Of a stretch of 64,000 nucleotides of DNA, positions 1 to 64,000 are shown piece by piece. Position numbers and translations under genes: made by a program. The stretch spans positions 186,001 to 250,000 of the forward strand of contig DATATI010000083.1 of the NCBI GenBank assembly GCA_036268875.1. Direction: 5' to 3'. This stretch comes from Polyangia bacterium (GTDB lineage Bacteria; Myxococcota_A; Polyangia; Fen-1088). Each line of letters opens with the position of its first letter. The first letter of the stretch is position 1. Under the pieces are notes generated by a model. That model was not told the origin of the DNA and ran no database searches. It saw nothing but the letters and a program-made list of their open reading frames with translations.

Positions 1-269
1 GCCAGCAAGGCGGCCTCGCGCCGTTCGTCGTCGGACAGCGAGGCGTCTTCGTCCAGCGCGCGCACCGCCGGCGGCGGCCCGCCGTCGAACGGCCGCTCGA
101 TCACGTACCACTCGAGAAACGCCGCCATCCGCCCCTCGAACAGCTCGGCGTCGTCGTCGAACACGCGGCCGGCGCGATCGAAGTATTCGGCGCGGGCGCG
201 CATCGCCTCCAGCTTGTGTTTGCCGTCGCCGTACCGTTCGGCCAGCCGGTCCAGCACGCGGTAAATCAT
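1..269 (-). CDS. Conserved hypothetical protein, N-terminal part (runs off left edge)
   Basis: An open frame begins with ATG at 269 (MIYRVLDRLAERYGDGK...) and is still open at base 1, so only the first 89 residues are visible. It lies 13 nt after the carA stop on the same strand and is probably the last visible gene of the pyrimidine operon. The peptide is charged and looks helical, with a run of acidic residues near the window edge. It has no signal peptide, membrane segment or motif I can tie to a function. Its place beside carA may be conserved, but I cannot infer a role. Confidence 0.7.
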   Translation of the reverse strand, partial: MIYRVLDRLAERYGDGKHKLEAMRARAEYFDRAGRVFDDDAELFEGRMAAFLEWYVIERPFDGGPPPAVRALDEDASLSDDERREAALL

Positions 270-282
270 CGGTGCTGCGCGG

Positions 283-1449
283 TCACTTGCGCCGGCGCTG
301 GTCCATCAGGGCGGTGAAGCGATCGAAAAGATAGGTGGCGTCGTTGGGACCGGGTGACGCCTCCGGATGGTACTGCACGCTGAACACCGGCAGCTCGCCG
401 TGCCGCATGCCCTCGACGGTCTTGTCGTTCAGGCTGACGTGCGACAGCACCGCCTTGCCTTGCAGCGAATCGACGTCGACGGCGAAGCCATGGTTCTGCG
501 AGGTAATCTCCACCTTCTGCGTGCCGAGATCCATCACCGGGTGGTTCGCGCCGTGGTGGCCGAACTTCAGCTTGAACGTCTTGCCGCCCAGGGCCAGGCC
601 CAGGACCTGATGACCCAGGCAAATGCCAAACACCGGCAGCTCGGATTTGCACAGGGCGCGCGCCGATTCGACCGCGTAGTCGACCGCCGCCGGATCGCCG
701 GGGCCGTTCGACAGAAAAATTCCGTCGGGTTTCAGCGACAAGGCTTCCTTGGCGCTGGTCGTGGCGGGCACCACGGTCACCTTGCAACCCTGCGAGCGCA
801 GGCGGCGCAGGATGCCGCGCTTGATCCCGAAGTCGTAGGCGACAACGTGGTGACGCACCGGCGGCGCGGCGCCGGCCGGGCCGCCCGGGTTGGTGCCTTG
901 CCAGATCGGCTCGTCCCAGGTGTACGTCTGCCGCGTCGTCACCTCGCGCACCAGATCACGCCCTTCCAATGACGGGTGCCTGCGCGCGCGTTCGACGGCC
1001 GCGGCGGCGTTGTTGACGTCGCGGGTGATCACCGCGCGCTGGGCGCCGGTGGTGCGCAGGCGGCGAGTGATGGCGCGCGTGTCGATGCCGCTGATGCCGG
1101 CCACGCCGTGCTGGCGCAAGAGCGCGTCGAGACCACCCGATGCGCGCCAGTTCGAGACCACCGGCGACAGCTCGCGCACCACGAAGCCGGCGCACCACGG
1201 ACGCGCCGATTCAAAGTCGACCGGATTGACGCCGACGTTGCCGATCTCCGGCGCGGTCATGGTCACGATCTGCCCGCGGTAGGACGGATCGGTCAGGACC
1301 TCTTGATAGCCGGTGATCGCCGTGTTGAAGACGATCTCCCCCGCTCCGTCGGTGATGGCGCCGAAACCCAGGCCCCGGTACACCGTGCCGTCTTCCATCG
1401 CCAGCAACGCGGGCGTTGCTCCCGGGGCGGTCGCAGTTTCTTTAGCCAC
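283..1449 (-). CDS. carA: Carbamoyl-phosphate synthase small (glutaminase) subunit
   Basis: This 388-aa protein is the glutamine amidotransferase subunit that supplies ammonia to CarB for carbamoyl phosphate, the entry point to pyrimidines and arginine. The N-terminal CPSase small-chain domain contains [21 protein letters not shown] (about residues 37-57). The C-terminal class I amidotransferase has the nucleophile Cys277 in GICLGHQ and the His361/Glu363 pair in [10 protein letters not shown]. Length is normal for the family. It overlaps the end of pyrC by 8 nt, so translation is likely coupled. No carB is in the window; it must lie elsewhere. The cytoplasmic enzyme fits the surrounding pyrR-pyrB-pyrC genes. 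Confidence 0.97.
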
Positions 1450-2737
1450 GAAATCTCTCCTCGCTGAAAGCTATCCTACCCGCCACCAGGGTCAATGCCG
1501 GCCGCCCGCGCATCGCCCGCCCGATGAAGGGACTATTGTGCGAGCGCGAGACAAAGGCGCTGCGCTCGCAGGTCCAGGCCGCTTCCGGATCGATGACGGT
1601 GATGTCGGCCGGCGTCCCGTCGGACAACGTGCCGCCGGGCAAGGCGAACAGCGCCGCCGGCGACGACGACAGCCGGGCGACGAAGGTGGCCGGCGTCAGC
1701 GTCCCTTCGCGCACCAGTTCCAGCATCAGCGGCACGGCGGTCTCGAGCCCGGTCATCCCGAACGCCGCTTGCTCGAACTCGACGTCCTTCTCCAGCACCG
1801 AGTGCGGCGCGTGATCGGTGGCGATGGCGTCGATGGTGCCGTCGCGCAGGCCCTCGCGCAGGGCCTCGATGTCGCCGGCCGTGCGCAGGGGCGGATTGCA
1901 CTTGGTCGCCGTGTCGTAGTGCGCGCAAGCATCGTCGGTCAGCATCAGGTGGTGCGGCGTCACCTCGCAGCTCACCGGCAAGCCGCGCCGCTTGGCCTCG
2001 CGCACCAGGCGCACGGATTCAGCGCTGCTGACGTGCGCGACGTGATAGCGGGCGCCGGTCAACGCGCAAAGCTCGATGTCGCGCGCCACCATCGACGACT
2101 CCGCCGCCGCCGGCTGGGCCCGGATGCCGGCCCGGGTGGACGCCACGCCCTCGTTCATCGCCCCGCCCGCCGACAGCGTCAGATCTTCGCAGTGCTGCAC
2201 CAATGGCAGGCGGAAGGTGCGCGCGTACTCCAACGCCCGGCGCAAAAGCTCGCTGTTCATCACCGGGTGCCCGTCGTCCGAGACCGCCACGCAACCGGCT
2301 TCGCGCAGCTCGCCCATCTCGGCCAGCGATTCGCCCTGCAGGCCCTTCGAGATGGCCCCGATCGGATAGACGCGCACCACGCCCACCTCGGCGGCGCGCC
2401 GGACCATCAGTTCGGTGACCGCGCGTGTGTCATTGGGCGGCGTGGTGTTCGGCATGGCACAGACGGCGGTGAAGCCGCCGGCCGCCGCGGCGCGCGTGCC
2501 GGTGGCGATGTCTTCTTTGTATTCCTGCCCCGGCTCGCGCAGGTGGGTGTGCAGGTCGATGAGCCCCGGCATGACCCAGCAGCCGCTGACGTCCAGGACG
2601 CGGACGCTGCCATCGACGCCGGCGGCGATCCCGGCGCCGATGCGCGCCACCACACCGTCCTTCACCAGCACGTCGGCCGTGAGATCCAATTTTCGAACGG
2701 GATCGATGACCCGGCCGCCTCGCAGACAAAAATCCAT
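1442..2737 (-). CDS. pyrC: Dihydroorotase, class I (multidomain-type)
   Basis: Converts carbamoyl-aspartate to dihydroorotate, the third pyrimidine step. It is an amidohydrolase-fold protein with metal ligands in [10 protein letters not shown] (about residues 61-70 from this start) followed by the class I signature [16 protein letters not shown]. The later metal and substrate motif ATDHAPHS is also present. I chose ATG at 2737 ([10 protein letters not shown], 431 aa). A TTG six codons upstream extends the frame, but it lies inside the -10 element of a good promoter candidate. The gene overlaps carA by 8 nt and is separated from pyrB by 158 nt, so it may be transcribed both from the operon and from its own promoter. 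Confidence 0.95.
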
Positions 2738-2751
2738 TGCGCCGGGATCGT

Positions 2752-2780
2752 TCAATAGAAGTTCAAGGCGCCGCCGTCAA
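2752..2780 (-). promoter_or_regulatory. Sigma-70-like promoter candidate upstream of pyrC
   Basis: On the minus strand TTGACG (2775-2780) and TATTGA (2752-2757) are separated by exactly 17 nt, a good match to the vegetative consensus. The expected transcription start falls about 7-8 nt before the pyrC ATG at 2737, leaving an almost absent leader. It sits in the only sizeable gap of the pyr operon, which supports an internal promoter for pyrC-carA. Confidence 0.55.
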
Positions 2781-2895
2781 CGTCTTATTGTTGGCCGACT
2801 CCGGGCGGTCGCGCTCGGACGCGGGGATCTTGCGACGTCCGCCGGCTTCGCGCGGACGCCACAAAAACCCAGCGCCGCTCGCGCCTCCGTGCGTC

Positions 2896-3831
2896 CTACG
2901 ATTCGCCCGCCTCGCCGCCGGCCAGCAAATACAGAACCGCCATCCGGATGGCCACGCCGCGCGCCACCTGATCCAGAATCACCGCCCGCGGACCGTCGGC
3001 CACCGACGGTTCCAGTTCGACGCCGCGGTTGATGGGGCCGGGGTGCATGACGATGGCGTCGGGGTTGGCCAGGGCCAGGCGGCGGTCGTTGAGGCCGAAG
3101 TAACGGGAGTACTCGCGGGTGTTCGGAAACAGGCCGGTGCCCATGCGCTCCTTCTGGATCCGCAGCATCATCACCACGTCGACGCCTTCCAGCGCCGGCT
3201 CCAGGCGGTCGTGGACGGTCGCGCCCATCGCTTCCAGGCCGCGCGGCAGCAGCGTGCGCGGGCCGGCCACGCGGACGCGCGCGCCCAGCTTGGACAGCGC
3301 AAAAATATTCGAGCGCGCCACCCGGCTGTGGGTGATGTCGCCGCAGATCGCCACCTCCAGGCCGGACAGCTTGCCCTTGTGGGCGCGGATGGTGGAACAG
3401 TCCAGCAGCGCCTGGGTCGGGTGTTCGTGCGCGCCGTCGCCGGCGTTGACCACGCCCGCCGACACGCGGCCGGCCAGCATCTGCGCGGCGCCCGCCTGCG
3501 AGTGGCGAATCACCACCACGTCGGGAGACATGGCGTCCAGGTTGCGCGCGGTGTCCAGCAACGTCTCGCCCTTCACCGTCGACGACGCCGCGCCCGAGAT
3601 GTTGATGGCGTCGGCGGACAGGCGCTTGGCGGCGATCTCGAACGACGTTCGGGTGCGCGTCGACGGTTCCAGAAACAGGTTGATCACCGTCTTGCCCCGC
3701 AGCGTCGGCACCTTCTTGATCGGGCGGGTGGCGATCTCCAGGAATCTTTCGCCCAGATCCAAAATGGTGGTCAGGTCGGCGGCGGTCAGCGTCTCGATGC
3801 CCAGCAGATGTCGGTGGGGAAACGCGCTCAC
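2896..3831 (-). CDS. pyrB: Aspartate carbamoyltransferase catalytic subunit
   Basis: This 311-aa ATCase catalytic chain makes N-carbamoyl-L-aspartate from carbamoyl phosphate and aspartate. The carbamoyl-phosphate loop appears as [12 protein letters not shown] (residues 54-65). The second signature [16 protein letters not shown] and the aspartate-binding stretch [10 protein letters not shown] (from residue 263) are intact. Length matches the catalytic subunit alone, and no pyrI regulatory gene is adjacent. The start ATG overlaps the pyrR stop by 4 nt (ATGA), the usual pyrR-pyrB arrangement, so the two are translationally coupled. Confidence 0.97.
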
Positions 3832-4406
3832 GCCTTGCGCTCCCGTAATACCACGCGATCGATCTCGCCGCGTTCCTTCAGCGTCACGCGCACCGATTCG
3901 CGCGCGGTTGTCTGCAGCGCCACGCCGACAAAATCCGGCTGGATGGGCAGCTCGCGCATGCCGCGATCGACCAGCGCCACCAGCTTGACGGCGCGCGGCC
4001 GGCCGTAATCGGCCAGCACGTCCATCGCCGCCCGCACGGTGCGGCCGGTGAACAGCACGTCGTCGACCAGGATGATGGTGCGCCCGTCGATGGTCTCGGG
4101 CAGCTCGGTGGGACCGATCTCCGGCTTGGGCAGGCCGCGAAAGACGTCGTCGCGGTAGAGGCTGATGTCGACGGCGCCCAGCACCGGGTGGCCTTCGCCT
4201 TGCGCGGCCACCATCGCCACCAGCCGCTGCGCCAGGAACGCGCCGCCGGTGCGGATGCCGACGAAGTACAAGGGACGTTCGGCGGCCGGCAGCCGTTCGA
4301 CCAGCTCGTAGGCGATGCGCCGCAAGGTGCGGGTCAGCCCGGCTTCGTCCAAAATCTCGCGTCGTTCGACGAGGTCATTGTCGGGCGGCGGGTGGCGCGG
4401 CGTCAT
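3828..4406 (-). CDS. pyrR: PyrR bifunctional pyrimidine regulator / uracil phosphoribosyltransferase
   Basis: A type I PRTase-fold protein of 192 aa from ATG at 4406. The PRPP-binding loop [12 protein letters not shown] (residues 112-123) is the PyrR/UPRT signature, and [13 protein letters not shown] (residues 47-59) is the family's first conserved block. The frame is open 30 codons further upstream, but the extra sequence overlaps the end of the preceding gene and looks like read-through. In Bacillus PyrR binds mRNA leaders and drives attenuation. Here only 14 nt separate it from the upstream gene, leaving no room for a leader attenuator directly before pyrR. Its role may be UPRT activity or control at another site. 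Confidence 0.93.
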
Positions 4407-4420
4407 GAAGGAATTTTCCG

Positions 4421-5296
4421 TCAAAGATAATAGCGGACAAACAGGTCGGTGAGCACGCCCCACGCGCTTTCCGGGCCGACGACGCCAATCGACCACACGC
4501 TGGCGTCGGGCGTGCTTTCATAGCGAAAACCAAGGCCGCTGGCCATCCCCACCGACAGCGCCGGCACGCCGACGAAGCCGAAGTGCAGCTCGCCTTCCAG
4601 GACGGCGCGCAGATCGACGACGACGGTGCTGGTGGTGGTGCCACCGCCCGGCTTGAACACGAACAGAGCCAGCTCGGGGCTGGCGCCGACGGCCAGATGG
4701 CGCCAGTTGCCCAGCAGCAGCGTCAGGCCCAGGCGCGGCCCGCCGCCGGCGTATGAGTCCAGCGTGCGCTCGCCTTCCTTGCCGCCGCCCACAGCCAGCG
4801 CCACGCCAAGGTTGACGGCCAGGCCGCGGTTCATCCAGTAACGCACGCCCAGCAGTCCCAGATCGACGGTGCAGGGCGCGGTGGCGGTGCTGGGGCAGCC
4901 GCGCGTCGGCCGCAGCGTCAGCGGATACGGGCCGGGCGACACGCGCGCGGCTTCGATGCCCCAGTGACCGACCACGGCGTCATGATCCGACAGCGCGGGG
5001 GCGGCGTCGGCCGTGGGAACGGGACCGGGGCCGACCGCGGTCACCGTGGTCGCGGGCGGCGGTGGTGATGGCGGGCTGACCGAGGAGGCCACCGGCGGCG
5101 GCGCCGGCGGTGGCGCCGGCGCCGGCGGCACGCTGCTGGGCGCAGACGGCGGCGCGCTGGGCGCGGGCGGCTCGGCGGCGTTCGAGGTGCCCATCTGAGT
5201 CACCGGGGCGGCGTTTCCCGTCGACGAAACCGCCACCATCGCCATTGCCACCAGCGACGGCCCCCACGATCTCGTTCCGATCCAGCGTGATCTCAT
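4421..5296 (-). CDS. Predicted outer-membrane beta-barrel protein with Pro/Ala-rich linker
   Basis: From ATG at 5296 (AGGAG lies about 8 nt upstream) this 291-aa protein has a Sec signal peptide (MRSRWIGTRSW...VSSTGNAAP). A Pro/Ala/Ser-rich linker of about 60 residues follows. The C-terminal part alternates hydrophobic and polar residues rich in Gly and aromatics, as in small outer-membrane barrels, and ends RYYL. There is no enzyme motif. It directly precedes pyrR by 14 nt and seems to share its transcript, an odd partner for a pyrimidine operon. An in-frame ATG 23 codons upstream would add a non-signal extension, so I reject it. Function unknown; the barrel call is inference. Confidence 0.6.
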   Translation of the reverse strand: MRSRWIGTRSWGPSLVAMAMVAVSSTGNAAPVTQMGTSNAAEPPAPSAPPSAPSSVPPAPAPPPAPPPVASSVSPPSPPPPATTVTAVGPGPVPTADAAPALSDHDAVVGHWGIEAARVSPGPYPLTLRPTRGCPSTATAPCTVDLGLLGVRYWMNRGLAVNLGVALAVGGGKEGERTLDSYAGGGPRLGLTLLLGNWRHLAVGASPELALFVFKPGGGTTTSTVVVDLRAVLEGELHFGFVGVPALSVGMASGLGFRYESTPDASVWSIGVVGPESAWGVLTDLFVRYYL

Positions 5297-5357
5297 CGTC
5301 ACCGCTCCTGCGCAGGCGCGCTGATCGGCCGTTCCGGGTCTTCGCATGAGACCTTGA

Positions 5358-5386
5358 TTTATCACGCATCACCTCGCAAACGTCAA
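5358..5386 (-). promoter_or_regulatory. Sigma-70-like promoter candidate for the outer-membrane protein/pyr operon
   Basis: On the minus strand TTGACG (5381-5386) and GATAAA (5358-5363) are 17 nt apart. The -35 matches five of six consensus bases and the -10 four of six. It lies about 60 nt upstream of the ATG at 5296, which has its own AGGAG ribosome-binding site, so this transcript has an ordinary leader. Confidence 0.45.
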
Positions 5387-5413
5387 AACGCGCGGCGCCG
5401 CCCCGGCGGTCGT

Positions 5414-5419
5414 CTATGA
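5414..5419 (+). promoter_or_regulatory. -10-like hexamer close to a start codon
   Basis: TATGAT ends 7 nt before the ATG at 5427. No convincing -35 lies 16-18 nt upstream. If used, transcription would begin at or just before the start codon. No Shine-Dalgarno fits between the two. Confidence 0.3.
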
Positions 5420-5426
5420 TGCAAGG

Positions 5427-6203
5427 ATGTCGTCGTCGACCGGCCGGTCTGCCGAAGCTGGCGGCCATCCCCAGCGCGTCGCCGCCATCCTGCTGATCGG
5501 CAACGAGCTTCTCTCCGGCAAGGTCGAGGACGAAAACGCCCGTTATCTGGTGCGCCAGCTACGCGATCTCGGTGTCATCGTCGGGCGCATCGAGGTGGTG
5601 CCCGACGTGGCCGCCGACATCACCGAGACCGTGCGCAAGCTGTCGCGACGATTCGACCTGGTTTTCTCGTCGGGTGGTGTCGGCCCCACCCACGACGACG
5701 TCACCCTGCCCGCCGTCGCTGACGCCTTCGACATGGGCATGGCTCGCAGCGCCGAGCTGGAGTCGCTGTTGCGCGGCAGCTTTGGCGACCACCTGCACGA
5801 TCGCGATCTGCGCATGGCGAACGTCCCTACCGGCGCGCGCCTGGAATACGGCCCGGCGGGGCGCGGGACGTCGTGGCCGGTGGTGGTGGTGCACAACGTC
5901 TGGGTGCTGCCCGGCGTGCCGGCGATCTTCCGCCGCAAGTTCGAGCTGGTGCGTGATCTGTTCCGGCAGGCGCCCATCTACGCCCGGGTGGTTTATTCTC
6001 GCGCAGGAGAAGGCGCCATCGCCGACGATCTGGACGCGGTGGTGGCGACCTTTCCGACAGTCGAGGTCGGATCGTACCCGCACCTCGACGCCGCCGACTA
6101 TCGCGTCAAGATCACCTTCGACGGCCGCGACCGCGCCACCGTCGACGCAGCGGCAGCCGATCTGGCGGCGCGCCTGGGCGCGGCGGTGGTGAGAACCGAA
6201 TAG
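5427..6203 (+). CDS. CinA N-terminal/MoCF-domain protein (molybdopterin-binding family)
   Basis: A 258-aa protein of the COG1058 type. The N-terminal MoCF fold is marked by ILLIGNELLSGKVEDENARY (about residues 25-44) and the binding-loop signature SSGGVGPTHDD (about residues 81-91). The CinA C-terminal nicotinamide-nucleotide amidase domain is absent, so this is the short stand-alone form. Such proteins are annotated as molybdopterin-binding or as nucleotide-metabolite repair enzymes; the substrate cannot be told here. It precedes hisS by 22 nt on the same strand and is probably co-transcribed. No molybdenum cofactor genes are nearby. Confidence 0.85.
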   Translation: MSSSTGRSAEAGGHPQRVAAILLIGNELLSGKVEDENARYLVRQLRDLGVIVGRIEVVPDVAADITETVRKLSRRFDLVFSSGGVGPTHDDVTLPAVADAFDMGMARSAELESLLRGSFGDHLHDRDLRMANVPTGARLEYGPAGRGTSWPVVVVHNVWVLPGVPAIFRRKFELVRDLFRQAPIYARVVYSRAGEGAIADDLDAVVATFPTVEVGSYPHLDAADYRVKITFDGRDRATVDAAAADLAARLGAAVVRTE

Positions 6204-6225
6204 CGGAAGTGGTAGAACCCCGGCC

Positions 6226-7500
6226 ATGGCCGACGTCCCGCCGTCTGTAAAAGGCATGAACGACCTCCTCGCCCCCGAGGTGTCGAAGTGGCATTTCCTG
6301 GAAGAAAAGGCGCGCAGCATCCTCGAGTCGTTCGCCTACCGCGAACTGCGCACGCCGGTCCTGGAGTACACGCCGCTGTTCGTGCGTTCGGTCGGCGAGG
6401 TCACCGACGTGGTGGAAAAGCAGATGTACACCTTCGACGATCGCGACGGCCGCTCGGTGACGTTGCGGCCGGAGGGCACCGCGCCGGCGGTGCGGGCATA
6501 CATCGAACGCGCGCAGTGGAACAAAGAGCCGGTCACCCGCTGGTACTACATCGGCCCGATGTTTCGCCACGAGCGCGCCCAGCGCGGCCGCCTGCGCCAG
6601 TTTCATCAGGTGGGCGCCGAGCTGTTCGGCGTCAGCGAGCCGTCCGCCGACGCCGAGCTGATCGCCATGCTGCACGCCTTCCTGACCGAGCTGGGCCTGC
6701 GGGCCGGCGACATTCAGCTGTGCCTGAACTGCCTGGGCGAACCGGGCGAGCGCGCCGCCTATCGCGACGCCCTGGTGGCGTACCTGTCGGCGAACGAGAG
6801 CAAGCTGGACGAAGAATCCAAGCGGCGCCTGACCACCAACCCGCTGCGCGTGCTGGACTCGAAGAACCCCGACGTGCAAGCGCTGGTGGGCGAGGCGCCT
6901 GTCTTGCTGGACACGCTGGGCGACGAATCCAAGCGCCGGTTCGCCCGCGTGCAGGAGATCTTGCGTTCGCTGGGTGTGACCTTCGAGGTCGATCCGCGGC
7001 TGGTGCGCGGCCTCGACTACTACACGGGCACGGTCTTCGAATTCAAGACCAACGCCGGCGATCTGGGCGCGCAGAACACCGTCGGTGGCGGCGGCCGCTA
7101 CGACGGCCTGGTGGAATCACTGGGCGGGCCGAAGACGCCGGCGCTGGGCTTCGGCCTGGGCATCGAACGCACGTTGCTGGCCCTGCGCGAACCGGCCGAA
7201 AACTTCGAGCCGGTCTTGAGCGTCTTCGTCGCGCCGATGGACGCCGCCGCCCTGGCCTTCGCCCTGCCCGTCGCACACAAGCTGCGCGTCGGCGGCATAC
7301 GCGTGGAGATCGAGCACCGCCTGGGCAGCTTGAAGTCGCAGCTCAAACGCGCCGATCGCTTGAAGGCGCGCCTGGCCATCATCGTCGGCGAAGCCGAGGT
7401 CGCCGCCCGCAAGGTGCAGCTGAAAGACTTCGGCACCGGCAAGCAACACGAGGTCCCGATCGACGAGATCGAAGCCAAGGTACGCGGGCTGTTGGACTGA
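6226..7500 (+). CDS. hisS: Histidyl-tRNA synthetase
   Basis: A class II aminoacyl-tRNA synthetase of 424 aa, the usual bacterial size. Motif 2 appears as GPMFRHERAQRGRLRQFHQ, the histidine-specific HisA element as RGLDYYTGTVFEF, and motif 3 as GFGLGIERTLLAL. The C-terminal anticodon-binding domain (about residues 330-424) contains VEIEHRLGSLKSQLKRADR. The enzyme charges tRNA-His with histidine in the cytoplasm. The ATG at 6226 gives the standard N-terminus (KGMNDLLAPE). The gene follows the MoCF protein closely and precedes a membrane protein. Confidence 0.98.
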   Translation: MADVPPSVKGMNDLLAPEVSKWHFLEEKARSILESFAYRELRTPVLEYTPLFVRSVGEVTDVVEKQMYTFDDRDGRSVTLRPEGTAPAVRAYIERAQWNKEPVTRWYYIGPMFRHERAQRGRLRQFHQVGAELFGVSEPSADAELIAMLHAFLTELGLRAGDIQLCLNCLGEPGERAAYRDALVAYLSANESKLDEESKRRLTTNPLRVLDSKNPDVQALVGEAPVLLDTLGDESKRRFARVQEILRSLGVTFEVDPRLVRGLDYYTGTVFEFKTNAGDLGAQNTVGGGGRYDGLVESLGGPKTPALGFGLGIERTLLALREPAENFEPVLSVFVAPMDAAALAFALPVAHKLRVGGIRVEIEHRLGSLKSQLKRADRLKARLAIIVGEAEVAARKVQLKDFGTGKQHEVPIDEIEAKVRGLLD

Positions 7501-7558
7501 AGGGAGCGAGGTCGGCGGTCTGGAGAGCGAATTCTCCTGGTGTATAGTCTCGCGCGTT

Positions 7559-9700
7559 TTGGGCTTCGCCTTGCTACTCGGGCTCTCCGCGCTGGCCTTA
7601 CTGGCCGCGATGGCGGTCGTGGTGCGCGCGCGCCTGCGGGGCCGAGCCGAGGAGCTGATCGCCGCCACGTTGGTGTGGAACGCCATCATCATCACGCCGA
7701 TCTACGTGCTGGGCTTGCTCAGACACCTGCGCGTCCCTTCGCTGGCCATCGGATCGGTGCTGACGTCCGGGCTGACGCTGCTGGTGGCGACGCGCGGTAC
7801 CCACTGGCGGTCGCTGCTGCGAAACGTGGGCCGTACGTTCGTCGGCCTGCTGCGCCTTTACCCCGACGCACTGGCCTTGGCCTGGCGATCGAAGCGTTTC
7901 GTTTTCGTCGGCGTTGCCTTCGCCGCTTGGCTGCTGCCGTATTTGGCGGTGTCGGCATATTTTGGTCAGGCGATGCCCAACTGGGATCCGCTTTGGTACC
8001 ACGACACAATCGTCGGGTTCACCATCCAGAACCACGGCTTCACCATGGTGGATTTGCCGGACACGTTGCAGAAGGTGAACGGCTATGTGCGGCTGGGGGA
8101 GATGACCCAGCTTTGGATGGTGATCTTTGCCGATCGGCGTCTGGCCGACATCACGAACTTGCTATTCGCGCCGGCGATCGCCGCCGGCGTCTACGTTCTG
8201 GGGCGACGCTACACTGGCAAAGTAACGGCTATGGGGTGGGCGGTGGCGGTGCTGATCATGCCGGCGTGCGCGAACCTCCTGCAAAGCACGTACGTCGATC
8301 CGCAGAACGCCGCTTTGTTGCTGGGTGGGATTGTCTTCGCCACTCTGGACCGGCCGCGCATGCGCGACATCTGGTTGGCGGCGCTGGGATTGGCGCTGGC
8401 TCTGGGATCGAAGGGGCTGTCATTGATCCCGGTGCCGGTGGCGGGAGCTGTCGCCATCTATTTTCTCGTGCGGACACACTGGCCGCAGCGCCGGCAGGCA
8501 GTCGTCGCCACGCTGATCGGCGGTTCGTTGCTGATCGTGATCATGGGCGCGGTGACTTACCTTCGAAACTACTGGGCCTTTCACAATCCGCTGTGGCCCG
8601 ACATGGGCGTCGAGATCAAGGCGCTAAAGATTCATTGGCCGGGACAGGGACCGTGGGCCTCCGATCCGATGCGTCCGGGCCTGCCGGTGGACTTGAACGA
8701 GCCCTTCCCGCGGCTTCTGGATCATTTGTTCGCGCTGCCCTGGAGCGTGTCGGGAATGTACTTCGATCAAGCGGTGGACTACGGCATCGGCATCACGTGG
8801 GTGGCGATGCCCCTTGGCGCCATCGCCTTTCTGGCCTGCTTGGCGGTTGCACTGCGGCGGTCGCTGTGGCAGCCGTCGGCCCGCGAACAGGCGGCGCCCC
8901 CACTCGCGTTGGCGCTGATCTTGGCGGCGACGGTGGCGGGCTCGCCGGCGCTCTGGGCACCGCGGTATCACGTGCCGGCGGTCGGACTCCTGGTGACGTT
9001 GATCTGCTGGTTAACGGCGCGGCCGGCCTGGGAGCGCCTGTCCGATGCGGCGGTGTCGGTCGTCCTGGTGACATCATTGATGATGTTCTGGTGGACGCCG
9101 GTGCAGCGACGGTGGTTCTTCACGCCCGAACGATTGGTCCGGCTGATCGAGGCGTCGCCACTTGAGCGAGAGCTGAGCCGCGAGCTGGGCGCGCCGACGG
9201 TGCTGACCACCGCGCAGGTCCGAGAAAAAGAACTGACGAAGGGAAAGCTGCTGGTGTTCAACGAGCAGTACGACGGCTTTCCCTCGCTGTTTTGGAACAA
9301 CACGTTCTCAAACCGGGTGCAGTATCTGCATGGCGGCCCGGATTTTCTCACTCGCGCCGCCGCGGCGGGCGCTACCTGGGTCTTCCTGGACGATCGCGAT
9401 CAGCAGGCGAAGGTCGCACGAGCGCCTGGCTCCGGCTGGCAAGAGGTGGGGGTGCTCAACGCCATCAAAGGAGGCAGTGCGTACCGACGCGTCCCCGTAC
9501 CGCCGGCCGGGCCCACCAAGCCGGCGGCGCCCGCGCCACCATCGACGGCGACGCTCAGCACGCCCGCCCCCGTCAAGCCGCCACCGGCCAAGACCAACGT
9601 CAAACCACCGGCCACCGTTCCGCTGCCGCTGAGCCACCCCAGCCGCAGGGTCTTGCCGCTTCGTCACTCCACGCAGCGGGCGTTCCCGATCGCGCCGTAG
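7559..9700 (+). CDS. Large polytopic membrane protein, glycosyltransferase-C-like
   Basis: About 713 aa with roughly a dozen predicted hydrophobic helices. A long loop near the N-terminus contains NWDPLWYHDTIVGFTIQNHG, resembling the acidic first periplasmic loop of GT-C-type lipid-linked sugar transferases. A soluble tail carries a Pro/Ala/Thr-rich stretch. The family is not certain. The start is TTG at 7559; a GTG a few codons upstream is out of frame and the first in-frame ATG (7610) would cut the first helix. Neighbouring GT2, methyltransferase and heptose genes suggest a part in cell-surface glycan assembly. It resembles the 698-aa protein at 12555 in general plan. It converges with the methyltransferase at 9707, 6 nt away. 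Confidence 0.65.
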   Translation: MGFALLLGLSALALLAAMAVVVRARLRGRAEELIAATLVWNAIIITPIYVLGLLRHLRVPSLAIGSVLTSGLTLLVATRGTHWRSLLRNVGRTFVGLLRLYPDALALAWRSKRFVFVGVAFAAWLLPYLAVSAYFGQAMPNWDPLWYHDTIVGFTIQNHGFTMVDLPDTLQKVNGYVRLGEMTQLWMVIFADRRLADITNLLFAPAIAAGVYVLGRRYTGKVTAMGWAVAVLIMPACANLLQSTYVDPQNAALLLGGIVFATLDRPRMRDIWLAALGLALALGSKGLSLIPVPVAGAVAIYFLVRTHWPQRRQAVVATLIGGSLLIVIMGAVTYLRNYWAFHNPLWPDMGVEIKALKIHWPGQGPWASDPMRPGLPVDLNEPFPRLLDHLFALPWSVSGMYFDQAVDYGIGITWVAMPLGAIAFLACLAVALRRSLWQPSAREQAAPPLALALILAATVAGSPALWAPRYHVPAVGLLVTLICWLTARPAWERLSDAAVSVVLVTSLMMFWWTPVQRRWFFTPERLVRLIEASPLERELSRELGAPTVLTTAQVREKELTKGKLLVFNEQYDGFPSLFWNNTFSNRVQYLHGGPDFLTRAAAAGATWVFLDDRDQQAKVARAPGSGWQEVGVLNAIKGGSAYRRVPVPPAGPTKPAAPAPPSTATLSTPAPVKPPPAKTNVKPPATVPLPLSHPSRRVLPLRHSTQRAFPIAP

Positions 9701-9706
9701 GGCCTT

Positions 9707-10330
9707 TTACTTCGTGCACACCGCGAAGGTGTTCAGCCCGAATTTGTGCGAGAAGCACTGGATGTTCTTCGGCGTGAACCCGGCCTGAACCAGCAGCGGC
9801 CACAGATCGCGAACGTCGTAGTACATCTTGTGGTCGTCCATCTCGCTGGCCGGGCTGACGCCAAGCTTGAACGCGGCCAGCTCGAGATACCGCTTGCCGC
9901 GCCAAGAAGGCACATTGATCAAGCACCGCCCGCCGGGAACCAGCAGCCGCCATAGCTCGCGCAGGCCTTGTTCCGGCTGCCACAGATGCTCCAGCACCGA
10001 CACCATCATCACCGTATCCAGGCTCTCGTCCGGCAGCGCCGCCAGCGACTCGGGTAGCCCGCCCTCGATGGCCGTCACTCTCGGGTGGGCTTTCAGCTCG
10101 GGAGCCAGCGCCACGTCGATCAAAACGACCGAGGCGACGTCATCCAACACCGTGCGAGCGAAGGCGGCTTGAAAACCGCAGCCAAAGTCGCCGATATGTT
10201 GCCCGGTGAACGACGGAACCCAGCGATGAATTTGCCGCGCCGACAACCAGACGCCGAAGCGATCGACCGCCGATGGCCGGTAGCTCTGCGCGAACGCCTC
10301 TTGACGCTGGGGCGGCGATGACAGAGCCAT
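9707..10330 (-). CDS. SAM-dependent methyltransferase, class I
   Basis: A 207-aa Rossmann-type methyltransferase. Motif I is degenerate but recognisable as IGDFGCGFQAAFA. The later blocks VSVLEHLWQPEQGLRELWRL and LLVPGGRCLINVPS match the Methyltransf_11/12 family. ATG at 10330 is chosen over a TTG two codons earlier. It follows the GT2 glycosyltransferase by 2 nt on the same strand, so the two are almost certainly co-transcribed. The likely substrate is a sugar or lipid-linked glycan, inferred only from the neighbours. Confidence 0.8.
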   Translation of the reverse strand: MALSSPPQRQEAFAQSYRPSAVDRFGVWLSARQIHRWVPSFTGQHIGDFGCGFQAAFARTVLDDVASVVLIDVALAPELKAHPRVTAIEGGLPESLAALPDESLDTVMMVSVLEHLWQPEQGLRELWRLLVPGGRCLINVPSWRGKRYLELAAFKLGVSPASEMDDHKMYYDVRDLWPLLVQAGFTPKNIQCFSHKFGLNTFAVCTK

Positions 10331-10332
10331 AA

Positions 10333-11568
10333 TCAACGCCGGCGAGCGACGGTCGTCGAATGCAGCAGCAAGGTGAACGTGAAGGTCATAAAGCCGACGA
10401 TCATCAGCAGAAGGCCGGTGACACCCAGGTTATTGATCGCCGATCCCTGCGGCAGCATGAAATGGTGGGCCCAGTAGCTGAAGGTCAAAAGCGCCGCCAT
10501 CGTGGCCCCGCTGCCGAACAGCAACGCCGCCAAACCCACCGTGCGCGTGTAGGGAAATCGCCGAAACCACAGTTCTGTACGCTTGCCGCTGTAATCGAAA
10601 AACACCTGAGTCAGGATGCCCATGAAGACGCACTGCAGTCCCAGGATCGACAGCGACACGCCCAGCAGCATCCAGTGCAGCGACAAGGTGATGGGCCCGA
10701 TAGTCCGCTGCCCGAATGACAGCGGCAGGGTCAACAGCAGGCCCAGCACCAGCATGAACAGGCCGGGCTTGTACAAAAAGAAGTTCGCGCCGTAGACGAA
10801 CATGGCGCGCAGATTGATCCAGGCCGCCTGCCAGGGCGAAAACCACCCAGCGCGCTTGTGGTGGCTGAGGCGGCCTTCACGATCTTTGAGGAAGCGGATT
10901 GGCACCTCGGTGGTGCGCAGGCCCATGTGCACCGATTTCAAGACCATCTCCGAGGCGTACTCCCAGGACTGCGAACGCAGATCCATTCGCATCAGCGCAG
11001 CCCGGCTGATCCCGCGCATGCCGCAATGAATGTCCGAAAAGTGACTGCCAAAGATGACGTTCAGGATAAAGGTCGTCACCGGCGTACCCAGGTACCGGTG
11101 CAAGGGCGGCATCGATCCGGGTTCGATGTAGCCGCGAAAGCGCGAGCCCATCACGAACTCGGCGCCTTCGTGAAAGCGATCGACGAACGACTTCAGCTCG
11201 CGGAAGTCGTAGGTGCAGTCGCAGTCGCCCATCAAGACGTACTTGCCCCGAATGTGCGGCAAGGCGTCCAGGTACGCACGGCCGAGACCACGCTTTGGCG
11301 TGCGCAGAACGCGGGCGCCCTGCTTCAAGGCGAGCTCGGCGGTGGCGTCGACGGAGCTGTCGATGATCAGGATTTCGCCTCGCACACCGGCCGCCCGCAG
11401 GCCCTCCCGACACCAGCCAATGAAGTCGGAGATGGTGAGCTGTTCATTCAGTGCGGGGATGACGATGGAGAACTCCGGGTCCACCGGATCGTCGCTAGGG
11501 ATCCAAAGCGTGACCTCGGGGTCGCTCGTTGCATGCTGATATCCGCCCTCGATGGCTGCGGCGCTCAC
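10333..11568 (-). CDS. GT2 glycosyltransferase, dolichol-phosphate mannosyltransferase-like, with C-terminal membrane helices
   Basis: The N-terminal GT2 domain begins FSIVIPALNEQLTISDFI and carries IIDSSVDAT, the metal-binding region GDCDCTYDF (a DxD-type site) and GSRFRGYIEPGSMPPLHR, typical of polyprenyl-phosphate sugar synthases. About 150 C-terminal residues form four to five hydrophobic helices, as in GtrB/Dpm1-like membrane enzymes. I chose GTG at 11568 (411 aa), preceded by AGAAG. The frame is open to a possible start at 11736, but that segment is AT-rich, lacks family similarity and looks like promoter DNA. The role is probably transfer of a sugar to a polyprenyl carrier for surface glycans. 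Confidence 0.85.
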   Translation of the reverse strand: MSAAAIEGGYQHATSDPEVTLWIPSDDPVDPEFSIVIPALNEQLTISDFIGWCREGLRAAGVRGEILIIDSSVDATAELALKQGARVLRTPKRGLGRAYLDALPHIRGKYVLMGDCDCTYDFRELKSFVDRFHEGAEFVMGSRFRGYIEPGSMPPLHRYLGTPVTTFILNVIFGSHFSDIHCGMRGISRAALMRMDLRSQSWEYASEMVLKSVHMGLRTTEVPIRFLKDREGRLSHHKRAGWFSPWQAAWINLRAMFVYGANFFLYKPGLFMLVLGLLLTLPLSFGQRTIGPITLSLHWMLLGVSLSILGLQCVFMGILTQVFFDYSGKRTELWFRRFPYTRTVGLAALLFGSGATMAALLTFSYWAHHFMLPQGSAINNLGVTGLLLMIVGFMTFTFTLLLHSTTVARRR

Positions 11569-11758
11569 GTTGGCATTCTTCTTTCTGCTGCTTTTTGCTA
11601 CGACAAAAGCGGCAGTTTCGCAAATCGACCTATCAAAAGGAAGATCGATTCCAGACAGGCGCGCGGCTAAAGACCGAACCTGTGTGGCGCCGGTTTCTGA
11701 TAGTGCGGGCCGCAAGCAAATTGCTGTCTGACGCATTTCCTAATGGTAAAAGGCCTCG
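11569..11758. promoter_or_regulatory. Divergent AT-rich intergenic region between two glycan transcription units
   Basis: About 190 nt between the GT2 gene (minus) and a methyltransferase gene (plus). It is visibly richer in A/T than the flanks, with runs such as GCTTTTTGCTACGACAAAA. It must carry both promoters. I could not fix -35/-10 pairs with confidence on either strand. AAAAGG about 5 nt before the ATG at 11759 can serve as a ribosome-binding site. Confidence 0.5.
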
Positions 11759-12568
11759 ATGCCCCTCACCACCTTGGCCACCACCGACGACTGGGAGACG
11801 CACTGGCGGTCCTACGCTGACAGCAACAGCGCGAATCCAGCACAGAGTTATCGCCGCATGCTGATCTTCCATGCGCTGGCCCTCGGTGCTGCGCCGCGGC
11901 CGGTACGACTGCTCGAACTCGGAAGTGGCCAGGGCGACTTTGCGCGTGACGTGCTCTCGGTCTGTCCGGATGCCCAGATCGTCGGCCTGGACCTCGCGAA
12001 CGCCGGCGTGGAGATCGCCCGCCGCAAGGTCCCCGAAGCGTCGTTCTTTCAGCAGGATTTCAGCCAACCACTGGCCGTTCCCGACCGTTACCACGGGTGG
12101 GCCACCCACGCGGTCTGCTCCGAAGTTCTTGAGCACCTGGACGATCCGGCCGCGGCGCTCCGCAATGTGCGGACGTTGTTGGCGCCCGGTTGCCGGTTGG
12201 TGGTGACCGTGCCCGCCGGCCCGATGTCGGCGTTCGATCGCCACATCGGCCACCGCGGTCACTTCACCGCCGATCGTCTGACAGAGACACTGCGTGCCGC
12301 GGGCCTCGAGGTGCCGGACGTGCGCGGCGCCGGTTATCCGTTTTTCAACCTCTACCGGCTGGTCGTGGTCGCGCGCGGTAAGAAATTGATCGCGGATGCC
12401 GCCGGGGGCGACGGCCGGCCCCTGCCACTGGCGGCGCGCGGCATGATCCAGCTCTTCTCATGGCTGTTTCGTATGAACAGCCCGGCGGGGCGCCGCGGCT
12501 GGCAGCTGGTGGCGGTGGCCGCCGAACCGCGCACCGACGCCCAGGGATGGTCCGGTGAGCACCGATAG
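11759..12568 (+). CDS. SAM-dependent methyltransferase, class I
   Basis: A 269-aa methyltransferase with clear motif I LLELGSGQGDFARD, acidic motif II IVGLDLANAGVEIARRK, and EVLEHLDDPAAALRNVRTLL followed by LLAPGCRLVVTVPAG. The C-terminus has a hydrophobic, aromatic stretch (GYPFFNLYRLVVVARGKK) that may contact membrane or lipid substrate. It overlaps the next gene by 14 nt. Its order with a membrane protein and a heptose kinase implies methylation of a lipid-linked sugar or polyprenyl intermediate; this is inference. Confidence 0.85.
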   Translation: MPLTTLATTDDWETHWRSYADSNSANPAQSYRRMLIFHALALGAAPRPVRLLELGSGQGDFARDVLSVCPDAQIVGLDLANAGVEIARRKVPEASFFQQDFSQPLAVPDRYHGWATHAVCSEVLEHLDDPAAALRNVRTLLAPGCRLVVTVPAGPMSAFDRHIGHRGHFTADRLTETLRAAGLEVPDVRGAGYPFFNLYRLVVVARGKKLIADAAGGDGRPLPLAARGMIQLFSWLFRMNSPAGRRGWQLVAVAAEPRTDAQGWSGEHR

Positions 12569-14651
12569 TCCTGGCGCCGCCGTCGACGGACCTTTGTTGT
12601 CTTCACGCCTCAGGACGACCACGCGCCCACCGCTGGTGCAGGCGGCCCTGGGTTGGCTGTTCGCGGCAGCGATAGCGCTGGTGGCGCCGACGATTCTGGT
12701 CTTGCCGCGATATGCCCGACTGGAGCGCGGCACCATCTGGGGCGTGGTCTTGCTGATCGGAATGGCCGGCTGGGGCGGCCTGGTGGCGCAATTGGCCTTC
12801 CCCGATCGCAAGACTGATCTCGGCCTGCGCCTCGGTTGGGGTGCGGCGGCGATGGTCGCAGCGGGCGGCTTTTTGTGCGTCCTCTCGCTCGGCACCGCGC
12901 CGGTGCTGGCGACTCTGGTTTTGGGTGGCGTTGCTTTGAGCCTGGCGGCAGCAGTTCGGGCGCGCGCCACGCTGGGGGCGCGGATCATTGCCTGGCTGCG
13001 CCTGTGGTCGCCCGTCGCAATCTTCGGATTCTTGGCCCTGGCAATTCTGATCAGCGTGTATTTCCTGGGGGGAGCTTCGGGCGCGCTGCTGAACGGCAAC
13101 GACGATCAAGCGGCCTATCTGGTCTTCGTCCGCAAGATACTGGCCAGCGGCACGTTGATCGACCCGTTCAGCATGCGACGAATCACCGCCTATGGCGGCC
13201 AGTCATTCTTGCAAGCGTTGACCACGGTGGGCGCCGCCAGTCCCCTACAGGCGACGCTGCTGGATCTCGGTGTCTCACTGGTGATCGCGTTTGCGCTGGT
13301 GGTTGGCGCCGGGCGCGATCGGCGATCCGTGATCATGCGAAGCTTGCTGGTCTTGCCGGCGCTTGTGGTGGTGACGGTGCCGAACATCCGTCTGAATACC
13401 GGCAGCGCCATGTCCGGCGTGTTCATGTTTTTGTCCCTCTACCGCACCGCCGCTTCCGTGAATTTCCGGCGGCGCAGCCTGGCCAGCGCAGCGCTGCTGG
13501 GCCTGTTGGCCGCCGTGGCTTGTACGCTGCGCCAGTCATACCTGGTTCCGGTAGCCGTTTTTTTGGTGGTGCTCTATCTGCCGGCCGCGCGCCGATCCCT
13601 CTACGCCGAAGATGAATCCCGACGGGAACAGCTGCGCGCCATCATCATCGCCGGCGGAACGCTGCTCGTGCTTCTCATCCCATGGGCGGTGATGTCATAT
13701 CGTTCGAACCGCACATTTCTGTTCCCGGCAGTTGCCGGCAACTACCGAGCCGAGTACGGCGGCTTCACCACCGACGCGTCGTTCACCAGTCGCATCAAGC
13801 TTTGCTGGGACAACATCGTCTACTGCCACCCCATCCACAGCATTCCTTTCTTCTTGCTGGCCGGAGGTTTGATTCCCTGGCGGCGAACCAACGGCGCGCT
13901 GCCGGCGCTGCTTTGGGCGTCGTTCATCGGGTTCGTCGCCGTCGTCTATAGCCTGCCGCTGTCCGACGCGCCGAACATTGCCCGTTACTATTACGGTTTC
14001 ACTGTGCCCACGTTTCTAGCGGTGATGCTGGCTGCATTCGCCCGGTCCTGGCGCTGGCCTTCGGGACACGTCCGCATGCGCGCCGCCGTCCCGGCGGTCA
14101 TCGCCGTCGTGGCGGCGGTGGCGCAGATTGAAGAATCACGCGGCTCGATCAACCAGGACATCAACTATCTTTCCCGACACATCACTGCGGCGCGCGCCCA
14201 TCCGTCGTCGCTGGAAGATCAGGGTGCTCCCTACCGCGAGTTGCAAGCGGCCATCCCCGCCGGCGCGTCGATGCTGGTGATGCTGGACGATCCTTTCTGG
14301 TTAAACTTTCGTCGCAACCGAATCGACCTCATCGATCTACCGGGCGCGGCGAGCCCCGCACCTGGCATGCCTCTGGACGACGATGAGAAACTGGCATCGT
14401 ACTTACACGGGCTCGGCTATCGCTATCTGTCGTTTGTGCGCCCGTCGGCATCCAAGAGCCTCTACAGACGCGACCACTGGACCAAGATGCTAACCAAGCC
14501 GACCCAGCCCATCTGGGGAATGTCGGCGCCTTTTTACCTGAACACGTTCGACCGCCTCGAGGGGCTAGCCAAGTCGCGGATACATCTCTACGACGATGGA
14601 GTGATGGTGGCGCTGGACCTGGAGGCGAGGGAGAGGCGCGATAAGAAATGA
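12555..14651 (+). CDS. Large polytopic membrane protein, possible GT-C glycosyltransferase
   Basis: Starts with GTG at 12555 inside the preceding methyltransferase gene (14-nt overlap). The 698-aa protein has about 12 hydrophobic helices. A luminal-type loop contains GNDDQAAYLVFVRKILASGTLIDPF, and a soluble C-terminal region of about 150 residues follows. The layout is that of GT-C or ArnT/PMT-like transferases that use lipid-linked sugars, but no diagnostic motif is certain. It is paired functionally with the heptose kinase gene downstream and resembles the protein encoded at 7559 in size and organisation. Confidence 0.65.
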   Translation: MSTDSPGAAVDGPLLSSRLRTTTRPPLVQAALGWLFAAAIALVAPTILVLPRYARLERGTIWGVVLLIGMAGWGGLVAQLAFPDRKTDLGLRLGWGAAAMVAAGGFLCVLSLGTAPVLATLVLGGVALSLAAAVRARATLGARIIAWLRLWSPVAIFGFLALAILISVYFLGGASGALLNGNDDQAAYLVFVRKILASGTLIDPFSMRRITAYGGQSFLQALTTVGAASPLQATLLDLGVSLVIAFALVVGAGRDRRSVIMRSLLVLPALVVVTVPNIRLNTGSAMSGVFMFLSLYRTAASVNFRRRSLASAALLGLLAAVACTLRQSYLVPVAVFLVVLYLPAARRSLYAEDESRREQLRAIIIAGGTLLVLLIPWAVMSYRSNRTFLFPAVAGNYRAEYGGFTTDASFTSRIKLCWDNIVYCHPIHSIPFFLLAGGLIPWRRTNGALPALLWASFIGFVAVVYSLPLSDAPNIARYYYGFTVPTFLAVMLAAFARSWRWPSGHVRMRAAVPAVIAVVAAVAQIEESRGSINQDINYLSRHITAARAHPSSLEDQGAPYRELQAAIPAGASMLVMLDDPFWLNFRRNRIDLIDLPGAASPAPGMPLDDDEKLASYLHGLGYRYLSFVRPSASKSLYRRDHWTKMLTKPTQPIWGMSAPFYLNTFDRLEGLAKSRIHLYDDGVMVALDLEARERRDKK

Positions 14652-14774
14652 TCGCTGTCCAGCTGGCTGCGGCGGCTGCATAGCACCGACGCCGGCGCGC
14701 GTGCCGCATTGCCTCGCCGAGAGTCTTCCCGCTGCCTTGCCGGCGCGAAATCTCGCTGGCAGGATGCCGCTCTG

Positions 14775-15749
14775 ATGATCATCGGACGAAGCCCATTGCG
14801 CATTTCTCTCGGTGGTGGCGGGACGGACTTGCCGTCCTATTACCACGAACACGGCGGATTCCTGGTAGCGGCGGCGATCACCCAGTACGTCTACGTGACC
14901 ATTCAACGCACCCCTCTGCCCGAGATGGTCTTGCGCTATTCGCAGATCGAGCGCGTGAAGACCGTCGACGAGATCCGCCACCCCATCATCCGGGAATCAT
15001 TGCGCATGGCGGGCATCACCGGCCCCAACGTCGAGATCACCAGCATGGCCGACATCCCGGCAGGCACCGGGCTTGGATCATCAGGCAGCTTCACGACCTG
15101 CTTGCTTAAAGCGCTGCACAAGTTCAAGCGGCAATTTATCCACCCGCGCGAACTGGCCGAAATGGCCTGCCACATCGAGATCGATCTGCTGAAAGAGCCG
15201 GTCGGCAAACAAGATCAGTACATCGCGGCCTTCGGAGGAGCGACCGTGTTCACGTTCAACCGCGACGGCTCGGTCGCCGCGCGGCCGGTCAGCGTCGCGG
15301 ACGATACCCTGGATCTGCTTGAGGACAGCCTGGTGATGGTGTCGACGGGGTTTTATCGGGCGGCTTCCCAGGTCCTGAAGGAACAAGACGACAAGAGCAA
15401 GCAAAACGACCGTGCCATGATCGACAACCTGCATTACATCAAAGAGCTGGGCCACAAGAGCCTGGAGGCGATCGAGACCGGCGAGTTGGGCGCGTTCGGC
15501 CGCTATATGCATGAGCACTGGCAGTTCAAGAAGCAGCGTTCGAAGCTAATGAGCAATCCTGAGATAGACCGCTGGTATGATCTCGCTCTCGACAATGGCG
15601 CGCTGGGCGGCAAGCTGATCGGCGCCGGCGGCGGCGGCTTCCTGCTTTTCTACACCGAGCAGAAGGCCCGCCTGCGCCAGGCCCTGCGCAGCGCCGGCCT
15701 GATGGAAGTAGCGCTGGCCTTCGACTACGAAGGAACGAAGATCCTCTGA
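14775..15749 (+). CDS. hddA: GHMP kinase, D-glycero-D-manno-heptose 7-phosphate kinase-like
   Basis: From ATG at 14775 (MIIGRSPLRISLGGGGTD) this 324-aa protein has all GHMP motifs: the N-terminal RSPLRISLGGGGTDLPSYY, the ATP loop DIPAGTGLGSSGSF, and C-terminal GGKLIGAGGGGFLLFY. The sequence fits the HddA subgroup that phosphorylates heptose 7-phosphate at C1. An open frame 22 codons upstream is noise. The remaining GDP-heptose enzymes (GmhA, GmhB and nucleotidyltransferase homologues) lie within 5 kb on the opposite strand, which supports the assignment. L-fucose kinase-like activity is the main alternative. Confidence 0.85.
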   Translation: MIIGRSPLRISLGGGGTDLPSYYHEHGGFLVAAAITQYVYVTIQRTPLPEMVLRYSQIERVKTVDEIRHPIIRESLRMAGITGPNVEITSMADIPAGTGLGSSGSFTTCLLKALHKFKRQFIHPRELAEMACHIEIDLLKEPVGKQDQYIAAFGGATVFTFNRDGSVAARPVSVADDTLDLLEDSLVMVSTGFYRAASQVLKEQDDKSKQNDRAMIDNLHYIKELGHKSLEAIETGELGAFGRYMHEHWQFKKQRSKLMSNPEIDRWYDLALDNGALGGKLIGAGGGGFLLFYTEQKARLRQALRSAGLMEVALAFDYEGTKIL

Positions 15750-15775
15750 GAGGGGCAAGCAGCGCCCGCCGTCCG

Positions 15776-16768
15776 TCAGGGCGCCTGGCCGAAGACTTCA
15801 AGCTCGCTGAGGCTGACGTATTTTCCGCGCGAACCAGCCACGCGCACATAGCGCGCCTTCTTGCCGTGTCCCTTTACGATCCACGGCGTCTTTTGCCCGA
15901 AGCTGGTGGTGCGGGTGTCGGCAGTGGTGAAGTGCAGGCCGTCTTCGGAGAGCTGCAACGTCATGGGTAACCCATCGTTGAACCAGCCGTCGCCCCGGTT
16001 GAAGATCTTCACCTTGTCGATCTTGAACAGCGCCAGCAGATCGACCTGCACCCACGGATTGTCGCTGACGTTGGTGTGGATGCCGTAAGACCCCGTCGTC
16101 ACGCCGTCGGTCAACCCGCCCGCCAGCGCCGTCGAGGTCGGGAAGATGCCGCTGGACGTGACCGGTTTGTGCAAGGCCAGGTTTGGGCGGGTGAAAAAGT
16201 CGACCGCCGCCCAGACCAGCAATGCGCAGACGATCAGACCCAGCCCAGTCAAGCGCACGCCGCGTTCGAAGCGGATCTCGCTGACGCTGCGGGGCTCGAC
16301 CAGCGTGGCCAGCTTCCGGACAATCCCCTGAGCGCGTTCGGCCTCGGCGGCGCGCCAGAGCTCCGGACGATCGATCGTCAGCAGCGAGTCATCGAGAATG
16401 TGTTCAACGAACCAGTTCAACTCGGCTTCGCTGATGGGTGCGCGTCCGGTGGCCACCGCCTGGCGGAACAGTGACAGCACCTCGGGCGACGACAGCCGAT
16501 CGACGCCCGAGCCGTTCGGGCTGACCGCGACAAAAGCCGCCATGGAAAGCAGGGCCGCCTCGCGATATAGGGTCAGCGCACAGGCCGGGTGTCGTTCTAA
16601 CAAGTCGTCCGCTGCCTGCGCGCGCTCGGCGGCGGCGCGAACGCATTGCCGCATCCGGGCCTGTTCCGACGGAGGATAACCGGCCGCGGTCGCTTCGGCC
16701 TGGCGAATCACCAGCGCGTCCCACAACGATCGCACGGACGGCGACAAGCTGAGTCGGCTCGACGTCAC
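15776..16768 (-). CDS. Membrane-anchored discoidin (F5/8 type C) domain protein
   Basis: A 330-aa protein. A cytoplasmic helical N-terminal half (about 1-175) contains Ala/Arg/Glu-rich segments. One transmembrane helix (LTGLGLIVCALLVWAAVDFF, about 175-194) follows. The C-terminal F5/8 type C or galactose-binding-like domain has NLALHKPVTSSG, GGLTDGVTTGSYG, WVQVDLLALFKIDKVKIFNRGD and ends RYVRVAGSRGKYVSLSELEVFG. Such domains bind carbohydrate or lipid surfaces outside the cell. It is the last gene of the heptose-type operon, 6 nt after the epimerase, so a role in sensing or holding the glycan is plausible but unproven. Confidence 0.8.
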   Translation of the reverse strand: MTSSRLSLSPSVRSLWDALVIRQAEATAAGYPPSEQARMRQCVRAAAERAQAADDLLERHPACALTLYREAALLSMAAFVAVSPNGSGVDRLSSPEVLSLFRQAVATGRAPISEAELNWFVEHILDDSLLTIDRPELWRAAEAERAQGIVRKLATLVEPRSVSEIRFERGVRLTGLGLIVCALLVWAAVDFFTRPNLALHKPVTSSGIFPTSTALAGGLTDGVTTGSYGIHTNVSDNPWVQVDLLALFKIDKVKIFNRGDGWFNDGLPMTLQLSEDGLHFTTADTRTTSFGQKTPWIVKGHGKKARYVRVAGSRGKYVSLSELEVFGQAP

Positions 16769-16774
16769 GACCAG

Positions 16775-17809
16775 CTACATCCGCCCGCCGCGCAGGTCCG
16801 GGAGCATCGCCAGCATCGACGCCTGCAGCGCCTGGCGCGAGGTCATGCGGCAGCGCCAGCCGAGACCCTGGATGCGGTCGGTGTTGAGGCGCACCACGGG
16901 CACGTCGCCCTTCCAGCCCCGATCACCGCCGGTGAAGTCATAGCGAACAGGCTCGCCGCCCAGGCCCACGCACTCCACCGCCAGGTCGGCGATCTCCTTG
17001 ACCGTGATGTAATCGCCAGTGGCGACGTTGAAAGCGTCGAACGGATGGTCACTTTTGCCTGGCTGCGCCGCCTTGGTGTGGGCGGTCAGCACGGCGCGCA
17101 CGATGTCGGTGACGTGGACGTACGACTTGCTCTGCGACCCGTCGCCCAGGATGCGCAGGGCGCTGCCGTCGGCCAGCAGGCGGCGGGCGAAATCGAAACC
17201 CACGCCGTGGGTCTGGCGCGGCCCGACGACGTTGCCGAAGCGAAAAGCGCAGCCTGAAAGCCCGAACATGAAGGCGTAACTGGAGATCAGCGCCTCGCCT
17301 GCCAGCTTGCTGGCGCCGTAGGTCGACACCGGGCGCAGCGGGCCGTGATCCTCTGAAGCCTCGACCGTGCCGAGATCGCCGTAAACGCCGCTGCCCGACG
17401 CGTAGAGGATCCGCTTGGCGCTGGTGGTGCGCATCGCCTCGACCACGTTGTGGGTAAGAGCGGTGCCCTGCCAGAAGTCGACGTCGGGCTCGGTGGCGGC
17501 GCGGGCGATGTCCGGGTTCGACGCCAGGTGAACGACCACGTCGTGGCCGTCCATGGCCCGGCGCAGCGCCTCGAGATCCTCCACCTTCCCGCGCACCACG
17601 CGCAGGCGCGCGTCGCCGGCGTGGTGGGCGTAGTGCCATTCCCGTCCCGACGTAAAATTGTCGTAAAGCGTGACCGCGCGAATGCGGGCGTCACCCAGCA
17701 GCCGATCGGTGAAGTGACTGCCGATGAACCCGGCGCCGCCGACGATGAAAAATCGTTGCGGCAAAAGCGAGACGTCGCCGGCGTCGCCGGCCCCGCCCGC
17801 GCCGCTCAC
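16775..17809 (-). CDS. NAD-dependent nucleotide-sugar epimerase/dehydratase
   Basis: An extended SDR protein of 344 aa. The NAD site is FFIVGGAGFIGSHFTDRLLG and the catalytic YxxxK lies in STYGASKLAGEALI. GNVVGPRQTHGVGFDF and SKSYVHVTDIVRAV are typical of UDP/GDP-sugar epimerases. The start is GTG at 17809, overlapping the stop of the isomerase gene as GTGA; an open frame up to 18127 is antisense-like noise. By context it may act on GDP-heptose to make an epimerised or dehydrated heptose, but UDP-glucose-4-epimerase-like chemistry is equally compatible. Confidence 0.85.
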   Translation of the reverse strand: MSGAGGAGDAGDVSLLPQRFFIVGGAGFIGSHFTDRLLGDARIRAVTLYDNFTSGREWHYAHHAGDARLRVVRGKVEDLEALRRAMDGHDVVVHLASNPDIARAATEPDVDFWQGTALTHNVVEAMRTTSAKRILYASGSGVYGDLGTVEASEDHGPLRPVSTYGASKLAGEALISSYAFMFGLSGCAFRFGNVVGPRQTHGVGFDFARRLLADGSALRILGDGSQSKSYVHVTDIVRAVLTAHTKAAQPGKSDHPFDAFNVATGDYITVKEIADLAVECVGLGGEPVRYDFTGGDRGWKGDVPVVRLNTDRIQGLGWRCRMTSRQALQASMLAMLPDLRGGRM

Positions 17810-18405
17810 TTGGTGGATTCCCACTTCGTCGCGGCGCGCTTCAGCGCCGGGTGGCTGACCAGCAGGTGCCACACCACCGCGCACAGCCCTTCGGTGTGCG
17901 GCGTGATGCGATCGGGAGACACGGTCGGGATCACCACACAGGCGTTGGCGGTCTGCTTGGTGGTGCCGCCGTCCTTGCCGACCACCCCGTAGATCGAAGC
18001 GCCCACCTGCTGGGCCAGCTCCAACGCCAGCACCAGATTCATCGAGACGTTCTTCTCGCGGTTGCCGCCTCCCACGCTGAAGATCAGCAGGCCGTCGCGG
18101 ACGCTCAAACGCGACACCTTCAGCCACTCGGAGAAGCTGGTGTCCCAGCCCTCGTCGTTCACCCGGGCGGTCAGCTCTGAAACGTTGTCGGTCGGCGTAT
18201 AGGCTTCGAACCCGCAGATCTTGCGAAAGTCGTTCACCGCGTGGCTGGCGTGCCCGGCCGAGCCGCCCACGCCCAGAATGAAGAGCCGCCCCCCGCCCTC
18301 GCGCACGCGGCCGAGGCCATTGGCCACCTCGGCGATGGCGCCGGCATCCAGCCCGCGGATGGCCTGCACGCTCTCGTCGAGAAACAGCCGAACAAAGTCA
18401 CTCAT
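17806..18405 (-). CDS. gmhA: SIS-domain sugar isomerase, phosphoheptose isomerase-like
   Basis: A 199-aa SIS protein with GGRLFILGVGGSAGHASHAVNDFRK and LIFSVGGGNREKNVSMNLV, the two phosphosugar-binding loops. GmhA converts sedoheptulose 7-phosphate to D-glycero-D-manno-heptose 7-phosphate. The start ATG at 18405 overlaps the transaldolase stop (ATGA). The zinc ligands of classical GmhA are not obvious, so the heptose assignment leans on the neighbouring kinase, phosphatase and nucleotidyltransferase genes. A different phosphosugar isomerase is possible. Confidence 0.75.
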   Translation of the reverse strand: MSDFVRLFLDESVQAIRGLDAGAIAEVANGLGRVREGGGRLFILGVGGSAGHASHAVNDFRKICGFEAYTPTDNVSELTARVNDEGWDTSFSEWLKVSRLSVRDGLLIFSVGGGNREKNVSMNLVLALELAQQVGASIYGVVGKDGGTTKQTANACVVIPTVSPDRITPHTEGLCAVVWHLLVSHPALKRAATKWESTK

Positions 18406-19157
18406 GGCCACAGCTTGTAGCCGGCATCCTGGGCGTCCTTGTAGAACATCTTGACGGTGTCCAGGCTGAAGTCCGCCAGATCCTTGCCCACCAGCTCCAG
18501 CTTCTTCAGAAGATCAGGCGTCACTGTGATGATGTCGCAGCCCACCTCGGCGGCCTGCACGATGTTCAAAAGCTCCCGCGGGCTGGCCCACAGAAGTTCG
18601 ATCCGGCGATCGGCGGCCCGGCAGATCTGCAGCGCCTCGGTCATCAGCGGCACTGGATCGCGGCCGGTGTCGGCGACCCGGCCCGCGAACACCGACACCA
18701 CCGACGGCGCGCCGCCCGCCAGCGCGGCCGCGGTCTCGCGTACCTGGCCCAGCGTACAGATGGCGGTGACGTTCAGCTTCACACCGTCGGAGGCCAGCGT
18801 CTTGACCAGCGCCGCCGCCGATTCGCGGCGCGTGTTGGTCACCGGGATCTTCACGTAGACGTTGCCGCCCCAGGTGGCGATCTCGCGCGCCTGCCGTTTC
18901 ATCTCCGAAAATTCGTCGGCGAACACCTCGAACGAGATCGGCTTGTCCTTGATGTGCTGCAGGACCTCGCGGGCGAACGCCTGATAGTCCTTCACGCCCG
19001 CCTTGCGCATCAGCGTGGGGTTGGTGGTGAAGCCGGCGATGCGCGGATTACCTGCCAGCTCAAGCAGGGCCGGCAGCGACGCGCCGTCGGCAAAAACCTT
19101 GATCGCATCCAGCGAGATTGGCTCGGACGAGGACGAAGGCGTTTTGGTCGGTGTCAT
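18402..19157 (-). CDS. Transaldolase-family protein in heptose gene cluster
   Basis: A 251-aa class I aldolase-fold protein from ATG at 19157. Key blocks are AGFTTNPTLMRKAGV near the N-terminus and GGNVYVKIPVTNT, whose lysine is the expected Schiff-base residue. Near the C-terminus it has DIITVTPDLLKKL. It is short, like TalC-type enzymes. Transaldolase makes or consumes sedoheptulose 7-phosphate, the substrate of the adjacent GmhA-like isomerase, so the pairing makes metabolic sense. It shares 4-nt start/stop overlaps with both neighbours. Confidence 0.85.
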   Translation of the reverse strand: MTPTKTPSSSSEPISLDAIKVFADGASLPALLELAGNPRIAGFTTNPTLMRKAGVKDYQAFAREVLQHIKDKPISFEVFADEFSEMKRQAREIATWGGNVYVKIPVTNTRRESAAALVKTLASDGVKLNVTAICTLGQVRETAAALAGGAPSVVSVFAGRVADTGRDPVPLMTEALQICRAADRRIELLWASPRELLNIVQAAEVGCDIITVTPDLLKKLELVGKDLADFSLDTVKMFYKDAQDAGYKLWP

Positions 19158-19732
19158 TTTGATCCCAAAAGATAATCGACGAAGTCTCGCAAATCGGCGC
19201 CGCAATAAAAAGGCCGAACTTGCTGGCTGGCCAGCAGCGCGGCGTCGCCGGCGTCGGGCGGTCCCAAAAGCGCCGTTCGCAGGCCCAGCGCCGCGCCCGC
19301 CAGCACATCGTTGGCCCGATCGCCGACCATCCACGAATCAGCGACGGTGAACCGCCGGTGAGCGCGAAACGCCTCTTCCAGAAGGCCGGTCTTCGGCTTG
19401 CGGCAGGCGCAGCCATCCTCGGCGCGATGAAAACAAATGTGCGAGCTCAGGATGACGCCGCCGTCGCGCTGGGCGCCGTCGACGATCAGCCGATGGACCG
19501 CGTCCAGCGCGGCGCGGGTGGTCTTGCCCTTGGCCGCCGATGGCTGGTTGGTCGCCACCACCAGGCCAAACCCGGCGTCGGTCAATCGGCGCAGCGCCGC
19601 CGGCACCCAAGGAAACACCGCCACCTCGCCGATCCGCAGCGGGCTGTCCGGCCGCGGTTCGGCCGGGTCGAGGACGGTCTGGTTCAAGACGCCGTCGCGA
19701 TCGAGGATGATCAGCCCCGGGCGGCGATCCAT
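19154..19732 (-). CDS. gmhB: HAD-IIIA phosphatase, heptose 1,7-bisphosphate phosphatase-like
   Basis: A 192-aa HAD phosphatase with the nucleophile motif ILDRDGVLNQ (Asp11 and Asp13), the zinc-loop cysteines and histidine in ICFHRAEDGCACRKPKTG, and motif IV in MVGDRANDVLAG. These are the hallmarks of GmhB, which removes the C7 phosphate from heptose 1,7-bisphosphate. Histidinol-phosphatase is a near relative, but the context favours heptose. The gene overlaps the nucleotidyltransferase by 22 nt and the transaldolase by 4 nt. Confidence 0.88.
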   Translation of the reverse strand: MDRRPGLIILDRDGVLNQTVLDPAEPRPDSPLRIGEVAVFPWVPAALRRLTDAGFGLVVATNQPSAAKGKTTRAALDAVHRLIVDGAQRDGGVILSSHICFHRAEDGCACRKPKTGLLEEAFRAHRRFTVADSWMVGDRANDVLAGAALGLRTALLGPPDAGDAALLASQQVRPFYCGADLRDFVDYLLGSK

Positions 19733-20424
19733 CGCGAGAACTCCTCCAGGCCCTCGGGCGAGCCGATCTCGTAAAAGCGTTCGCTGACCTCGAGGCCGGC
19801 CAGTTTTCCCGCCACGCTGAGGTCATGAAGCAACGGTGCCAGATCGGCCTTGCCCGTCGGTGGAACGTGGGTGCGGACGAGCGCGCGGTCCAAAGCCAGT
19901 AGACCATAGTCGATGTACGTGAACGCCGCCGCCGGGCGTGTGCGCTGGGCCTTGTCGTAGAGAACCACCGCGCCGTTTTCGAAGATGACGTTGCTTTTGT
20001 CCCAGCGGGCATTGTTGCGAAACACGGTCATCAGCGCCGGCTGCCCGCAGGCGGCAAAGTGTCGCCCGACGGCACCAAAATCAATGGGCAGGAACGAATC
20101 GCCGTAGGTCAGCAAGAACCTCTCGCCGAGGACGCCTTGATCGTCGGCCAGGCGCAGGGCACCGGCCGTCCCTTGCAGATCCTCGCCCTCGTCGACCACC
20201 CGCACGCGCAGGCCAAAGCGGGCCCCGTCGCCGACGTGTTCGGCCAGCAGGCGTCCACAGTAGCCGATCGACAGGACCACCTCGTCGACGCCGTGGCGGG
20301 ACAGCCAGGTCAGTTGATGATCGATGAAGGGCACGCCGCCCACCGGGATCATCGCCTTCGGGATGGTCTCGGTCAGCGGGCGCATGCGGGTGGCCAAGCC
20401 GCCGGCCAAGATCACACACTGCAT
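19711..20424 (-). CDS. hddC: Sugar-1-phosphate nucleotidyltransferase, HddC-like
   Basis: A 237-aa NTP_transferase with MQCVILAGGLATRMRPLTETIPKAMIPVGG, the nucleotide-binding signature and catalytic lysine region at the N-terminus, then GTAGALRLAD and LLTYGDSFLPIDF (metal site). It activates a sugar 1-phosphate as an NDP-sugar. In this setting GDP-heptose is likely. Glucose-1-phosphate thymidylyl- or mannose-1-phosphate guanylyltransferase activity cannot be excluded from sequence alone. It follows the TPR/beta-barrel gene by only 3 nt. Confidence 0.82.
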   Translation of the reverse strand: MQCVILAGGLATRMRPLTETIPKAMIPVGGVPFIDHQLTWLSRHGVDEVVLSIGYCGRLLAEHVGDGARFGLRVRVVDEGEDLQGTAGALRLADDQGVLGERFLLTYGDSFLPIDFGAVGRHFAACGQPALMTVFRNNARWDKSNVIFENGAVVLYDKAQRTRPAAAFTYIDYGLLALDRALVRTHVPPTGKADLAPLLHDLSVAGKLAGLEVSERFYEIGSPEGLEEFSRWIAARG

Positions 20425-20427
20425 GCG

Positions 20428-21588
20428 CTAGAACCGGTAGGCCAGGCCGACCAAAAATTCTGTGCGGGCGATGGGCGCAAAAAAGAAGTTGTTCGGCTTC
20501 GGGCTGTACGCGAGCGCCAGCGTCGCGGTCAGCGCCACCCCACGCGAAAGCCCCAGCTCGCCGTTCAGCGCCGGCCGCAACACGAACAGCCCTTGCGTCC
20601 CGAACGAATGTGTCCCCTGGGCGCTGGCGGCGATCAGCGCCGAGCGTGGCTGCAGGTTCGACAGCGACATCCCGCCGATGCCCAGGGCGAAGGAGAAAAT
20701 AAAGCGCGGGGTAAACCGATAGCGCACCGTCGGCTCGGCGATGAACGACCAGAAGGTCTCGCGCCAGCTGGTCGTCGACGACGCTTCGCTGAGAAACGTG
20801 TACGCAACGACGGCGCCCAGGCGCAGGGCCAGCCGGCGCTGCTCGCCCAGCCAGAACGAATGGCCGCCCGACAGCGCAAAGGCGAACGATGGCTGGGCGC
20901 TGCCGTTGATGCTTTTGCCCCAGGCGTCGAACCCGATGCCGGCGCCGAGATCGGAAGCGGTGGGATTGTCCGCCACCGCCGGCTGCGGCGGCGCCGCCGA
21001 CAGCTCTTCCGTCGGGGCGCTGCGCGGCGCGCCGGCCGATTCAGCGACGGTGGTCGGCGGAGGCGAATCAGCACGCGTTGTCGGTGGCGGCGCGGGCGGC
21101 GCGGCGACAGCGGGCGCGAACGCCGGCGGCGCGGCGGGCGCAGGCGCGAACGCCGGCGGCGGCGCGGGTGGCTCCGTCGCGGTTGGCGCGGACGCGGCCG
21201 GTTTCCCGGGAGACGCCGCTCCGGTAGTTTTGGCCTGATCCTCCAGCTGCTTTTGCAGCGCCGTGATCTTCTGTTCGACGTCGGCGCGGTTGGGCGCCTT
21301 GGGCGAATTGCGCAGGAACCCGTGATAGAAAAAAATCGCCTTGGCCGGATCGCCGGACAGTCGATAGGCCTGGGCGATGTTGTAGAGGAAGCCCGGATCA
21401 GCCTTCTCCTTGTACCCGCGCTGCCAGGCATCGATCGCCTTGTCGAACTGGCCGACGTCGAAGAAGGTGTTCCCTTCCTGGAACAGCTCGCGCGCGTGCT
21501 GGGGATCCTCGGCGTGGGCGCGGCCGCCCAGCAGCGCCGTCAGCGAAACCATCGTCATCAACCGGCAAGCAAAGCGACTAAGGCTCAT
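20428..21588 (-). CDS. Exported TPR protein with Pro/Ala linker and C-terminal outer-membrane-type barrel
   Basis: From ATG at 21588 this 386-aa protein has a signal peptide ending near GGRAHAEDP. A TPR unit (ARELFQEGNTFFDVGQFDKAIDAW, FLYNIAQAYRLSGDPAKAIFFY) and a short coiled-coil (EQKITALQKQLEDQA) follow, then a Pro/Ala-rich linker of about 90 residues. The C-terminal half is Gly/aromatic beta-rich and ends in Phe (VGLAYRF), the usual last residue of outer-membrane barrels. It sits 43 nt downstream of the diadenylate cyclase and 3 nt upstream of the nucleotidyltransferase. Role unknown; a part in glycan or envelope assembly is inferred. Confidence 0.7.
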   Translation of the reverse strand: MSLSRFACRLMTMVSLTALLGGRAHAEDPQHARELFQEGNTFFDVGQFDKAIDAWQRGYKEKADPGFLYNIAQAYRLSGDPAKAIFFYHGFLRNSPKAPNRADVEQKITALQKQLEDQAKTTGAASPGKPAASAPTATEPPAPPPAFAPAPAAPPAFAPAVAAPPAPPPTTRADSPPPTTVAESAGAPRSAPTEELSAAPPQPAVADNPTASDLGAGIGFDAWGKSINGSAQPSFAFALSGGHSFWLGEQRRLALRLGAVVAYTFLSEASSTTSWRETFWSFIAEPTVRYRFTPRFIFSFALGIGGMSLSNLQPRSALIAASAQGTHSFGTQGLFVLRPALNGELGLSRGVALTATLALAYSPKPNNFFFAPIARTEFLVGLAYRF

Positions 21589-21631
21589 TCTGCAGGCGCC
21601 CATCGTATCGCGGATGCCGCGCCACCACCAA

Positions 21632-22519
21632 TCAACTGCGGCGCATCCGCGGCGCCAGCTCCAGCGCCACCTTGCCGTGGCGGAACACGCGCACCGATCC
21701 CGAGGTCTGCGACACCACGATGGCGATGGCCTCCGAATCGCGCGAGATCCCCGCAGCGGCCATGTGGCGCGCCCCCAGGCCCAGCGGCACGTCGACGTCT
21801 TTCTCCTCGTCGAAGTTCAGGTAGCGGCCGGCCGCCACCACCACGCCGTCCTCGCGCACCACGAAGGCGCCGTCCAGCACGGCGAAGGCGTGCAGCGAGT
21901 GCCGGATGTCCGGGTTCATGATGTTCTTTTCGTCCTCTGAATAACCTTGGAATGGGTTCAAGGTCAGCTGCCGCGATTTCTCCATCACCTTGCTGGAGTC
22001 GCCGACCACGAACAGCGCGCCCACCGGTCGGCCCTCCCACCCTTCAACGCCGATGCTGACCGCCAGATCCAGCAGCGCGTCCATCACCCCGGCCGACACG
22101 CCTTCCGCCTGCAGAAACCCGAACGACCCGTCGTCGTCGTCCTGCCCCACGGTGACCACCAGGATCGAATCCGGCATGGCGGTCGGCCGCCGCGACAAGA
22201 GCGCCACCACCACGTCGCCTTCCTTGTAGATGTCGCGGGCGATCCCGCTGACCAGGGCCAGCTTCAACTTTTCCGGACGGCCGAGGTCATAGTCAGGCAG
22301 CGGCAACACCGGAACGCCTGCCGCTTCGACCACCGGGCGCTGGCTGGGGCTGACCACCGCCTGCACCAGCTTCTTGCGCGCCTTCGGTCTGCCGCGAAAA
22401 GCGTCATCGGGCAACAGCAGATCGCCGACGTAAAGCAGGTGATCGACGTGGGTCTTGGTGCCAAGTTCGATGGCGGCGCGAATGATATCGGTCTGGGCGC
22501 CCGTCGGTGTCTTCGCCAT
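21632..22519 (-). CDS. Diadenylate cyclase (DAC/DisA_N domain), apparent DacZ-like architecture
   Basis: A 295-aa soluble protein. The C-terminal DAC domain has LHAFAVLDGAFVVREDG, with the catalytic DGA at 216-218, and GLGARHMAAAGIS at about 247-259. The latter matches the RHR motif except that the last Arg is Met253. The N-terminal 150 residues start with TDIIRAAIELGTKTHVDHLLYV, resembling the pyruvate-kinase-C-like domain of archaeal DacZ rather than the membrane helices of CdaA or the DNA-binding tail of DisA. The enzyme would make the second messenger c-di-AMP from ATP. It appears to head the operon containing the heptose genes. No phosphodiesterase or receptor is nearby. Confidence 0.78.
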   Translation of the reverse strand: MAKTPTGAQTDIIRAAIELGTKTHVDHLLYVGDLLLPDDAFRGRPKARKKLVQAVVSPSQRPVVEAAGVPVLPLPDYDLGRPEKLKLALVSGIARDIYKEGDVVVALLSRRPTAMPDSILVVTVGQDDDDGSFGFLQAEGVSAGVMDALLDLAVSIGVEGWEGRPVGALFVVGDSSKVMEKSRQLTLNPFQGYSEDEKNIMNPDIRHSLHAFAVLDGAFVVREDGVVVAAGRYLNFDEEKDVDVPLGLGARHMAAAGISRDSEAIAIVVSQTSGSVRVFRHGKVALELAPRMRRS

Positions 22520-22520
22520 G

Positions 22521-22532
22521 ATGGGCGCCCAT
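22521..22532. promoter_or_regulatory. 12-bp perfect palindrome between divergent cyclase and protease genes
   Basis: ATGGGCGCCCAT lies directly upstream of the cyclase start. Next to it the overlapping sequence ATGCTACGCT offers -10-like hexamers to both strands (TAGCAT on minus, TACGCT on plus). The gap between the genes is only 35 nt, so the two promoters must overlap. The palindrome could be an operator, but its short length means chance is possible. Confidence 0.3.
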
Positions 22533-22554
22533 GCTACGCTGAGGACGGGCCCGC

Positions 22555-24072
22555 ATGAAACTTCGTTCGGTCCAAGGTTGGTTGCCCCTGGTGATGGCGC
22601 TTCTGCTCATCGGGATCGCCTTCGACATCCTGACCCGGTCGCGCATCTCCGCCACCACCGCCGTCGAGTGCCAGGGTGAATACGCCGACACGCTGGAGAT
22701 CCAGTCGCCCAAGACCCGTGACATCGAGCAAGGACCGCGCAGCCAGTACACGTACCTGGTGCGCAGCTCGGCCAAGTACGAATGTCCGTTCTTCGGGCCT
22801 GACGGCAAGCTGCGCCGCCGCCGCGTGCAGGCCACCGAGGTCGGCACCGCCTTCGCCTACGAACAGTCGGGCAGCGACACGTACCTTTTCACCAACGAAC
22901 ACGTGGCCAGCTGGCCCGACGTCACCGACTTTCAGCACCGCATCGACGGCGTCCCCGAAGGCTGCAAGCGCATGGAGGACAAGCTGCGCATCGTGCGCGA
23001 CGAGCGTGACGACTTCGAACCGGGGCAGATCCCACTTCAGCGGGTGGTGGTCGATCCGCTGCTGGACGCGGCGATCTTGAAGGCCAACCAGAAGCTGACC
23101 GTCATCCCCTACCGCATCGGAAAAAGCGCCGGCGTGCGCCAGGGCAACGCGGTGCTGGTGCGCGGATTCCCGCTGGGCGTGATGCAGGCGGTGTCCAGCG
23201 GCAAGATCGTCAACCCCTACGACCGCGATCAGGAACAAGGGTGGGACCACGTCGACTTCGTCATCGACGCGCTTCTGGCCGAGGGAAACTCGGGCAGCCC
23301 GGTGCTGGCCCTGTCGTGCAGGACGCGCGAGCTCGAGCTGGTCGGCGTTTACCACGCCGGCTACAAAGGCCACGGCGCGCTGAACGTCGTCGTCGGCGTC
23401 GACCAGCTGATCGACTTCATGCACAAGAAAAAGCGCGTGCCGCGCGCGCTGACAGCGGAAGGCACACCCGGGTTGGGCGTGGCCGAACGCGGGCGCGTGC
23501 GCGATGCGCTCTCTGCCGGGACGTTGCCGCTGTTCGATTTCGGTGGCCTGGTGGTGCGCGCCGAAAACGGCGACGACGCGCTTTACTACCACGTGTTCAG
23601 CCGGCAGTTTCCCCTCGACGATCGGCGGGTGGTGGTCCTGGAAGACCTGGCCAAGCCCGGTGTCTTCGGCGACATGAACCGCCTTTGGGTGCAAGGCCCA
23701 CTGGCCTGGCGCGAATGGCCGCCCGCCGCGCTGGGCGCTGACGAACGCGAGCTGGTGGCGCGCGTCGGGGATTCCATTCGCTTGCAGATCTTGCACTCCG
23801 TCGACTATCGACACGCCCTGGCCAACCCGACCTCCGTCGAGGAACGACGGCGCGGCCGCGAGCTGTCTCGGCTTTTGGCCCGCGACACGCCGCTGGCCCG
23901 GGATCTGTCCAATAACCTCCTCGACATGGCCGAGCGTCTGACCACCGGCCGCGACAACGGCACCACCTTCGTGGGCAGCGGCGGCGCCGGCGGAACATCA
24001 GCCGGCACCGCCTCGGCGCCCCCCACGCCGGCACCGCTGCCAGCAAGCGGTCTGCCCGCCGCCAGCCGGTAA
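22555..24072 (+). CDS. Membrane-anchored trypsin-like serine protease
   Basis: A 505-aa protein with one N-terminal membrane anchor or uncleaved signal (WLPLVMALLLIGIAFDIL, about 9-26). The protease core follows, with His116 in LFTNEHVASW, Asp171 in DPLLDAAILK and Ser246 in LAEGNSGSPVL, the full S1/HtrA-type triad. There is no PDZ domain. The last 200 residues have no match I know and end in a Gly/Ala/Pro-rich tail. It is transcribed divergently from the diadenylate cyclase and converges with prkA, 7 nt from its stop. Probably an envelope quality-control or signalling protease; the substrate is unknown. Confidence 0.8.
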   Translation: MKLRSVQGWLPLVMALLLIGIAFDILTRSRISATTAVECQGEYADTLEIQSPKTRDIEQGPRSQYTYLVRSSAKYECPFFGPDGKLRRRRVQATEVGTAFAYEQSGSDTYLFTNEHVASWPDVTDFQHRIDGVPEGCKRMEDKLRIVRDERDDFEPGQIPLQRVVVDPLLDAAILKANQKLTVIPYRIGKSAGVRQGNAVLVRGFPLGVMQAVSSGKIVNPYDRDQEQGWDHVDFVIDALLAEGNSGSPVLALSCRTRELELVGVYHAGYKGHGALNVVVGVDQLIDFMHKKKRVPRALTAEGTPGLGVAERGRVRDALSAGTLPLFDFGGLVVRAENGDDALYYHVFSRQFPLDDRRVVVLEDLAKPGVFGDMNRLWVQGPLAWREWPPAALGADERELVARVGDSIRLQILHSVDYRHALANPTSVEERRRGRELSRLLARDTPLARDLSNNLLDMAERLTTGRDNGTTFVGSGGAGGTSAGTASAPPTPAPLPASGLPAASR

Positions 24073-24079
24073 TGCCGGC

Positions 24080-26368
24080 CTAACTGTAGCGCTTGCGGAT
24101 CAGCGCCAGCACGGCGTCGCGGGCGCAGTTGTCGCAGTAACCAAAGCGCGACTTCATGGCGTCGAGGGTGGTCTGCGCCGCCGCCGCCGCGTCGGTCAGC
24201 ATCTTGGTCGGCCCGTCCGTCATCAGGACCAGCAGATCTTCGTTGATCTTGCGGACCTGCTTTTTGCGGTCCGAAAAGAACGCCTCGCGCAGCTCGGCGA
24301 TGGGGCGCGGGAAGATGCGTTCGTAGTCGGGCTTCTGCCGCGGGTGATCGATCGACCAGGCGCCGATGCGGGCGATCACCTCGCGCCGGAACTCGTCGCG
24401 GCGGGCGCTGACGTCCAGCATGCGCTCGACGTCGGTCATGAACTCCTCGTCGGGATCTTCGTCCCGCCCGGTGATGGGGTTCGGCACCTTCTCTTTTTTT
24501 ACCCAGTAAGAGACGTGCGAAGCGTAGCGCTCGAACTGCTCGATGTAGCGCCGCTCGTCGACCAGGCCCATCGACGTGCGCACCTCGTCGTCGATGCGTT
24601 CGATCAGCTTGTCGCGCACCTGGAAGATGAACTTGCGGTTCTCGTGAAAACCGCCCGGCAGCGGCTCTTGCTTCAAGAACTCGTACACGGTCACGCCGCG
24701 GACCAGATCCTCGAGCTCGTCGAAGACGGCGAATGGCGACAGGCACTGGTACTTCGTGCTCTGGGCGGCGTTCATGATCACCAGCTTGATCTCGCGCGGC
24801 GAGGCGCCGGTGCGGCCTTCATAGTTGGGATAGTTGTCCGATTCGCGGGCCACCTTCTCGATCCCGGCGACGAGCTCCCGGTGCTGCTCGGGAGAAAGGC
24901 CCTCGGGGGTGGTGTTCTCGGCGTAAAGCAGGGCCTTTTCCAGGGGACCCAGGCGCCCCACCAGATCGGCCAGCGACTTGTTGTACTTCTCGGCCAGCGG
25001 CTTCTTCATCCGGGTCAGCACCGCCCAAAGGCCGGTCACCCAGGCCACGTGCGGGGCCACGTGCTTGCCCGATTCGCTGTGCGCCGACAAGATCTGCGCC
25101 TGGTAGATGCGCTGTTCGATCTTGTGATCCAGCAGGTATGGCACGCGCACCAGCTCCATCCGACCTTTGAACGACTGGAACTCCGGCACCTCCTTGAACG
25201 CCGCCAGGTAACCTTCGTTCGACGAGCCGATGAAGATGGTGTCGAGCTCGAGACTGGCCACGTCCAGCGAGATGCGCCCCTGCTCGACCGTGCCCAGCAG
25301 ATACTTGTAGGCCTCCAGGGGACGCTTCAGCAGATCGGCGAAGTCGACCACGCCCCGGTTTCCGTCGACCAGCTCGCCTTGATATTCGTACAGCGTCAGT
25401 GACTGCAGCGCCGGCGGCAACGACGCCAGCGAGCGATCCATGGTCAGCTGTTTTGACCGCGCGTCGACGGCCAGCTGCGGTTCGACCGTGGCCGCCGCCT
25501 GGCGATAGCGGCGCGAAACATAGAACCGCTCGACCTGCACGTGGCGCAGAACCTTCCCGAGATCGCCGTGATACGACGACAGCAATGCTTCGAAGATCTG
25601 CCGGTTGCGGTGCGACAGATCGCCGCGCAGCAGATAGTCCGCCGGGCGAAACCCGGCACCGATGGCCGCGCCCAGTCGCTGGTTGATCAGATCGCGGCGC
25701 TTGCCCCGCGGCAGCAGCAACAGCGGGTGGTCGCGCATCTCATCGACGATCTTCGCTTCGATCAAGTCGTCATCCAGATACGCGAAGGTGTCCGCCGCGC
25801 CGCCGGTGGTCTCGAAGCCGCCACCGCCAAACCCGATCCCGCCCTTGGTCAACTTCTGCGACGGGAAGATCCAGTTAAAGCGATAAAGCGCCCCCTCTTC
25901 CAGCGTCGAGTAGTGCTCCATCGCCCGCTGCACACACGACACGAAGGTCGACTTGGCGCTGCCGTTCGGCCCGTGCAGCAGGATCAAACGATTGGTGCGG
26001 CCCTCCCGCGCGAAATTGGAGATCAAGCGATAGACCGCGCCCTGAACCTCCTCCTGGCCCATCAGCGCTTCCTTGCCGTTTTCCCAGGGGATGTCGAACA
26101 GCTTCCAGCGCACGGCCGCGCCGCGCGGGGTGCGGATGTTCTCGGTGCCGAAGTGATCCATCACGTCGCGCACGTACTGCGCCGCTGACCGCACCTGGCG
26201 CGCTGGGTCAACCGCGAAGAGGGAAAAATATTCGCCAAACGACATTACCCGGCGGTTGCGGGCGAAGCTCTCGCGCATCTCGCCGGTGGCGTGCGCCAGC
26301 CAGCCCTTGGCGTCGAAAGCCTCCCCTCGGGCGGGAAGCGGAGCGCGCGGATATTCTCCAGTTCCCAT
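24080..26368 (-). CDS. prkA: PrkA family serine protein kinase / AAA protein
   Basis: From ATG at 26368 this 762-aa protein has the PrkA AAA core. Walker A is LILLHGPNGSAKSTF, with IFPSQKLTKGGIGFGG and TIFIGSSNEGYLAAF downstream. The C-terminal PrkA domain contains QSTKYQCLSPFAVFDELEDLV. The family average is about 640-690 aa; the extra length is spread through the protein. PrkA acts in stress and starvation responses in enterobacteria and Bacillus. Its usual partners YeaH and SpoVR are not in this window. Upstream in-frame sequence to 26683 overlaps the divergent mlaC-like gene and is not coding. Confidence 0.9.
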   Translation of the reverse strand: MGTGEYPRAPLPARGEAFDAKGWLAHATGEMRESFARNRRVMSFGEYFSLFAVDPARQVRSAAQYVRDVMDHFGTENIRTPRGAAVRWKLFDIPWENGKEALMGQEEVQGAVYRLISNFAREGRTNRLILLHGPNGSAKSTFVSCVQRAMEHYSTLEEGALYRFNWIFPSQKLTKGGIGFGGGGFETTGGAADTFAYLDDDLIEAKIVDEMRDHPLLLLPRGKRRDLINQRLGAAIGAGFRPADYLLRGDLSHRNRQIFEALLSSYHGDLGKVLRHVQVERFYVSRRYRQAAATVEPQLAVDARSKQLTMDRSLASLPPALQSLTLYEYQGELVDGNRGVVDFADLLKRPLEAYKYLLGTVEQGRISLDVASLELDTIFIGSSNEGYLAAFKEVPEFQSFKGRMELVRVPYLLDHKIEQRIYQAQILSAHSESGKHVAPHVAWVTGLWAVLTRMKKPLAEKYNKSLADLVGRLGPLEKALLYAENTTPEGLSPEQHRELVAGIEKVARESDNYPNYEGRTGASPREIKLVIMNAAQSTKYQCLSPFAVFDELEDLVRGVTVYEFLKQEPLPGGFHENRKFIFQVRDKLIERIDDEVRTSMGLVDERRYIEQFERYASHVSYWVKKEKVPNPITGRDEDPDEEFMTDVERMLDVSARRDEFRREVIARIGAWSIDHPRQKPDYERIFPRPIAELREAFFSDRKKQVRKINEDLLVLMTDGPTKMLTDAAAAAQTTLDAMKSRFGYCDNCARDAVLALIRKRYS

Positions 26369-26502
26369 GTTATCTGACGGTACCACGCACCCTGCGGTTG
26401 ATCTACCCGGAGGCGGCGGGCGAAAGTGCATAACTTCCCCTCGCTGGCCGTCCACAGTATGAACAAGTCTATGAAGCCGAAGCGAAAGCCGAGCCCGCGC
26501 CG

Positions 26503-27270
26503 ATGACGCTGAAGAAAAAAATGACTGTCGCCCGGACTGTGTTGTCACAATTGGTCCTGATCGCGGCCGTGAGCGCGGCCGGTGTTTGCCAGGCCGCCGA
26601 CCAGGCCCCCAAGCCCGCGTCGACCAAGGCCAGCAAAGGCGCCGCCAAGGCCGCCGTCGACGCGCCCGCCGAGGACGAAGCAAGGGGCGGTGGCCCCGAC
26701 AAGAGCGGCCCGCCGCCCGCGTCGTCGAGCCCGATGGCCGAGCTGAAGAAATCCAACGCCGCCCTGGACAAGGTGCTGCGCAAGGACCGTCCCGATTGGT
26801 CGCCGGAGGCCGAGCTGCAGCGAGCCGAGGTGCGCAAGGTGGTCGGTTCCTTCCTGGACTACGGCGAGCTGGCGCGCCGATCGCTGGCCCGCCACTGGGA
26901 CACCCTGACGGTCAAGCAGCGGCAAGACTTCGTCAACACCCTCCGCCAGCTGGTCGAGCGCAGCTACCTGCGCCAGATGCACAGCAGCCCCAACTACAAC
27001 ATCAAGTACGAAAAGGAAGAGAAGACCGGCAGCGAGGCCAGCGTCACCGCCACGCTGAACACGGTCTCGCGCGGGAAGAAGGTGGTCGTGGCCCTGGACT
27101 ACAAGATGATGTGGAAGGAAGGCCACTGGGTGGTCTACGACGTCCTCACCGACGACCAGAGCATGCTGGAAAACTACCGCGCCGAGTTCAACAAGATCAT
27201 CACCAAGGAGTCCTTCGACGCCCTGTTGAACAAGATGAAGAAGAAGCTCGACGAAAAAGACGAGGAATGA
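26503..27270 (+). CDS. MlaC/Ttg2D-like phospholipid-transport substrate-binding protein
   Basis: A 255-aa exported protein. The signal peptide ends near VCQAADQAP and is followed by a low-complexity Lys/Ala/Pro segment of about 45 residues. The Tol_Tol_Ttg2 (MlaC) domain follows, with VVGSFLDYGELARRSLARHW, VKQRQDFVNTLRQLVERSY and DYKMMWKEGHWVVYDVLTDDQSMLENYR. MlaC carries phospholipid between the outer-membrane MlaA complex and the inner-membrane MlaFEDB. None of the other Mla genes is present here, so this copy is an orphan in the window. Confidence 0.8.
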   Translation: MTLKKKMTVARTVLSQLVLIAAVSAAGVCQAADQAPKPASTKASKGAAKAAVDAPAEDEARGGGPDKSGPPPASSSPMAELKKSNAALDKVLRKDRPDWSPEAELQRAEVRKVVGSFLDYGELARRSLARHWDTLTVKQRQDFVNTLRQLVERSYLRQMHSSPNYNIKYEKEEKTGSEASVTATLNTVSRGKKVVVALDYKMMWKEGHWVVYDVLTDDQSMLENYRAEFNKIITKESFDALLNKMKKKLDEKDEE

Positions 27271-27333
27271 GCGCCCGGATTCCGCGCTGAAAATGCAGCG
27301 CCGCCGGCCGAAAAAAAGGATGATGCCCCAGGC

Positions 27334-28797
27334 GTGCCTCGTCGTCCGCTGATCGCCCCGCTCTTTCTCGGTCTGGCGTTGTCGCCGCTGGCCGCCTGTT
27401 CCAGCGACTGCTGCACCGTCGACAGTTTCCCCATCGCGCTTGGCCGCGCGCCGCTGGGACCGCTGGCGACGACCTCCCCGGGCGCGGTGCTGGTGAACGC
27501 CAGCGACGACGCAGACGGCGCGCCGCCGTTCAAGATGCTGTTCGACACCGGCACGCCGATCACCGTTCTCGGCGGCGACGCCAGCGGCACGCTGACCATC
27601 GAGCCGCGATCGTTCCGCGTGCTGGACGCCGACAGCGGCGCCGCGACGCGCGGATTCTTTCGCGGCATCAATTCACTGCAGCTGCCGCTGCACCCGGCGG
27701 GCACCACCGATACCGCCATCGGCGGCGTGATGGGCGCCGACATCTTCGGTGGCTACGCGATCGACATTCGACTGGCGGCGATCTGCGGCGCTCCCCCCAC
27801 CGGCGCCACGGCCACCGCGCCGGCCCCGTCGCTGATGTGCCCGCAGGTGACGTTCTGGAACCACCAGGGCGCCGACAGCGGGTTTCTCGCCGACGCCGGT
27901 TACGCGGTCCTGGCTTTCACGCCCTACGGCGGTGGCGAGGTCAGCGCGCAAAGCATGGGCGATTTTCTCGGTCTTACCGGACCGATCAGCATCGCCGCCT
28001 CGCGCATCGTGGTGCGGAGCTGCGCGGCCCCGCGGGCGTTTTCTCCCGGCGAGGCGCTTGAAACCTGTTGCAGCGCCACCGAAGCGGTTCAGCGCGCCAC
28101 CGGTACCGACCTGGCGCTGCTGGTAGCCACCGGCGTGGGTCCGCTGGTCCTCGGTCAATCGGCCTGGACGCGCCTCACCGGCGCGCTGGATCCAACCGTC
28201 ACGGTTCCTCCGCTGATCAGCGCCCCGCTGCTGATCGCTACCTGGCCGTCGCCGATCGCCGCGCAGTGGACGTCGCTGCCGCGCATCGCCCTGGTCAGCG
28301 AAGAGGTCACCGCCGATCAGAACCCCGGCGCCTGCGTCGAGCTGGCTCGCTCCCGCCGCCTCGAGTGGGTGGCCACCCGTCAGGCCGCGAACCCCACCCT
28401 GGCCGAATGCGTGCAGCCTTGCGATGTCGACCCGAGCGAGACCGACAAGGCGCAAAACAGCGCCGCCTACCTCGAGGTCGGGAACAACGTCCCCGTCGCC
28501 GTCATCGACGACGCCGAGCCGTGGCTGCAAGGCCTCCGCTTCGACGTGCGCCCGGAAGGCCCTGACCTTGACGGTGTGCTGGGCGCCGGCGCCCTCGGCC
28601 CGGCGCATATGGAGATCGACTATCGCAGCTCGCCGCCGCACCTGATCTTCTCGTGCGACGGCGCCTCGCGCGACAGCTGCTGGGCCGCCGGCCGCTGCCC
28701 GCGCCTGCCCGACAAGAGTCAAAAACACGTCTGCTTCGGCTTGCCGCGGAGTGGATTGCCACAAACATGCGTTCCGTCTCAATGCTCGGTACAATGA
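27334..28797 (+). CDS. Lipoprotein with aspartic-protease-like DTG motif, Cys-rich
   Basis: Starts at GTG 27334; two nearby ATGs (27320, 27323) are out of frame and close quickly. The 487-aa protein has a canonical lipobox, LSPLAAC, so it is probably an envelope lipoprotein. KMLFDTGTPITVLGG (about 68-82) resembles the catalytic loop of pepsin/retropepsin-type proteases, and DGVLGAGALG near the C-terminus resembles their later hydrophobic-Gly element. A second clear DTG/DSG is not seen, so activity is uncertain. At least ten cysteines suggest disulfides. It overlaps the next gene by 4 nt (ATGA). Confidence 0.6.
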   Translation: MPRRPLIAPLFLGLALSPLAACSSDCCTVDSFPIALGRAPLGPLATTSPGAVLVNASDDADGAPPFKMLFDTGTPITVLGGDASGTLTIEPRSFRVLDADSGAATRGFFRGINSLQLPLHPAGTTDTAIGGVMGADIFGGYAIDIRLAAICGAPPTGATATAPAPSLMCPQVTFWNHQGADSGFLADAGYAVLAFTPYGGGEVSAQSMGDFLGLTGPISIAASRIVVRSCAAPRAFSPGEALETCCSATEAVQRATGTDLALLVATGVGPLVLGQSAWTRLTGALDPTVTVPPLISAPLLIATWPSPIAAQWTSLPRIALVSEEVTADQNPGACVELARSRRLEWVATRQAANPTLAECVQPCDVDPSETDKAQNSAAYLEVGNNVPVAVIDDAEPWLQGLRFDVRPEGPDLDGVLGAGALGPAHMEIDYRSSPPHLIFSCDGASRDSCWAAGRCPRLPDKSQKHVCFGLPRSGLPQTCVPSQCSVQ

Positions 28798-29600
28798 CGC
28801 CACGCATGCGCCGTCCCGCCGCTGTCGTTGCCCTGTCGGTCATGTTCGGTGCTGGGCTGGCCGTGGCCTGGCCCGGTCAGGCAGTCGCGAAGATCCGAAT
28901 TGCCATCCCCGAATTCCAGATCGACGGCGGCGCCTCACCGGCGCTGGCGCTGCAGCTACAAGATGGCTTCGTGTTGGGCTTCGTTCGCGCCGGCTTGCAG
29001 GTCCTGGATCCCGTCGACACCGCCCGGCGTCTGGAAGCCAAGCCCGAACTTGGTCGCTGCGATTCGTCCCTGTGCCTAAAAGCGATCGGCCAGCTGCTCG
29101 ACGTCAAGTACGTGGCGCGCGTGAAGATCGAGGTGGCCGGCAACAGCTATAAGATGGTCGGCCGCATTTTCTCGACGGAGGGACCGACGCCCGCCGCCCT
29201 GCCCGTCGCCACCAAATCGAAAAGCTGCGACGTCTGCACGGTGACCGAGGCGCGCGACATCGTGCTGCGCTTGGCGGACGCCTTGCGCGTGTACATCGAA
29301 GACACCACGCCGGCGGCGCCGCCGCCACCGCCACCGCCGCCACCGCCACCGCCCAGCCTGGCCGGACCGGTGATGGGGGCGATGGCCGGCGCGCTGACCG
29401 CGGCCGCTGGCTTCGCCGTGCTGGCCTCGATCGGCGGCTGCACCGGCACCGGCTGCTCGGAGAACCGTTTTCGCAGCACCGCCGGCGGCGTGATGATCGG
29501 CGCCGGCCTGACGGTGGCCGTCACCGGCACCTACGTGACCATCATGCGCGCCCGCGAGCGCGGCGCGCCGACCGGCGTCGCCGTGGCCATTCGCTGGTAA
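28794..29600 (+). CDS. Exported protein, TolB-N/CsgG-like domain, polyproline run, C-terminal Gly-rich hydrophobic helices
   Basis: ATG at 28794 overlaps the upstream stop and gives 268 aa. A signal peptide ends near GQAVAKIRI. The region IAIPEFQIDGGASPALALQL through RCDSSLCLKAIGQLLDVKYV has the pattern of an envelope domain common in myxobacteria (xLGCDDxxCLxxIGxxLGVxx). A run of 12 prolines follows, then two hydrophobic Gly-rich segments (GPVMGAMAGALTAAAGFAVL and GGVMIGAGLTVAVTGTYV) likely to span a membrane. Function unknown. It probably works with the co-translated lipoprotein upstream. Confidence 0.6.
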   Translation: MTPRMRRPAAVVALSVMFGAGLAVAWPGQAVAKIRIAIPEFQIDGGASPALALQLQDGFVLGFVRAGLQVLDPVDTARRLEAKPELGRCDSSLCLKAIGQLLDVKYVARVKIEVAGNSYKMVGRIFSTEGPTPAALPVATKSKSCDVCTVTEARDIVLRLADALRVYIEDTTPAAPPPPPPPPPPPPSLAGPVMGAMAGALTAAAGFAVLASIGGCTGTGCSENRFRSTAGGVMIGAGLTVAVTGTYVTIMRARERGAPTGVAVAIRW

Positions 29601-29614
29601 GCGCGAACGCGCGC

Positions 29615-30964
29615 CTAAAGCGTCGCGCCCAGCGCGCGCAAGGTGGCCGCGAAGGTGGGGAAGGAGGTGGCGATCTCCTTCGCCTCGACCAGCGTGGTCT
29701 CCGCCCCGCACAGACCCAGGATCGCCGCCGACATGGCGATGCGATGATCGCCCTCGGGGATGACGGTCCCTCCGCGCAGCGAATCGCCGGCGTCGGTGCC
29801 GGTGATCGACAAGCCGTCGCGCTGTTCGGTCACCGCCACACCCGCCCGGCCCAGCTCCCGCGCCAGCGCCCGGATGCGATCGGATTCCTTGACCCGCAGC
29901 TCTTCCAGATCGGCGAACACCGTGGTCCCTTCGGCGACCGCCGCGGCCACCGTCAAGGCCGGGATCTCGTCGATCGATCGCAAGGCCAGCGTGCCGTCGA
30001 CGCGCACGCCGCGCAGGTGCGAGGCCCGCGCGTGAATGCGCGCCACCGGTTCGCCCATCGCCTGGCCGGTCTGGGTGACGGTGAGATCGCCGCCCATCGC
30101 CCGCAGCACGTCCAGGGCGCCAGTCCGGGTGGGGTTGATGCCCACGTTCTCGATCACGACGTCGCTGCCAGGAACGATCAGCGCCGCCACCAGCAGAAAC
30201 GTCGCCGACGAGAAATCGCCTGGCACGGTGATGGGGATGGCCCGCAAGCGGCCGTCCCAGCCGTCCGGCTCGACAGTGATGGTGTTGGTGGCCGGATCGG
30301 CGCTGACCGGCGCGCCCAGGAACCGCAGCATGCGTTCGGTGTGGTCGCGCGACTGGGCCGGCTCGGTGATGATGGTGGGACCCTTGGCCTGGAGGCCGGC
30401 CAGCACCAACGCGCTTTTCAGCTGGGCGCTGGCCACCGGCAGCGGGTAGCGAATCCCGTGCAGAGCGCCGCCGCGGATTCGCAGCGGTGGAAAAATATCA
30501 TTAGGGCGTTGGGGTTCGACGCGCCCGTCGACGATGGCCCCCATCAAACGCAGCGGCTCGGCCAGGCGGCGCATCGGCCGCCTGGTCAGCGAGCTGTCGC
30601 CTTCCAGCACCGTCTCGAACGGCCGCCCGGCCACAAGCCCGGTCAGAAGGCGAATGCTGGTTCCCGAATTACCGCAGTCGATGGCCCGCGCCGCCGACCG
30701 CAGCCCGCGCAGGCCCACGCCGGTGACCCGCGCTTGTTCGCCGGCCAGATCGATCGCCACGCCCAGCGCCTGCAGCGCGCGCGCCGTCGATACGTTGTCG
30801 CCGCCCAGACCGAGGCCAGCGATCTCGACCGCGCCGTCGGTCAGCGCGCCGAACAGCAGCGCGCGGTGCGAGACCGACTTGTCGCCCGGCACGCGGCAGG
30901 TGCCGCGCAAAGGCCCCGAGCGTTCGACCGACAGAATCTCGCCTGCGTGCGCTTGCTCCGACAT
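29615..30964 (-). CDS. aroA: 3-phosphoshikimate 1-carboxyvinyltransferase (EPSP synthase), class II-like
   Basis: A 449-aa enzyme that joins shikimate 3-phosphate and PEP in the shikimate pathway. Substrate-binding motifs are VPGDKSVSHRALLFGAL, GNSGTSIRLLTG and GDSSLTRRPMRRL. Four short motifs used to define the glyphosate-insensitive class II enzymes are all present: GDKS (27-30), SAQLK (179-183), RDHTE (206-210) and NPTR (277-280). The C-terminal LKVKESDR-type block appears as LRVKESDRI. It lies 27 nt after the lipoprotein gene of the pheA-tyrA operon. Confidence 0.96.
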   Translation of the reverse strand: MSEQAHAGEILSVERSGPLRGTCRVPGDKSVSHRALLFGALTDGAVEIAGLGLGGDNVSTARALQALGVAIDLAGEQARVTGVGLRGLRSAARAIDCGNSGTSIRLLTGLVAGRPFETVLEGDSSLTRRPMRRLAEPLRLMGAIVDGRVEPQRPNDIFPPLRIRGGALHGIRYPLPVASAQLKSALVLAGLQAKGPTIITEPAQSRDHTERMLRFLGAPVSADPATNTITVEPDGWDGRLRAIPITVPGDFSSATFLLVAALIVPGSDVVIENVGINPTRTGALDVLRAMGGDLTVTQTGQAMGEPVARIHARASHLRGVRVDGTLALRSIDEIPALTVAAAVAEGTTVFADLEELRVKESDRIRALARELGRAGVAVTEQRDGLSITGTDAGDSLRGGTVIPEGDHRIAMSAAILGLCGAETTLVEAKEIATSFPTFAATLRALGATL

Positions 30965-30991
30965 CGCGGCGCCTGGTTTATCACGCCGCCG

Positions 30992-31984
30992 TCAGTGCGG
31001 GCGAGCCCGGCGCAGCGTCTCGACAATGATGCCCAGCTTCTGCGCCAGGTCGTCGCGCGCCGATTCGGGAATGGTCAGCGCGCCGCGCAGCCGCGAGCCC
31101 TCGGCGTGAAAGTTGGCCCCGTCCAGCAGTGCCGCCAAGCCGAACACGCGCAAAAGCGCCCGCCCGCGCAGGTCGTTCAAGAATTGCTGCGCCAGGCGCG
31201 CCGCCGCCTGCGCCTGCGGCGGCTCTGCCAAAAGCGCCAGCACCGAGACGTCCAGCGATGAGCCCAGATCCAACCGCGCCCCCGCCTGGCGCAACCCTTC
31301 AGGCATCTGGAAAGCGTCGCCGATTCGCTGGCGCATGCCTTCGCTGAGGCCGACCGTCGCCACCAGCGCCGGCCGCCCGCGCTCCGGTTCCAGCGCCCGC
31401 CGCAGTGGACCGAGCTCGCCGCCGCGCGCGTCGGGCGAAAGGCCGAATGAACAATCGATCGCCGATCGCACCGTCGCCAGGCGCCCAGCCAAGAGCGTGC
31501 GCGGGGTCAGAAGCGCCGTCGCCTCGTCGCCGGCTAGCCACAGCGGGCTGCCGCGCCAGGCATCGGCCACCGCTCCCGCATGCGCCCCTGCGAACGCCTT
31601 GGCCACCGCCGCCTCGACAAAGCGACCTTGCGAGATCGTGAAGACCAGCGGGCCGCCGGCGTCTTCGGTGACAGCGAAGACCATGCGATCGACGTCGGCG
31701 ATCTCGTCGTAGCCCAAGGTGGCGTTGCGGGCCTGGCGCTCGTCGGCGCCGCGCCCGGCCAGGAGCGATTTTGACCAGGGTGAATCGCGCAGCTGTTGCA
31801 GATCGATCTCCAGCAAGGTCTCGGCCCCGGCAGGAACCACACCCAAAAGATCGCGATCGTCGGGCGCGGTGCGCGCCGCCGCGGACGTGGCCACCTTACC
31901 GACGCCGCCATCGTCGGCGGTGGCGCACCCGCCCGCCGCCAGCAGCAGCGCCAACGCCGGCGTCCAGGTTCGGCGCGCCGTCAT
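30992..31984 (-). CDS. Putative lipoprotein of unknown function in aromatic amino-acid operon
   Basis: A 330-aa exported protein. The N-terminus MTARRTWTPALALLLAAGGCATA is a signal peptide with Cys near residue 20; the lipobox is imperfect (AGGC). The body is Ala/Arg/Leu-rich with a conserved-looking start DRDLLGVVPAGAETLLEIDLQQL. The pattern of a beta-rich N-terminal half followed by LARLAQQFLNDLRG helices resembles DUF3352-like envelope proteins, but I am not sure. It overlaps tyrA by 4 nt, and its place between tyrA and aroA has no metabolic explanation. Confidence 0.55.
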   Translation of the reverse strand: MTARRTWTPALALLLAAGGCATADDGGVGKVATSAAARTAPDDRDLLGVVPAGAETLLEIDLQQLRDSPWSKSLLAGRGADERQARNATLGYDEIADVDRMVFAVTEDAGGPLVFTISQGRFVEAAVAKAFAGAHAGAVADAWRGSPLWLAGDEATALLTPRTLLAGRLATVRSAIDCSFGLSPDARGGELGPLRRALEPERGRPALVATVGLSEGMRQRIGDAFQMPEGLRQAGARLDLGSSLDVSVLALLAEPPQAQAAARLAQQFLNDLRGRALLRVFGLAALLDGANFHAEGSRLRGALTIPESARDDLAQKLGIIVETLRRARPH

Positions 31985-32871
31985 CCAGGGATCAGCCGAT
32001 CGCGGCTTTGCTTGGCCGCCGCCAGCAGCGCGTCCAGCCGTTCGCCGTCATCGTCGGAGATGGCCGCCCGCAGAGACTGGATCTGCTCCAGCAAACGATC
32101 GATCAGCGGCAGGATCTCGCCGCGGTTGTCGAGGAAGATGTCGCGCCACATGGCCGGGCTCGACGCCGCCACCCGGGTGGTGTCGCGCAAGCTGGTGGTC
32201 ATCAGGCGACCGATCTGCTGCAGCACCTTCGGCTCGCCGCCCGAAACCGCCGCCGCCAGCGCGTACGCCGCCACGTGCGGCAGGTGACTGCTGGCCCCGA
32301 GCACGCGATCGTGAACCGCGGCGTCCATCATCACCACGTCGGCGCCGAACGTCGACCACAACCGCGTCACGGTGGTCAACGCCGCCGCATCGGTGGTCGC
32401 GGTCGGGCACAGCACGCACGGCCGGCCGGCAAAGAGCGTCGCCGACGCCGCATCCGGCCCGACGCGCTCGGTGCCGGCAATCGGATGACAGGCGACGAAG
32501 GTCCCGGGCGGCAGCACCGGCTCCAGCGCGCGCACCGCCGGCACCTTCACGCTGGCCACGTCGAAGACCAGCGCGTCGCGGGCCACCGCCGGGGCCAGCG
32601 CCCCGGCCAGCGCCGCCAAGCTGCGCACCGGCGTGGCCAGCACGATCACCGCCGCGCCCCGCGCCGCCTCGGCCGCGCTGCCCGCGGCGGTATCGATAAG
32701 ACCGAGCTCCCGCGCCCGGCGCAGCGTCTCGGGGTTGCGGGCGAAGCCGACCACTTCGTTGACCACGCCCGCCGCGCGCGCCGCCAGCGCCACCGAGCCG
32801 CCGAGCTGCCCGACGCCAATCACCGCCAGCCGACCAAGCGGCGGCCCGTCCCAGGTCACGCGCGTCGTCAC
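31981..32871 (-). CDS. tyrA: Prephenate (or arogenate) dehydrogenase
   Basis: From GTG at 32871 (overlapping the pheA stop as GTGA) this is a 296-aa TyrA. The NAD(P) site is LAVIGVGQLGGSVALAARAAG. The catalytic region has VACHPIAGTERVGPDAAS, with the HPxxG(T/S)E motif, and GASSHLPHVAAYALA, with the conserved His. There is no fused chorismate mutase or ACT domain, so the specificity between prephenate and arogenate is not fixed. It yields 4-hydroxyphenylpyruvate for tyrosine. An open frame to 32964 lies inside pheA and is rejected. Confidence 0.93.
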   Translation of the reverse strand: MTTRVTWDGPPLGRLAVIGVGQLGGSVALAARAAGVVNEVVGFARNPETLRRARELGLIDTAAGSAAEAARGAAVIVLATPVRSLAALAGALAPAVARDALVFDVASVKVPAVRALEPVLPPGTFVACHPIAGTERVGPDAASATLFAGRPCVLCPTATTDAAALTTVTRLWSTFGADVVMMDAAVHDRVLGASSHLPHVAAYALAAAVSGGEPKVLQQIGRLMTTSLRDTTRVAASSPAMWRDIFLDNRGEILPLIDRLLEQIQSLRAAISDDDGERLDALLAAAKQSRDRLIPG

Positions 32872-33992
32872 ACGCGCCGTCCGCCCGCGACGTCTCGCGG
32901 GTACGATCCCAGCACTTTCAGAAGCGGCAGCTCGCTGGCCAATCCCTCCAGCGCCGCCTGGCACACCGGATCGCTGCGGTGCCCGTCGAGATCGACGAAG
33001 AACAGATCGCGCAGCTGGCGGCGATCGGTCGGACGCGAGGCGATGCGGCGCAGGTTCACCCCGCCCGCGGCCAGGCGATCCAGCACGCGCGCCAGCCGCC
33101 CCGGTTGATCATCCAATCCCAGCAGCAAGCTGGTGGCATCCGTCCCCGACGCCGGCGGCGCGGTTTTTCCCAGCACCAGAAAACGCGCCACATCCGCCGG
33201 TCCGTCGTCCAGGCGCACCTTGGCCACCGTCAGATCAAAAATCTCCGCCGCCAGCGCCGGCGCCACCGCCGCCGCCCGCGCGTCGTCGCGGGCCAGCGCC
33301 GCCGCCGCCGCCGCTGACGGCGCCGCCACCACCGACGCGCGCGGCAGCGATTCCACCAGTCCCGCCGCGCAGCGGGCCGCCGCCACCGGGTGGGCGTAGA
33401 CGCGCTCGATCCCCGCCGTCGATCCCGTGTGGGTCAGCAAGGCGTGCGCCGCTTCGATGATGATCTCGCCGACGATCAGCAGATCGGAATCGAGAAAATG
33501 ATCCAGGGCGTGGGTGACCAGCCCCTCGGACGCTTCTTCGACCGGGACCACGCCATAGTCGGCGCCGCGCCCCACCTCGCGAAAGACCTCGCCGATGCTG
33601 GCGGCGGGCGCATAGCGGGCGGACAAACCAAAACGCGTCTTGCCGGCCAGGTGACTGAACGTCGCCTCCGGACCGGGATACGCCACCACCAGCGGGCTTT
33701 CCAGCGACAGGCACGCCGACATGATCTCGCGAAACACCGGACGCACCGCCTGGCGCGGGAAAGCGCCCCGCGCGGCGGCGGTCAGCCGTTCCAGCACGGC
33801 GCGCTCGCGGCCGGGGACGTGAAAGGTCTCGGCGCGCTGACGCTTGAGCTCACCCACCCGCTTGACCACTTCGGCCCGTCGGTCCAGCAAGCCCAGGATC
33901 TGATCGTCGATGCCGTCGATCTCGCCGCGCAACGACGGCAGATCGCTGGCGCCCGCGGCGGGCCCGTCGTCGGACTTGCCTTGCGTGCTCAT
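32868..33992 (-). CDS. pheA: Chorismate mutase-prephenate dehydratase-like P-protein with altered dehydratase active site
   Basis: Three domains in 374 aa. The AroQ chorismate mutase (about 18-98) is intact, with LRGEIDGIDDQILGLLDRR and ELKRQ. The prephenate dehydratase-like domain is about 100-277 and a C-terminal ACT domain about 287-360. In the dehydratase domain the usual VVPIENS reads VVPVEEAS (Glu153 for Asn), the usual SHPQ reads AHPV (Val203 for Gln), and the usual TRF reads ARF (Ala269 for Thr). These are the positions of the E. coli residues Asn160, Gln215 and Thr278. The ACT ESRP motif reads ASRP. Mutase activity looks safe; dehydratase activity is doubtful. It is the first gene of pheA-tyrA-lipoprotein-aroA. 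Confidence 0.9.
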   Translation of the reverse strand: MSTQGKSDDGPAAGASDLPSLRGEIDGIDDQILGLLDRRAEVVKRVGELKRQRAETFHVPGRERAVLERLTAAARGAFPRQAVRPVFREIMSACLSLESPLVVAYPGPEATFSHLAGKTRFGLSARYAPAASIGEVFREVGRGADYGVVPVEEASEGLVTHALDHFLDSDLLIVGEIIIEAAHALLTHTGSTAGIERVYAHPVAAARCAAGLVESLPRASVVAAPSAAAAAALARDDARAAAVAPALAAEIFDLTVAKVRLDDGPADVARFLVLGKTAPPASGTDATSLLLGLDDQPGRLARVLDRLAAGGVNLRRIASRPTDRRQLRDLFFVDLDGHRSDPVCQAALEGLASELPLLKVLGSYPRDVAGGRRV

Positions 33993-34047
33993 GCGTCGCC
34001 GGTCCCCGCGTTGCCGCTCACGGTCCGGTATTACCGGCGCCAGCGTC

Positions 34048-34053
34048 TATAAT
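34048..34053 (+). promoter_or_regulatory. -10-like TATAAT close to the dsbD start
   Basis: A perfect TATAAT ends 7 nt before the ATG at 34061. No good -35 is at 16-18 nt. The whole divergent gap with pheA is only 68 nt. If active, the dsbD mRNA would be leaderless or nearly so. Confidence 0.4.
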
Positions 34054-34060
34054 CAAGCCG

Positions 34061-35269
34061 ATGGCCCCTCCCCCGACGATGATCTTCGCGCTGACCGCCG
34101 GTCTGCTGACCGCGCTCACCCCCTGCGTGTACCCGATGATTCCCATCACCATCAGCATCTTCGGGGCGAAGGCTGGCGTCAGCCGGGCCCGCGCGCTGGT
34201 GCTGGCGACGTTCTACGTGGCCGGCATCGCCGCCATGTTCGGGACGCTGGGGACGGTGTTCGCGCTGCTGGGCAAGGCCTTCGGGACCTTCCTGGCCAAC
34301 CCGTGGGTGATCGTGCCGCTGGCGCTTTTCTTCGTGGCCATGGCCCTGTCGATGTTCGGCGCCTTCGAGCTGGCGGTGCCGGCCGGGTTGCAGGCGCGCC
34401 TGTCGCGGGTGGGCGGGCGCGGTTTTGGCGGCGCGTTCTTGATGGGCCTGGTGGGCGGCATCATCGCCGCGCCCTGCACCGGTCCGCCGCTGGCGGCGAT
34501 CCTGGCCTATGTCGCCACCACGCGCGACGCGGTCTACGGGTTCCTGCTGCTGTCGACGTACGCGATCGGGTTCGGCGTGCCGTTCTGGGTGCTGGCCGGA
34601 TTCTCCATGTCGCTGCCGCGTTCGGGTGGCTGGATGGACGCCGTGAAGAGCGTCTTCGGGATCGCCCTGCTGGTGGCGGCGCTTTACTACCTCAAGAACG
34701 TGGTGCCGGCGCTGGGGCACTTCACCGGGCGGACGCCGCTGTTCCTGGGCGGCGCCTTGCTGGCCGTCGCCGTCGGCGTGGCGCTGGGCGCGGTGCACCT
34801 GACCTTTCACCAGCAAGCCGCCGCGCGCGTGCGCAAAGCGCTGGGCGTGGCGCTGGCGACCCTGGGCTTGTTCGCGGTGACCAATTACGTGCTGACGCCG
34901 AAGGGCGCCGTGCAGCTGACCTGGCTGGGCAGCGAGAACGATGCCCTCACCGCCGCCCGCGCCGCCGGCCAGCCGCTGCTCATCGACTTCATGGCCGACT
35001 GGTGCCTGCCCTGCCGGGAGCTCGACCTGAAGGTCTTCTCCCAGCCCGACGTCGCCCAGGCCCTGCAGGATTTCACCCTGCTGCGCGTGAATCTGACCCG
35101 CGAAGACGAGGACCCGGCGCTGGGGGCGGTGAAGAAAAAATACGCCGCCGACACCCTACCCGCCGTGCGCATCGTCTCGCCCTCCGGCGCCCCGCTCGGT
35201 CGCGCCGACGAGGTGCTGACCCCGAAACATTTTTTGGACCTGCTGGCGCAAGCGAAACGAACGAACTGA
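34061..35269 (+). CDS. dsbD: Thiol:disulfide interchange protein DsbD, short form lacking the N-terminal domain
   Basis: A 402-aa inner-membrane protein with eight hydrophobic helices of the DsbD beta domain. The redox cysteines sit in ALTPCVYPMIPI (Cys22) and IAAPCTGPPLA. The C-terminal thioredoxin-like domain has ADWCLPCREL, a CxxC near residue 317. The periplasmic N-terminal immunoglobulin-like domain of E. coli DsbD is missing, so electrons must pass to other partners. It moves reducing power from cytoplasmic thioredoxin to the envelope. Nearby genes encode a glutaredoxin-like exported protein that may be a partner. Confidence 0.92.
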   Translation: MAPPPTMIFALTAGLLTALTPCVYPMIPITISIFGAKAGVSRARALVLATFYVAGIAAMFGTLGTVFALLGKAFGTFLANPWVIVPLALFFVAMALSMFGAFELAVPAGLQARLSRVGGRGFGGAFLMGLVGGIIAAPCTGPPLAAILAYVATTRDAVYGFLLLSTYAIGFGVPFWVLAGFSMSLPRSGGWMDAVKSVFGIALLVAALYYLKNVVPALGHFTGRTPLFLGGALLAVAVGVALGAVHLTFHQQAAARVRKALGVALATLGLFAVTNYVLTPKGAVQLTWLGSENDALTAARAAGQPLLIDFMADWCLPCRELDLKVFSQPDVAQALQDFTLLRVNLTREDEDPALGAVKKKYAADTLPAVRIVSPSGAPLGRADEVLTPKHFLDLLAQAKRTN

Positions 35270-35305
35270 AGAAAACCGACGATCCAGCAGCGCGGCGGCT
35301 CGCCG

Positions 35306-35935
35306 TCAGCGGCCGAGATGAGCGGTCAGCGTGGCCAGGCCGATGAGGTGAGTGCCGTTGGAGAAATTCTTGTTGGCGTTGGGGCCGGTGGTCTCGATGA
35401 CGCCGCCGAAGAAGTAGTGGTAACCGCCGGCCACCTCGGCGCCCACGCCGAGGTACGGGTTCAGAAAGTATTCCAGCCCGACCTTCACCTGCGTGACCAG
35501 GCCCTTGTGCGAGACCTGCGCGCTGTCCAGCGGCGGCGTCACCGGATGGGGCGTCCCGAAGCCGAAGCCGGCGTAGAGGCCGGGACGCAAGATCAACCGC
35601 TCGCGCAGGCCCCGATCGTGGCCGGGGCCGATGGGCGCGTCGATGACGAACCCACCTAGGAACTGGGTCAGCGTCCCGGTGCGACCGTTGCTGTCGATGA
35701 ACTGCAGAAAGTTGGCCGACAGATCGAACAGCAGCAGCTTGACGCCCAGCTCGAACCCGGCGGCGGCGCCATTGGTGGTGTCGAAGAAATCGGGGGTCGA
35801 ATCGGTGGCACCCCAGCCGCCCGCGCCGCCCAGACGAAGGCCGGCGCGCGCGTCGACCAGGCGCGCCTGCGCCGGACCTGCGCCCGCCAGCGCCACGGCG
35901 ACGACCAGCAGGCCGACGCTGGCGGCGCGCTTCAA
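35306..35935 (-). CDS. Predicted outer-membrane beta-barrel protein
   Basis: A 209-aa protein with a signal peptide (MKRAASVGLLVVAVALAGAGPAQA). A Gly/aromatic beta-rich body follows, for example AGFELGVKLLLFDLSANFLQF and VGLEYFLNPYLGVGAEVAGG. It ends HLGR rather than in an aromatic residue. The overall pattern is that of OmpW/OmpA-like small barrels, not a specific match. Its start overlaps the end of the glutaredoxin-like gene by 4 nt (35932-35935), so the two are co-translated. Confidence 0.6.
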   Translation of the reverse strand: MKRAASVGLLVVAVALAGAGPAQARLVDARAGLRLGGAGGWGATDSTPDFFDTTNGAAAGFELGVKLLLFDLSANFLQFIDSNGRTGTLTQFLGGFVIDAPIGPGHDRGLRERLILRPGLYAGFGFGTPHPVTPPLDSAQVSHKGLVTQVKVGLEYFLNPYLGVGAEVAGGYHYFFGGVIETTGPNANKNFSNGTHLIGLATLTAHLGR

Positions 35936-36663
35936 GTCGATTCTCCCAGCAACGCCTCGATACGGGCCTGATCGAAACCCAGCAGCAGCCGGCCGCGCAC
36001 CTCGATCACCGGAACGCGATCAGTGGGGATGCCCAGCTTGGCGGCTTTTTCGGCCAGCTCGCGGGCGGCGGCGGGATCTTGCTCGACGTCCTTGTCAGCG
36101 AACGGAATCTTGCGCTCGGATAGATACTGGCGCGCCGCTCGACAGGCGCCACACCAGGACGTGCCGTAGACGGTCACCACCGGCTTGGTTCCGGGCGCCA
36201 GCGGCGCACCACCATCGGCGTGCCCAGCCAGCGGCGGTGGCGTCGCGCCTGCGCCAGGCTGATGCTCGGCCAGCGCGGATGACTTTCCGGCGGGGAGCTG
36301 CGCCAGCGCGCCGGTCTCGAAGGCTTCGCGCGACAGGGCCTTGGCCCGGGTCTTTCCAGAGTTCAACAATTGGTTGAGGTCGGCGACGAACACCTGGCCA
36401 TTGCCGGCGTTTTTTGCCGACGGGTTCGAGGGATCCAGGACCCGCACCAGACGCCGCGAAACCTCCGGAACGATCTCCGCCTTGTCGGTGGTGGAGAACT
36501 GTCCGTCGGATTCGACATAGGTGAACAGCCAGCGATCGCCTTTCAAGATCTCCAGCGTCGCTGGCGCGCCGTTCGTCACCGGCGCCGCCTCCGGCGTCAC
36601 CTTGCGACAGCCGCCGCCGGCCGCGGCAAGAACCACGATCAGAATCAAAGCCACGCGAAGCAT
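35932..36663 (-). CDS. Exported protein with DUF4124-like region and C-terminal glutaredoxin domain
   Basis: A 243-aa protein. The N-terminus MLRVALILIVVLAAAGGGCRK is a signal or lipoprotein signal (Cys at about 19; the lipobox is weak). A middle region of about 110 residues has no firm match, then a Pro/Gly linker. The glutaredoxin fold has the active site GTSWCGACRAARQYL and the cis-Pro segment TDRVPVIEVRGRLLLGF. It probably reduces or exchanges disulfides in the envelope, and DsbD encoded 0.7 kb away on the other strand is a plausible electron donor. A -10-like TAGAAT lies 6 nt before the ATG. Confidence 0.75.
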   Translation of the reverse strand: MLRVALILIVVLAAAGGGCRKVTPEAAPVTNGAPATLEILKGDRWLFTYVESDGQFSTTDKAEIVPEVSRRLVRVLDPSNPSAKNAGNGQVFVADLNQLLNSGKTRAKALSREAFETGALAQLPAGKSSALAEHQPGAGATPPPLAGHADGGAPLAPGTKPVVTVYGTSWCGACRAARQYLSERKIPFADKDVEQDPAAARELAEKAAKLGIPTDRVPVIEVRGRLLLGFDQARIEALLGEST

Positions 36664-36669
36664 CGGCCC

Positions 36670-36675
36670 ATTCTA
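36670..36675 (-). promoter_or_regulatory. -10-like hexamer close to the glutaredoxin-like gene start
   Basis: On the minus strand TAGAAT ends 6 nt before the ATG at 36663. No consensus -35 is visible 17-18 nt upstream, and no Shine-Dalgarno is in the gap. Confidence 0.3.
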
Positions 36676-36720
36676 ACCAACCTGCCGCGACGGCGCTCGT
36701 TGTCGGCCCGGTGCACCACC

Positions 36721-37509
36721 TCAAAGCGCGATCGGCCAGGCCAGGTGGTGTTCGAACATGAACCGCCGATGCGCGGCCAAGGCCGCCGGCACAGCCGCCA
36801 CTTCTTGCTGGAGGCAGGCGAACGCCGGACGCAGCACGGGCAGCATGGCCGGGCAATCTTCCTCGCTGACGCCCACCAAGGGGGTCAAGAACGCCGCCGC
36901 ATAGACATCCAGCGCGGTCACCCGATCGCCGACCAGATACGCCTGTCCGGCGGCGTGGCTACGCCTCAGCTGCTGCTGCAAAGTGAGCAGCACGTCGGCG
37001 ACGCGCGCCCGCGCCTGGTCGACCCGTTCGGGCGCATAGCCATAGTCCTTGGCCAGGTATTGCGCCACGGGCAACGGGAACGACCGCGCGCCGCCGCTGG
37101 CCAGCGAGCCGTGGATCATCAGCAGCCGCGAACACCAGCCAAGGCCGTCCTCGCCCGCCAGCTCGTGCAGAAGCCCGATCACCCTGACCCGCTCGTCAGC
37201 CACCGTCGGCAGCACCGATCCCGGGCCGCCCAGGCGATCGGCCAGACGCGTGAACTCGGCCCACCCGGTGCGCGGCGGATCGTCGTCGAAGATGATCGCC
37301 GGGGCGTTGCGCGCGCCGGCCCATGCCACCTGCTCGGCGTCGCCGCGCCGGAAGCGCACCGCCCGCACGGGCACCCCGGCCACTTGAAACAGGCCCTTCA
37401 CCGCCTCCGACCACGGACTGGGCAACGCCGCCAGCGCCAGCATCCGGACGCCGCGCCCGCTCTTCGCGCTCGCCACGTCCACAAACGAAATCCCCGCCGT
37501 ATTTTTCAT
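36721..37509 (-). CDS. Glutathione S-transferase-like protein
   Basis: From ATG at 37509 this is a 262-aa cytoplasmic protein. The N-terminal thioredoxin-like part has LPSPWSEAVKGLFQVAGVPVRAV and ARNAPAIIFDDDPPRTGW, the order of a GST_N domain with its cis-Pro segment. The helical C-terminal half has YLVGDRVTALDVYAAAFLTPLVG, the GST_C N-capping/aspartate motif. The usual Ser/Tyr/Cys catalytic position is not clear, so it may bind rather than conjugate. A further 146 in-frame codons upstream run through the palindrome-rich intergenic DNA and are rejected. Confidence 0.75.
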   Translation of the reverse strand: MKNTAGISFVDVASAKSGRGVRMLALAALPSPWSEAVKGLFQVAGVPVRAVRFRRGDAEQVAWAGARNAPAIIFDDDPPRTGWAEFTRLADRLGGPGSVLPTVADERVRVIGLLHELAGEDGLGWCSRLLMIHGSLASGGARSFPLPVAQYLAKDYGYAPERVDQARARVADVLLTLQQQLRRSHAAGQAYLVGDRVTALDVYAAAFLTPLVGVSEEDCPAMLPVLRPAFACLQQEVAAVPAALAAHRRFMFEHHLAWPIAL

Positions 37510-37950
37510 GCCGGGTGACGACAGCAATGACCAGGCCAAGCCGTTCTCCCGCATTTGTCGCGGAGAGAAGCACAGTCCGCGCGACCCAGGCGCCCATTTC
37601 GCGCGTCGACCGTTTCGCGCCCGCGCGAACGCCACCACACACCGGACCTCACCCGCAGCCTGCGGCTGGCGGCCTCTACCAAAGGGAGAGGCATCGGACG
37701 AAAATCGGATGAATCGACGTCGATATTTTCGTTCAGGAGGCCGGGCTCTGCCCGGCCGGCTCACCTTGCGCGAGCATCCGTTGGGGGGCGACGGGGGACC
37801 TAGTCCCCCCACGCAGCGAGCGAAGCGAGCGCCTGATTTGACACGAATCGCGCGCCCTCGTAGGTTTCCGGGCAATCCCTGGCCCCGACCGGCGCTCCGG
37901 CGGGGGCCGACGAGCGGCGCTCCGCTCGACGGGCCGCAGCCCAACACGCC
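37510..37950. other. Gene-free 441-nt stretch with palindromes
   Basis: The largest non-coding gap in the window, lying between divergent GST-like and hypothetical genes. Open frames cross it in several phases, but none has family similarity or a ribosome-binding site. Its middle and right parts hold a cluster of short palindromes, annotated separately. Promoters for both flanking genes must be here, but I could not place them. Confidence 0.6.
37653..37928. repeat. REP-like cluster of palindromes
   Basis: Five short inverted repeats lie within 276 nt. They are CCGCAG-C-CTGCGG (37653-37665); GCCTCT ... AGAGGC with a 9-nt centre containing CC/GG (37672-37692); GGCCGGGC-TCT-GCCCGGCC (37739-37757); GGGGGAC-CTA-GTCCCCC (37793-37809); and CGAGCG-GCGCTC-CGCTCG (37911-37928). 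Between the last two is a direct repeat of GCGAGC split by GAA (37816-37830). The hairpins are GC-rich and lack T-runs, so simple terminators are unlikely. The layout resembles REP/BIME intergenic elements. Confidence 0.55.
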
Positions 37951-38557
37951 ATGTCTTCCGAATCCGCCGCCTCCTCTCCCGGAGAGTTTCGCCGTTATCG
38001 GCGCTTCGTCTCCTTGTTCATTCTCAGCTTCGTCTCCATCGGCAGCACCTATCTACTGCTCTCCGTCGGCGTGACCATCTACCGCCGCCAGCACGCCGTC
38101 CCGCTGGGCTCGCCCATCGGCACCATCGCCTCGGCCGAGCAGCTCGAGAGCTGTTACGAAGAGCTGTCCGACGTGACGCTGGGCCTGGAACGCCACCTCG
38201 ACAACTTTCACAGCCTGATCGCCGGCTACGACGCCGAAGAAGCCCAGCGCTGGGGCGACGACCGCTCCTTCTGGCTGGGTCAATGGCGCGCCGCCGCCGA
38301 CCGCTGCCACTTCGACAAACCGCGCCCCGGCAAGGCCGGCCACCAGTGGAGCGAGCTGGCCGTGGTGCACGCCGACCTGCGCGACATCGAAGCCAGTTAC
38401 AACCAAGAACTCCTCCGTTTTTCCAAAGACCAAGCCCCGGCCATGGATCGCATCCGCGATCGACTCGACAAGATCAGCAAACAGCTGACGGCCGACCAAG
38501 ATCCCTCGGACGTTGCGGATACCCGCCCGTCCCCTGCGCCCGACCCTGGAGAACGAC

Positions 38558-38565
<8 letters not shown>
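37951..38565 (+). CDS. Hypothetical single-pass membrane protein
   Basis: A 204-aa protein with one hydrophobic helix near the N-terminus (FVSLFILSFVSIGSTYLLLSVGVTI, about 19-43). A soluble region predicted to be mostly helical follows, with ESCYEELSDVTLGLERHLDNF and ELAVVHADLRDIEASYNQELL. It ends in a charged Pro/Asp tail. No motif is recognised. Its stop overlaps the helicase start by 8 nt, so the two are likely co-expressed, yet no functional link can be seen. Confidence 0.7.
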
Positions 38566-40768
<2,203 letters not shown>

Positions 40769-40774
40769 ATTTCA

Positions 40775-40797
40775 CCGCCGTTGCCGACCAGCGGCGG
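40775..40797. terminator. Possible bidirectional hairpin between convergent genes
   Basis: CCGCCG (40775-40780) and CGGCGG (40792-40797) can pair across an 11-nt loop in the 31-nt gap between the helicase and the lipoprotein stop codons. There is no T-run, so if it terminates at all it may rely on Rho or act as a 3' end stabiliser. Confidence 0.3.
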
Positions 40798-40799
40798 CG

Positions 40800-41528
40800 T
40801 CAGATGACCGTCTCGCAATTCCAGACCAGCGCGCTGCCGGCGTCCGCACCCGACATGGGCTTGCACTCGCAGAAGCTGTGGTTCCCGGGATAGTCGCAGG
40901 TCTGGTTTGCGTTCGAGCAACTCGGGAAGACGAAGACCCCACCTTGAACGGTGGGGCTCGGCTCCTGTGCCGGGCAAGCGCCGCCGTCAACGGTTCCACC
41001 GCTGGCGCCGCCGGTTCCGCCGCCGCTGGTTCCGCCCGAGCCGCCGCCGTTGGTGTCGCTGGCGCCTCCGTCGGGAGTCGTTCCGTTGCCACCACTCGTG
41101 GCGCCGCAAGCCATCGCCTGACTGGGCAGGGTGGTGATGAACGAATTCAGATCGGTCCGACAACGGGCGGCCACCGCTTGCTGCTGGCTGCCGCTGGCGG
41201 CGACACACCCGCCGGCACTGTTGCAGCCGTCCAGCGCCACCAGCAAGCAGCAGTGGTCCAGCATCTCGCAGTCCGCGCAGGGATCGGCGCTGCCGCCTGC
41301 CCCGCCCATGGCGGCGCCGCCCGACCCGCCGGTCGCCGCCGAACCGCCGGAGCCGTTGCCACCACTGCCGCCGTCCGCTCCCTGGTTGCTCCCCACCGTC
41401 GACGTCCCGCATGCGCAAAGGAAGACCGTCACCGCCAACGAACCAAAGGAAAATAGCCGGGCCACTTGCTTGCCGCCGTGTTTTGGGTTCATCCCGTGGT
41501 TAGAGCCAGCCGAAAGGCGTTCCTTCAT
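40800..41528 (-). CDS. Gly/Ser-rich putative lipoprotein
   Basis: A 242-aa protein whose start is ATG at 41528 or the ATG 12 codons later. A hydrophobic stretch (FSFGSLAVTVFLCACG) ends in a lipobox-like LCAC. Two long Gly/Ser/Ala-rich low-complexity segments flank a Cys-containing module (DPCADCEMLDHCCLLVALDGC), and a second Cys-rich part closes the protein. This arrangement is common among myxobacterial surface lipoproteins of unknown function. It is divergent from the next gene, 52 nt away. Confidence 0.6.
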   Translation of the reverse strand: MKERLSAGSNHGMNPKHGGKQVARLFSFGSLAVTVFLCACGTSTVGSNQGADGGSGGNGSGGSAATGGSGGAAMGGAGGSADPCADCEMLDHCCLLVALDGCNSAGGCVAASGSQQQAVAARCRTDLNSFITTLPSQAMACGATSGGNGTTPDGGASDTNGGGSGGTSGGGTGGASGGTVDGGACPAQEPSPTVQGGVFVFPSCSNANQTCDYPGNHSFCECKPMSGADAGSALVWNCETVI

Positions 41529-41580
41529 CGCATCGTCCTCGTCGCCTGTCCTTCCGTGCGACAGCGTCGGCTTTCATGAT

Positions 41581-42621
41581 ATGCGATGCGCCTGGGGGAT
41601 GGATGACGGCAGCGGCGTCGCCAAAGATGCGGTCGTGAACCTATCGCTGATCTTGGTCGGGGCGGCGATTGCAACTGCGCAGCTGGCCCAGGCAACGGTG
41701 TCGTCAGCCGCGTTGGATCCCGTCGCGGTCGAAGGCGACGACGGGTGTCCGGACCGAGCGCAGGTGCAGGCGCTGGTGAACGAACGACTGGCTGCGAATG
41801 ATGGGCCTCGGGTGACATCCGGTTGGCGGTTGCACCTCGACACCAGAAAGCCGGCGACGCCGTCTTTGCCGGTGGTCGTCACCGGCACACTGCTGGATCG
41901 CGCCGGAGCCGCCCACGAAAGCAAGGAGCTGACCGTCGCCGCCACCGACTGTGACGCCGCGGCGTTGATTTTCGCGTCGATGGTCGAGCGTTTTTTCCGC
42001 GGTCTCGGTTGGTCGTCGAATGCTCCCCTGCCGGCCCCGGCGGTCAGCAGCGTCGTGCCGCCGTCCCTGCCCTCACCCCCGCGCTGGGCGTTCGGGATTG
42101 ATCTTTCGGGCGGCGGAGCGGCGCTGGTCGGGGGCGGGGCATCGGCGCACGCGGTCGTCGGGGCCGCCGCCACCGCGACCATCAGAGACGTGGGCCGGCT
42201 CCGGCTGGACATACTGGGGGGATGGCCACCTCGTCATCGATCGGAAGCGCTCAGCGACGGTGCCAGCGCCAGCCAAGACTCCTGGCCTCTCCGCACCGCG
42301 CTGGTCTTTTCGGGTGCCAGGCGAACGGTCGCCTGGCAGGCCGGCATCGACGCGCTGGTCACCGTCGACCGGGCCAACTCCGGCGGTGTGGTGCACCCCG
42401 GGACCAACCATCGATTGACCCTGGCAGCGGGATTGACCACCGGCATCATCATCGCCTGGGGCGCCCATTGGTCATTGCTGGGCGAAGTTGCGGTAGACCG
42501 CCACGCCGCGGGGACGCGGTTCGTGATTCCGGGCGACGCACCGCCGCAGACGATCATCCTCGAACCGCCGTCTTGGACGGCACTGTTCGCCGCCCGCGCC
42601 GTATATTCGTTCGGGCAGTGA
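41581..42621 (+). CDS. Exported protein of unknown function upstream of an ECF sigma factor gene
   Basis: A frame of 346 codons from ATG at 41581. ATG at 41599 and GTG at 41635 are alternatives that would place the start directly before a signal peptide (VNLSLILVGAAIATAQLAQA). The first half has GCPDRAQVQALVNERLAAND, a pattern common in exported myxobacterial proteins that carry a short GCP domain. The second half is beta-rich, with long Gly-rich strands such as IDLSGGGAALVGGGAS, suggesting an outer-membrane barrel. It ends YSFGQ. The frame extends upstream to 41131 through the antisense lipoprotein gene, which I reject. The sigma factor starts 56 nt later. Confidence 0.55.
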   Translation: MRCAWGMDDGSGVAKDAVVNLSLILVGAAIATAQLAQATVSSAALDPVAVEGDDGCPDRAQVQALVNERLAANDGPRVTSGWRLHLDTRKPATPSLPVVVTGTLLDRAGAAHESKELTVAATDCDAAALIFASMVERFFRGLGWSSNAPLPAPAVSSVVPPSLPSPPRWAFGIDLSGGGAALVGGGASAHAVVGAAATATIRDVGRLRLDILGGWPPRHRSEALSDGASASQDSWPLRTALVFSGARRTVAWQAGIDALVTVDRANSGGVVHPGTNHRLTLAAGLTTGIIIAWGAHWSLLGEVAVDRHAAGTRFVIPGDAPPQTIILEPPSWTALFAARAVYSFGQ

Positions 42622-42677
42622 AGGTCGCCGGCCGCGCGGGCTCTAATCTCGCTGGCCAGCCTTCGAAAGGCGAACAA

Positions 42678-43298
42678 GTGTCCTCCCTCGTGAGCGCCCT
42701 TATCCATGCCGCCCCCATCATCGACCGCTGCATCGCGGGGGACGAGGCGGCGTGGCGCGAACTGCACCGCGAGTACTACCCGCAGGTCGGGCGTTTTCTC
42801 CGACGCCTGGGAGTTCCAGCGAACGAGACCGACGATCTGTCCCAGGACGTGTTCGCCCAGGTGGTGCGGTACCTGCCGCGATTCGAAGGCCGCGCCGACT
42901 TTCGCACCTGGCTGTTCAAGCTGTGCATCAGCCAGGTCAACCGGCGCCGACGCTTTCGCTGGCCGGCGCTGCTTCGCCTGGGCCGCGCGCAACCCGAATC
43001 TGATCGCCGGCTGGTCTCCATCGACGGCCGCCTGGAGGCCCTGGCCGGACCGGCCCTGCCCGAATTCAGTCAGGTCGAAATGGCCCGGCGCGCCCGGCTG
43101 GCCCTGCAGCACATGAAACCGGCGCACCGCGCGGTGCTGGTGCTCTTCGAGCTCGAGGGCATGACCGGCGAAGAGATCGCGCGCGTGGTTGGTGCGCCCG
43201 TCGCCACGGTCTGGCGCCGGCTGTCTTACGCGCGCCGCGAGTTCGAGCAATGGATCAACGAAGGCCCCTTTCACCCACCCATCGGAGAGCGACCATGA
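42678..43298 (+). CDS. ECF-type RNA polymerase sigma factor
   Basis: A 206-aa sigma-70 family factor from GTG at 42678, preceded by AAAGG. Region 2 has AAWRELHREYYPQVGRFLRRL and DDLSQDVFAQVVRYLPRF. Region 4 has HMKPAHRAVLVLFELEGMTGEEIARVVGAP followed by the helix-turn-helix VATVWRRLSYARREF. It lacks regions 1 and 3. Its stop overlaps the start of the FecR/TPR gene (ATGA), so that protein is the obvious anti-sigma candidate. The upstream part of the open frame, back to 42222, is antisense to nothing but lies inside the previous gene and is rejected. Confidence 0.92.
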   Translation: MSSLVSALIHAAPIIDRCIAGDEAAWRELHREYYPQVGRFLRRLGVPANETDDLSQDVFAQVVRYLPRFEGRADFRTWLFKLCISQVNRRRRFRWPALLRLGRAQPESDRRLVSIDGRLEALAGPALPEFSQVEMARRARLALQHMKPAHRAVLVLFELEGMTGEEIARVVGAPVATVWRRLSYARREFEQWINEGPFHPPIGERP

Positions 43299-44818
43299 GC
43301 GAACGGCGGTCGACGGCCGCCGGGCGGGATCAGCCTGCGCGCTGGCTGGACACCGGTGGCCTGCCGGCGCGCGCCCTGGAGGCGTTCGACGCCAAGACCG
43401 AGATCGCCGACGGCGACGAAGATCGGGCCTGGCGCCGCCTGCGCCAGCAGCGGCGCGTGGCAATAGACCCGACGCCTCGACCGAGCAAAATACCCCGCTT
43501 TCTGGCCGGAGGTCTCGCCACGGCAGGGTTGATCATCGCGGTGGCCCTGCTGACGGCTGGACAGAACCGCCGATTGCCGCAAAAGCGAACCACGGTTGCG
43601 GCGCCGGAGAGCGCACCAACCAAACCAATCTCCGTCGACAAAAGCGCAACCACACCGGCAGTGGTGCCGGCAATCGCGGTGACCGGCGCGCCGCCTGTCT
43701 CGCTGGAGTTGTCGAACGTGCGTCGGCCACTGCCGGCCGATCCGGTGCGGTTAGGCGAGCACATCGCGGTGATAACCGCGCCAGGAACCAGGGCCGCTGC
43801 CTGGGTCGACCGCGCCGGTCAGCAGCACGTCGAGCTCACCAGCGGCGTCGTCGAGCTGATCCTGAGCGGCGGCAAACATCCCGTCTTGGTCGTCGACGCT
43901 GGCGAATATCGCTTCCGCGATCGAGGGACGGTCTTCGAGGTTGGCCGGACGGGCCTGGCTGTCTGGCTGCACGTCAAAGCTGGCGCGGTCGGCGTGAGCA
44001 AGGGCCGTCGCGTGTTGGCGGTGATTCGCGCCAACCACCGTTGGTCCGCCGGCGGTGCGAACGCGGCGTCCGACCCGCCGGCGCGCCCAAGTCCTTCGCA
44101 CGCCCCGACGCCGGCGTCGACGTCCGGCCCACAGGCCGCTTTGGAGGTGCCCGCGCCGTCAGATCTGAATCCGCCAGGGCCAGCGCCAGCCGTCGCCGGT
44201 CCCGAGACGCCGGCAGCGGCAACACCCATCGAACGGCGGCGGTCGCTGCCGGACTGTCGGGCGCTGGAACAGCAAGAGCGCGACGACGAAGCCCAGACCT
44301 GCCTGCGCGCGCTGGCCGAGGGAAACGACTTGAACGCCGAGATTGCGCTCTACGAGCTGGCGCGCGTACAAAAAGAAAGCCTGGGCGATCCCGCCGCCGC
44401 GCTGGCGACGCTGAGAAAACAGCGCCGTCGCTTCCCTGAAGGGGCTCTGCGTGACGAGACCGAGCTGACCACCATCGAGCTTTTGCCTCAGGTCGGACAG
44501 TATCGATCAGCTTTGGACCTGAGCGATTCGTTCTTGGCTCGCCATCCACGACACGAGCGCGCGGCCGAGTTGCACCTTCTGCGCGCCAACATCTTGCGCG
44601 AAGTCTTCGCCGATCATGCGGCCGCCGTGCGCGAATACCAGGAGATCGACGCCGGCGCCGGCGCACTCGCAGACGACGCCGCGTTCTTCCTGGCTGTCTC
44701 CCTGGAATCCGACGGACGCAGACAGGACGCCGCCGACGCCTATCGTCGCTACCTCAAGCGGGGAGCACCCGCCCACGCCGCCGTGGCACGCGCGCGTCTG
44801 GCCGCATTGGCGCCCTGA
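43295..44818 (+). CDS. FecR/TPR membrane protein, probable anti-sigma factor
   Basis: A 507-aa protein from ATG at 43295. One transmembrane helix lies at about 70-90 (FLAGGLATAGLIIAVALLTAG). A FecR-like beta domain (about 145-255) has GTRAAAWVDRAGQQHVELTSG and the FecR hallmark FRDRGTVFEVGRTG. The C-terminal part has TPR-like repeats (AALATLRKQRRRFPEGAL, RSALDLSDSFLARHPRHERAAEL, VREYQEIDAGAGALADDAAFFL). This layout, with cytoplasmic N-terminus, one helix and periplasmic FecR plus TPR, recurs in myxobacteria as the partner of ECF sigma factors. The signal it senses is unknown. Confidence 0.8.
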   Translation: MSERRSTAAGRDQPARWLDTGGLPARALEAFDAKTEIADGDEDRAWRRLRQQRRVAIDPTPRPSKIPRFLAGGLATAGLIIAVALLTAGQNRRLPQKRTTVAAPESAPTKPISVDKSATTPAVVPAIAVTGAPPVSLELSNVRRPLPADPVRLGEHIAVITAPGTRAAAWVDRAGQQHVELTSGVVELILSGGKHPVLVVDAGEYRFRDRGTVFEVGRTGLAVWLHVKAGAVGVSKGRRVLAVIRANHRWSAGGANAASDPPARPSPSHAPTPASTSGPQAALEVPAPSDLNPPGPAPAVAGPETPAAATPIERRRSLPDCRALEQQERDDEAQTCLRALAEGNDLNAEIALYELARVQKESLGDPAAALATLRKQRRRFPEGALRDETELTTIELLPQVGQYRSALDLSDSFLARHPRHERAAELHLLRANILREVFADHAAAVREYQEIDAGAGALADDAAFFLAVSLESDGRRQDAADAYRRYLKRGAPAHAAVARARLAALAP

Positions 44819-44854
44819 GCGATACCAGCGTGGCGCAGGCGGCCATTCCGGTTA

Positions 44855-44882
44855 TTGCTACGCGGGGCCACTTCAATACATT
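44855..44882 (+). promoter_or_regulatory. Promoter candidate for small lipoprotein-like gene
   Basis: TTGCTA (44855-44860) and TACATT (44877-44882) are 16 nt apart, each matching four of six consensus bases. The -10 ends 8 nt before the ATG at 44891, again implying a very short leader. Confidence 0.3.
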
Positions 44883-44890
44883 CTGTGCCC

Positions 44891-45211
44891 ATGAAACAGC
44901 CGACCGGTCTGCGAATCGCCGCGTTCTTACTCATCGCGGCCACTGTCTCGTGCGACAAGTCCAAGCCCGCGCTGGACAAGGCCCAGCAGGAGGTGAAAGA
45001 GGTTTCCTCCCAGCGCGACAACCTGAAGATGCAGCTCGATTTGTCGGAAGGGAAGCTGGCCGAAGCTCAGAAACGGATCGGCGAGCTCGAGGCCGCTGCC
45101 CAGGCCAGCGCTGCGGCAAGCGCGACCGCCGCGGCCAGCACGAAGGGAGCCAAGGGCAAAGGGGGGAAGACCGCGGCGAAGTCCAAGCGGTCACACAAGA
45201 AGCACCACTAG
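44891..45211 (+). CDS. Small coiled-coil putative lipoprotein
   Basis: A 106-aa protein. The signal ends at LLIAATVSCDKSK with Cys at about 21, a weak lipobox. It is followed by a heptad-like helix (LDKAQQEVKEVSSQRDNLKMQ then LSEGKLAEAQKRIGELEAA) and a Lys/Ala/Ser-rich tail ending SKRSHKKHH. The shape recalls Braun-type lipoproteins or peptidoglycan-contacting coiled coils, without clear homology. The last 4 nt overlap the convergent RlmN-family gene. An in-frame ATG 12 codons upstream is disfavoured because it disrupts the signal. Confidence 0.65.
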   Translation: MKQPTGLRIAAFLLIAATVSCDKSKPALDKAQQEVKEVSSQRDNLKMQLDLSEGKLAEAQKRIGELEAAAQASAAASATAAASTKGAKGKGGKTAAKSKRSHKKHH

Positions 45212-46368
45212 AGATCGGGCGGGCCCGCGGGAGCGGCTGACCCTCCCGCGCACGCTTCGCCGCCGCGCTGACTGGCGGCCAGCGTGCCGCAGCCGGCGCC
45301 GATGTCCTGGCCGCCGGAATACCGGCGCACCACCGGCGCGCCCAAGGCCGTCAGGGCGTCTCGAAACGCGGACAGTTCGTCCGCGGTCGGCGGCTGGTAT
45401 TTGCCGGTGTCGTCGCTGACGTCGATGAGGTTGAGCTTCACCTTGATTCCAGACACCAGCGCGGCCAGATCGCGCGCGTGAGCCACGCTGGTGTTGCCGT
45501 CCGCGCCGCCGATGGCCACGTAGGCGATGGTCACGCGCTGGCCGCTGGCCTCGGCGTAGGCGCGAATGACGGCCATCAATTCGGGCAGCGGCCAGCGGCC
45601 TTCGATGGGCATCAGCGATCGACGCTGCAACGAGGTCGGCGCGCCCAGCGAGACGATCAAACGAAAGTGGTGGCCCTCGTCGGTGAAGCGCCGAATGGCC
45701 GGCACGATGCCGGCGGTGGAGATGGAAATGGCCTTGGCCGAAATGGCGCCGCCGGCCGGGTCGGAGAGCACGCGCGCGGCGCGAATGACGTTGTCGTAGT
45801 TAAGGAACGGTTCGCCCATTCCCATGAAGACCACGCCGCGGATCGGGTGGTCCGCTTCGGACGCCACCAGGCGCACCTGCGCCAAGATCTCCCAGGTCTG
45901 CAGGCTCCGGATACCGCCCAGGCGCCCGGTGGCGCAAAAGACACAGCCGAGCGCGCAGCCCACCTGCGAGCTGACACACAAGGTGTACTTGGCCGTCGGC
46001 AGCGCGGCCAGCGACGGGGCTTCGCCGCGGCGGCGGCGCTCTTTCAATTCGCGCGCGGCGGCCGGATCGGGCAGCGGGATGCGCACCGCCTCGATCACCC
46101 GATCGTCGGGCAAGCGAAACAGATATTTCATGAACCCGTCGGCGGCCCGACGGCGATCGACGATCTCCAGTTCGGGCCAGGCGGCTTGCGCGTTGATCGC
46201 CGCGGCGGACACCTTGGTCAAGCCGCGCACCGTCTGGCAGGTCAGGCTGGTCGCCCCGTCGCGGTGGACCACCGAAAACAGCCGCCGCCCGACGTCGGGC
46301 CCGACGCCCAGCGGCGCCAGCGACGCCTGCGTGCCGGCCAGATCCAGATTGCGCAGGTTCAACGTCAT
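45208..46368 (-). CDS. rlmN: RlmN/Cfr-family radical SAM methyltransferase
   Basis: A 386-aa protein with the iron-sulfur motif SSQVGCALGCVFCATGRLGG (Cys138, Cys142, Cys145). GMGEPFLNYDNV, ISTAGIVPAIRRF and the resolving cysteine in GGQDIGAGCGTL (about Cys360) follow. RlmN methylates A2503 of 23S rRNA and A37 of some tRNAs at C2. Several usually strict spots differ: FCATGxxGFxRNL reads FCATGRLGGIRSL, and SLHAP reads SLGAP. It is therefore a divergent member and its target base should not be assumed. The C-terminal 20 residues are Gly/Ala-rich. Confidence 0.8.
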   Translation of the reverse strand: MTLNLRNLDLAGTQASLAPLGVGPDVGRRLFSVVHRDGATSLTCQTVRGLTKVSAAAINAQAAWPELEIVDRRRAADGFMKYLFRLPDDRVIEAVRIPLPDPAAARELKERRRRGEAPSLAALPTAKYTLCVSSQVGCALGCVFCATGRLGGIRSLQTWEILAQVRLVASEADHPIRGVVFMGMGEPFLNYDNVIRAARVLSDPAGGAISAKAISISTAGIVPAIRRFTDEGHHFRLIVSLGAPTSLQRRSLMPIEGRWPLPELMAVIRAYAEASGQRVTIAYVAIGGADGNTSVAHARDLAALVSGIKVKLNLIDVSDDTGKYQPPTADELSAFRDALTALGAPVVRRYSGGQDIGAGCGTLAASQRGGEACAGGSAAPAGPPDL

Positions 46369-46398
46369 CGCACGGTCACCACCACCGAAGCGGCAGTT

Positions 46399-47415
46399 CT
46401 ACGCCACGACCGCGAAATAGCGGAGGGCATTTTCGCCCAGCAGCTTGCCGAGCTGCGGCTGGCGCCAGCCGCGGCGCCACAAGATCTCGGTCAGGCGCGG
46501 CAGATCGGCGGCGTCGCGCAACCCGCGCGGCAAGACCATGAAGCCGTCGAAGTCCGAACCCAGGGCCACACAGTCCTCACCGCCGATCCGGGCCACATGC
46601 TCGATGTGGTCGGCGATGCGCTCGACGGTGCAGAACATGCCGCCCAGATACGGCGAGACGAAGATGACGCCGACGATGCCGCCCCTTTCGGCGATGGTGC
46701 GGATCTGATCGTCGTCCAGATTGCGCGCGTGTTCGTGCACCCCCGCCGCGCCCGAGTGCGACGAGAACACCGGCGCGCGCGAGGCCTCGACCATGTCCCA
46801 GAAGGTTTTCTTACTGGCGTGCGAGACGTCCATCAAGATGCTGGCGTCGTTGCACGCGCGCACCAGGGCCCGCCCGCGATCGGTCAAACCATGATCGCGC
46901 TCGACGGCGGTACGGCACGACGTTCCGCAGCCGCTGTCGCGTTCCCACAGCGGACCCAAGAACCGCACGCCGGCCTCCGCCAGACGGGCCACCCCGGCGT
47001 CGACGTCGTCGTCGATGGCGTAGCTGCCTTCCACGCCCAAAAACAGGGCGATCTTACCGGCGGCATGGGAGGCGCGGATGTCGCCGGCGCTGCGCGCCAG
47101 CACCAGATCGTTGGCGTGGTCGCTGGCCAGGGCGCGCGCGCAATCAAGCTGGCGCCAGAAACGCCGCCGCCCCGGGTCGACGCGGAAACCAGAGAACATC
47201 AAGCAGCCCAGCGCATCGATGCCGCCCTTGCGGATGCGCGGGATGTCGAGATCCATGCGCGCCGGGTTGTAGAACGTGGCCGGCCCGTGCGCGCGGCCAA
47301 AATCGTAAGGCAGGTGCGTCAGCTTGGTCAGCGCGTCGTTGTGCAGATCGACCACCAGCGCATCGGCGTGAGCTGCCGCCGCCTCGACGCTGACCTCGAT
47401 GGGAAAACCACGCAC
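46399..47415 (-). CDS. Membrane dipeptidase (peptidase family M19)
   Basis: A 338-aa amidohydrolase-like zinc peptidase. Metal and active-site regions appear as VVDLHNDALTKL (HxD), LFLGVEGSYAIDDD (bridging Glu), LMDVSHASKKTFWDMVEASRAPVFSSHSGAAG (two His sites) and CVALGSDFDGFMVLPRG. The start is GTG at 47415. There is no signal peptide, so the enzyme is cytoplasmic here despite the family name. It hydrolyses dipeptides, often with broad or D-amino-acid specificity. It follows the Ser/Thr kinase gene by 17 nt and may be co-transcribed. Confidence 0.9.
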   Translation of the reverse strand: MRGFPIEVSVEAAAAHADALVVDLHNDALTKLTHLPYDFGRAHGPATFYNPARMDLDIPRIRKGGIDALGCLMFSGFRVDPGRRRFWRQLDCARALASDHANDLVLARSAGDIRASHAAGKIALFLGVEGSYAIDDDVDAGVARLAEAGVRFLGPLWERDSGCGTSCRTAVERDHGLTDRGRALVRACNDASILMDVSHASKKTFWDMVEASRAPVFSSHSGAAGVHEHARNLDDDQIRTIAERGGIVGVIFVSPYLGGMFCTVERIADHIEHVARIGGEDCVALGSDFDGFMVLPRGLRDAADLPRLTEILWRRGWRQPQLGKLLGENALRYFAVVA

Positions 47416-47432
47416 GACGTCGACCGTGAACG

Positions 47433-48932
47433 CTAGGGGTTCGAGAACGGATCTTTCAATTCGGGCGGCGTGCTTGAGCGGGCGCGGCCGGGTTTGCCGT
47501 CAGCTTTTCCATCGGCTTTTCCGTCGTCGACCAGGCCGCCCAATGCCTTCACGGCGTCGGCGCTGCTGCGATGGTGCGGGCGGCCGCCGGCCGGCTTGCT
47601 GGCGCCCGCATTCGCGGCGGCCTCGGCGCCGGCCGCCGCTTCGGCGGCGTGAGCCGGCGCCGGCGGGGCGGGTGTCGGCGCGGCGACAGCGGGCGGAGGA
47701 GGAGCCGGCGGCGACCGCGTCGCGGCCGTCGCGGCGGGCGTGGTCGTCGGCTCCGGCGCGGCCACCGTCGGGTGCGAGCCGCGCGACGACACCACGGCGG
47801 CCACCGCCACGGCCGCCGCCAGAGCCAGCGCCACCACCACGCCGGCGATCAACTTGCCGCGCGCGCCGCCCGGCTCGGCCATTCGCCCCGGACGCTCGTC
47901 GAACTCGGTCTGGCTATCCGCGGCCGGCCCCGGCGCGCCGCCCAGAACCGCCGTGCGCGACGCCCGCGCGGCCGGGTTCGCCGCTGCCAGCTCGGGATAT
48001 TTCAGGCTGGCGCGCGGCGGGTACGGCCCCGACGGTTCGAACCCGTCGCCGCCCACCGAGCCCAGGGCGCGATAAAACGCGTTCATGTCCTGCCAGCGCT
48101 TGTCGCGATCTTTTTCCAGCGCGCGCATGGCGATGGCCTCGACCTCTTCAGGAATGTCCAGGTCGGGCCGTCGCTGGCGCAGCGGAATCACCGGCTCCAG
48201 CATGTGCTTGGTCAGGATGCCCATGAACGTGTCGGCCACGAACGGCACTTGCCCGGTCAGCAGGTGATACATGATGCAGCCGACGGCGTAGATGTCGACG
48301 CGGTGATCGGGCGTCTGTCCCTGGGCCTGTTCGGGGGACATGTACTCGGGCGTTCCGAAGATCATCCCGGTCTGGGTCAGGCGCGGTCCGTCCTCGTCCA
48401 GGTTGACGACCTTGGCGATGCCGAAGTCCAGCACCTTCACGAAGTCCGGGTGGCCCTCGCGCTGGATCATGAAGATGTTCTCCGGCTTCATGTCGCGGTG
48501 GATGATGCCGTGGTCGTGCGCGGCGCGCAGCGCCTTGACGATCTGCATGAGGATGACCCGCGCCCGTTCCCACGGCATCGGACCGCTGGTCTTGATCAGC
48601 CGGCCCAGATCTTCGCCGTCGAGAAACTCCATCGCGATGTAGACCAACCCGTCCGGCGATTGGCCGAAGTCGGAGATGTCGATGACGTTCTCGTGGCCGA
48701 TGCGCGAAGCGCTGCGCGCCTCTTGTAGGAACCGCGCCACCAGATCGGTACGCCGGGTAAGCTCGGGGAACAGAACCTTCAGCGCGACCTTCTTACCGAT
48801 GACCGCGTGCTCGGCCTGGTAGACGACGCCCATGCCGCCCTCGCCCACTTTGCGAACGATCCGATAGCGATCGGAAAGGACGCGCCCCACCAAGGGATCG
48901 GCGTCAGGGGGACCGGGTTCTCCAACGGGCAT
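47433..48932 (-). CDS. Membrane-anchored Ser/Thr protein kinase (Hanks type)
   Basis: A 499-aa kinase. The glycine loop is VGEGGMGVVYQAE (29-41), followed by Lys52 in VALKVL, catalytic HRDMKPEN (145-152), DFGIAK (169-174) and GTPEYMSPEQ. One transmembrane helix (about 361-381) follows a juxtamembrane segment. The outside part is about 110 residues of Ala/Pro/Glu low complexity with two copies of ADGK. There is no PASTA or other sensor domain. It lies 33 nt after the pair of giant TPR genes and could be co-transcribed with them. A TAAATT hexamer 12 nt before the ATG is a possible -10. Confidence 0.93.
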   Translation of the reverse strand: MPVGEPGPPDADPLVGRVLSDRYRIVRKVGEGGMGVVYQAEHAVIGKKVALKVLFPELTRRTDLVARFLQEARSASRIGHENVIDISDFGQSPDGLVYIAMEFLDGEDLGRLIKTSGPMPWERARVILMQIVKALRAAHDHGIIHRDMKPENIFMIQREGHPDFVKVLDFGIAKVVNLDEDGPRLTQTGMIFGTPEYMSPEQAQGQTPDHRVDIYAVGCIMYHLLTGQVPFVADTFMGILTKHMLEPVIPLRQRRPDLDIPEEVEAIAMRALEKDRDKRWQDMNAFYRALGSVGGDGFEPSGPYPPRASLKYPELAAANPAARASRTAVLGGAPGPAADSQTEFDERPGRMAEPGGARGKLIAGVVVALALAAAVAVAAVVSSRGSHPTVAAPEPTTTPAATAATRSPPAPPPPAVAAPTPAPPAPAHAAEAAAGAEAAANAGASKPAGGRPHHRSSADAVKALGGLVDDGKADGKADGKPGRARSSTPPELKDPFSNP

Positions 48933-48965
48933 ATAAGAAGCAAGAATTTACCACGCGCGCGGCGC

Positions 48966-51900
48966 CTACTCCATGGCCCGGCAGAGGTCGGCGTACGGGT
49001 CGGACAGAGCAAAGTTCAGCAGCGCCAGCGCCTCGTCGTCGGCGGCGATGGCCGTCAGGGTCAGCGGGCGGCGGCCGCCCCGCGCGGCCAGGACGGCCGC
49101 CAGGCTGGCCGGCAGATCGCCCGCCGCCAGCAACCCGACCGCGTTGGCGCCGTCGCGCACCGCCGCCACCAGCGCCTGGAGATCGAAACCGGTGGCGCTC
49201 TCCAGGGCAAAGTGCATGACGTCCTGGCGCAGCTTCCGGGAAAGCAGCCTACCCACCCGCGCGACGCCGGCGGCGGCCGCCATCTCGGAGACCTGCGGGT
49301 GCTGAAAATCGTCGACGAATTGCCGCGCTACCCCGACCACCAGAGCCCCGGTCACCTCCAGCGGCTGGCGCAGCAACTGATCCAGGTGCGTGGCGCAAAG
49401 ACGCAAGGTCCGGCCGGCGGCAAAGCGCACCGCCGCCGGACCGAGGTTGATGATCTCTGCGCCCAGCACCAGCGCAGGCGGCGTCCCCGGCTCGGCGATC
49501 AGCGCCGCCGCCGCGCGCGAATCGTCGGAACGTTTGACGTGCACGTCGAAGTCCCCGACGCCCAGCTGCGCCGCCACCGCATCGATGATGGCGCGCGCGG
49601 CGTGATCACGCGGCAGCCGATCGCCGCGTCCCAGATTGTGCGGCTTCAGATCGGGCGCCCCCTTCGCCAGCGACGGTCCCAGCAGGCGGAAAATGTTACG
49701 TACGCCGGGCAGCAGCGCGGGCGGAAATAACTGATCGTCGACCTCGCTGTCACCAAGCGCAGCCAGCGAGCGTCCTTGCGCCGGCGGCGCCGCCCAGCCG
49801 GCCACCGCTTCTCGCGCGTCGGCGTCGTCCGCCACCGCCGCCACCAGTTGAGCGGCCGCCGCCGCCGCCGCGGTCTTTCCGCGCCATTCCAGGATTGGCG
49901 CCGCCGTCCGCAGGGTCTCGACCGACAGACGTCCTTCGTGGATCTCGAACCGCAGCACCGACAGCGCGTGGTCCAGCAAAACGCGCCGTCCGGCAAAGTC
50001 GTGGGTTCGTTCCAGGTGGCGGGCCAGTTCGCCCAGCGCTTGCAGATCGCGGGGCGCTTCGTCGACGGCGCGACGAAAGTGGGCGCCGGCCTGGCGCGGA
50101 TTGCCGGCCCGCTCCCACAGCTGGCCCAGGCGAACCAGATACGCCACGCGGCGGGCCCCGTCGTGTTCCAGCTCGACCAACCGTTCGGTCACCACCAGGG
50201 CATTCTTGTTTTCGCCTGCCGCCGTGTAGAGATCGGACAGCGCCTCCAGCGCTTCTCGGTTGGCGGCGTCAAGCTGCAAGAGCCGCCCGTACGCGCCGGC
50301 CGCCCGTTTGGCGTCGGGAAGCTGGTGCATGTAGATGCGGCCCAGGCGCAAAAAAATCTCACGCAGGCGCTCTGGCGCGCGTTCGCTGCGGGCCCGGCTG
50401 ATGTACAGCTCTGCTGCTTCGGCGAAGGCGCCGTCTTCGTACTGCAGGTCGGCCAGACGCGACAGCGCCCGTCGGTGTTGCGGCTCCTTGTGCAGGATGG
50501 CCGCCAGCTCGGCGCGCGCCCCCGCCCGATCGCCCAGGCGCGCGGACAGGCGATCGGCCCGCGCCAGGCGCAGGGCGGTGATCTCGAACGGGTTGGTGGC
50601 CGCGGCGATGCGCGCCGCCAGTAGCTCGACCACGCGGGCGTCGTCGCCGGCTTCTTCCAGCACCACGCGCAGGCGAGCAAAGGCGTCCTGATTGTCGGGC
50701 GCGATGCTCAGCACCTGGCGCAGCAGGCTGACCGCGCGCGACGGATCGTCGGCCCCACGGGCCAGCACCACCCGCGCCGCGAACAACAGGGTCGCCGCCC
50801 GATACGCCGGCACCCGCAACAACGCCGCCTCGCGCTCGCACAGATCGACCACGTCACGCCACGACGGACTGTCGACCAGCAGCGAGCGCAGCCCGGCCAG
50901 CGCCGGCAGCGAGTGCGGATCGTGCGCCAGGGCCGCGCGCAGCAGCGTCTCCGCCTGCTCGACATGAGCGCGCGCCTGCAGCGCCAGCGCCGCGTCCACC
51001 AGCGCCGCCGCCGCCGAGCGCGGCGCCGACCGACCTTCGCCGCGGGCGATTCGCGTCGCCACCGCCTGCGCCGCCCCCACCACCTCGCCCGGCGTCGCGT
51101 CGGGTTGCGCCAGCGCCGCGTCCAGCGCGCGTAGCGCCGGCATCAATCCCGGCCCAGCGCCGCCCCGGCGGACCGAGGCCGCCGCAAACGCCTCGCGGAT
51201 CAGGCGACCGCTGCGTTTGCCGTCGCGCCGGCCGTCGTCCAGCAGCGCAGCCAGATACAACGTCCCGGCGCCGGCGATCTCCTCGGTCGGCGGCTCGTTC
51301 TCCAGGCGATCGCAGAGCTCGCCCCAGCGCCCGGCCCGGGCGGCCTGCAGCCAGCCGTCGAAACGGGCGCTGACCGGACTTTCTTCATGGGTGTTCTCCA
51401 GGCGGGCCAGGCCGCGCTGGGCATCGCCGGCGAATTCGCTCGGCGCCAGCCGACGGAACAGCGCCAGCGCTTCCTCGCGCTCGCCCAGCTGTTCATGGGC
51501 CTCGGCCAGCAGCAAAGCGGCCGCGGCGCTGGACGCCGGATCGACCACCGACAGCAGCAATCGGGCCCGTTCGCTCTGCGACGGACCGGTGACGGCCAGC
51601 TGGCGCAGCACATCGCGGGCCGGCGGCCAGTCGGGGTGGCGCGCGCCCAACGTGCGCGCCAGCTCCAGCGCGCGCAGCCGGTTGCTGCCCTGGATCAGCC
51701 ATTCCACCGCCTGCAACTGGGCCCGGCGCTGTTCGTCCGAATCGATCGATCCCTCACCATCACCAGGCGCGGTGGTCCCCAGCGTCCACAGCGCGGTGGC
51801 CACGGCGTCGGGGCGATGCGCGCCTTGCACCAGCAGCAAGGCCAGGGCGATCGGATGCTCGGGCGCCACCGCCAGCACCTTTTCCAGCGCTTCGCTGCGG

Positions 51901-53813
51901 CCATTGCGATCAGCGGCGGGAATGGCCAGCGCGCGTTCCAGCAGCGTCGCAGCGCGCGTGGCCACGTCGGCGTCGGCTTCGGTGCCGTCATCACCTTTGT
52001 CGTTGGAAAGCGCAATCGGCGACCTTGCCGGCGATCCGGCGGCGCTCAGCTCGGCGACGCGTTCGCCCCAGGCCGGACCCAGACCGCCGACCGCGCCGGT
52101 TTCCAATCCCGCTTCCAGCGCGCGCGCCGCGCCCGCGGCGTCGCCACCGGCCCAAGACGCCGCCGACCATTTCCAGAACGCCGGCACCGACGGCCAGACC
52201 CGGGCCACCTCCCGCCAAGCGTCGCTGGCCGGCCCGGCGGCTTGCGCCAGGGCCCACGACGCCGTGGCCACCCGCGCCGGATCGTGGGCGGCCCACAGCC
52301 GCAGAGCGAGGGCTCGCTGGTCGCCAGTGCTGCCGGCGGCCGTCGCCTCGGCCAGCAAGGCCAGCGGAACCGCGGCCGGCGATTCGCCCAGGGTGGTCTC
52401 GGCGATCGACAACGCCTGCGCTTCGTCGCCCGCGTTGGCCAGCGCGCGCGCTTGGCGCCAGGCCAGCGACGCGCGCGCGTCGGCGTCGCTGTCGGCGGCC
52501 ACCGCGGCGACCAACGTCTCGGTCACCGCTCGATCGAAGACCCGCCCGCCCAGCGCCAGCTCCAGACGATCCCGGCGCAGCGACGGTGAATCGCCGGCTC
52601 CGGCGGCGGCGGCAAGAATCTGCGCCGCCCGCGCCTCGTCGCCGCGCCGGCGCGCCAACCGGGCGGCCCAGCGCGCCACCCCGCGCCCCAGCGCTGACGA
52701 CGGCGGCAGCGCCGACAACAGCTCGTCCAGCGCTGCGGCGGCGCCGGGCTCGTCGTCGACGGACATCCGCGCCACGTCAGGCAGGCGACCAATCAGACCG
52801 GCGACGGTGGTGCCACCGAGGCGCGCGGCCACGAAACGCTGCTCGGCCGCGGTGCTGACGTCGCCGGCCACGGTGTGAAGGCGGGCCGCCGCCGTCAGCA
52901 GCGCGGCACCGAGCGTTCCGCCCACCGCGTACGCCGCTTGCTCCAGCGAGCCGGCAGCGGCCGCCGGATCGTCGCGACGGATGGCCAGCTCGGCTTCCGC
53001 CAGCCAGCGCGAAAGACCGGCGGGCATGGCGGCGGCCGCTTTTTCGCCGCGGGCCAGCGCCCACTCGGCCTGCACGGTTCGATAGAAGGTCCGCTCGTCG
53101 CCGCTGACCGCGTCCACCAGCCGGCCCAGCGCCACGAAAGCGCCGTCGCGATCGCCGCGCGCCTCCAGCAGGCGAAAGCGCGCCCGCCGGGCGGCCGCGT
53201 GGCCGGGCTGCAAGATCAGCGCATCGTCATACAGCCCCAGCGCATCGTCGCCATCCCCGGACCGTTCGGCGGCGCGCGCGGCGGCGACGGTCAGATCGGC
53301 TTGCTGAGCGGCGGTGTCGGCCACGCTCAGCTCGTCGATGAGCTGGCGCCCGAAGGTCTTCCAGTAGGCCGGTGACGCCGCCTCGGTGGGCGGCAGGGTT
53401 TCCGGGACGGCGACCACCTGGCGCAGATCGCCGCGCCAGGGCTCTTCGCCCATCTCCGGCAGCGGCTCGACGACCAGCGACACCGGGTCTTCCGGGGGAG
53501 GCTCGTCGGCAAACAGACTCGGCGGCGCCTCGATCGACCCCACCGACGCGACGATCGATTCGTAGATCCCTGACGGCGGGCCCTGGGCAAAGTCTTCGGC
53601 GGCCGCCTCGGCCAGCTGGGCTTCGCTGGCCACCATCGTGGTGGGCGTTTCGATGAAAGGGTTCTCCTCGCCCGGCGTGGCCCCTTCGGTGGCGATCGGC
53701 AGCCGGGCGTCCCATTCGGCCAGCGCCGATTCCCACTCGCGGTCGTCGACCGGGAACGGCGCGGGCGGCGCTTTGGGAGTTTTCGGCATTTTCGGATCGT
53801 CGGGATCGCTCAT
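48966..53813 (-). CDS. Giant TPR protein, 1615 aa
   Basis: No signal peptide or membrane segment is visible. After an acidic low-complexity N-terminus with Pro/Glu-rich stretches come about 1200 residues of Ala/Arg/Leu-rich helical repeats of TPR type, for example DALGLYDDALILQPGHAAARRA, HRRALSRLADLQYEDGAFAEAAEL and DAKRAAGAYGRLLQLDAANREAL. A non-repeat C-terminal domain of about 250 residues follows, including ALVLGAEIINL, GANAVGLLAAGDLPASL and LNFALSDPYADL. The same order of elements occurs in the 1668-aa neighbour, so they look like ancient paralogues. The start overlaps that gene's stop (ATGA). Probably a cytoplasmic scaffold; the role is unknown. Confidence 0.75.
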   Translation of the reverse strand: MSDPDDPKMPKTPKAPPAPFPVDDREWESALAEWDARLPIATEGATPGEENPFIETPTTMVASEAQLAEAAAEDFAQGPPSGIYESIVASVGSIEAPPSLFADEPPPEDPVSLVVEPLPEMGEEPWRGDLRQVVAVPETLPPTEAASPAYWKTFGRQLIDELSVADTAAQQADLTVAAARAAERSGDGDDALGLYDDALILQPGHAAARRARFRLLEARGDRDGAFVALGRLVDAVSGDERTFYRTVQAEWALARGEKAAAAMPAGLSRWLAEAELAIRRDDPAAAAGSLEQAAYAVGGTLGAALLTAAARLHTVAGDVSTAAEQRFVAARLGGTTVAGLIGRLPDVARMSVDDEPGAAAALDELLSALPPSSALGRGVARWAARLARRRGDEARAAQILAAAAGAGDSPSLRRDRLELALGGRVFDRAVTETLVAAVAADSDADARASLAWRQARALANAGDEAQALSIAETTLGESPAAVPLALLAEATAAGSTGDQRALALRLWAAHDPARVATASWALAQAAGPASDAWREVARVWPSVPAFWKWSAASWAGGDAAGAARALEAGLETGAVGGLGPAWGERVAELSAAGSPARSPIALSNDKGDDGTEADADVATRAATLLERALAIPAADRNGRSEALEKVLAVAPEHPIALALLLVQGAHRPDAVATALWTLGTTAPGDGEGSIDSDEQRRAQLQAVEWLIQGSNRLRALELARTLGARHPDWPPARDVLRQLAVTGPSQSERARLLLSVVDPASSAAAALLLAEAHEQLGEREEALALFRRLAPSEFAGDAQRGLARLENTHEESPVSARFDGWLQAARAGRWGELCDRLENEPPTEEIAGAGTLYLAALLDDGRRDGKRSGRLIREAFAAASVRRGGAGPGLMPALRALDAALAQPDATPGEVVGAAQAVATRIARGEGRSAPRSAAAALVDAALALQARAHVEQAETLLRAALAHDPHSLPALAGLRSLLVDSPSWRDVVDLCEREAALLRVPAYRAATLLFAARVVLARGADDPSRAVSLLRQVLSIAPDNQDAFARLRVVLEEAGDDARVVELLAARIAAATNPFEITALRLARADRLSARLGDRAGARAELAAILHKEPQHRRALSRLADLQYEDGAFAEAAELYISRARSERAPERLREIFLRLGRIYMHQLPDAKRAAGAYGRLLQLDAANREALEALSDLYTAAGENKNALVVTERLVELEHDGARRVAYLVRLGQLWERAGNPRQAGAHFRRAVDEAPRDLQALGELARHLERTHDFAGRRVLLDHALSVLRFEIHEGRLSVETLRTAAPILEWRGKTAAAAAAAQLVAAVADDADAREAVAGWAAPPAQGRSLAALGDSEVDDQLFPPALLPGVRNIFRLLGPSLAKGAPDLKPHNLGRGDRLPRDHAARAIIDAVAAQLGVGDFDVHVKRSDDSRAAAALIAEPGTPPALVLGAEIINLGPAAVRFAAGRTLRLCATHLDQLLRQPLEVTGALVVGVARQFVDDFQHPQVSEMAAAAGVARVGRLLSRKLRQDVMHFALESATGFDLQALVAAVRDGANAVGLLAAGDLPASLAAVLAARGGRRPLTLTAIAADDEALALLNFALSDPYADLCRAME

Positions 53814-56800
53814 TGCTCGCTCCCGGCGGTTCCCGCTTCGGCGCGCAACTCCAGATACGCGCCGTCCAGGCCAAAGCGCACGAGGTCGATCGCCGCCTCG
53901 CTGGTCTGCAGCCAGGCGGCGTCCACCACGCCGCCTGGTCCGGCGGCCACCACCCGCGCCGCGGTGGCCACATCGCCGGCGATCACCAGGCCCAGACGGT
54001 CGGCCGTGCCCAGGACCGCGCGCCGCCAGGCCTCGACGTCGGTGGCTTCGAAGGCAAAGCGCGAGGCCTGCAGGGCCAGCGTTTTTCGATCCTTGCGCGC
54101 CAACGCCTTACCCAACCCTTTCACAACCGGCGCGAGCGCGGCCGCGTCGGCGTCCGTCGGCGGCGGCGCGCCCGCCAGCGCGCCAGCGGCCAGAAAAATA
54201 TAGCGAAGGCCGTCGGTGGGCAGGCGATCCAGCACCGAAGCGCGCTGGCGCAAAAGAGACAGGGCCCGCCCGAACCGAAAACGGGCGCTGGCTCCGCCCA
54301 GCAGCGCGGCCCGATCGAAGATCAACGCCGGCTCCGGCAACTCGACGCAGGCCACCCTGGTGTCGCCGTCGGCGCTGGGCGATGGGCCTGAAGACGAAGC
54401 GGGCGGCGACGCCGCATAGAACGACAGCCCCTCGATGCCCAGCGCCGCCGCGGTGGCTTCCACCCAGTGCAGCCGCGGCTCATTCGCCGGCGCCAGCCGA
54501 TTGGCCCGCGAAAGGCCCAGGCCGGCCAGCGCAGCGGCGTCGGGCCGATGCATTTCGGCGACGGCGTCCGCGATCAATAACCAGATCTCGGTGAAGAAAC
54601 CCGCCGCCTGCGGCAACGCCAGCCGATCCCAAAACGCCGACGCCGAAAGCCCAGCCCCGAGCCGCCGACGCGGCGGCGGCGCCGCCAGCGGCTCGGCGAT
54701 CTCGCCCAGCAAGGCCAGCGTCTGTTCGACCGGGGCCGCCGCGTCGTTGCCGGCGCCGTCGCGTTGAAGAAATTCGCGCAGGCGGTGCAGACGAGCGACG
54801 TCCAGCGGCCGGGCGGCCAGCGCCTGGCGCAGGTCGGCGATCTCCCGGGCGATGGCGCGCCAGCGGCCGGGCGCATCGCCCAGCGATTCATAAAGCGCCA
54901 CCAGAAGACGCGCCCCCTCGCCCAGCGGATCCAGGTCGGCGGCCAACCGAAACGACTGCGCGGCCCCGCTTTGATCCAGCGCGTGATCGCGCAGCAGCGT
55001 CCCGATGCGGATGTACAGCTTCGCTTTCTCCTGCGGAACCGTGGTGGCCTGGTCCCACGCCCGCAGCGCCGCCAGCGCGCCCCGCCAGTCGCTGACCCGC
55101 AACAGGAGATCGACCAGGCGTTCGCGCGGGCGGGCGTCCGCGACCGAAGCGGCCGCCGCGTACCCCAGGATCTCCACCGCCCGGGCCGGCTCGTGCAGGG
55201 TCTCGTAGGCCGCCGCCAGATCCAGCCGCGCCTGCGCCGCGCGGTCCGGGTCGCGCGCCACCGCCAGGTAGCGCTCCAGCAATCCGACGGCGTCGGCCGG
55301 CGACGATTCGGCGATGGCCAGCGCCGCCAGCTCGCCCAGGGCTTCCTCGTGATATGGCACGATCTTCAAGATTCGCTTGAAGTCTTGTACGGCTTCTTCA
55401 CGGTCCAGATGGAGCAGGCGATGGCGCGCCCGCTCCAGCAGCAGCGGCACGCGGGCCGGCTGTTCGTAGGGCAGCAACGACAGGCGATGGCCAAGCAAAC
55501 GATCATAGTCGGCCGCCCGCGCCGGTCGATCCAGGGCGCCGGTCAGCAGGGTCGTCAGTCGGGCCGTCGCCGCTTCGTCGCCGGGGCGTTCGCCCAGCAC
55601 GCAGAAGTAAAGCGACAGCGCCGCGTCGACGCGACCGGCCTGTTCGTAGAGGCGCGCGCCCTCGGCGAACAAGGCCGCCGCGCGCCCGCCCTTGGCCAGC
55701 GTCCCCAGGCGCGCCAGGGCGCGGGCCTGGCCCAGGGCATCGCCCGCGCTTTGAGCCAGCCGGCGCACGCCTTCGATGGCCTCGACGGATTCAGGGTCGC
55801 GGGCCAACACCCAGCCGTAAGCGTCCAGCGCCTCACCGGCGCGACCGCCCAGCTCGGCATCGACGGCCCGCTCGAGATCCAGCGCTGCGCCCAGCGTGCC
55901 GCCCGCCGCCGCCGCGCGCGCCGCCCGCGCCGCGCCCAGGCCCGACAGCGACGGTGCAGGCGGGAGCAGTGCCGGCAGATCGGTCAGTCCATGTTGCAGC
56001 GCCGACGCCTCCGGCAGCTCGCGCCAGGCCAACATCTGCACGCGCTGCGCGTCCACGGTCCCCCCGAGGCGCGCCCGCGCCGCCGCCCGCGCCAGCAACG
56101 CCGGCATGATCTGCGCGCGATCGTCGGACGCGCGACCAAGCGCCAGCAGCGCGTCGCCCACGGCGCGGGCGTCGTTGCCGCGCACGGCAGCCATCCACGC
56201 GCCCAGCGCCACGTCCGCAGCGTCGGCTTCAACCGCCGCGTCCGCCGCCGCGGTTCCGCTGGAGGCCAGCGCCGCCAGCGCTCCGCCCTCGCCGGCCGCC
56301 GCAGCCAACAGCTGACCTTCGCGGCGCGCGGCGCTGGCCAGCGCGGGATCGTCTGCCGATGCCGCAGCGACCGCGGCCAGCGACTCCACCAGCGCGTTCA
56401 CCGTCGGCGCGGGCGCCGCCGCCGCGCACCGCAAAGCGCCCAGCGCCGCGTCCATCACCGGCGTTCCGGCGGCGCGCGCGGCCTCGGCATATCGATCGGC
56501 CGCCTCCGACCAGCGGCCCTGCGCTTCGATCGCTTCCGCCAGCGCCAGCGAGTCGTCCATCGTCGGAGACCGCCCCGGCGTTGGCTCCGTCAGGAGACGC
56601 GCCAGCCAGTCGGGGCGCTGGGCGGCGCGGGCCAGATCCAGGCTGAAGGCGCGGGCCAGGCGATCGCCGACCGCCCGCAACGGTTGCAGCGCCGCCAGCA
56701 CGCCGTCGCCGCGACCGCCATCGGCGCACGCCACGCTCAGGCGAAAACGCAACGCCCGCGCCACGGCGCCGGCACCGCGCGCCTCGGCGGCGGCGATCTC

Positions 56801-58816
56801 GGCGGCCAGGGCTTCGGCGCGCGCTTGCCCCACTTGCCCTTCGGGGAACGCCGGACCGGCCAGCAGCGCCTCCAGGCCGGCCGCCGTTCGATCGCTGTCG
56901 TCGGCGGACAGCGCCTGCCGAAAAAGCGCCGCTGCCCGCCGCCGATCGTCGTCGACGCGCACGGTCCCCACCAACGCCCACGCCGCCTGCGCGCGCAGCG
57001 CCGCCGCCAGCGCCGGATCATCGGCGTCGACCGCGTCGCCAAGCGCGGTCAGTTCGTCGACCATCTCCCGATCGCCTCCGCCGCCCGCCGACGAATGCCC
57101 CGCCTCGATCAAGAATGCCAGGTCGATCAGGCGGGCCAAGGCGCGCACCCGCGCTGGGCCTGGCGGCGCTGTCGCCACCAGGCGGCGCTGGTGGGTCCGC
57201 GCCCGGGCCGGATCGCGAAGTTCGTCGCGGCACAGGACCACCAACGATTCCAGCAGGCCGCGCCGCCGGTCGTCGTCTTTGTTCGACATTTGATCCAGGC
57301 TGGCCAGCTCGGCCTCGAACACACCGGCCAGTTCGCCGCCGCGTCCGGCAGCGCGCAGCTTCTTGGTCAAAGCGACGATCGCCGGGCGATAGCCGGGCGC
57401 CAGGGCCAGCGCCTTGCGCATCAACGATTCGGCGCGATCGCCTTGCTCCAGCGCCCACTCGGCCAGCGCGGCGGCGCGCAGAAACGCTTGCGCGGCGCGC
57501 AGACCCGACAATCGCTCGCCGTCGCCTTCGAAGGCCGCCGCCAGCGTGGCCGCGTCGCCGGTGCGCGCGCGCAGCACGGCCTCGACGGCCGATACCCGCG
57601 GATCGGCCGCCGCCAGGTCGGGATGAACCTGTAACAGGGCCAGCGCGTCCGCCGGGCGCGCCTGTCGCGCCAGCACCTCGGCCTGACGAAGGACGATCTG
57701 CCGGCGCAACGGATTCGGCGCCCCGTCGACGGTCTCCGGGCAAAGATCGAAAACCTGCTCCAGCAGATCGCCGCGGTTCAGGTGATCAGCGATGTCGGCC
57801 ATGGCGATGGCCAGCACCGGGTGCGTGGGGTGCAGGGCCAGCGCTTCGCGAAACGACGCGAAGGCCGCCAGCGGATCGTCCAGCTCGCCGCGAAACAGCC
57901 GGCCCTGTTCGCGCAACAGCGCCGCCACCAGCGCGGGGGGCGGCGGTTCTCCCGGCCCGGTCCGCCGCGCCAGATCGCCCAGCGCCGCCGCCCGCACGCG
58001 CGGATCGCGGGCCCGGGTCAGCGCCTCCAGTTGCTGCAACAAGGCTTCGCCGTCACCGACCGACGGCGAGGTCAGCGCGTCGCCGATGGTGCGCAGGGCG
58101 CGGCCTTCACCATCGTCGGCCGCCGCGCGCTGCGCCCGCGCCAGTGCCGCCGACACCGTCGCCTCCGACGACGACCCGCGCGCCAGCCGAGCCAATCCGT
58201 GCAGCGCCGTCTCGGTCGCCGCCGCGTCGCCGGTGCGCGCAGCCAGCAGCAGCAAGGCCAGCAACGCCGGCGGGTGATCGACGACCACCTCACCGGTTCC
58301 CGATCCGGTGGTCGATCGAGGCGCGGTCAGCGCCGCTCGATAACTGGCGTCGGCGTCGGCGTTGCGGCCCAGGTGATCTTCCAGGACCCGCCCACGTTCG
58401 ACCCACAGATCAGCCTTGTCACCGAGCGGCAACGCCGGGTGCTGCAGCGCCCGATCGAGCAGCGCGACCAGCGCCAGCCAGTCGCCTTGCGCCGCCAGCA
58501 GCCGGCGCAAGGGGCCGAGCGGCGTCACGAACAACGGATCGGCGACGATCGCTTCCTGATAGCAGCGCACCGCTGCCGCCTCGCTGCCCGCCGCCGCCAG
58601 CCGTTCGCCCATGGCGTGCAGCAGCGGCGCCGTGCGGACACCTTCGCGCGGCGGGACCACGCTTTCGCCTCGATAAAGGTCGACGGCCGCCGCTGGCTCG
58701 GCGATCCACGGCGCGGGCTGTGGGCCGTATTCCGACGACAGCACAGCTCGCTCCGTCGAATCGGGAGCGATCACGATCGGCGCCGGGTCATCGCCGTCGG
58801 GGCTTCCTGATGGCAT
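53810..58816 (-). CDS. Giant TPR protein, 1668 aa
   Basis: First gene of the pair, soluble and Ala-rich (roughly 20% or more by eye). TPR-like helices run through most of it, such as RCYQEAIVADPLFVTPLGPLRRL, ALLQVHPDLAAADPRVSAVE and GEALDAYGWVLARDPESVEAI. The last 250 residues carry a domain in register with its neighbour: ALIFDRAALLGG, RFGRALSLLRQRASVLDRL, TADRLGLVIAGDVATAARV and LVRFGLDGAYLEL. The region could be a degenerate enzyme fold; no HExxH or other metal motif is seen. It is transcribed away from the ETF-like genes, about 85 nt off. Confidence 0.75.
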   Translation of the reverse strand: MPSGSPDGDDPAPIVIAPDSTERAVLSSEYGPQPAPWIAEPAAAVDLYRGESVVPPREGVRTAPLLHAMGERLAAAGSEAAAVRCYQEAIVADPLFVTPLGPLRRLLAAQGDWLALVALLDRALQHPALPLGDKADLWVERGRVLEDHLGRNADADASYRAALTAPRSTTGSGTGEVVVDHPPALLALLLLAARTGDAAATETALHGLARLARGSSSEATVSAALARAQRAAADDGEGRALRTIGDALTSPSVGDGEALLQQLEALTRARDPRVRAAALGDLARRTGPGEPPPPALVAALLREQGRLFRGELDDPLAAFASFREALALHPTHPVLAIAMADIADHLNRGDLLEQVFDLCPETVDGAPNPLRRQIVLRQAEVLARQARPADALALLQVHPDLAAADPRVSAVEAVLRARTGDAATLAAAFEGDGERLSGLRAAQAFLRAAALAEWALEQGDRAESLMRKALALAPGYRPAIVALTKKLRAAGRGGELAGVFEAELASLDQMSNKDDDRRRGLLESLVVLCRDELRDPARARTHQRRLVATAPPGPARVRALARLIDLAFLIEAGHSSAGGGGDREMVDELTALGDAVDADDPALAAALRAQAAWALVGTVRVDDDRRRAAALFRQALSADDSDRTAAGLEALLAGPAFPEGQVGQARAEALAAEIAAAEARGAGAVARALRFRLSVACADGGRGDGVLAALQPLRAVGDRLARAFSLDLARAAQRPDWLARLLTEPTPGRSPTMDDSLALAEAIEAQGRWSEAADRYAEAARAAGTPVMDAALGALRCAAAAPAPTVNALVESLAAVAAASADDPALASAARREGQLLAAAAGEGGALAALASSGTAAADAAVEADAADVALGAWMAAVRGNDARAVGDALLALGRASDDRAQIMPALLARAAARARLGGTVDAQRVQMLAWRELPEASALQHGLTDLPALLPPAPSLSGLGAARAARAAAAGGTLGAALDLERAVDAELGGRAGEALDAYGWVLARDPESVEAIEGVRRLAQSAGDALGQARALARLGTLAKGGRAAALFAEGARLYEQAGRVDAALSLYFCVLGERPGDEAATARLTTLLTGALDRPARAADYDRLLGHRLSLLPYEQPARVPLLLERARHRLLHLDREEAVQDFKRILKIVPYHEEALGELAALAIAESSPADAVGLLERYLAVARDPDRAAQARLDLAAAYETLHEPARAVEILGYAAAASVADARPRERLVDLLLRVSDWRGALAALRAWDQATTVPQEKAKLYIRIGTLLRDHALDQSGAAQSFRLAADLDPLGEGARLLVALYESLGDAPGRWRAIAREIADLRQALAARPLDVARLHRLREFLQRDGAGNDAAAPVEQTLALLGEIAEPLAAPPPRRRLGAGLSASAFWDRLALPQAAGFFTEIWLLIADAVAEMHRPDAAALAGLGLSRANRLAPANEPRLHWVEATAAALGIEGLSFYAASPPASSSGPSPSADGDTRVACVELPEPALIFDRAALLGGASARFRFGRALSLLRQRASVLDRLPTDGLRYIFLAAGALAGAPPPTDADAAALAPVVKGLGKALARKDRKTLALQASRFAFEATDVEAWRRAVLGTADRLGLVIAGDVATAARVVAAGPGGVVDAAWLQTSEAAIDLVRFGLDGAYLELRAEAGTAGSEQ

Positions 58817-58903
58817 TCCGCTAGGGGAGATTGCGATCCGAGGATCACCCTGTCAAATGCCGCGTCCAAACGGTGATGCGCTGCCAGGCCCTTCGCCGTT
58901 GCG

Positions 58904-59956
58904 ATGGGCCATGATAGAAACCGCCATCTGCCTCCGCTGATACCTTCCGCGAGGATCGTTCTGCCGAACCTTTTCGTCTATATCGACCTGCGCGAGGGTG
59001 CCCCCACGCCACCGTCGCTGTTCGCCCTGTCCGAGGCGCGCCGCGTAGCCCGGCACGCTGGCGCTACAGTATTTGCCGTGCTGCTGTGCGAGGCGCTGTC
59101 CCCGGAGACGCTGGCCGCGGTGGCGTCGCGCCTTGGTCGAGCGGGCGCAGACAAGGTGCTGCTGGGCGAGGCGGCGGGCTTCGGCGCGCCGGCGCTGGAC
59201 GCCACCCACGGTCCGGCCTTGCATGCCATCGCCGAGCGCATCGCCCCCCTCATCGTGGTGTTCCCGACCGGCGGCCCGGGACCCGAGCTGGCAGCGCCGC
59301 TGGCCATGCGGTTGTCGGGCGTCTTTGGCGGCTGCAGCGATCTTTTGCTGTGCGCGGACGAAGGCCCGATGCCCGACGGCACCGGCCGGGTGGTGTTGCG
59401 ACGGTGGCGCGGCACGCACGCCGGCTGCCGCCATCTGGATCCGGTGGAGATCGAACGGCCGGTGGTGGCCATCCTGGGCGCCTGCGGGGCCGCCGTCGAA
59501 AGCGGCGACGGCGAGGTCGAGGTGGAGATCGTCAGCTGCACGCCGCCCAATCAATCCGCTGTCATCGAGCTTTCGTCCGAGCCCGATCCATTCGCCGCGC
59601 TGGAGCTGTCCCGGACGCTGGTGATCGTGTCGCCCGATGCGCCACCGGGCACACTGGACGCCCTGGCGGCGGCGGCCACGCCAGAGCTGGCGGTGGTCGA
59701 CGCGCGGACAGTGCGGCCGGCGGCGCTGGCCCATGCCGCGCCGCAGATGTTGCTGTTCGTGGGCGCCGAGGTGGCCTGGACGTTCGGCTCGCCGGGAATG
59801 CACGTGGGCGCCGTGACCGCCAAGGCGCAGGCGCCGGGCGCTGCGGTGGACGCGATCTGGATGACTGGCGGCGACCGCGGCGCGGACGTGGGCAAGGAGC
59901 TGGCGGCGGCACTGAGCGCGGCCGCCAGCACCAGCGCGGAACGGGCGTCGTCTTGA
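58904..59956 (+). CDS. Divergent electron-transfer flavoprotein alpha-like subunit
   Basis: A 350-aa frame from ATG at 58904; the first 22 or so codons may not be coding, as the conserved body begins near LPNLFVYIDLREG. The N-terminal half has the ETF adenine-nucleotide hydrolase-like fold (ALSEARRVARHAGATVFAVLLC, PLIVVFPTGGPGPELAAPLAMRLSGVFGGCSDLLL). The C-terminal region corresponds to the FAD domain of ETF-alpha, but the usual GISGAIQH-type motif is replaced by VGAEVAWTFGSPGM. FAD binding is thus uncertain. It is followed, with a 4-nt overlap, by a beta-like gene, the reverse of the common etfB-etfA order. No ETF dehydrogenase is nearby. Confidence 0.55.
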   Translation: MGHDRNRHLPPLIPSARIVLPNLFVYIDLREGAPTPPSLFALSEARRVARHAGATVFAVLLCEALSPETLAAVASRLGRAGADKVLLGEAAGFGAPALDATHGPALHAIAERIAPLIVVFPTGGPGPELAAPLAMRLSGVFGGCSDLLLCADEGPMPDGTGRVVLRRWRGTHAGCRHLDPVEIERPVVAILGACGAAVESGDGEVEVEIVSCTPPNQSAVIELSSEPDPFAALELSRTLVIVSPDAPPGTLDALAAAATPELAVVDARTVRPAALAHAAPQMLLFVGAEVAWTFGSPGMHVGAVTAKAQAPGAAVDAIWMTGGDRGADVGKELAAALSAAASTSAERASS

Positions 59957-60642
59957 GGATCATCGTTTGCCTGCGCTCGGGCCTGCTGGAGATCGACAAC
60001 CGCCGCTGCAACGATCCGCCGCTGGCGATGGCCCTGCCGCTCGGCGACGCGCACGAGATCATCGCCCTTTTGCCCGACACCGCCGGCCACGTCGATTCGC
60101 TGCACCGGGCCTTGGCCGCGGGCGCGACGCGCGCCGTGCGCTTGATTGACGACCAGATGAGCACGACCGACTATCACGGGCTTGGTCAGCTGCTGGCCAG
60201 CGCCGTGCGCGCGCTGGGTGGCGATCTGGTGCTGCTGGGTTCGCCGTTCGATGACGAGGGCCTGGGCGCCATGTCCGCCGCGCTGGCCAAGCACCTCGGC
60301 GTGGTGCACGTCGCCCGCGTCGAGGCGATGGCCGCCGGCACGACCGCCGGCGCGGTCGAGGTCACCGTGCGCGGCGGCGGCCGCAAGCGACTCCTGCGCG
60401 TGGCCGCGCCCGCCGTGCTGTCGGCGGTCGCCCCGCCGACCACCGACGTCGCCCTCCCCACCCGTGCCAGCGACGCGCCGCCGACGCCGGCGATCGAAAC
60501 CCTGTCGCTGTCCGATCCCGAAGCTACCGTGGTTCGCCGCCGCACCGAACACCTGGGTCGTCCGGAGATCGCCTCGCGCCAAACCCAGATCGCCGATTCA
60601 GCGGCGGAGCTGATCGAGATCTTGACCAAGCGGCCGGCTTAG
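59953..60642 (+). CDS. Electron-transfer flavoprotein beta-like subunit
   Basis: A 229-aa protein starting with TTG at 59953, overlapping the alpha-like stop (TTGA). It has the EtfB layout: RIIVCLRSGLLEID at the N-terminus, IALLPDTAGHVDSLHRALAAGATRAVRLIDDQ in the middle, and LLASAVRALGGDLVLLGSPFDDEGLGAMSAALAKHLGV for the AMP-binding region. The consensus VKQVPD is replaced by LRSGLL and the C-terminal part is shorter than usual. Open frame further upstream (from 59086) is shadow. With its partner it may carry electrons from an unknown dehydrogenase, or have lost redox function. Confidence 0.6.
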   Translation: MRIIVCLRSGLLEIDNRRCNDPPLAMALPLGDAHEIIALLPDTAGHVDSLHRALAAGATRAVRLIDDQMSTTDYHGLGQLLASAVRALGGDLVLLGSPFDDEGLGAMSAALAKHLGVVHVARVEAMAAGTTAGAVEVTVRGGGRKRLLRVAAPAVLSAVAPPTTDVALPTRASDAPPTPAIETLSLSDPEATVVRRRTEHLGRPEIASRQTQIADSAAELIEILTKRPA

Positions 60643-62000
60643 CCGAGCTCGCGGATCAGCTGTTCCAGCCGGGCGCGTTCGTTCAGCGACGGATCGTCCA
60701 GCACGCGCTCCAGCAGTTTTTCCAGCACCACGCCGATCTGGCGCCCGGGTCCGATGCCAAGGACGCGCATGACGTCCTGGCCGTTGACGACCAGGTCGGT
60801 GATCTTCAGCGCGGCGTCGGCGGCCGCCACTTCGCCGACGCGTCGGCGCAGCTCGCCGATCTCGATCGCCGGATCCTCGTCGAAGCCGCGGCCGGCGATG
60901 TCGCCCTCGCGCAAAGCGAACAGATCGTCGACGCCGCCCGGCCCCACCCGGCGCACGAAGCGGCGCACAGTGCCGTCGGTCCAATCCGGCGTGTAGAAGA
61001 ACATGTGGTTGGCGACGATGGCCACCACCCGCTCGCGCTCGCTGGTCGACAATTTCAGGCGGCGGCAGATGGCGTCGGCCATCTCGGCGCCCACGTATTC
61101 GTGCTTGAAGAAGCTGAACTCGCCGGGCGCGCCCTCTCGCGGCTGGCGCGCGCGCGGCTTGCCCACGTCGTGTAGCAGCGCGCCCAGGCGCACGATGGCG
61201 TCGGCGCGCGTGTGGTCCACGACCGACAGCGTGTGGTGGTAGACGTCGAACTTGTGAAAGCGGTTCTGCACCACACCCACGCCCTCCAGAAGCTCGGGCA
61301 CCACCTCGCCCAGCAATCCAGAGGTGCGCATCAGCTCCAACCCTCGCGATGGGAGCGGCGCGCCCAGCAGCTTCAAAAGCTCGTCGCGCAGGCGTTCGGC
61401 CGAGACCTTGCGGACCACCTCCAAGGTCAGCGGGATGGCGTCCAGCGTGGGCAGATCGATGTCGAAGCCCAGCTGCGCAGCCTGGCGGACGGCGCGCATC
61501 GGACGCAGCCCGTCCTCGCGAAAGCGGGCCAGCGGATCGCCCACCGCGCGCACCAGCTTGCGGCCAAGATCGCCCTGCCCGTCGAACGGATCGCTGAGCT
61601 GTCCGCTGACCGGATCGAAGCCGACGGCGTTCATGGTGAAGTCGCGACGGGCCAGATCGTCCGCCAGCGACGACACGAACGTCACCGACGACGGCCGCCG
61701 CCCGTCGACGTAGGCGCCCTCGCCTCGGAAAGTGGTGACCTCGACCGGCCGGCGCGGCGAGGCGTCGGTCAGCACGGTGACCGTGCCGTGTTGCAGGCCG
61801 GTGGGGATGGCGAAGCCGTGGCCGAACAGGGCCAGCACCGCTTCCGGCGGCGCGCTGGTGGCGACGTCGAAGTCGGCCGGCGGCCGGCCCAGCAGCAGAT
61901 CGCGCACGCCGCCGCCCACCAGGTGCGCCTGATGACCGGCCGCCACCAGGCGGCGGCACAGCGCCAGCACGTCAGCGGGAATTTGCCCTGGATCAATCAT
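60639..62000 (-). CDS. cca: CCA tRNA nucleotidyltransferase / poly(A) polymerase family with HD domain
   Basis: A 453-aa class II nucleotidyltransferase. The head domain has HLVGGGVRDLLLGRPPADFDVATSA, with the catalytic DxD. RRDFTMNAVGFDP, DGQGDLGRKLVRAVGDPLARFREDGLRPMRAVR and RVSAERLRDELLKLL follow. The C-terminal half holds an HD phosphohydrolase domain, YHHTLSVVDHTRADAIVRLGALLHDVGKPRA, as in long bacterial CCA enzymes. It adds or repairs tRNA 3' CCA ends; poly(A) polymerase is an alternative that cannot be ruled out. It precedes rnc by 13 nt downstream of it in the operon, and its stop overlaps the convergent ETF gene. Confidence 0.88.
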   Translation of the reverse strand: MIDPGQIPADVLALCRRLVAAGHQAHLVGGGVRDLLLGRPPADFDVATSAPPEAVLALFGHGFAIPTGLQHGTVTVLTDASPRRPVEVTTFRGEGAYVDGRRPSSVTFVSSLADDLARRDFTMNAVGFDPVSGQLSDPFDGQGDLGRKLVRAVGDPLARFREDGLRPMRAVRQAAQLGFDIDLPTLDAIPLTLEVVRKVSAERLRDELLKLLGAPLPSRGLELMRTSGLLGEVVPELLEGVGVVQNRFHKFDVYHHTLSVVDHTRADAIVRLGALLHDVGKPRARQPREGAPGEFSFFKHEYVGAEMADAICRRLKLSTSERERVVAIVANHMFFYTPDWTDGTVRRFVRRVGPGGVDDLFALREGDIAGRGFDEDPAIEIGELRRRVGEVAAADAALKITDLVVNGQDVMRVLGIGPGRQIGVVLEKLLERVLDDPSLNERARLEQLIRELG

Positions 62001-62013
62001 CGTTGGCGCGGCG

Positions 62014-62727
62014 CTAGTCGCTGCCGCCGTCCAGCGCCGTCAGTGCCAAGGCGGCCGCGCTTTGCTCCGCCTCTTTCTTCGAACGGCCGCCGGCCCGACC
62101 ATACTCGCGCCCGTCGAGAAAGATGGCCACCTGAAAGCGCTTGTCGTGATCAGGCCCGTCCTCACCGACCACTTGATACTGGGGCGTGGCCTGCAGCAAC
62201 GCCTGCGACCGTTCCTGCAAGCGCGACTTGTAATCGGCGCGCGCGTTCTTCTCCGCTTCCTCGAGCGCCCGTCCGAACAGACGTTCGGCCACTCCGTGCG
62301 CAGCGGCGAATCCGCCGTCCAGATAGACCGCGCCGATCATCGCCTCCAAGGCATCCGACAGGATCGACGGCTTGCGGCGCCCGCCCGCCAGATCTTCGCC
62401 GCGACCGAGAAAGATCCACTGTCCGAGGCCCATCTCGTCGGCGGCCTTGGCCAGGGCGGCCTCGCTGACCACGGCGGCCCGGGTCTTGGACAGCTCGCCC
62501 TCCGAACGCAACGGAAACCGTTTCATCAGAAGATCGCTCACCACCAAAGCCAGCACGGCGTCGCCGAGAAATTCCAGCCGTTCGTTGTCGGTGCGCCCAG
62601 GCTCGTGCTTTTCGTTCAGCCAGGATTTGTGGGTCAACGCCGATTCGCACAGCGCCCGATCGACGAACCGATAGCCAAGCTGGCGCTCCAGCGCGGCGTA
62701 CCCGTGGTCATCGGACGGCAAGTCCAT
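62014..62727 (-). CDS. rnc: Ribonuclease III
   Basis: A 237-aa double-strand RNA endonuclease. The signature is NERLEFLGDAVLALVVSDLL, and the second metal site includes ILSDALEAMIGAVYLDGG. The C-terminal dsRNA-binding domain has DYKSRLQERSQALLQATPQY and GGRSKKEAEQSAAALALTAL. ATG at 62727 is the standard start; an open frame running upstream to 63102 is a shadow of the MnmA frame. It processes rRNA and other structured RNAs. It lies 58 nt after the desulfurase-MnmA gene and just before cca, a group of RNA-processing genes. Confidence 0.97.
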   Translation of the reverse strand: MDLPSDDHGYAALERQLGYRFVDRALCESALTHKSWLNEKHEPGRTDNERLEFLGDAVLALVVSDLLMKRFPLRSEGELSKTRAAVVSEAALAKAADEMGLGQWIFLGRGEDLAGGRRKPSILSDALEAMIGAVYLDGGFAAAHGVAERLFGRALEEAEKNARADYKSRLQERSQALLQATPQYQVVGEDGPDHDKRFQVAIFLDGREYGRAGGRSKKEAEQSAAALALTALDGGSD

Positions 62728-62785
62728 CGATCTATTTGTACCACCGCCCGCTGACGACAGCGCGGGGCGATGACGCCGCGATCGA

Positions 62786-64000
62786 TCAGCGCGGGTCTTC
62801 GATCCAGCCGCCGCCCAGCACGCGATCGCCGTCGTAGAAGACCGCGGCCTGTCCCGGTGCCACGCCGATGGCGGGCGCGTCCAGCAGGACGGTGACGGCA
62901 GCGGGCGCGTCGGCGGCGGGCGAGATCCAGGCCGGGGCGGCGGCGGCGTGGTGGCGGATCTGCACCTCGCAGCGACGGCGGGCGACGGTGGTGGCGGCGG
63001 CGTCCAGCCAGCGCACGTCGGCGACCTGCAGGCCCTGGCGGCCCAGGCTTTCGCGCGGACCGACGACGACGTCGCCCGTCGACGGCTCGACCCGCAGGAC
63101 AAAGCGGCGGTTGCCGTCGACGCCGGGCAAGCCCTTGCGCTGACCGACGGTGAACCGGTGCGTGCCGTCGTGGGCGCCGAGGCGCGCGCCGCTTTCGTCG
63201 CGGATGACGCCGGCCGGGCCGGCGCCGCCGCGGGCTTCGACGAACGCCTTGTGGTCGCCGTCGGCGATGAAACAGATCTGCTGCGAATCAGGCTTGTCGG
63301 CGTTGGGCAAGCCGGCGCGCCGGGCCACCGCGCGCACCTCGGCCTTGGTCATGGCTCCCAGCGGAAAGCGCACCCGGGCGAAGATCTCGGGACGCACGCC
63401 GAACAGAAAGTACGACTGGTCTTTCTGGCGATCGACGGCGCGCAAAAGATACGGCGCGGTTGGTCCGTCGTCTCCGATCACCAGCCGCGCGTAGTGCCCG
63501 GTGGCCAGCGCGGCCGCGCCCACGGATTCGGCGAAGGCCAGCAGCGGCCCGAATTTCAGGCGTTCATTGCAGCGCACGCACGGGTTGGGCGTGCGGCCGA
63601 TGCGATGCTGGTCCACGAAGTCGTCGATCACCGCGCGCCGGAAGGCCTGCGTCTCGTCGAGCACATAGTGCGGGAAGCCCAGCGCGGCGGCGGTGGCGCG
63701 GGCGTCGGCGATGTCGCGCGGGCTGCAGCAGCGCCCGCCCACGCTGGCCGACGTACCGGAGGCGTCGTACAGCTTCAGCGTCACGCCCACCACCTCGACG
63801 CCCGATTCGACCAGCAGCGCCGCCGCCGTCGACGAATCCACGCCGCCCGACATCGCCACCACCACCCGTTCGCGCCCGGCGCCGGTGATGCGCGGCGCCG
63901 ATGCATCCGCGTCGCCGCGCAGCCGGGCAACAATCCCCGGCAAGCAACCGAGCAAGCGATCGATGTCGGCCTCAGTCGTCGTCCGACCGAGGCTGATGCG
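62786..64000 (-). CDS. mnmA: Cysteine desulfurase-MnmA fusion (5' part outside window)
   Basis: The frame is open from the right edge. Its first 28 residues, RISLGRTTTEADIDRLLGCL..., are the C-terminal end of a NifS/IscS cysteine desulfurase (family pattern RFSLGRxTTExEID). After a short linker of about 20 residues the sequence enters MnmA: PP-loop VVVAMSGGVDSSTAA, NPCVRCNERLKFG with the catalytic cysteine, ALATGHYARL, SQQICFIADGDH with the second cysteine, and FTVGQRKGLPG. MnmA adds sulfur to U34 of tRNAs, and a desulfurase supplies that sulfur. No stop separates the two parts, and only TTG or GTG could start MnmA alone. Confidence 0.85.
   Translation of the reverse strand, partial: RISLGRTTTEADIDRLLGCLPGIVARLRGDADASAPRITGAGRERVVVAMSGGVDSSTAAALLVESGVEVVGVTLKLYDASGTSASVGGRCCSPRDIADARATAAALGFPHYVLDETQAFRRAVIDDFVDQHRIGRTPNPCVRCNERLKFGPLLAFAESVGAAALATGHYARLVIGDDGPTAPYLLRAVDRQKDQSYFLFGVRPEIFARVRFPLGAMTKAEVRAVARRAGLPNADKPDSQQICFIADGDHKAFVEARGGAGPAGVIRDESGARLGAHDGTHRFTVGQRKGLPGVDGNRRFVLRVEPSTGDVVVGPRESLGRQGLQVADVRWLDAAATTVARRRCEVQIRHHAAAAPAWISPAADAPAAVTVLLDAPAIGVAPGQAAVFYDGDRVLGGGWIEDPR

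Follow-up and report, generated by a model that had tools for sequence, protein, structure and literature searches.

The fused gene

The window, i.e. the whole stretch of 64,000 nucleotides that was analysed (G000:C83:186001-250000), belongs to a 6.15-Mb Polyangia genome assembled in 95 contigs and about 97% complete. At its right end lies a minus-strand frame (62786-64000), starting RISLGRTTTEADIDRLLG, which is open for 404 codons. The preliminary description had read the edge of this frame as the C-terminus of a cysteine desulfurase, continuing without a stop through a short linker into a complete MnmA, the tRNA 2-thiouridylase. Reading the contig past the edge bears out both parts of this description. 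There is no stop codon or frameshift just beyond the window, and the frame stays open up to an ATG at window-equivalent position 65056, outside the window, giving a protein of 756 amino acids. The whole gene thus occupies G000:C83:248786-251056, which is 62786-65056 in window-equivalent numbering, on the minus strand; the part inside the window (62786..64000) codes for residues 353-756 and the stop codon. Pfam places a complete Aminotran_5 domain at residues 3-368 (1e-72) and the three MnmA domains (HUP, M and C) at residues 397-752, the MnmA match being repeated with NCBIfam. The aminotransferase domain found to the right carries, in the same frame, the PLP lysine (SAHK205) and the catalytic cysteine (STGAAC327). 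The analysis confirms that the gene codes for a complete NifS-class cysteine desulfurase (residues 1 to about 381), a linker and a complete MnmA.

Two genes follow downstream on the minus strand, both named from Pfam matches: the RNase III gene rnc (62014..62727) and a gene for a tRNA nucleotidyltransferase/poly(A) polymerase with an HD domain (60639..62000). The order of the desulfurase-MnmA locus, rnc and the nucleotidyltransferase gene is conserved in four related genomes (G001, G007, G011 and G003) of genera g2 and g4. Further along the same strand there is an open frame of 1668 amino acids (53810-58816), alanine-rich and repeat-like, with no Pfam match at 1e-5.

The two halves and the linker

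Only the C-terminal end of the desulfurase domain, residues 353-381 (63914..64000, minus strand), is found in the window. It is of NifS class, in agreement with the fold of a homologue. Residues 1-352, including Lys205 and Cys327, fall immediately to the right, and these two residues are invariant in an alignment of the four fusions found (see below). The desulfurase half scores 400.6 bits against a NifS cut-off of 530.75 and 303.9 bits against an IscS cut-off of 643.2, both below; judged by these scores it is a member of the NifS/IscS class, yet not NifS or IscS proper.

The MnmA domain, residues 397-752 (62801..63868, minus strand), consists of a HUP/PP-loop domain, a PRC-barrel and a C-terminal beta-barrel, and with 381.6 bits it passes the NCBIfam MnmA cut-off of 284. 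On the minus strand it has the PP-loop motif SGGVDSS (residues 403-409, 63830..63850), a CC motif (Cys443-Cys444, 63725..63730), a CxxC motif (Cys493-Cys496, 63569..63580), where E. coli MnmA has DxxC, and Cys595 in SQQIC595F (63272..63274), all invariant in the four fusions. From the alignment and the position of the motif Cys595 would be the counterpart of the catalytic Cys199 of E. coli. By its CC-CxxC-C signature (Cys443/444, 493/496 and 595) the MnmA half is classed as C-type, following the definition of the class in PMC11784392. This class is thought to carry a [4Fe-4S] cluster (PMC8584467, PMC11784392). The signature therefore suggests that the sulfur is probably accepted either by a [4Fe-4S] site with Cys493/496/595 as its ligands or by Cys595 in persulfide form, and the fused MnmA would, we infer, depend on its cluster.

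The linker comprises residues 382-396 (63869..63913, minus strand). In the four fusions it is 15-20 residues long; its sequence varies, its length is nearly constant, and the differences in length are whole codons only. A sequence free to vary with a length kept in whole codons is what is expected of a tether. Structure was judged from an AlphaFold model of a homologous fusion from the sister genus (G007), not of the protein of the window. In this model both domains are confident (mean pLDDT 90.3) and the linker is disordered, with low pLDDT, so the linker is probably flexible; a pTM of 0.59 is too low to place the domains relative to each other. Foldseek searches with the same model match the first domain to IscS/Nfs1 (E 4e-39) and the second to MnmA structures. 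Comparison by sequence with solved structures likewise paired the first half with chains of IscS/Nfs1 and the second with MnmA, and none of the 60 chains listed spans both halves. By analogy to IscS, the protein is expected to form a dimer through its desulfurase half.

Distribution of the fusion

A search for further NifS-MnmA fusions, as the preliminary description had proposed, turned up the same architecture in a sister genus of this family, where three genomes from separate assemblies carry it with 66% identity; in one of them the contig begins inside the fused gene. The idea that an assembly or sequencing error has joined two overlapping genes has a certain mechanical appeal, since in the separate relatives of genus g4 the two genes, in different frames, overlap by about 10 nt and a single indel could join them. 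Given that three further genomes have the join too, in a protein 66% identical, and that linker lengths differ by multiples of three, we regard such an error as extremely improbable.

Altogether 592 genomes of the phylum were examined, 318 of the same class and the rest sampled from other classes. Among the matches listed, uninterrupted full-length ones occur only in genera g1 and g2; a very divergent fusion could escape this search. A number of candidates were rejected: in G052, G309, G397, G405, G456, G473, G481, G514, G523, G531, G571 and G575 all of the full-length matches contain stop codons, and at the loci checked, L077 and G315 included, the desulfurase and mnmA are separate genes. None of the 29 loci returned by a scan of genome contigs has the fusion outside the family, and among the annotated records re-read from a tblastn search of plasmids none is described as a single fused gene. 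No natural NifS-MnmA fusion was found in the literature searched, which was mostly outside subscription journals.

Origin of the fusion

Within the same family the two genes are found at different distances. They overlap by about 10 nt in genus g4 and by a few nt in genus g5, are some 60 nt apart in g7 and about 2.7 kb apart in g3. In other families of the phylum the genes are commonly neighbours. At loci from several of these Myxococcota families (L087, L096, L097, L099, L102, L103 and L105) they share a reading frame and are separated by a stop codon, an arrangement close to a fusion, which loss of the stop would bring about. At two loci (L038 and L040) of g4, a genus near the fused ones, a longer desulfurase tail overlaps the start of mnmA, which might mark either an intermediate on the way to fusion or the breakup of a former one.

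The best explanation of this gene order is that the fusion arose by joining of an already adjacent desulfurase-mnmA pair. A tree of the concatenated halves groups the four fusions, with weak support (72/71), as one change; in a tree of the desulfurase alone the copy of the window groups with g4. The simplest reading is a single fusion in the common ancestor of the two sister genera. The alternative is two fusions, or one fusion with a later split in g4.

One polypeptide or two

The preliminary description had stated that only TTG and GTG codons exist for an internal start of MnmA. This agrees with what is found: two in-frame TTGs lie in the desulfurase tail (63955 and 63943), GTGs lie in the first strand of MnmA (one near 63865), and the sole ATG in the joint region of the gene is the one inside AMSGG. 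Most of the separate relatives have a start codon and a Shine-Dalgarno core ahead of mnmA, e.g. AGGAGG in g4 and GAGGTGAT in g3; a few lack a recognisable core. In the four fused genes none of the internal starts is preceded by a Shine-Dalgarno core of more than 3 nt, and no internal start codon is common to the four genomes. These two absences favour one polypeptide.

It might be argued that the fusion is partly formal, with MnmA being produced on its own as well, or for the most part, through internal initiation or cleavage of the linker by proteases. The TTGs and the GTG are available in frame, the linker lacks conservation and is probably flexible, and sister genera do make separate proteins from overlapping genes. 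It should be noted too that one of the fusions of the sister genus (G011) has an in-frame ATG within the linker, which counts against a single chain. We nevertheless find separate production unlikely: to the lack of a ribosome-binding core and of a shared start can be added that the GTG sits in the first beta strand of MnmA, and that G007 has no start at all between the desulfurase tail and an ATG beside the PP-loop. We infer that one chain is made from the fused gene.

Sulfur supply in the genome

The fusion is the only full MnmA of the genome. Profile models for TusA and TusE/DsrC found no match in this genome, about 97% complete, while the control genomes were positive; nor did the DsrH/TusB model give a match at the search threshold. 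In an assembly of 95 contigs at this completeness the absence of tusA and tusE is not absolute. A tandem of divergent DsrE/DsrE/DsrH-like genes is present (L116:2808-3968; G000:C95:18307-19467), with scores far below the TusB and TusC cut-offs. Without TusA or TusE such a triad could not make up the relay known from E. coli. The suggestion made earlier that the fusion might bypass the relay fits the genome, with its single MnmA and no match to TusA or TusE/DsrC. The accompanying statement, that desulfurase and MnmA are normally separate and pass sulfur through Tus relays, holds for E. coli; it does not hold for Bacillus, in which YrvO acts directly, and adjacent pairs are common in the phylum.

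The second desulfurase of the genome is a canonical IscS, encoded beside IscU, HscB and HscA (L110:1233-6434, G000:C78), the latter three named by reading their sequences. The operon is preceded by an apparent MerR-type regulator, not an obvious IscR. IscS stands in an isc operon both in this genome and in those of the sister genus, and its identity to the sister-genus copy is 86-88%, where the fused desulfurase reaches about 60%. A separate and better conserved IscS together with IscU-HscB-HscA indicates that Fe-S supply is separate from the fusion. A dedicated desulfurase linked to mnmA, the mark of a pair of YrvO-MnmA type, is found here in the fusion itself beside the separate isc-encoded IscS.

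The desulfurase half could instead mainly serve other acceptors (Fe-S assembly, ThiI or a general persulfide pool), its tether to MnmA being incidental. Desulfurases of IscS type can serve many acceptors (PMC5372745), and a C-type MnmA likely needs an Fe-S cluster itself. Against this stand the IscS of the isc operon, in the own and the sister genomes, and the frequent position of this type of desulfurase beside mnmA across the phylum; we judge a main role elsewhere to be quite improbable.

A model for the fused protein

The reading which we prefer, and which we consider likely, is that the fusion is a bifunctional, MnmA-dedicated and relay-free s2U34 synthase in one chain, similar to YrvO-MnmA. 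Cys327 would take sulfur from L-cysteine as a persulfide with the help of the PLP on Lys205. The persulfide sulfur would be handed across the flexible tether of 15-20 residues to the C-terminal MnmA, without TusA, TusBCD or TusE. MnmA would adenylate U34 of tRNA Lys, Glu and Gln at the PP-loop and then insert the sulfur. The direct transfer is proposed by analogy to B. subtilis, where YrvO passes its sulfur to MnmA with no intermediary (PMC5372745, PMC11784392). Given this direct hand-over in Bacillus and the adjacent pairs in the phylum, the fusion would tether partners which work without a relay and would require no new chemistry.

The B. subtilis pair has a dedicated desulfurase adjoining mnmA, no Tus relay and direct hand-over (PMC5372745, PMC11784392), features which the fusion would share in our reading, but it consists of two proteins, whereas here there is one chain with the desulfurase first. 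An engineered fusion of B. subtilis MnmA and YrvO stands in for the parasite's own MnmA in the apicoplast of Plasmodium (PMC10219651), so that desulfurase and MnmA in a single polypeptide can be functional. That fusion is artificial, with the reverse domain order and a 15-bp linker, whereas the one described here is natural and runs NifS-MnmA. The IscS-TusABCDE-MnmA system of E. coli carries out the same overall thiolation of U34 from cysteine sulfur, but with relay proteins, of which TusA and TusE were not found here, a shared housekeeping IscS and a D-type (DxxC) MnmA. The C-type MnmA of Thermus thermophilus ([4Fe-4S], CxxC-C) shares the CC-CxxC-C signature and is described as a stand-alone enzyme (reviewed in PMC8584467), whereas here the enzyme is fused. 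Another natural joining of a desulfurase to a sulfur acceptor is the desulfurase-rhodanese fusion of Pseudorhodoferax, bifunctional in vitro (PMC8931425); its acceptor is a rhodanese, the present one a tRNA thiolase. The functional pair is known; what the fusion adds, judged by the literature searched, is a natural merger into one chain, seen in a few related bacteria that are uncultured and akin to the myxobacteria.

A more tentative idea is that the desulfurase, being tethered, charges the [4Fe-4S] site of the C-type MnmA with sulfur directly, giving a self-sufficient protein from cysteine to s2U34. This is possible, though we would rather bet against it; if true, it would provide a tractable system for studying sulfur delivery to an Fe-S MnmA. 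The fixed 1:1 ratio of donor to acceptor in one chain would help in studying the disputed step, cysteine persulfide versus [4Fe-4S] sulfur, since a single purified enzyme supplied with cysteine, ATP and tRNA would do for following it. In genomic terms the fusion is evidence, here from a Gram-negative phylum, that MnmA can be the sole and direct client of a desulfurase, and it extends what is known from Bacillus.
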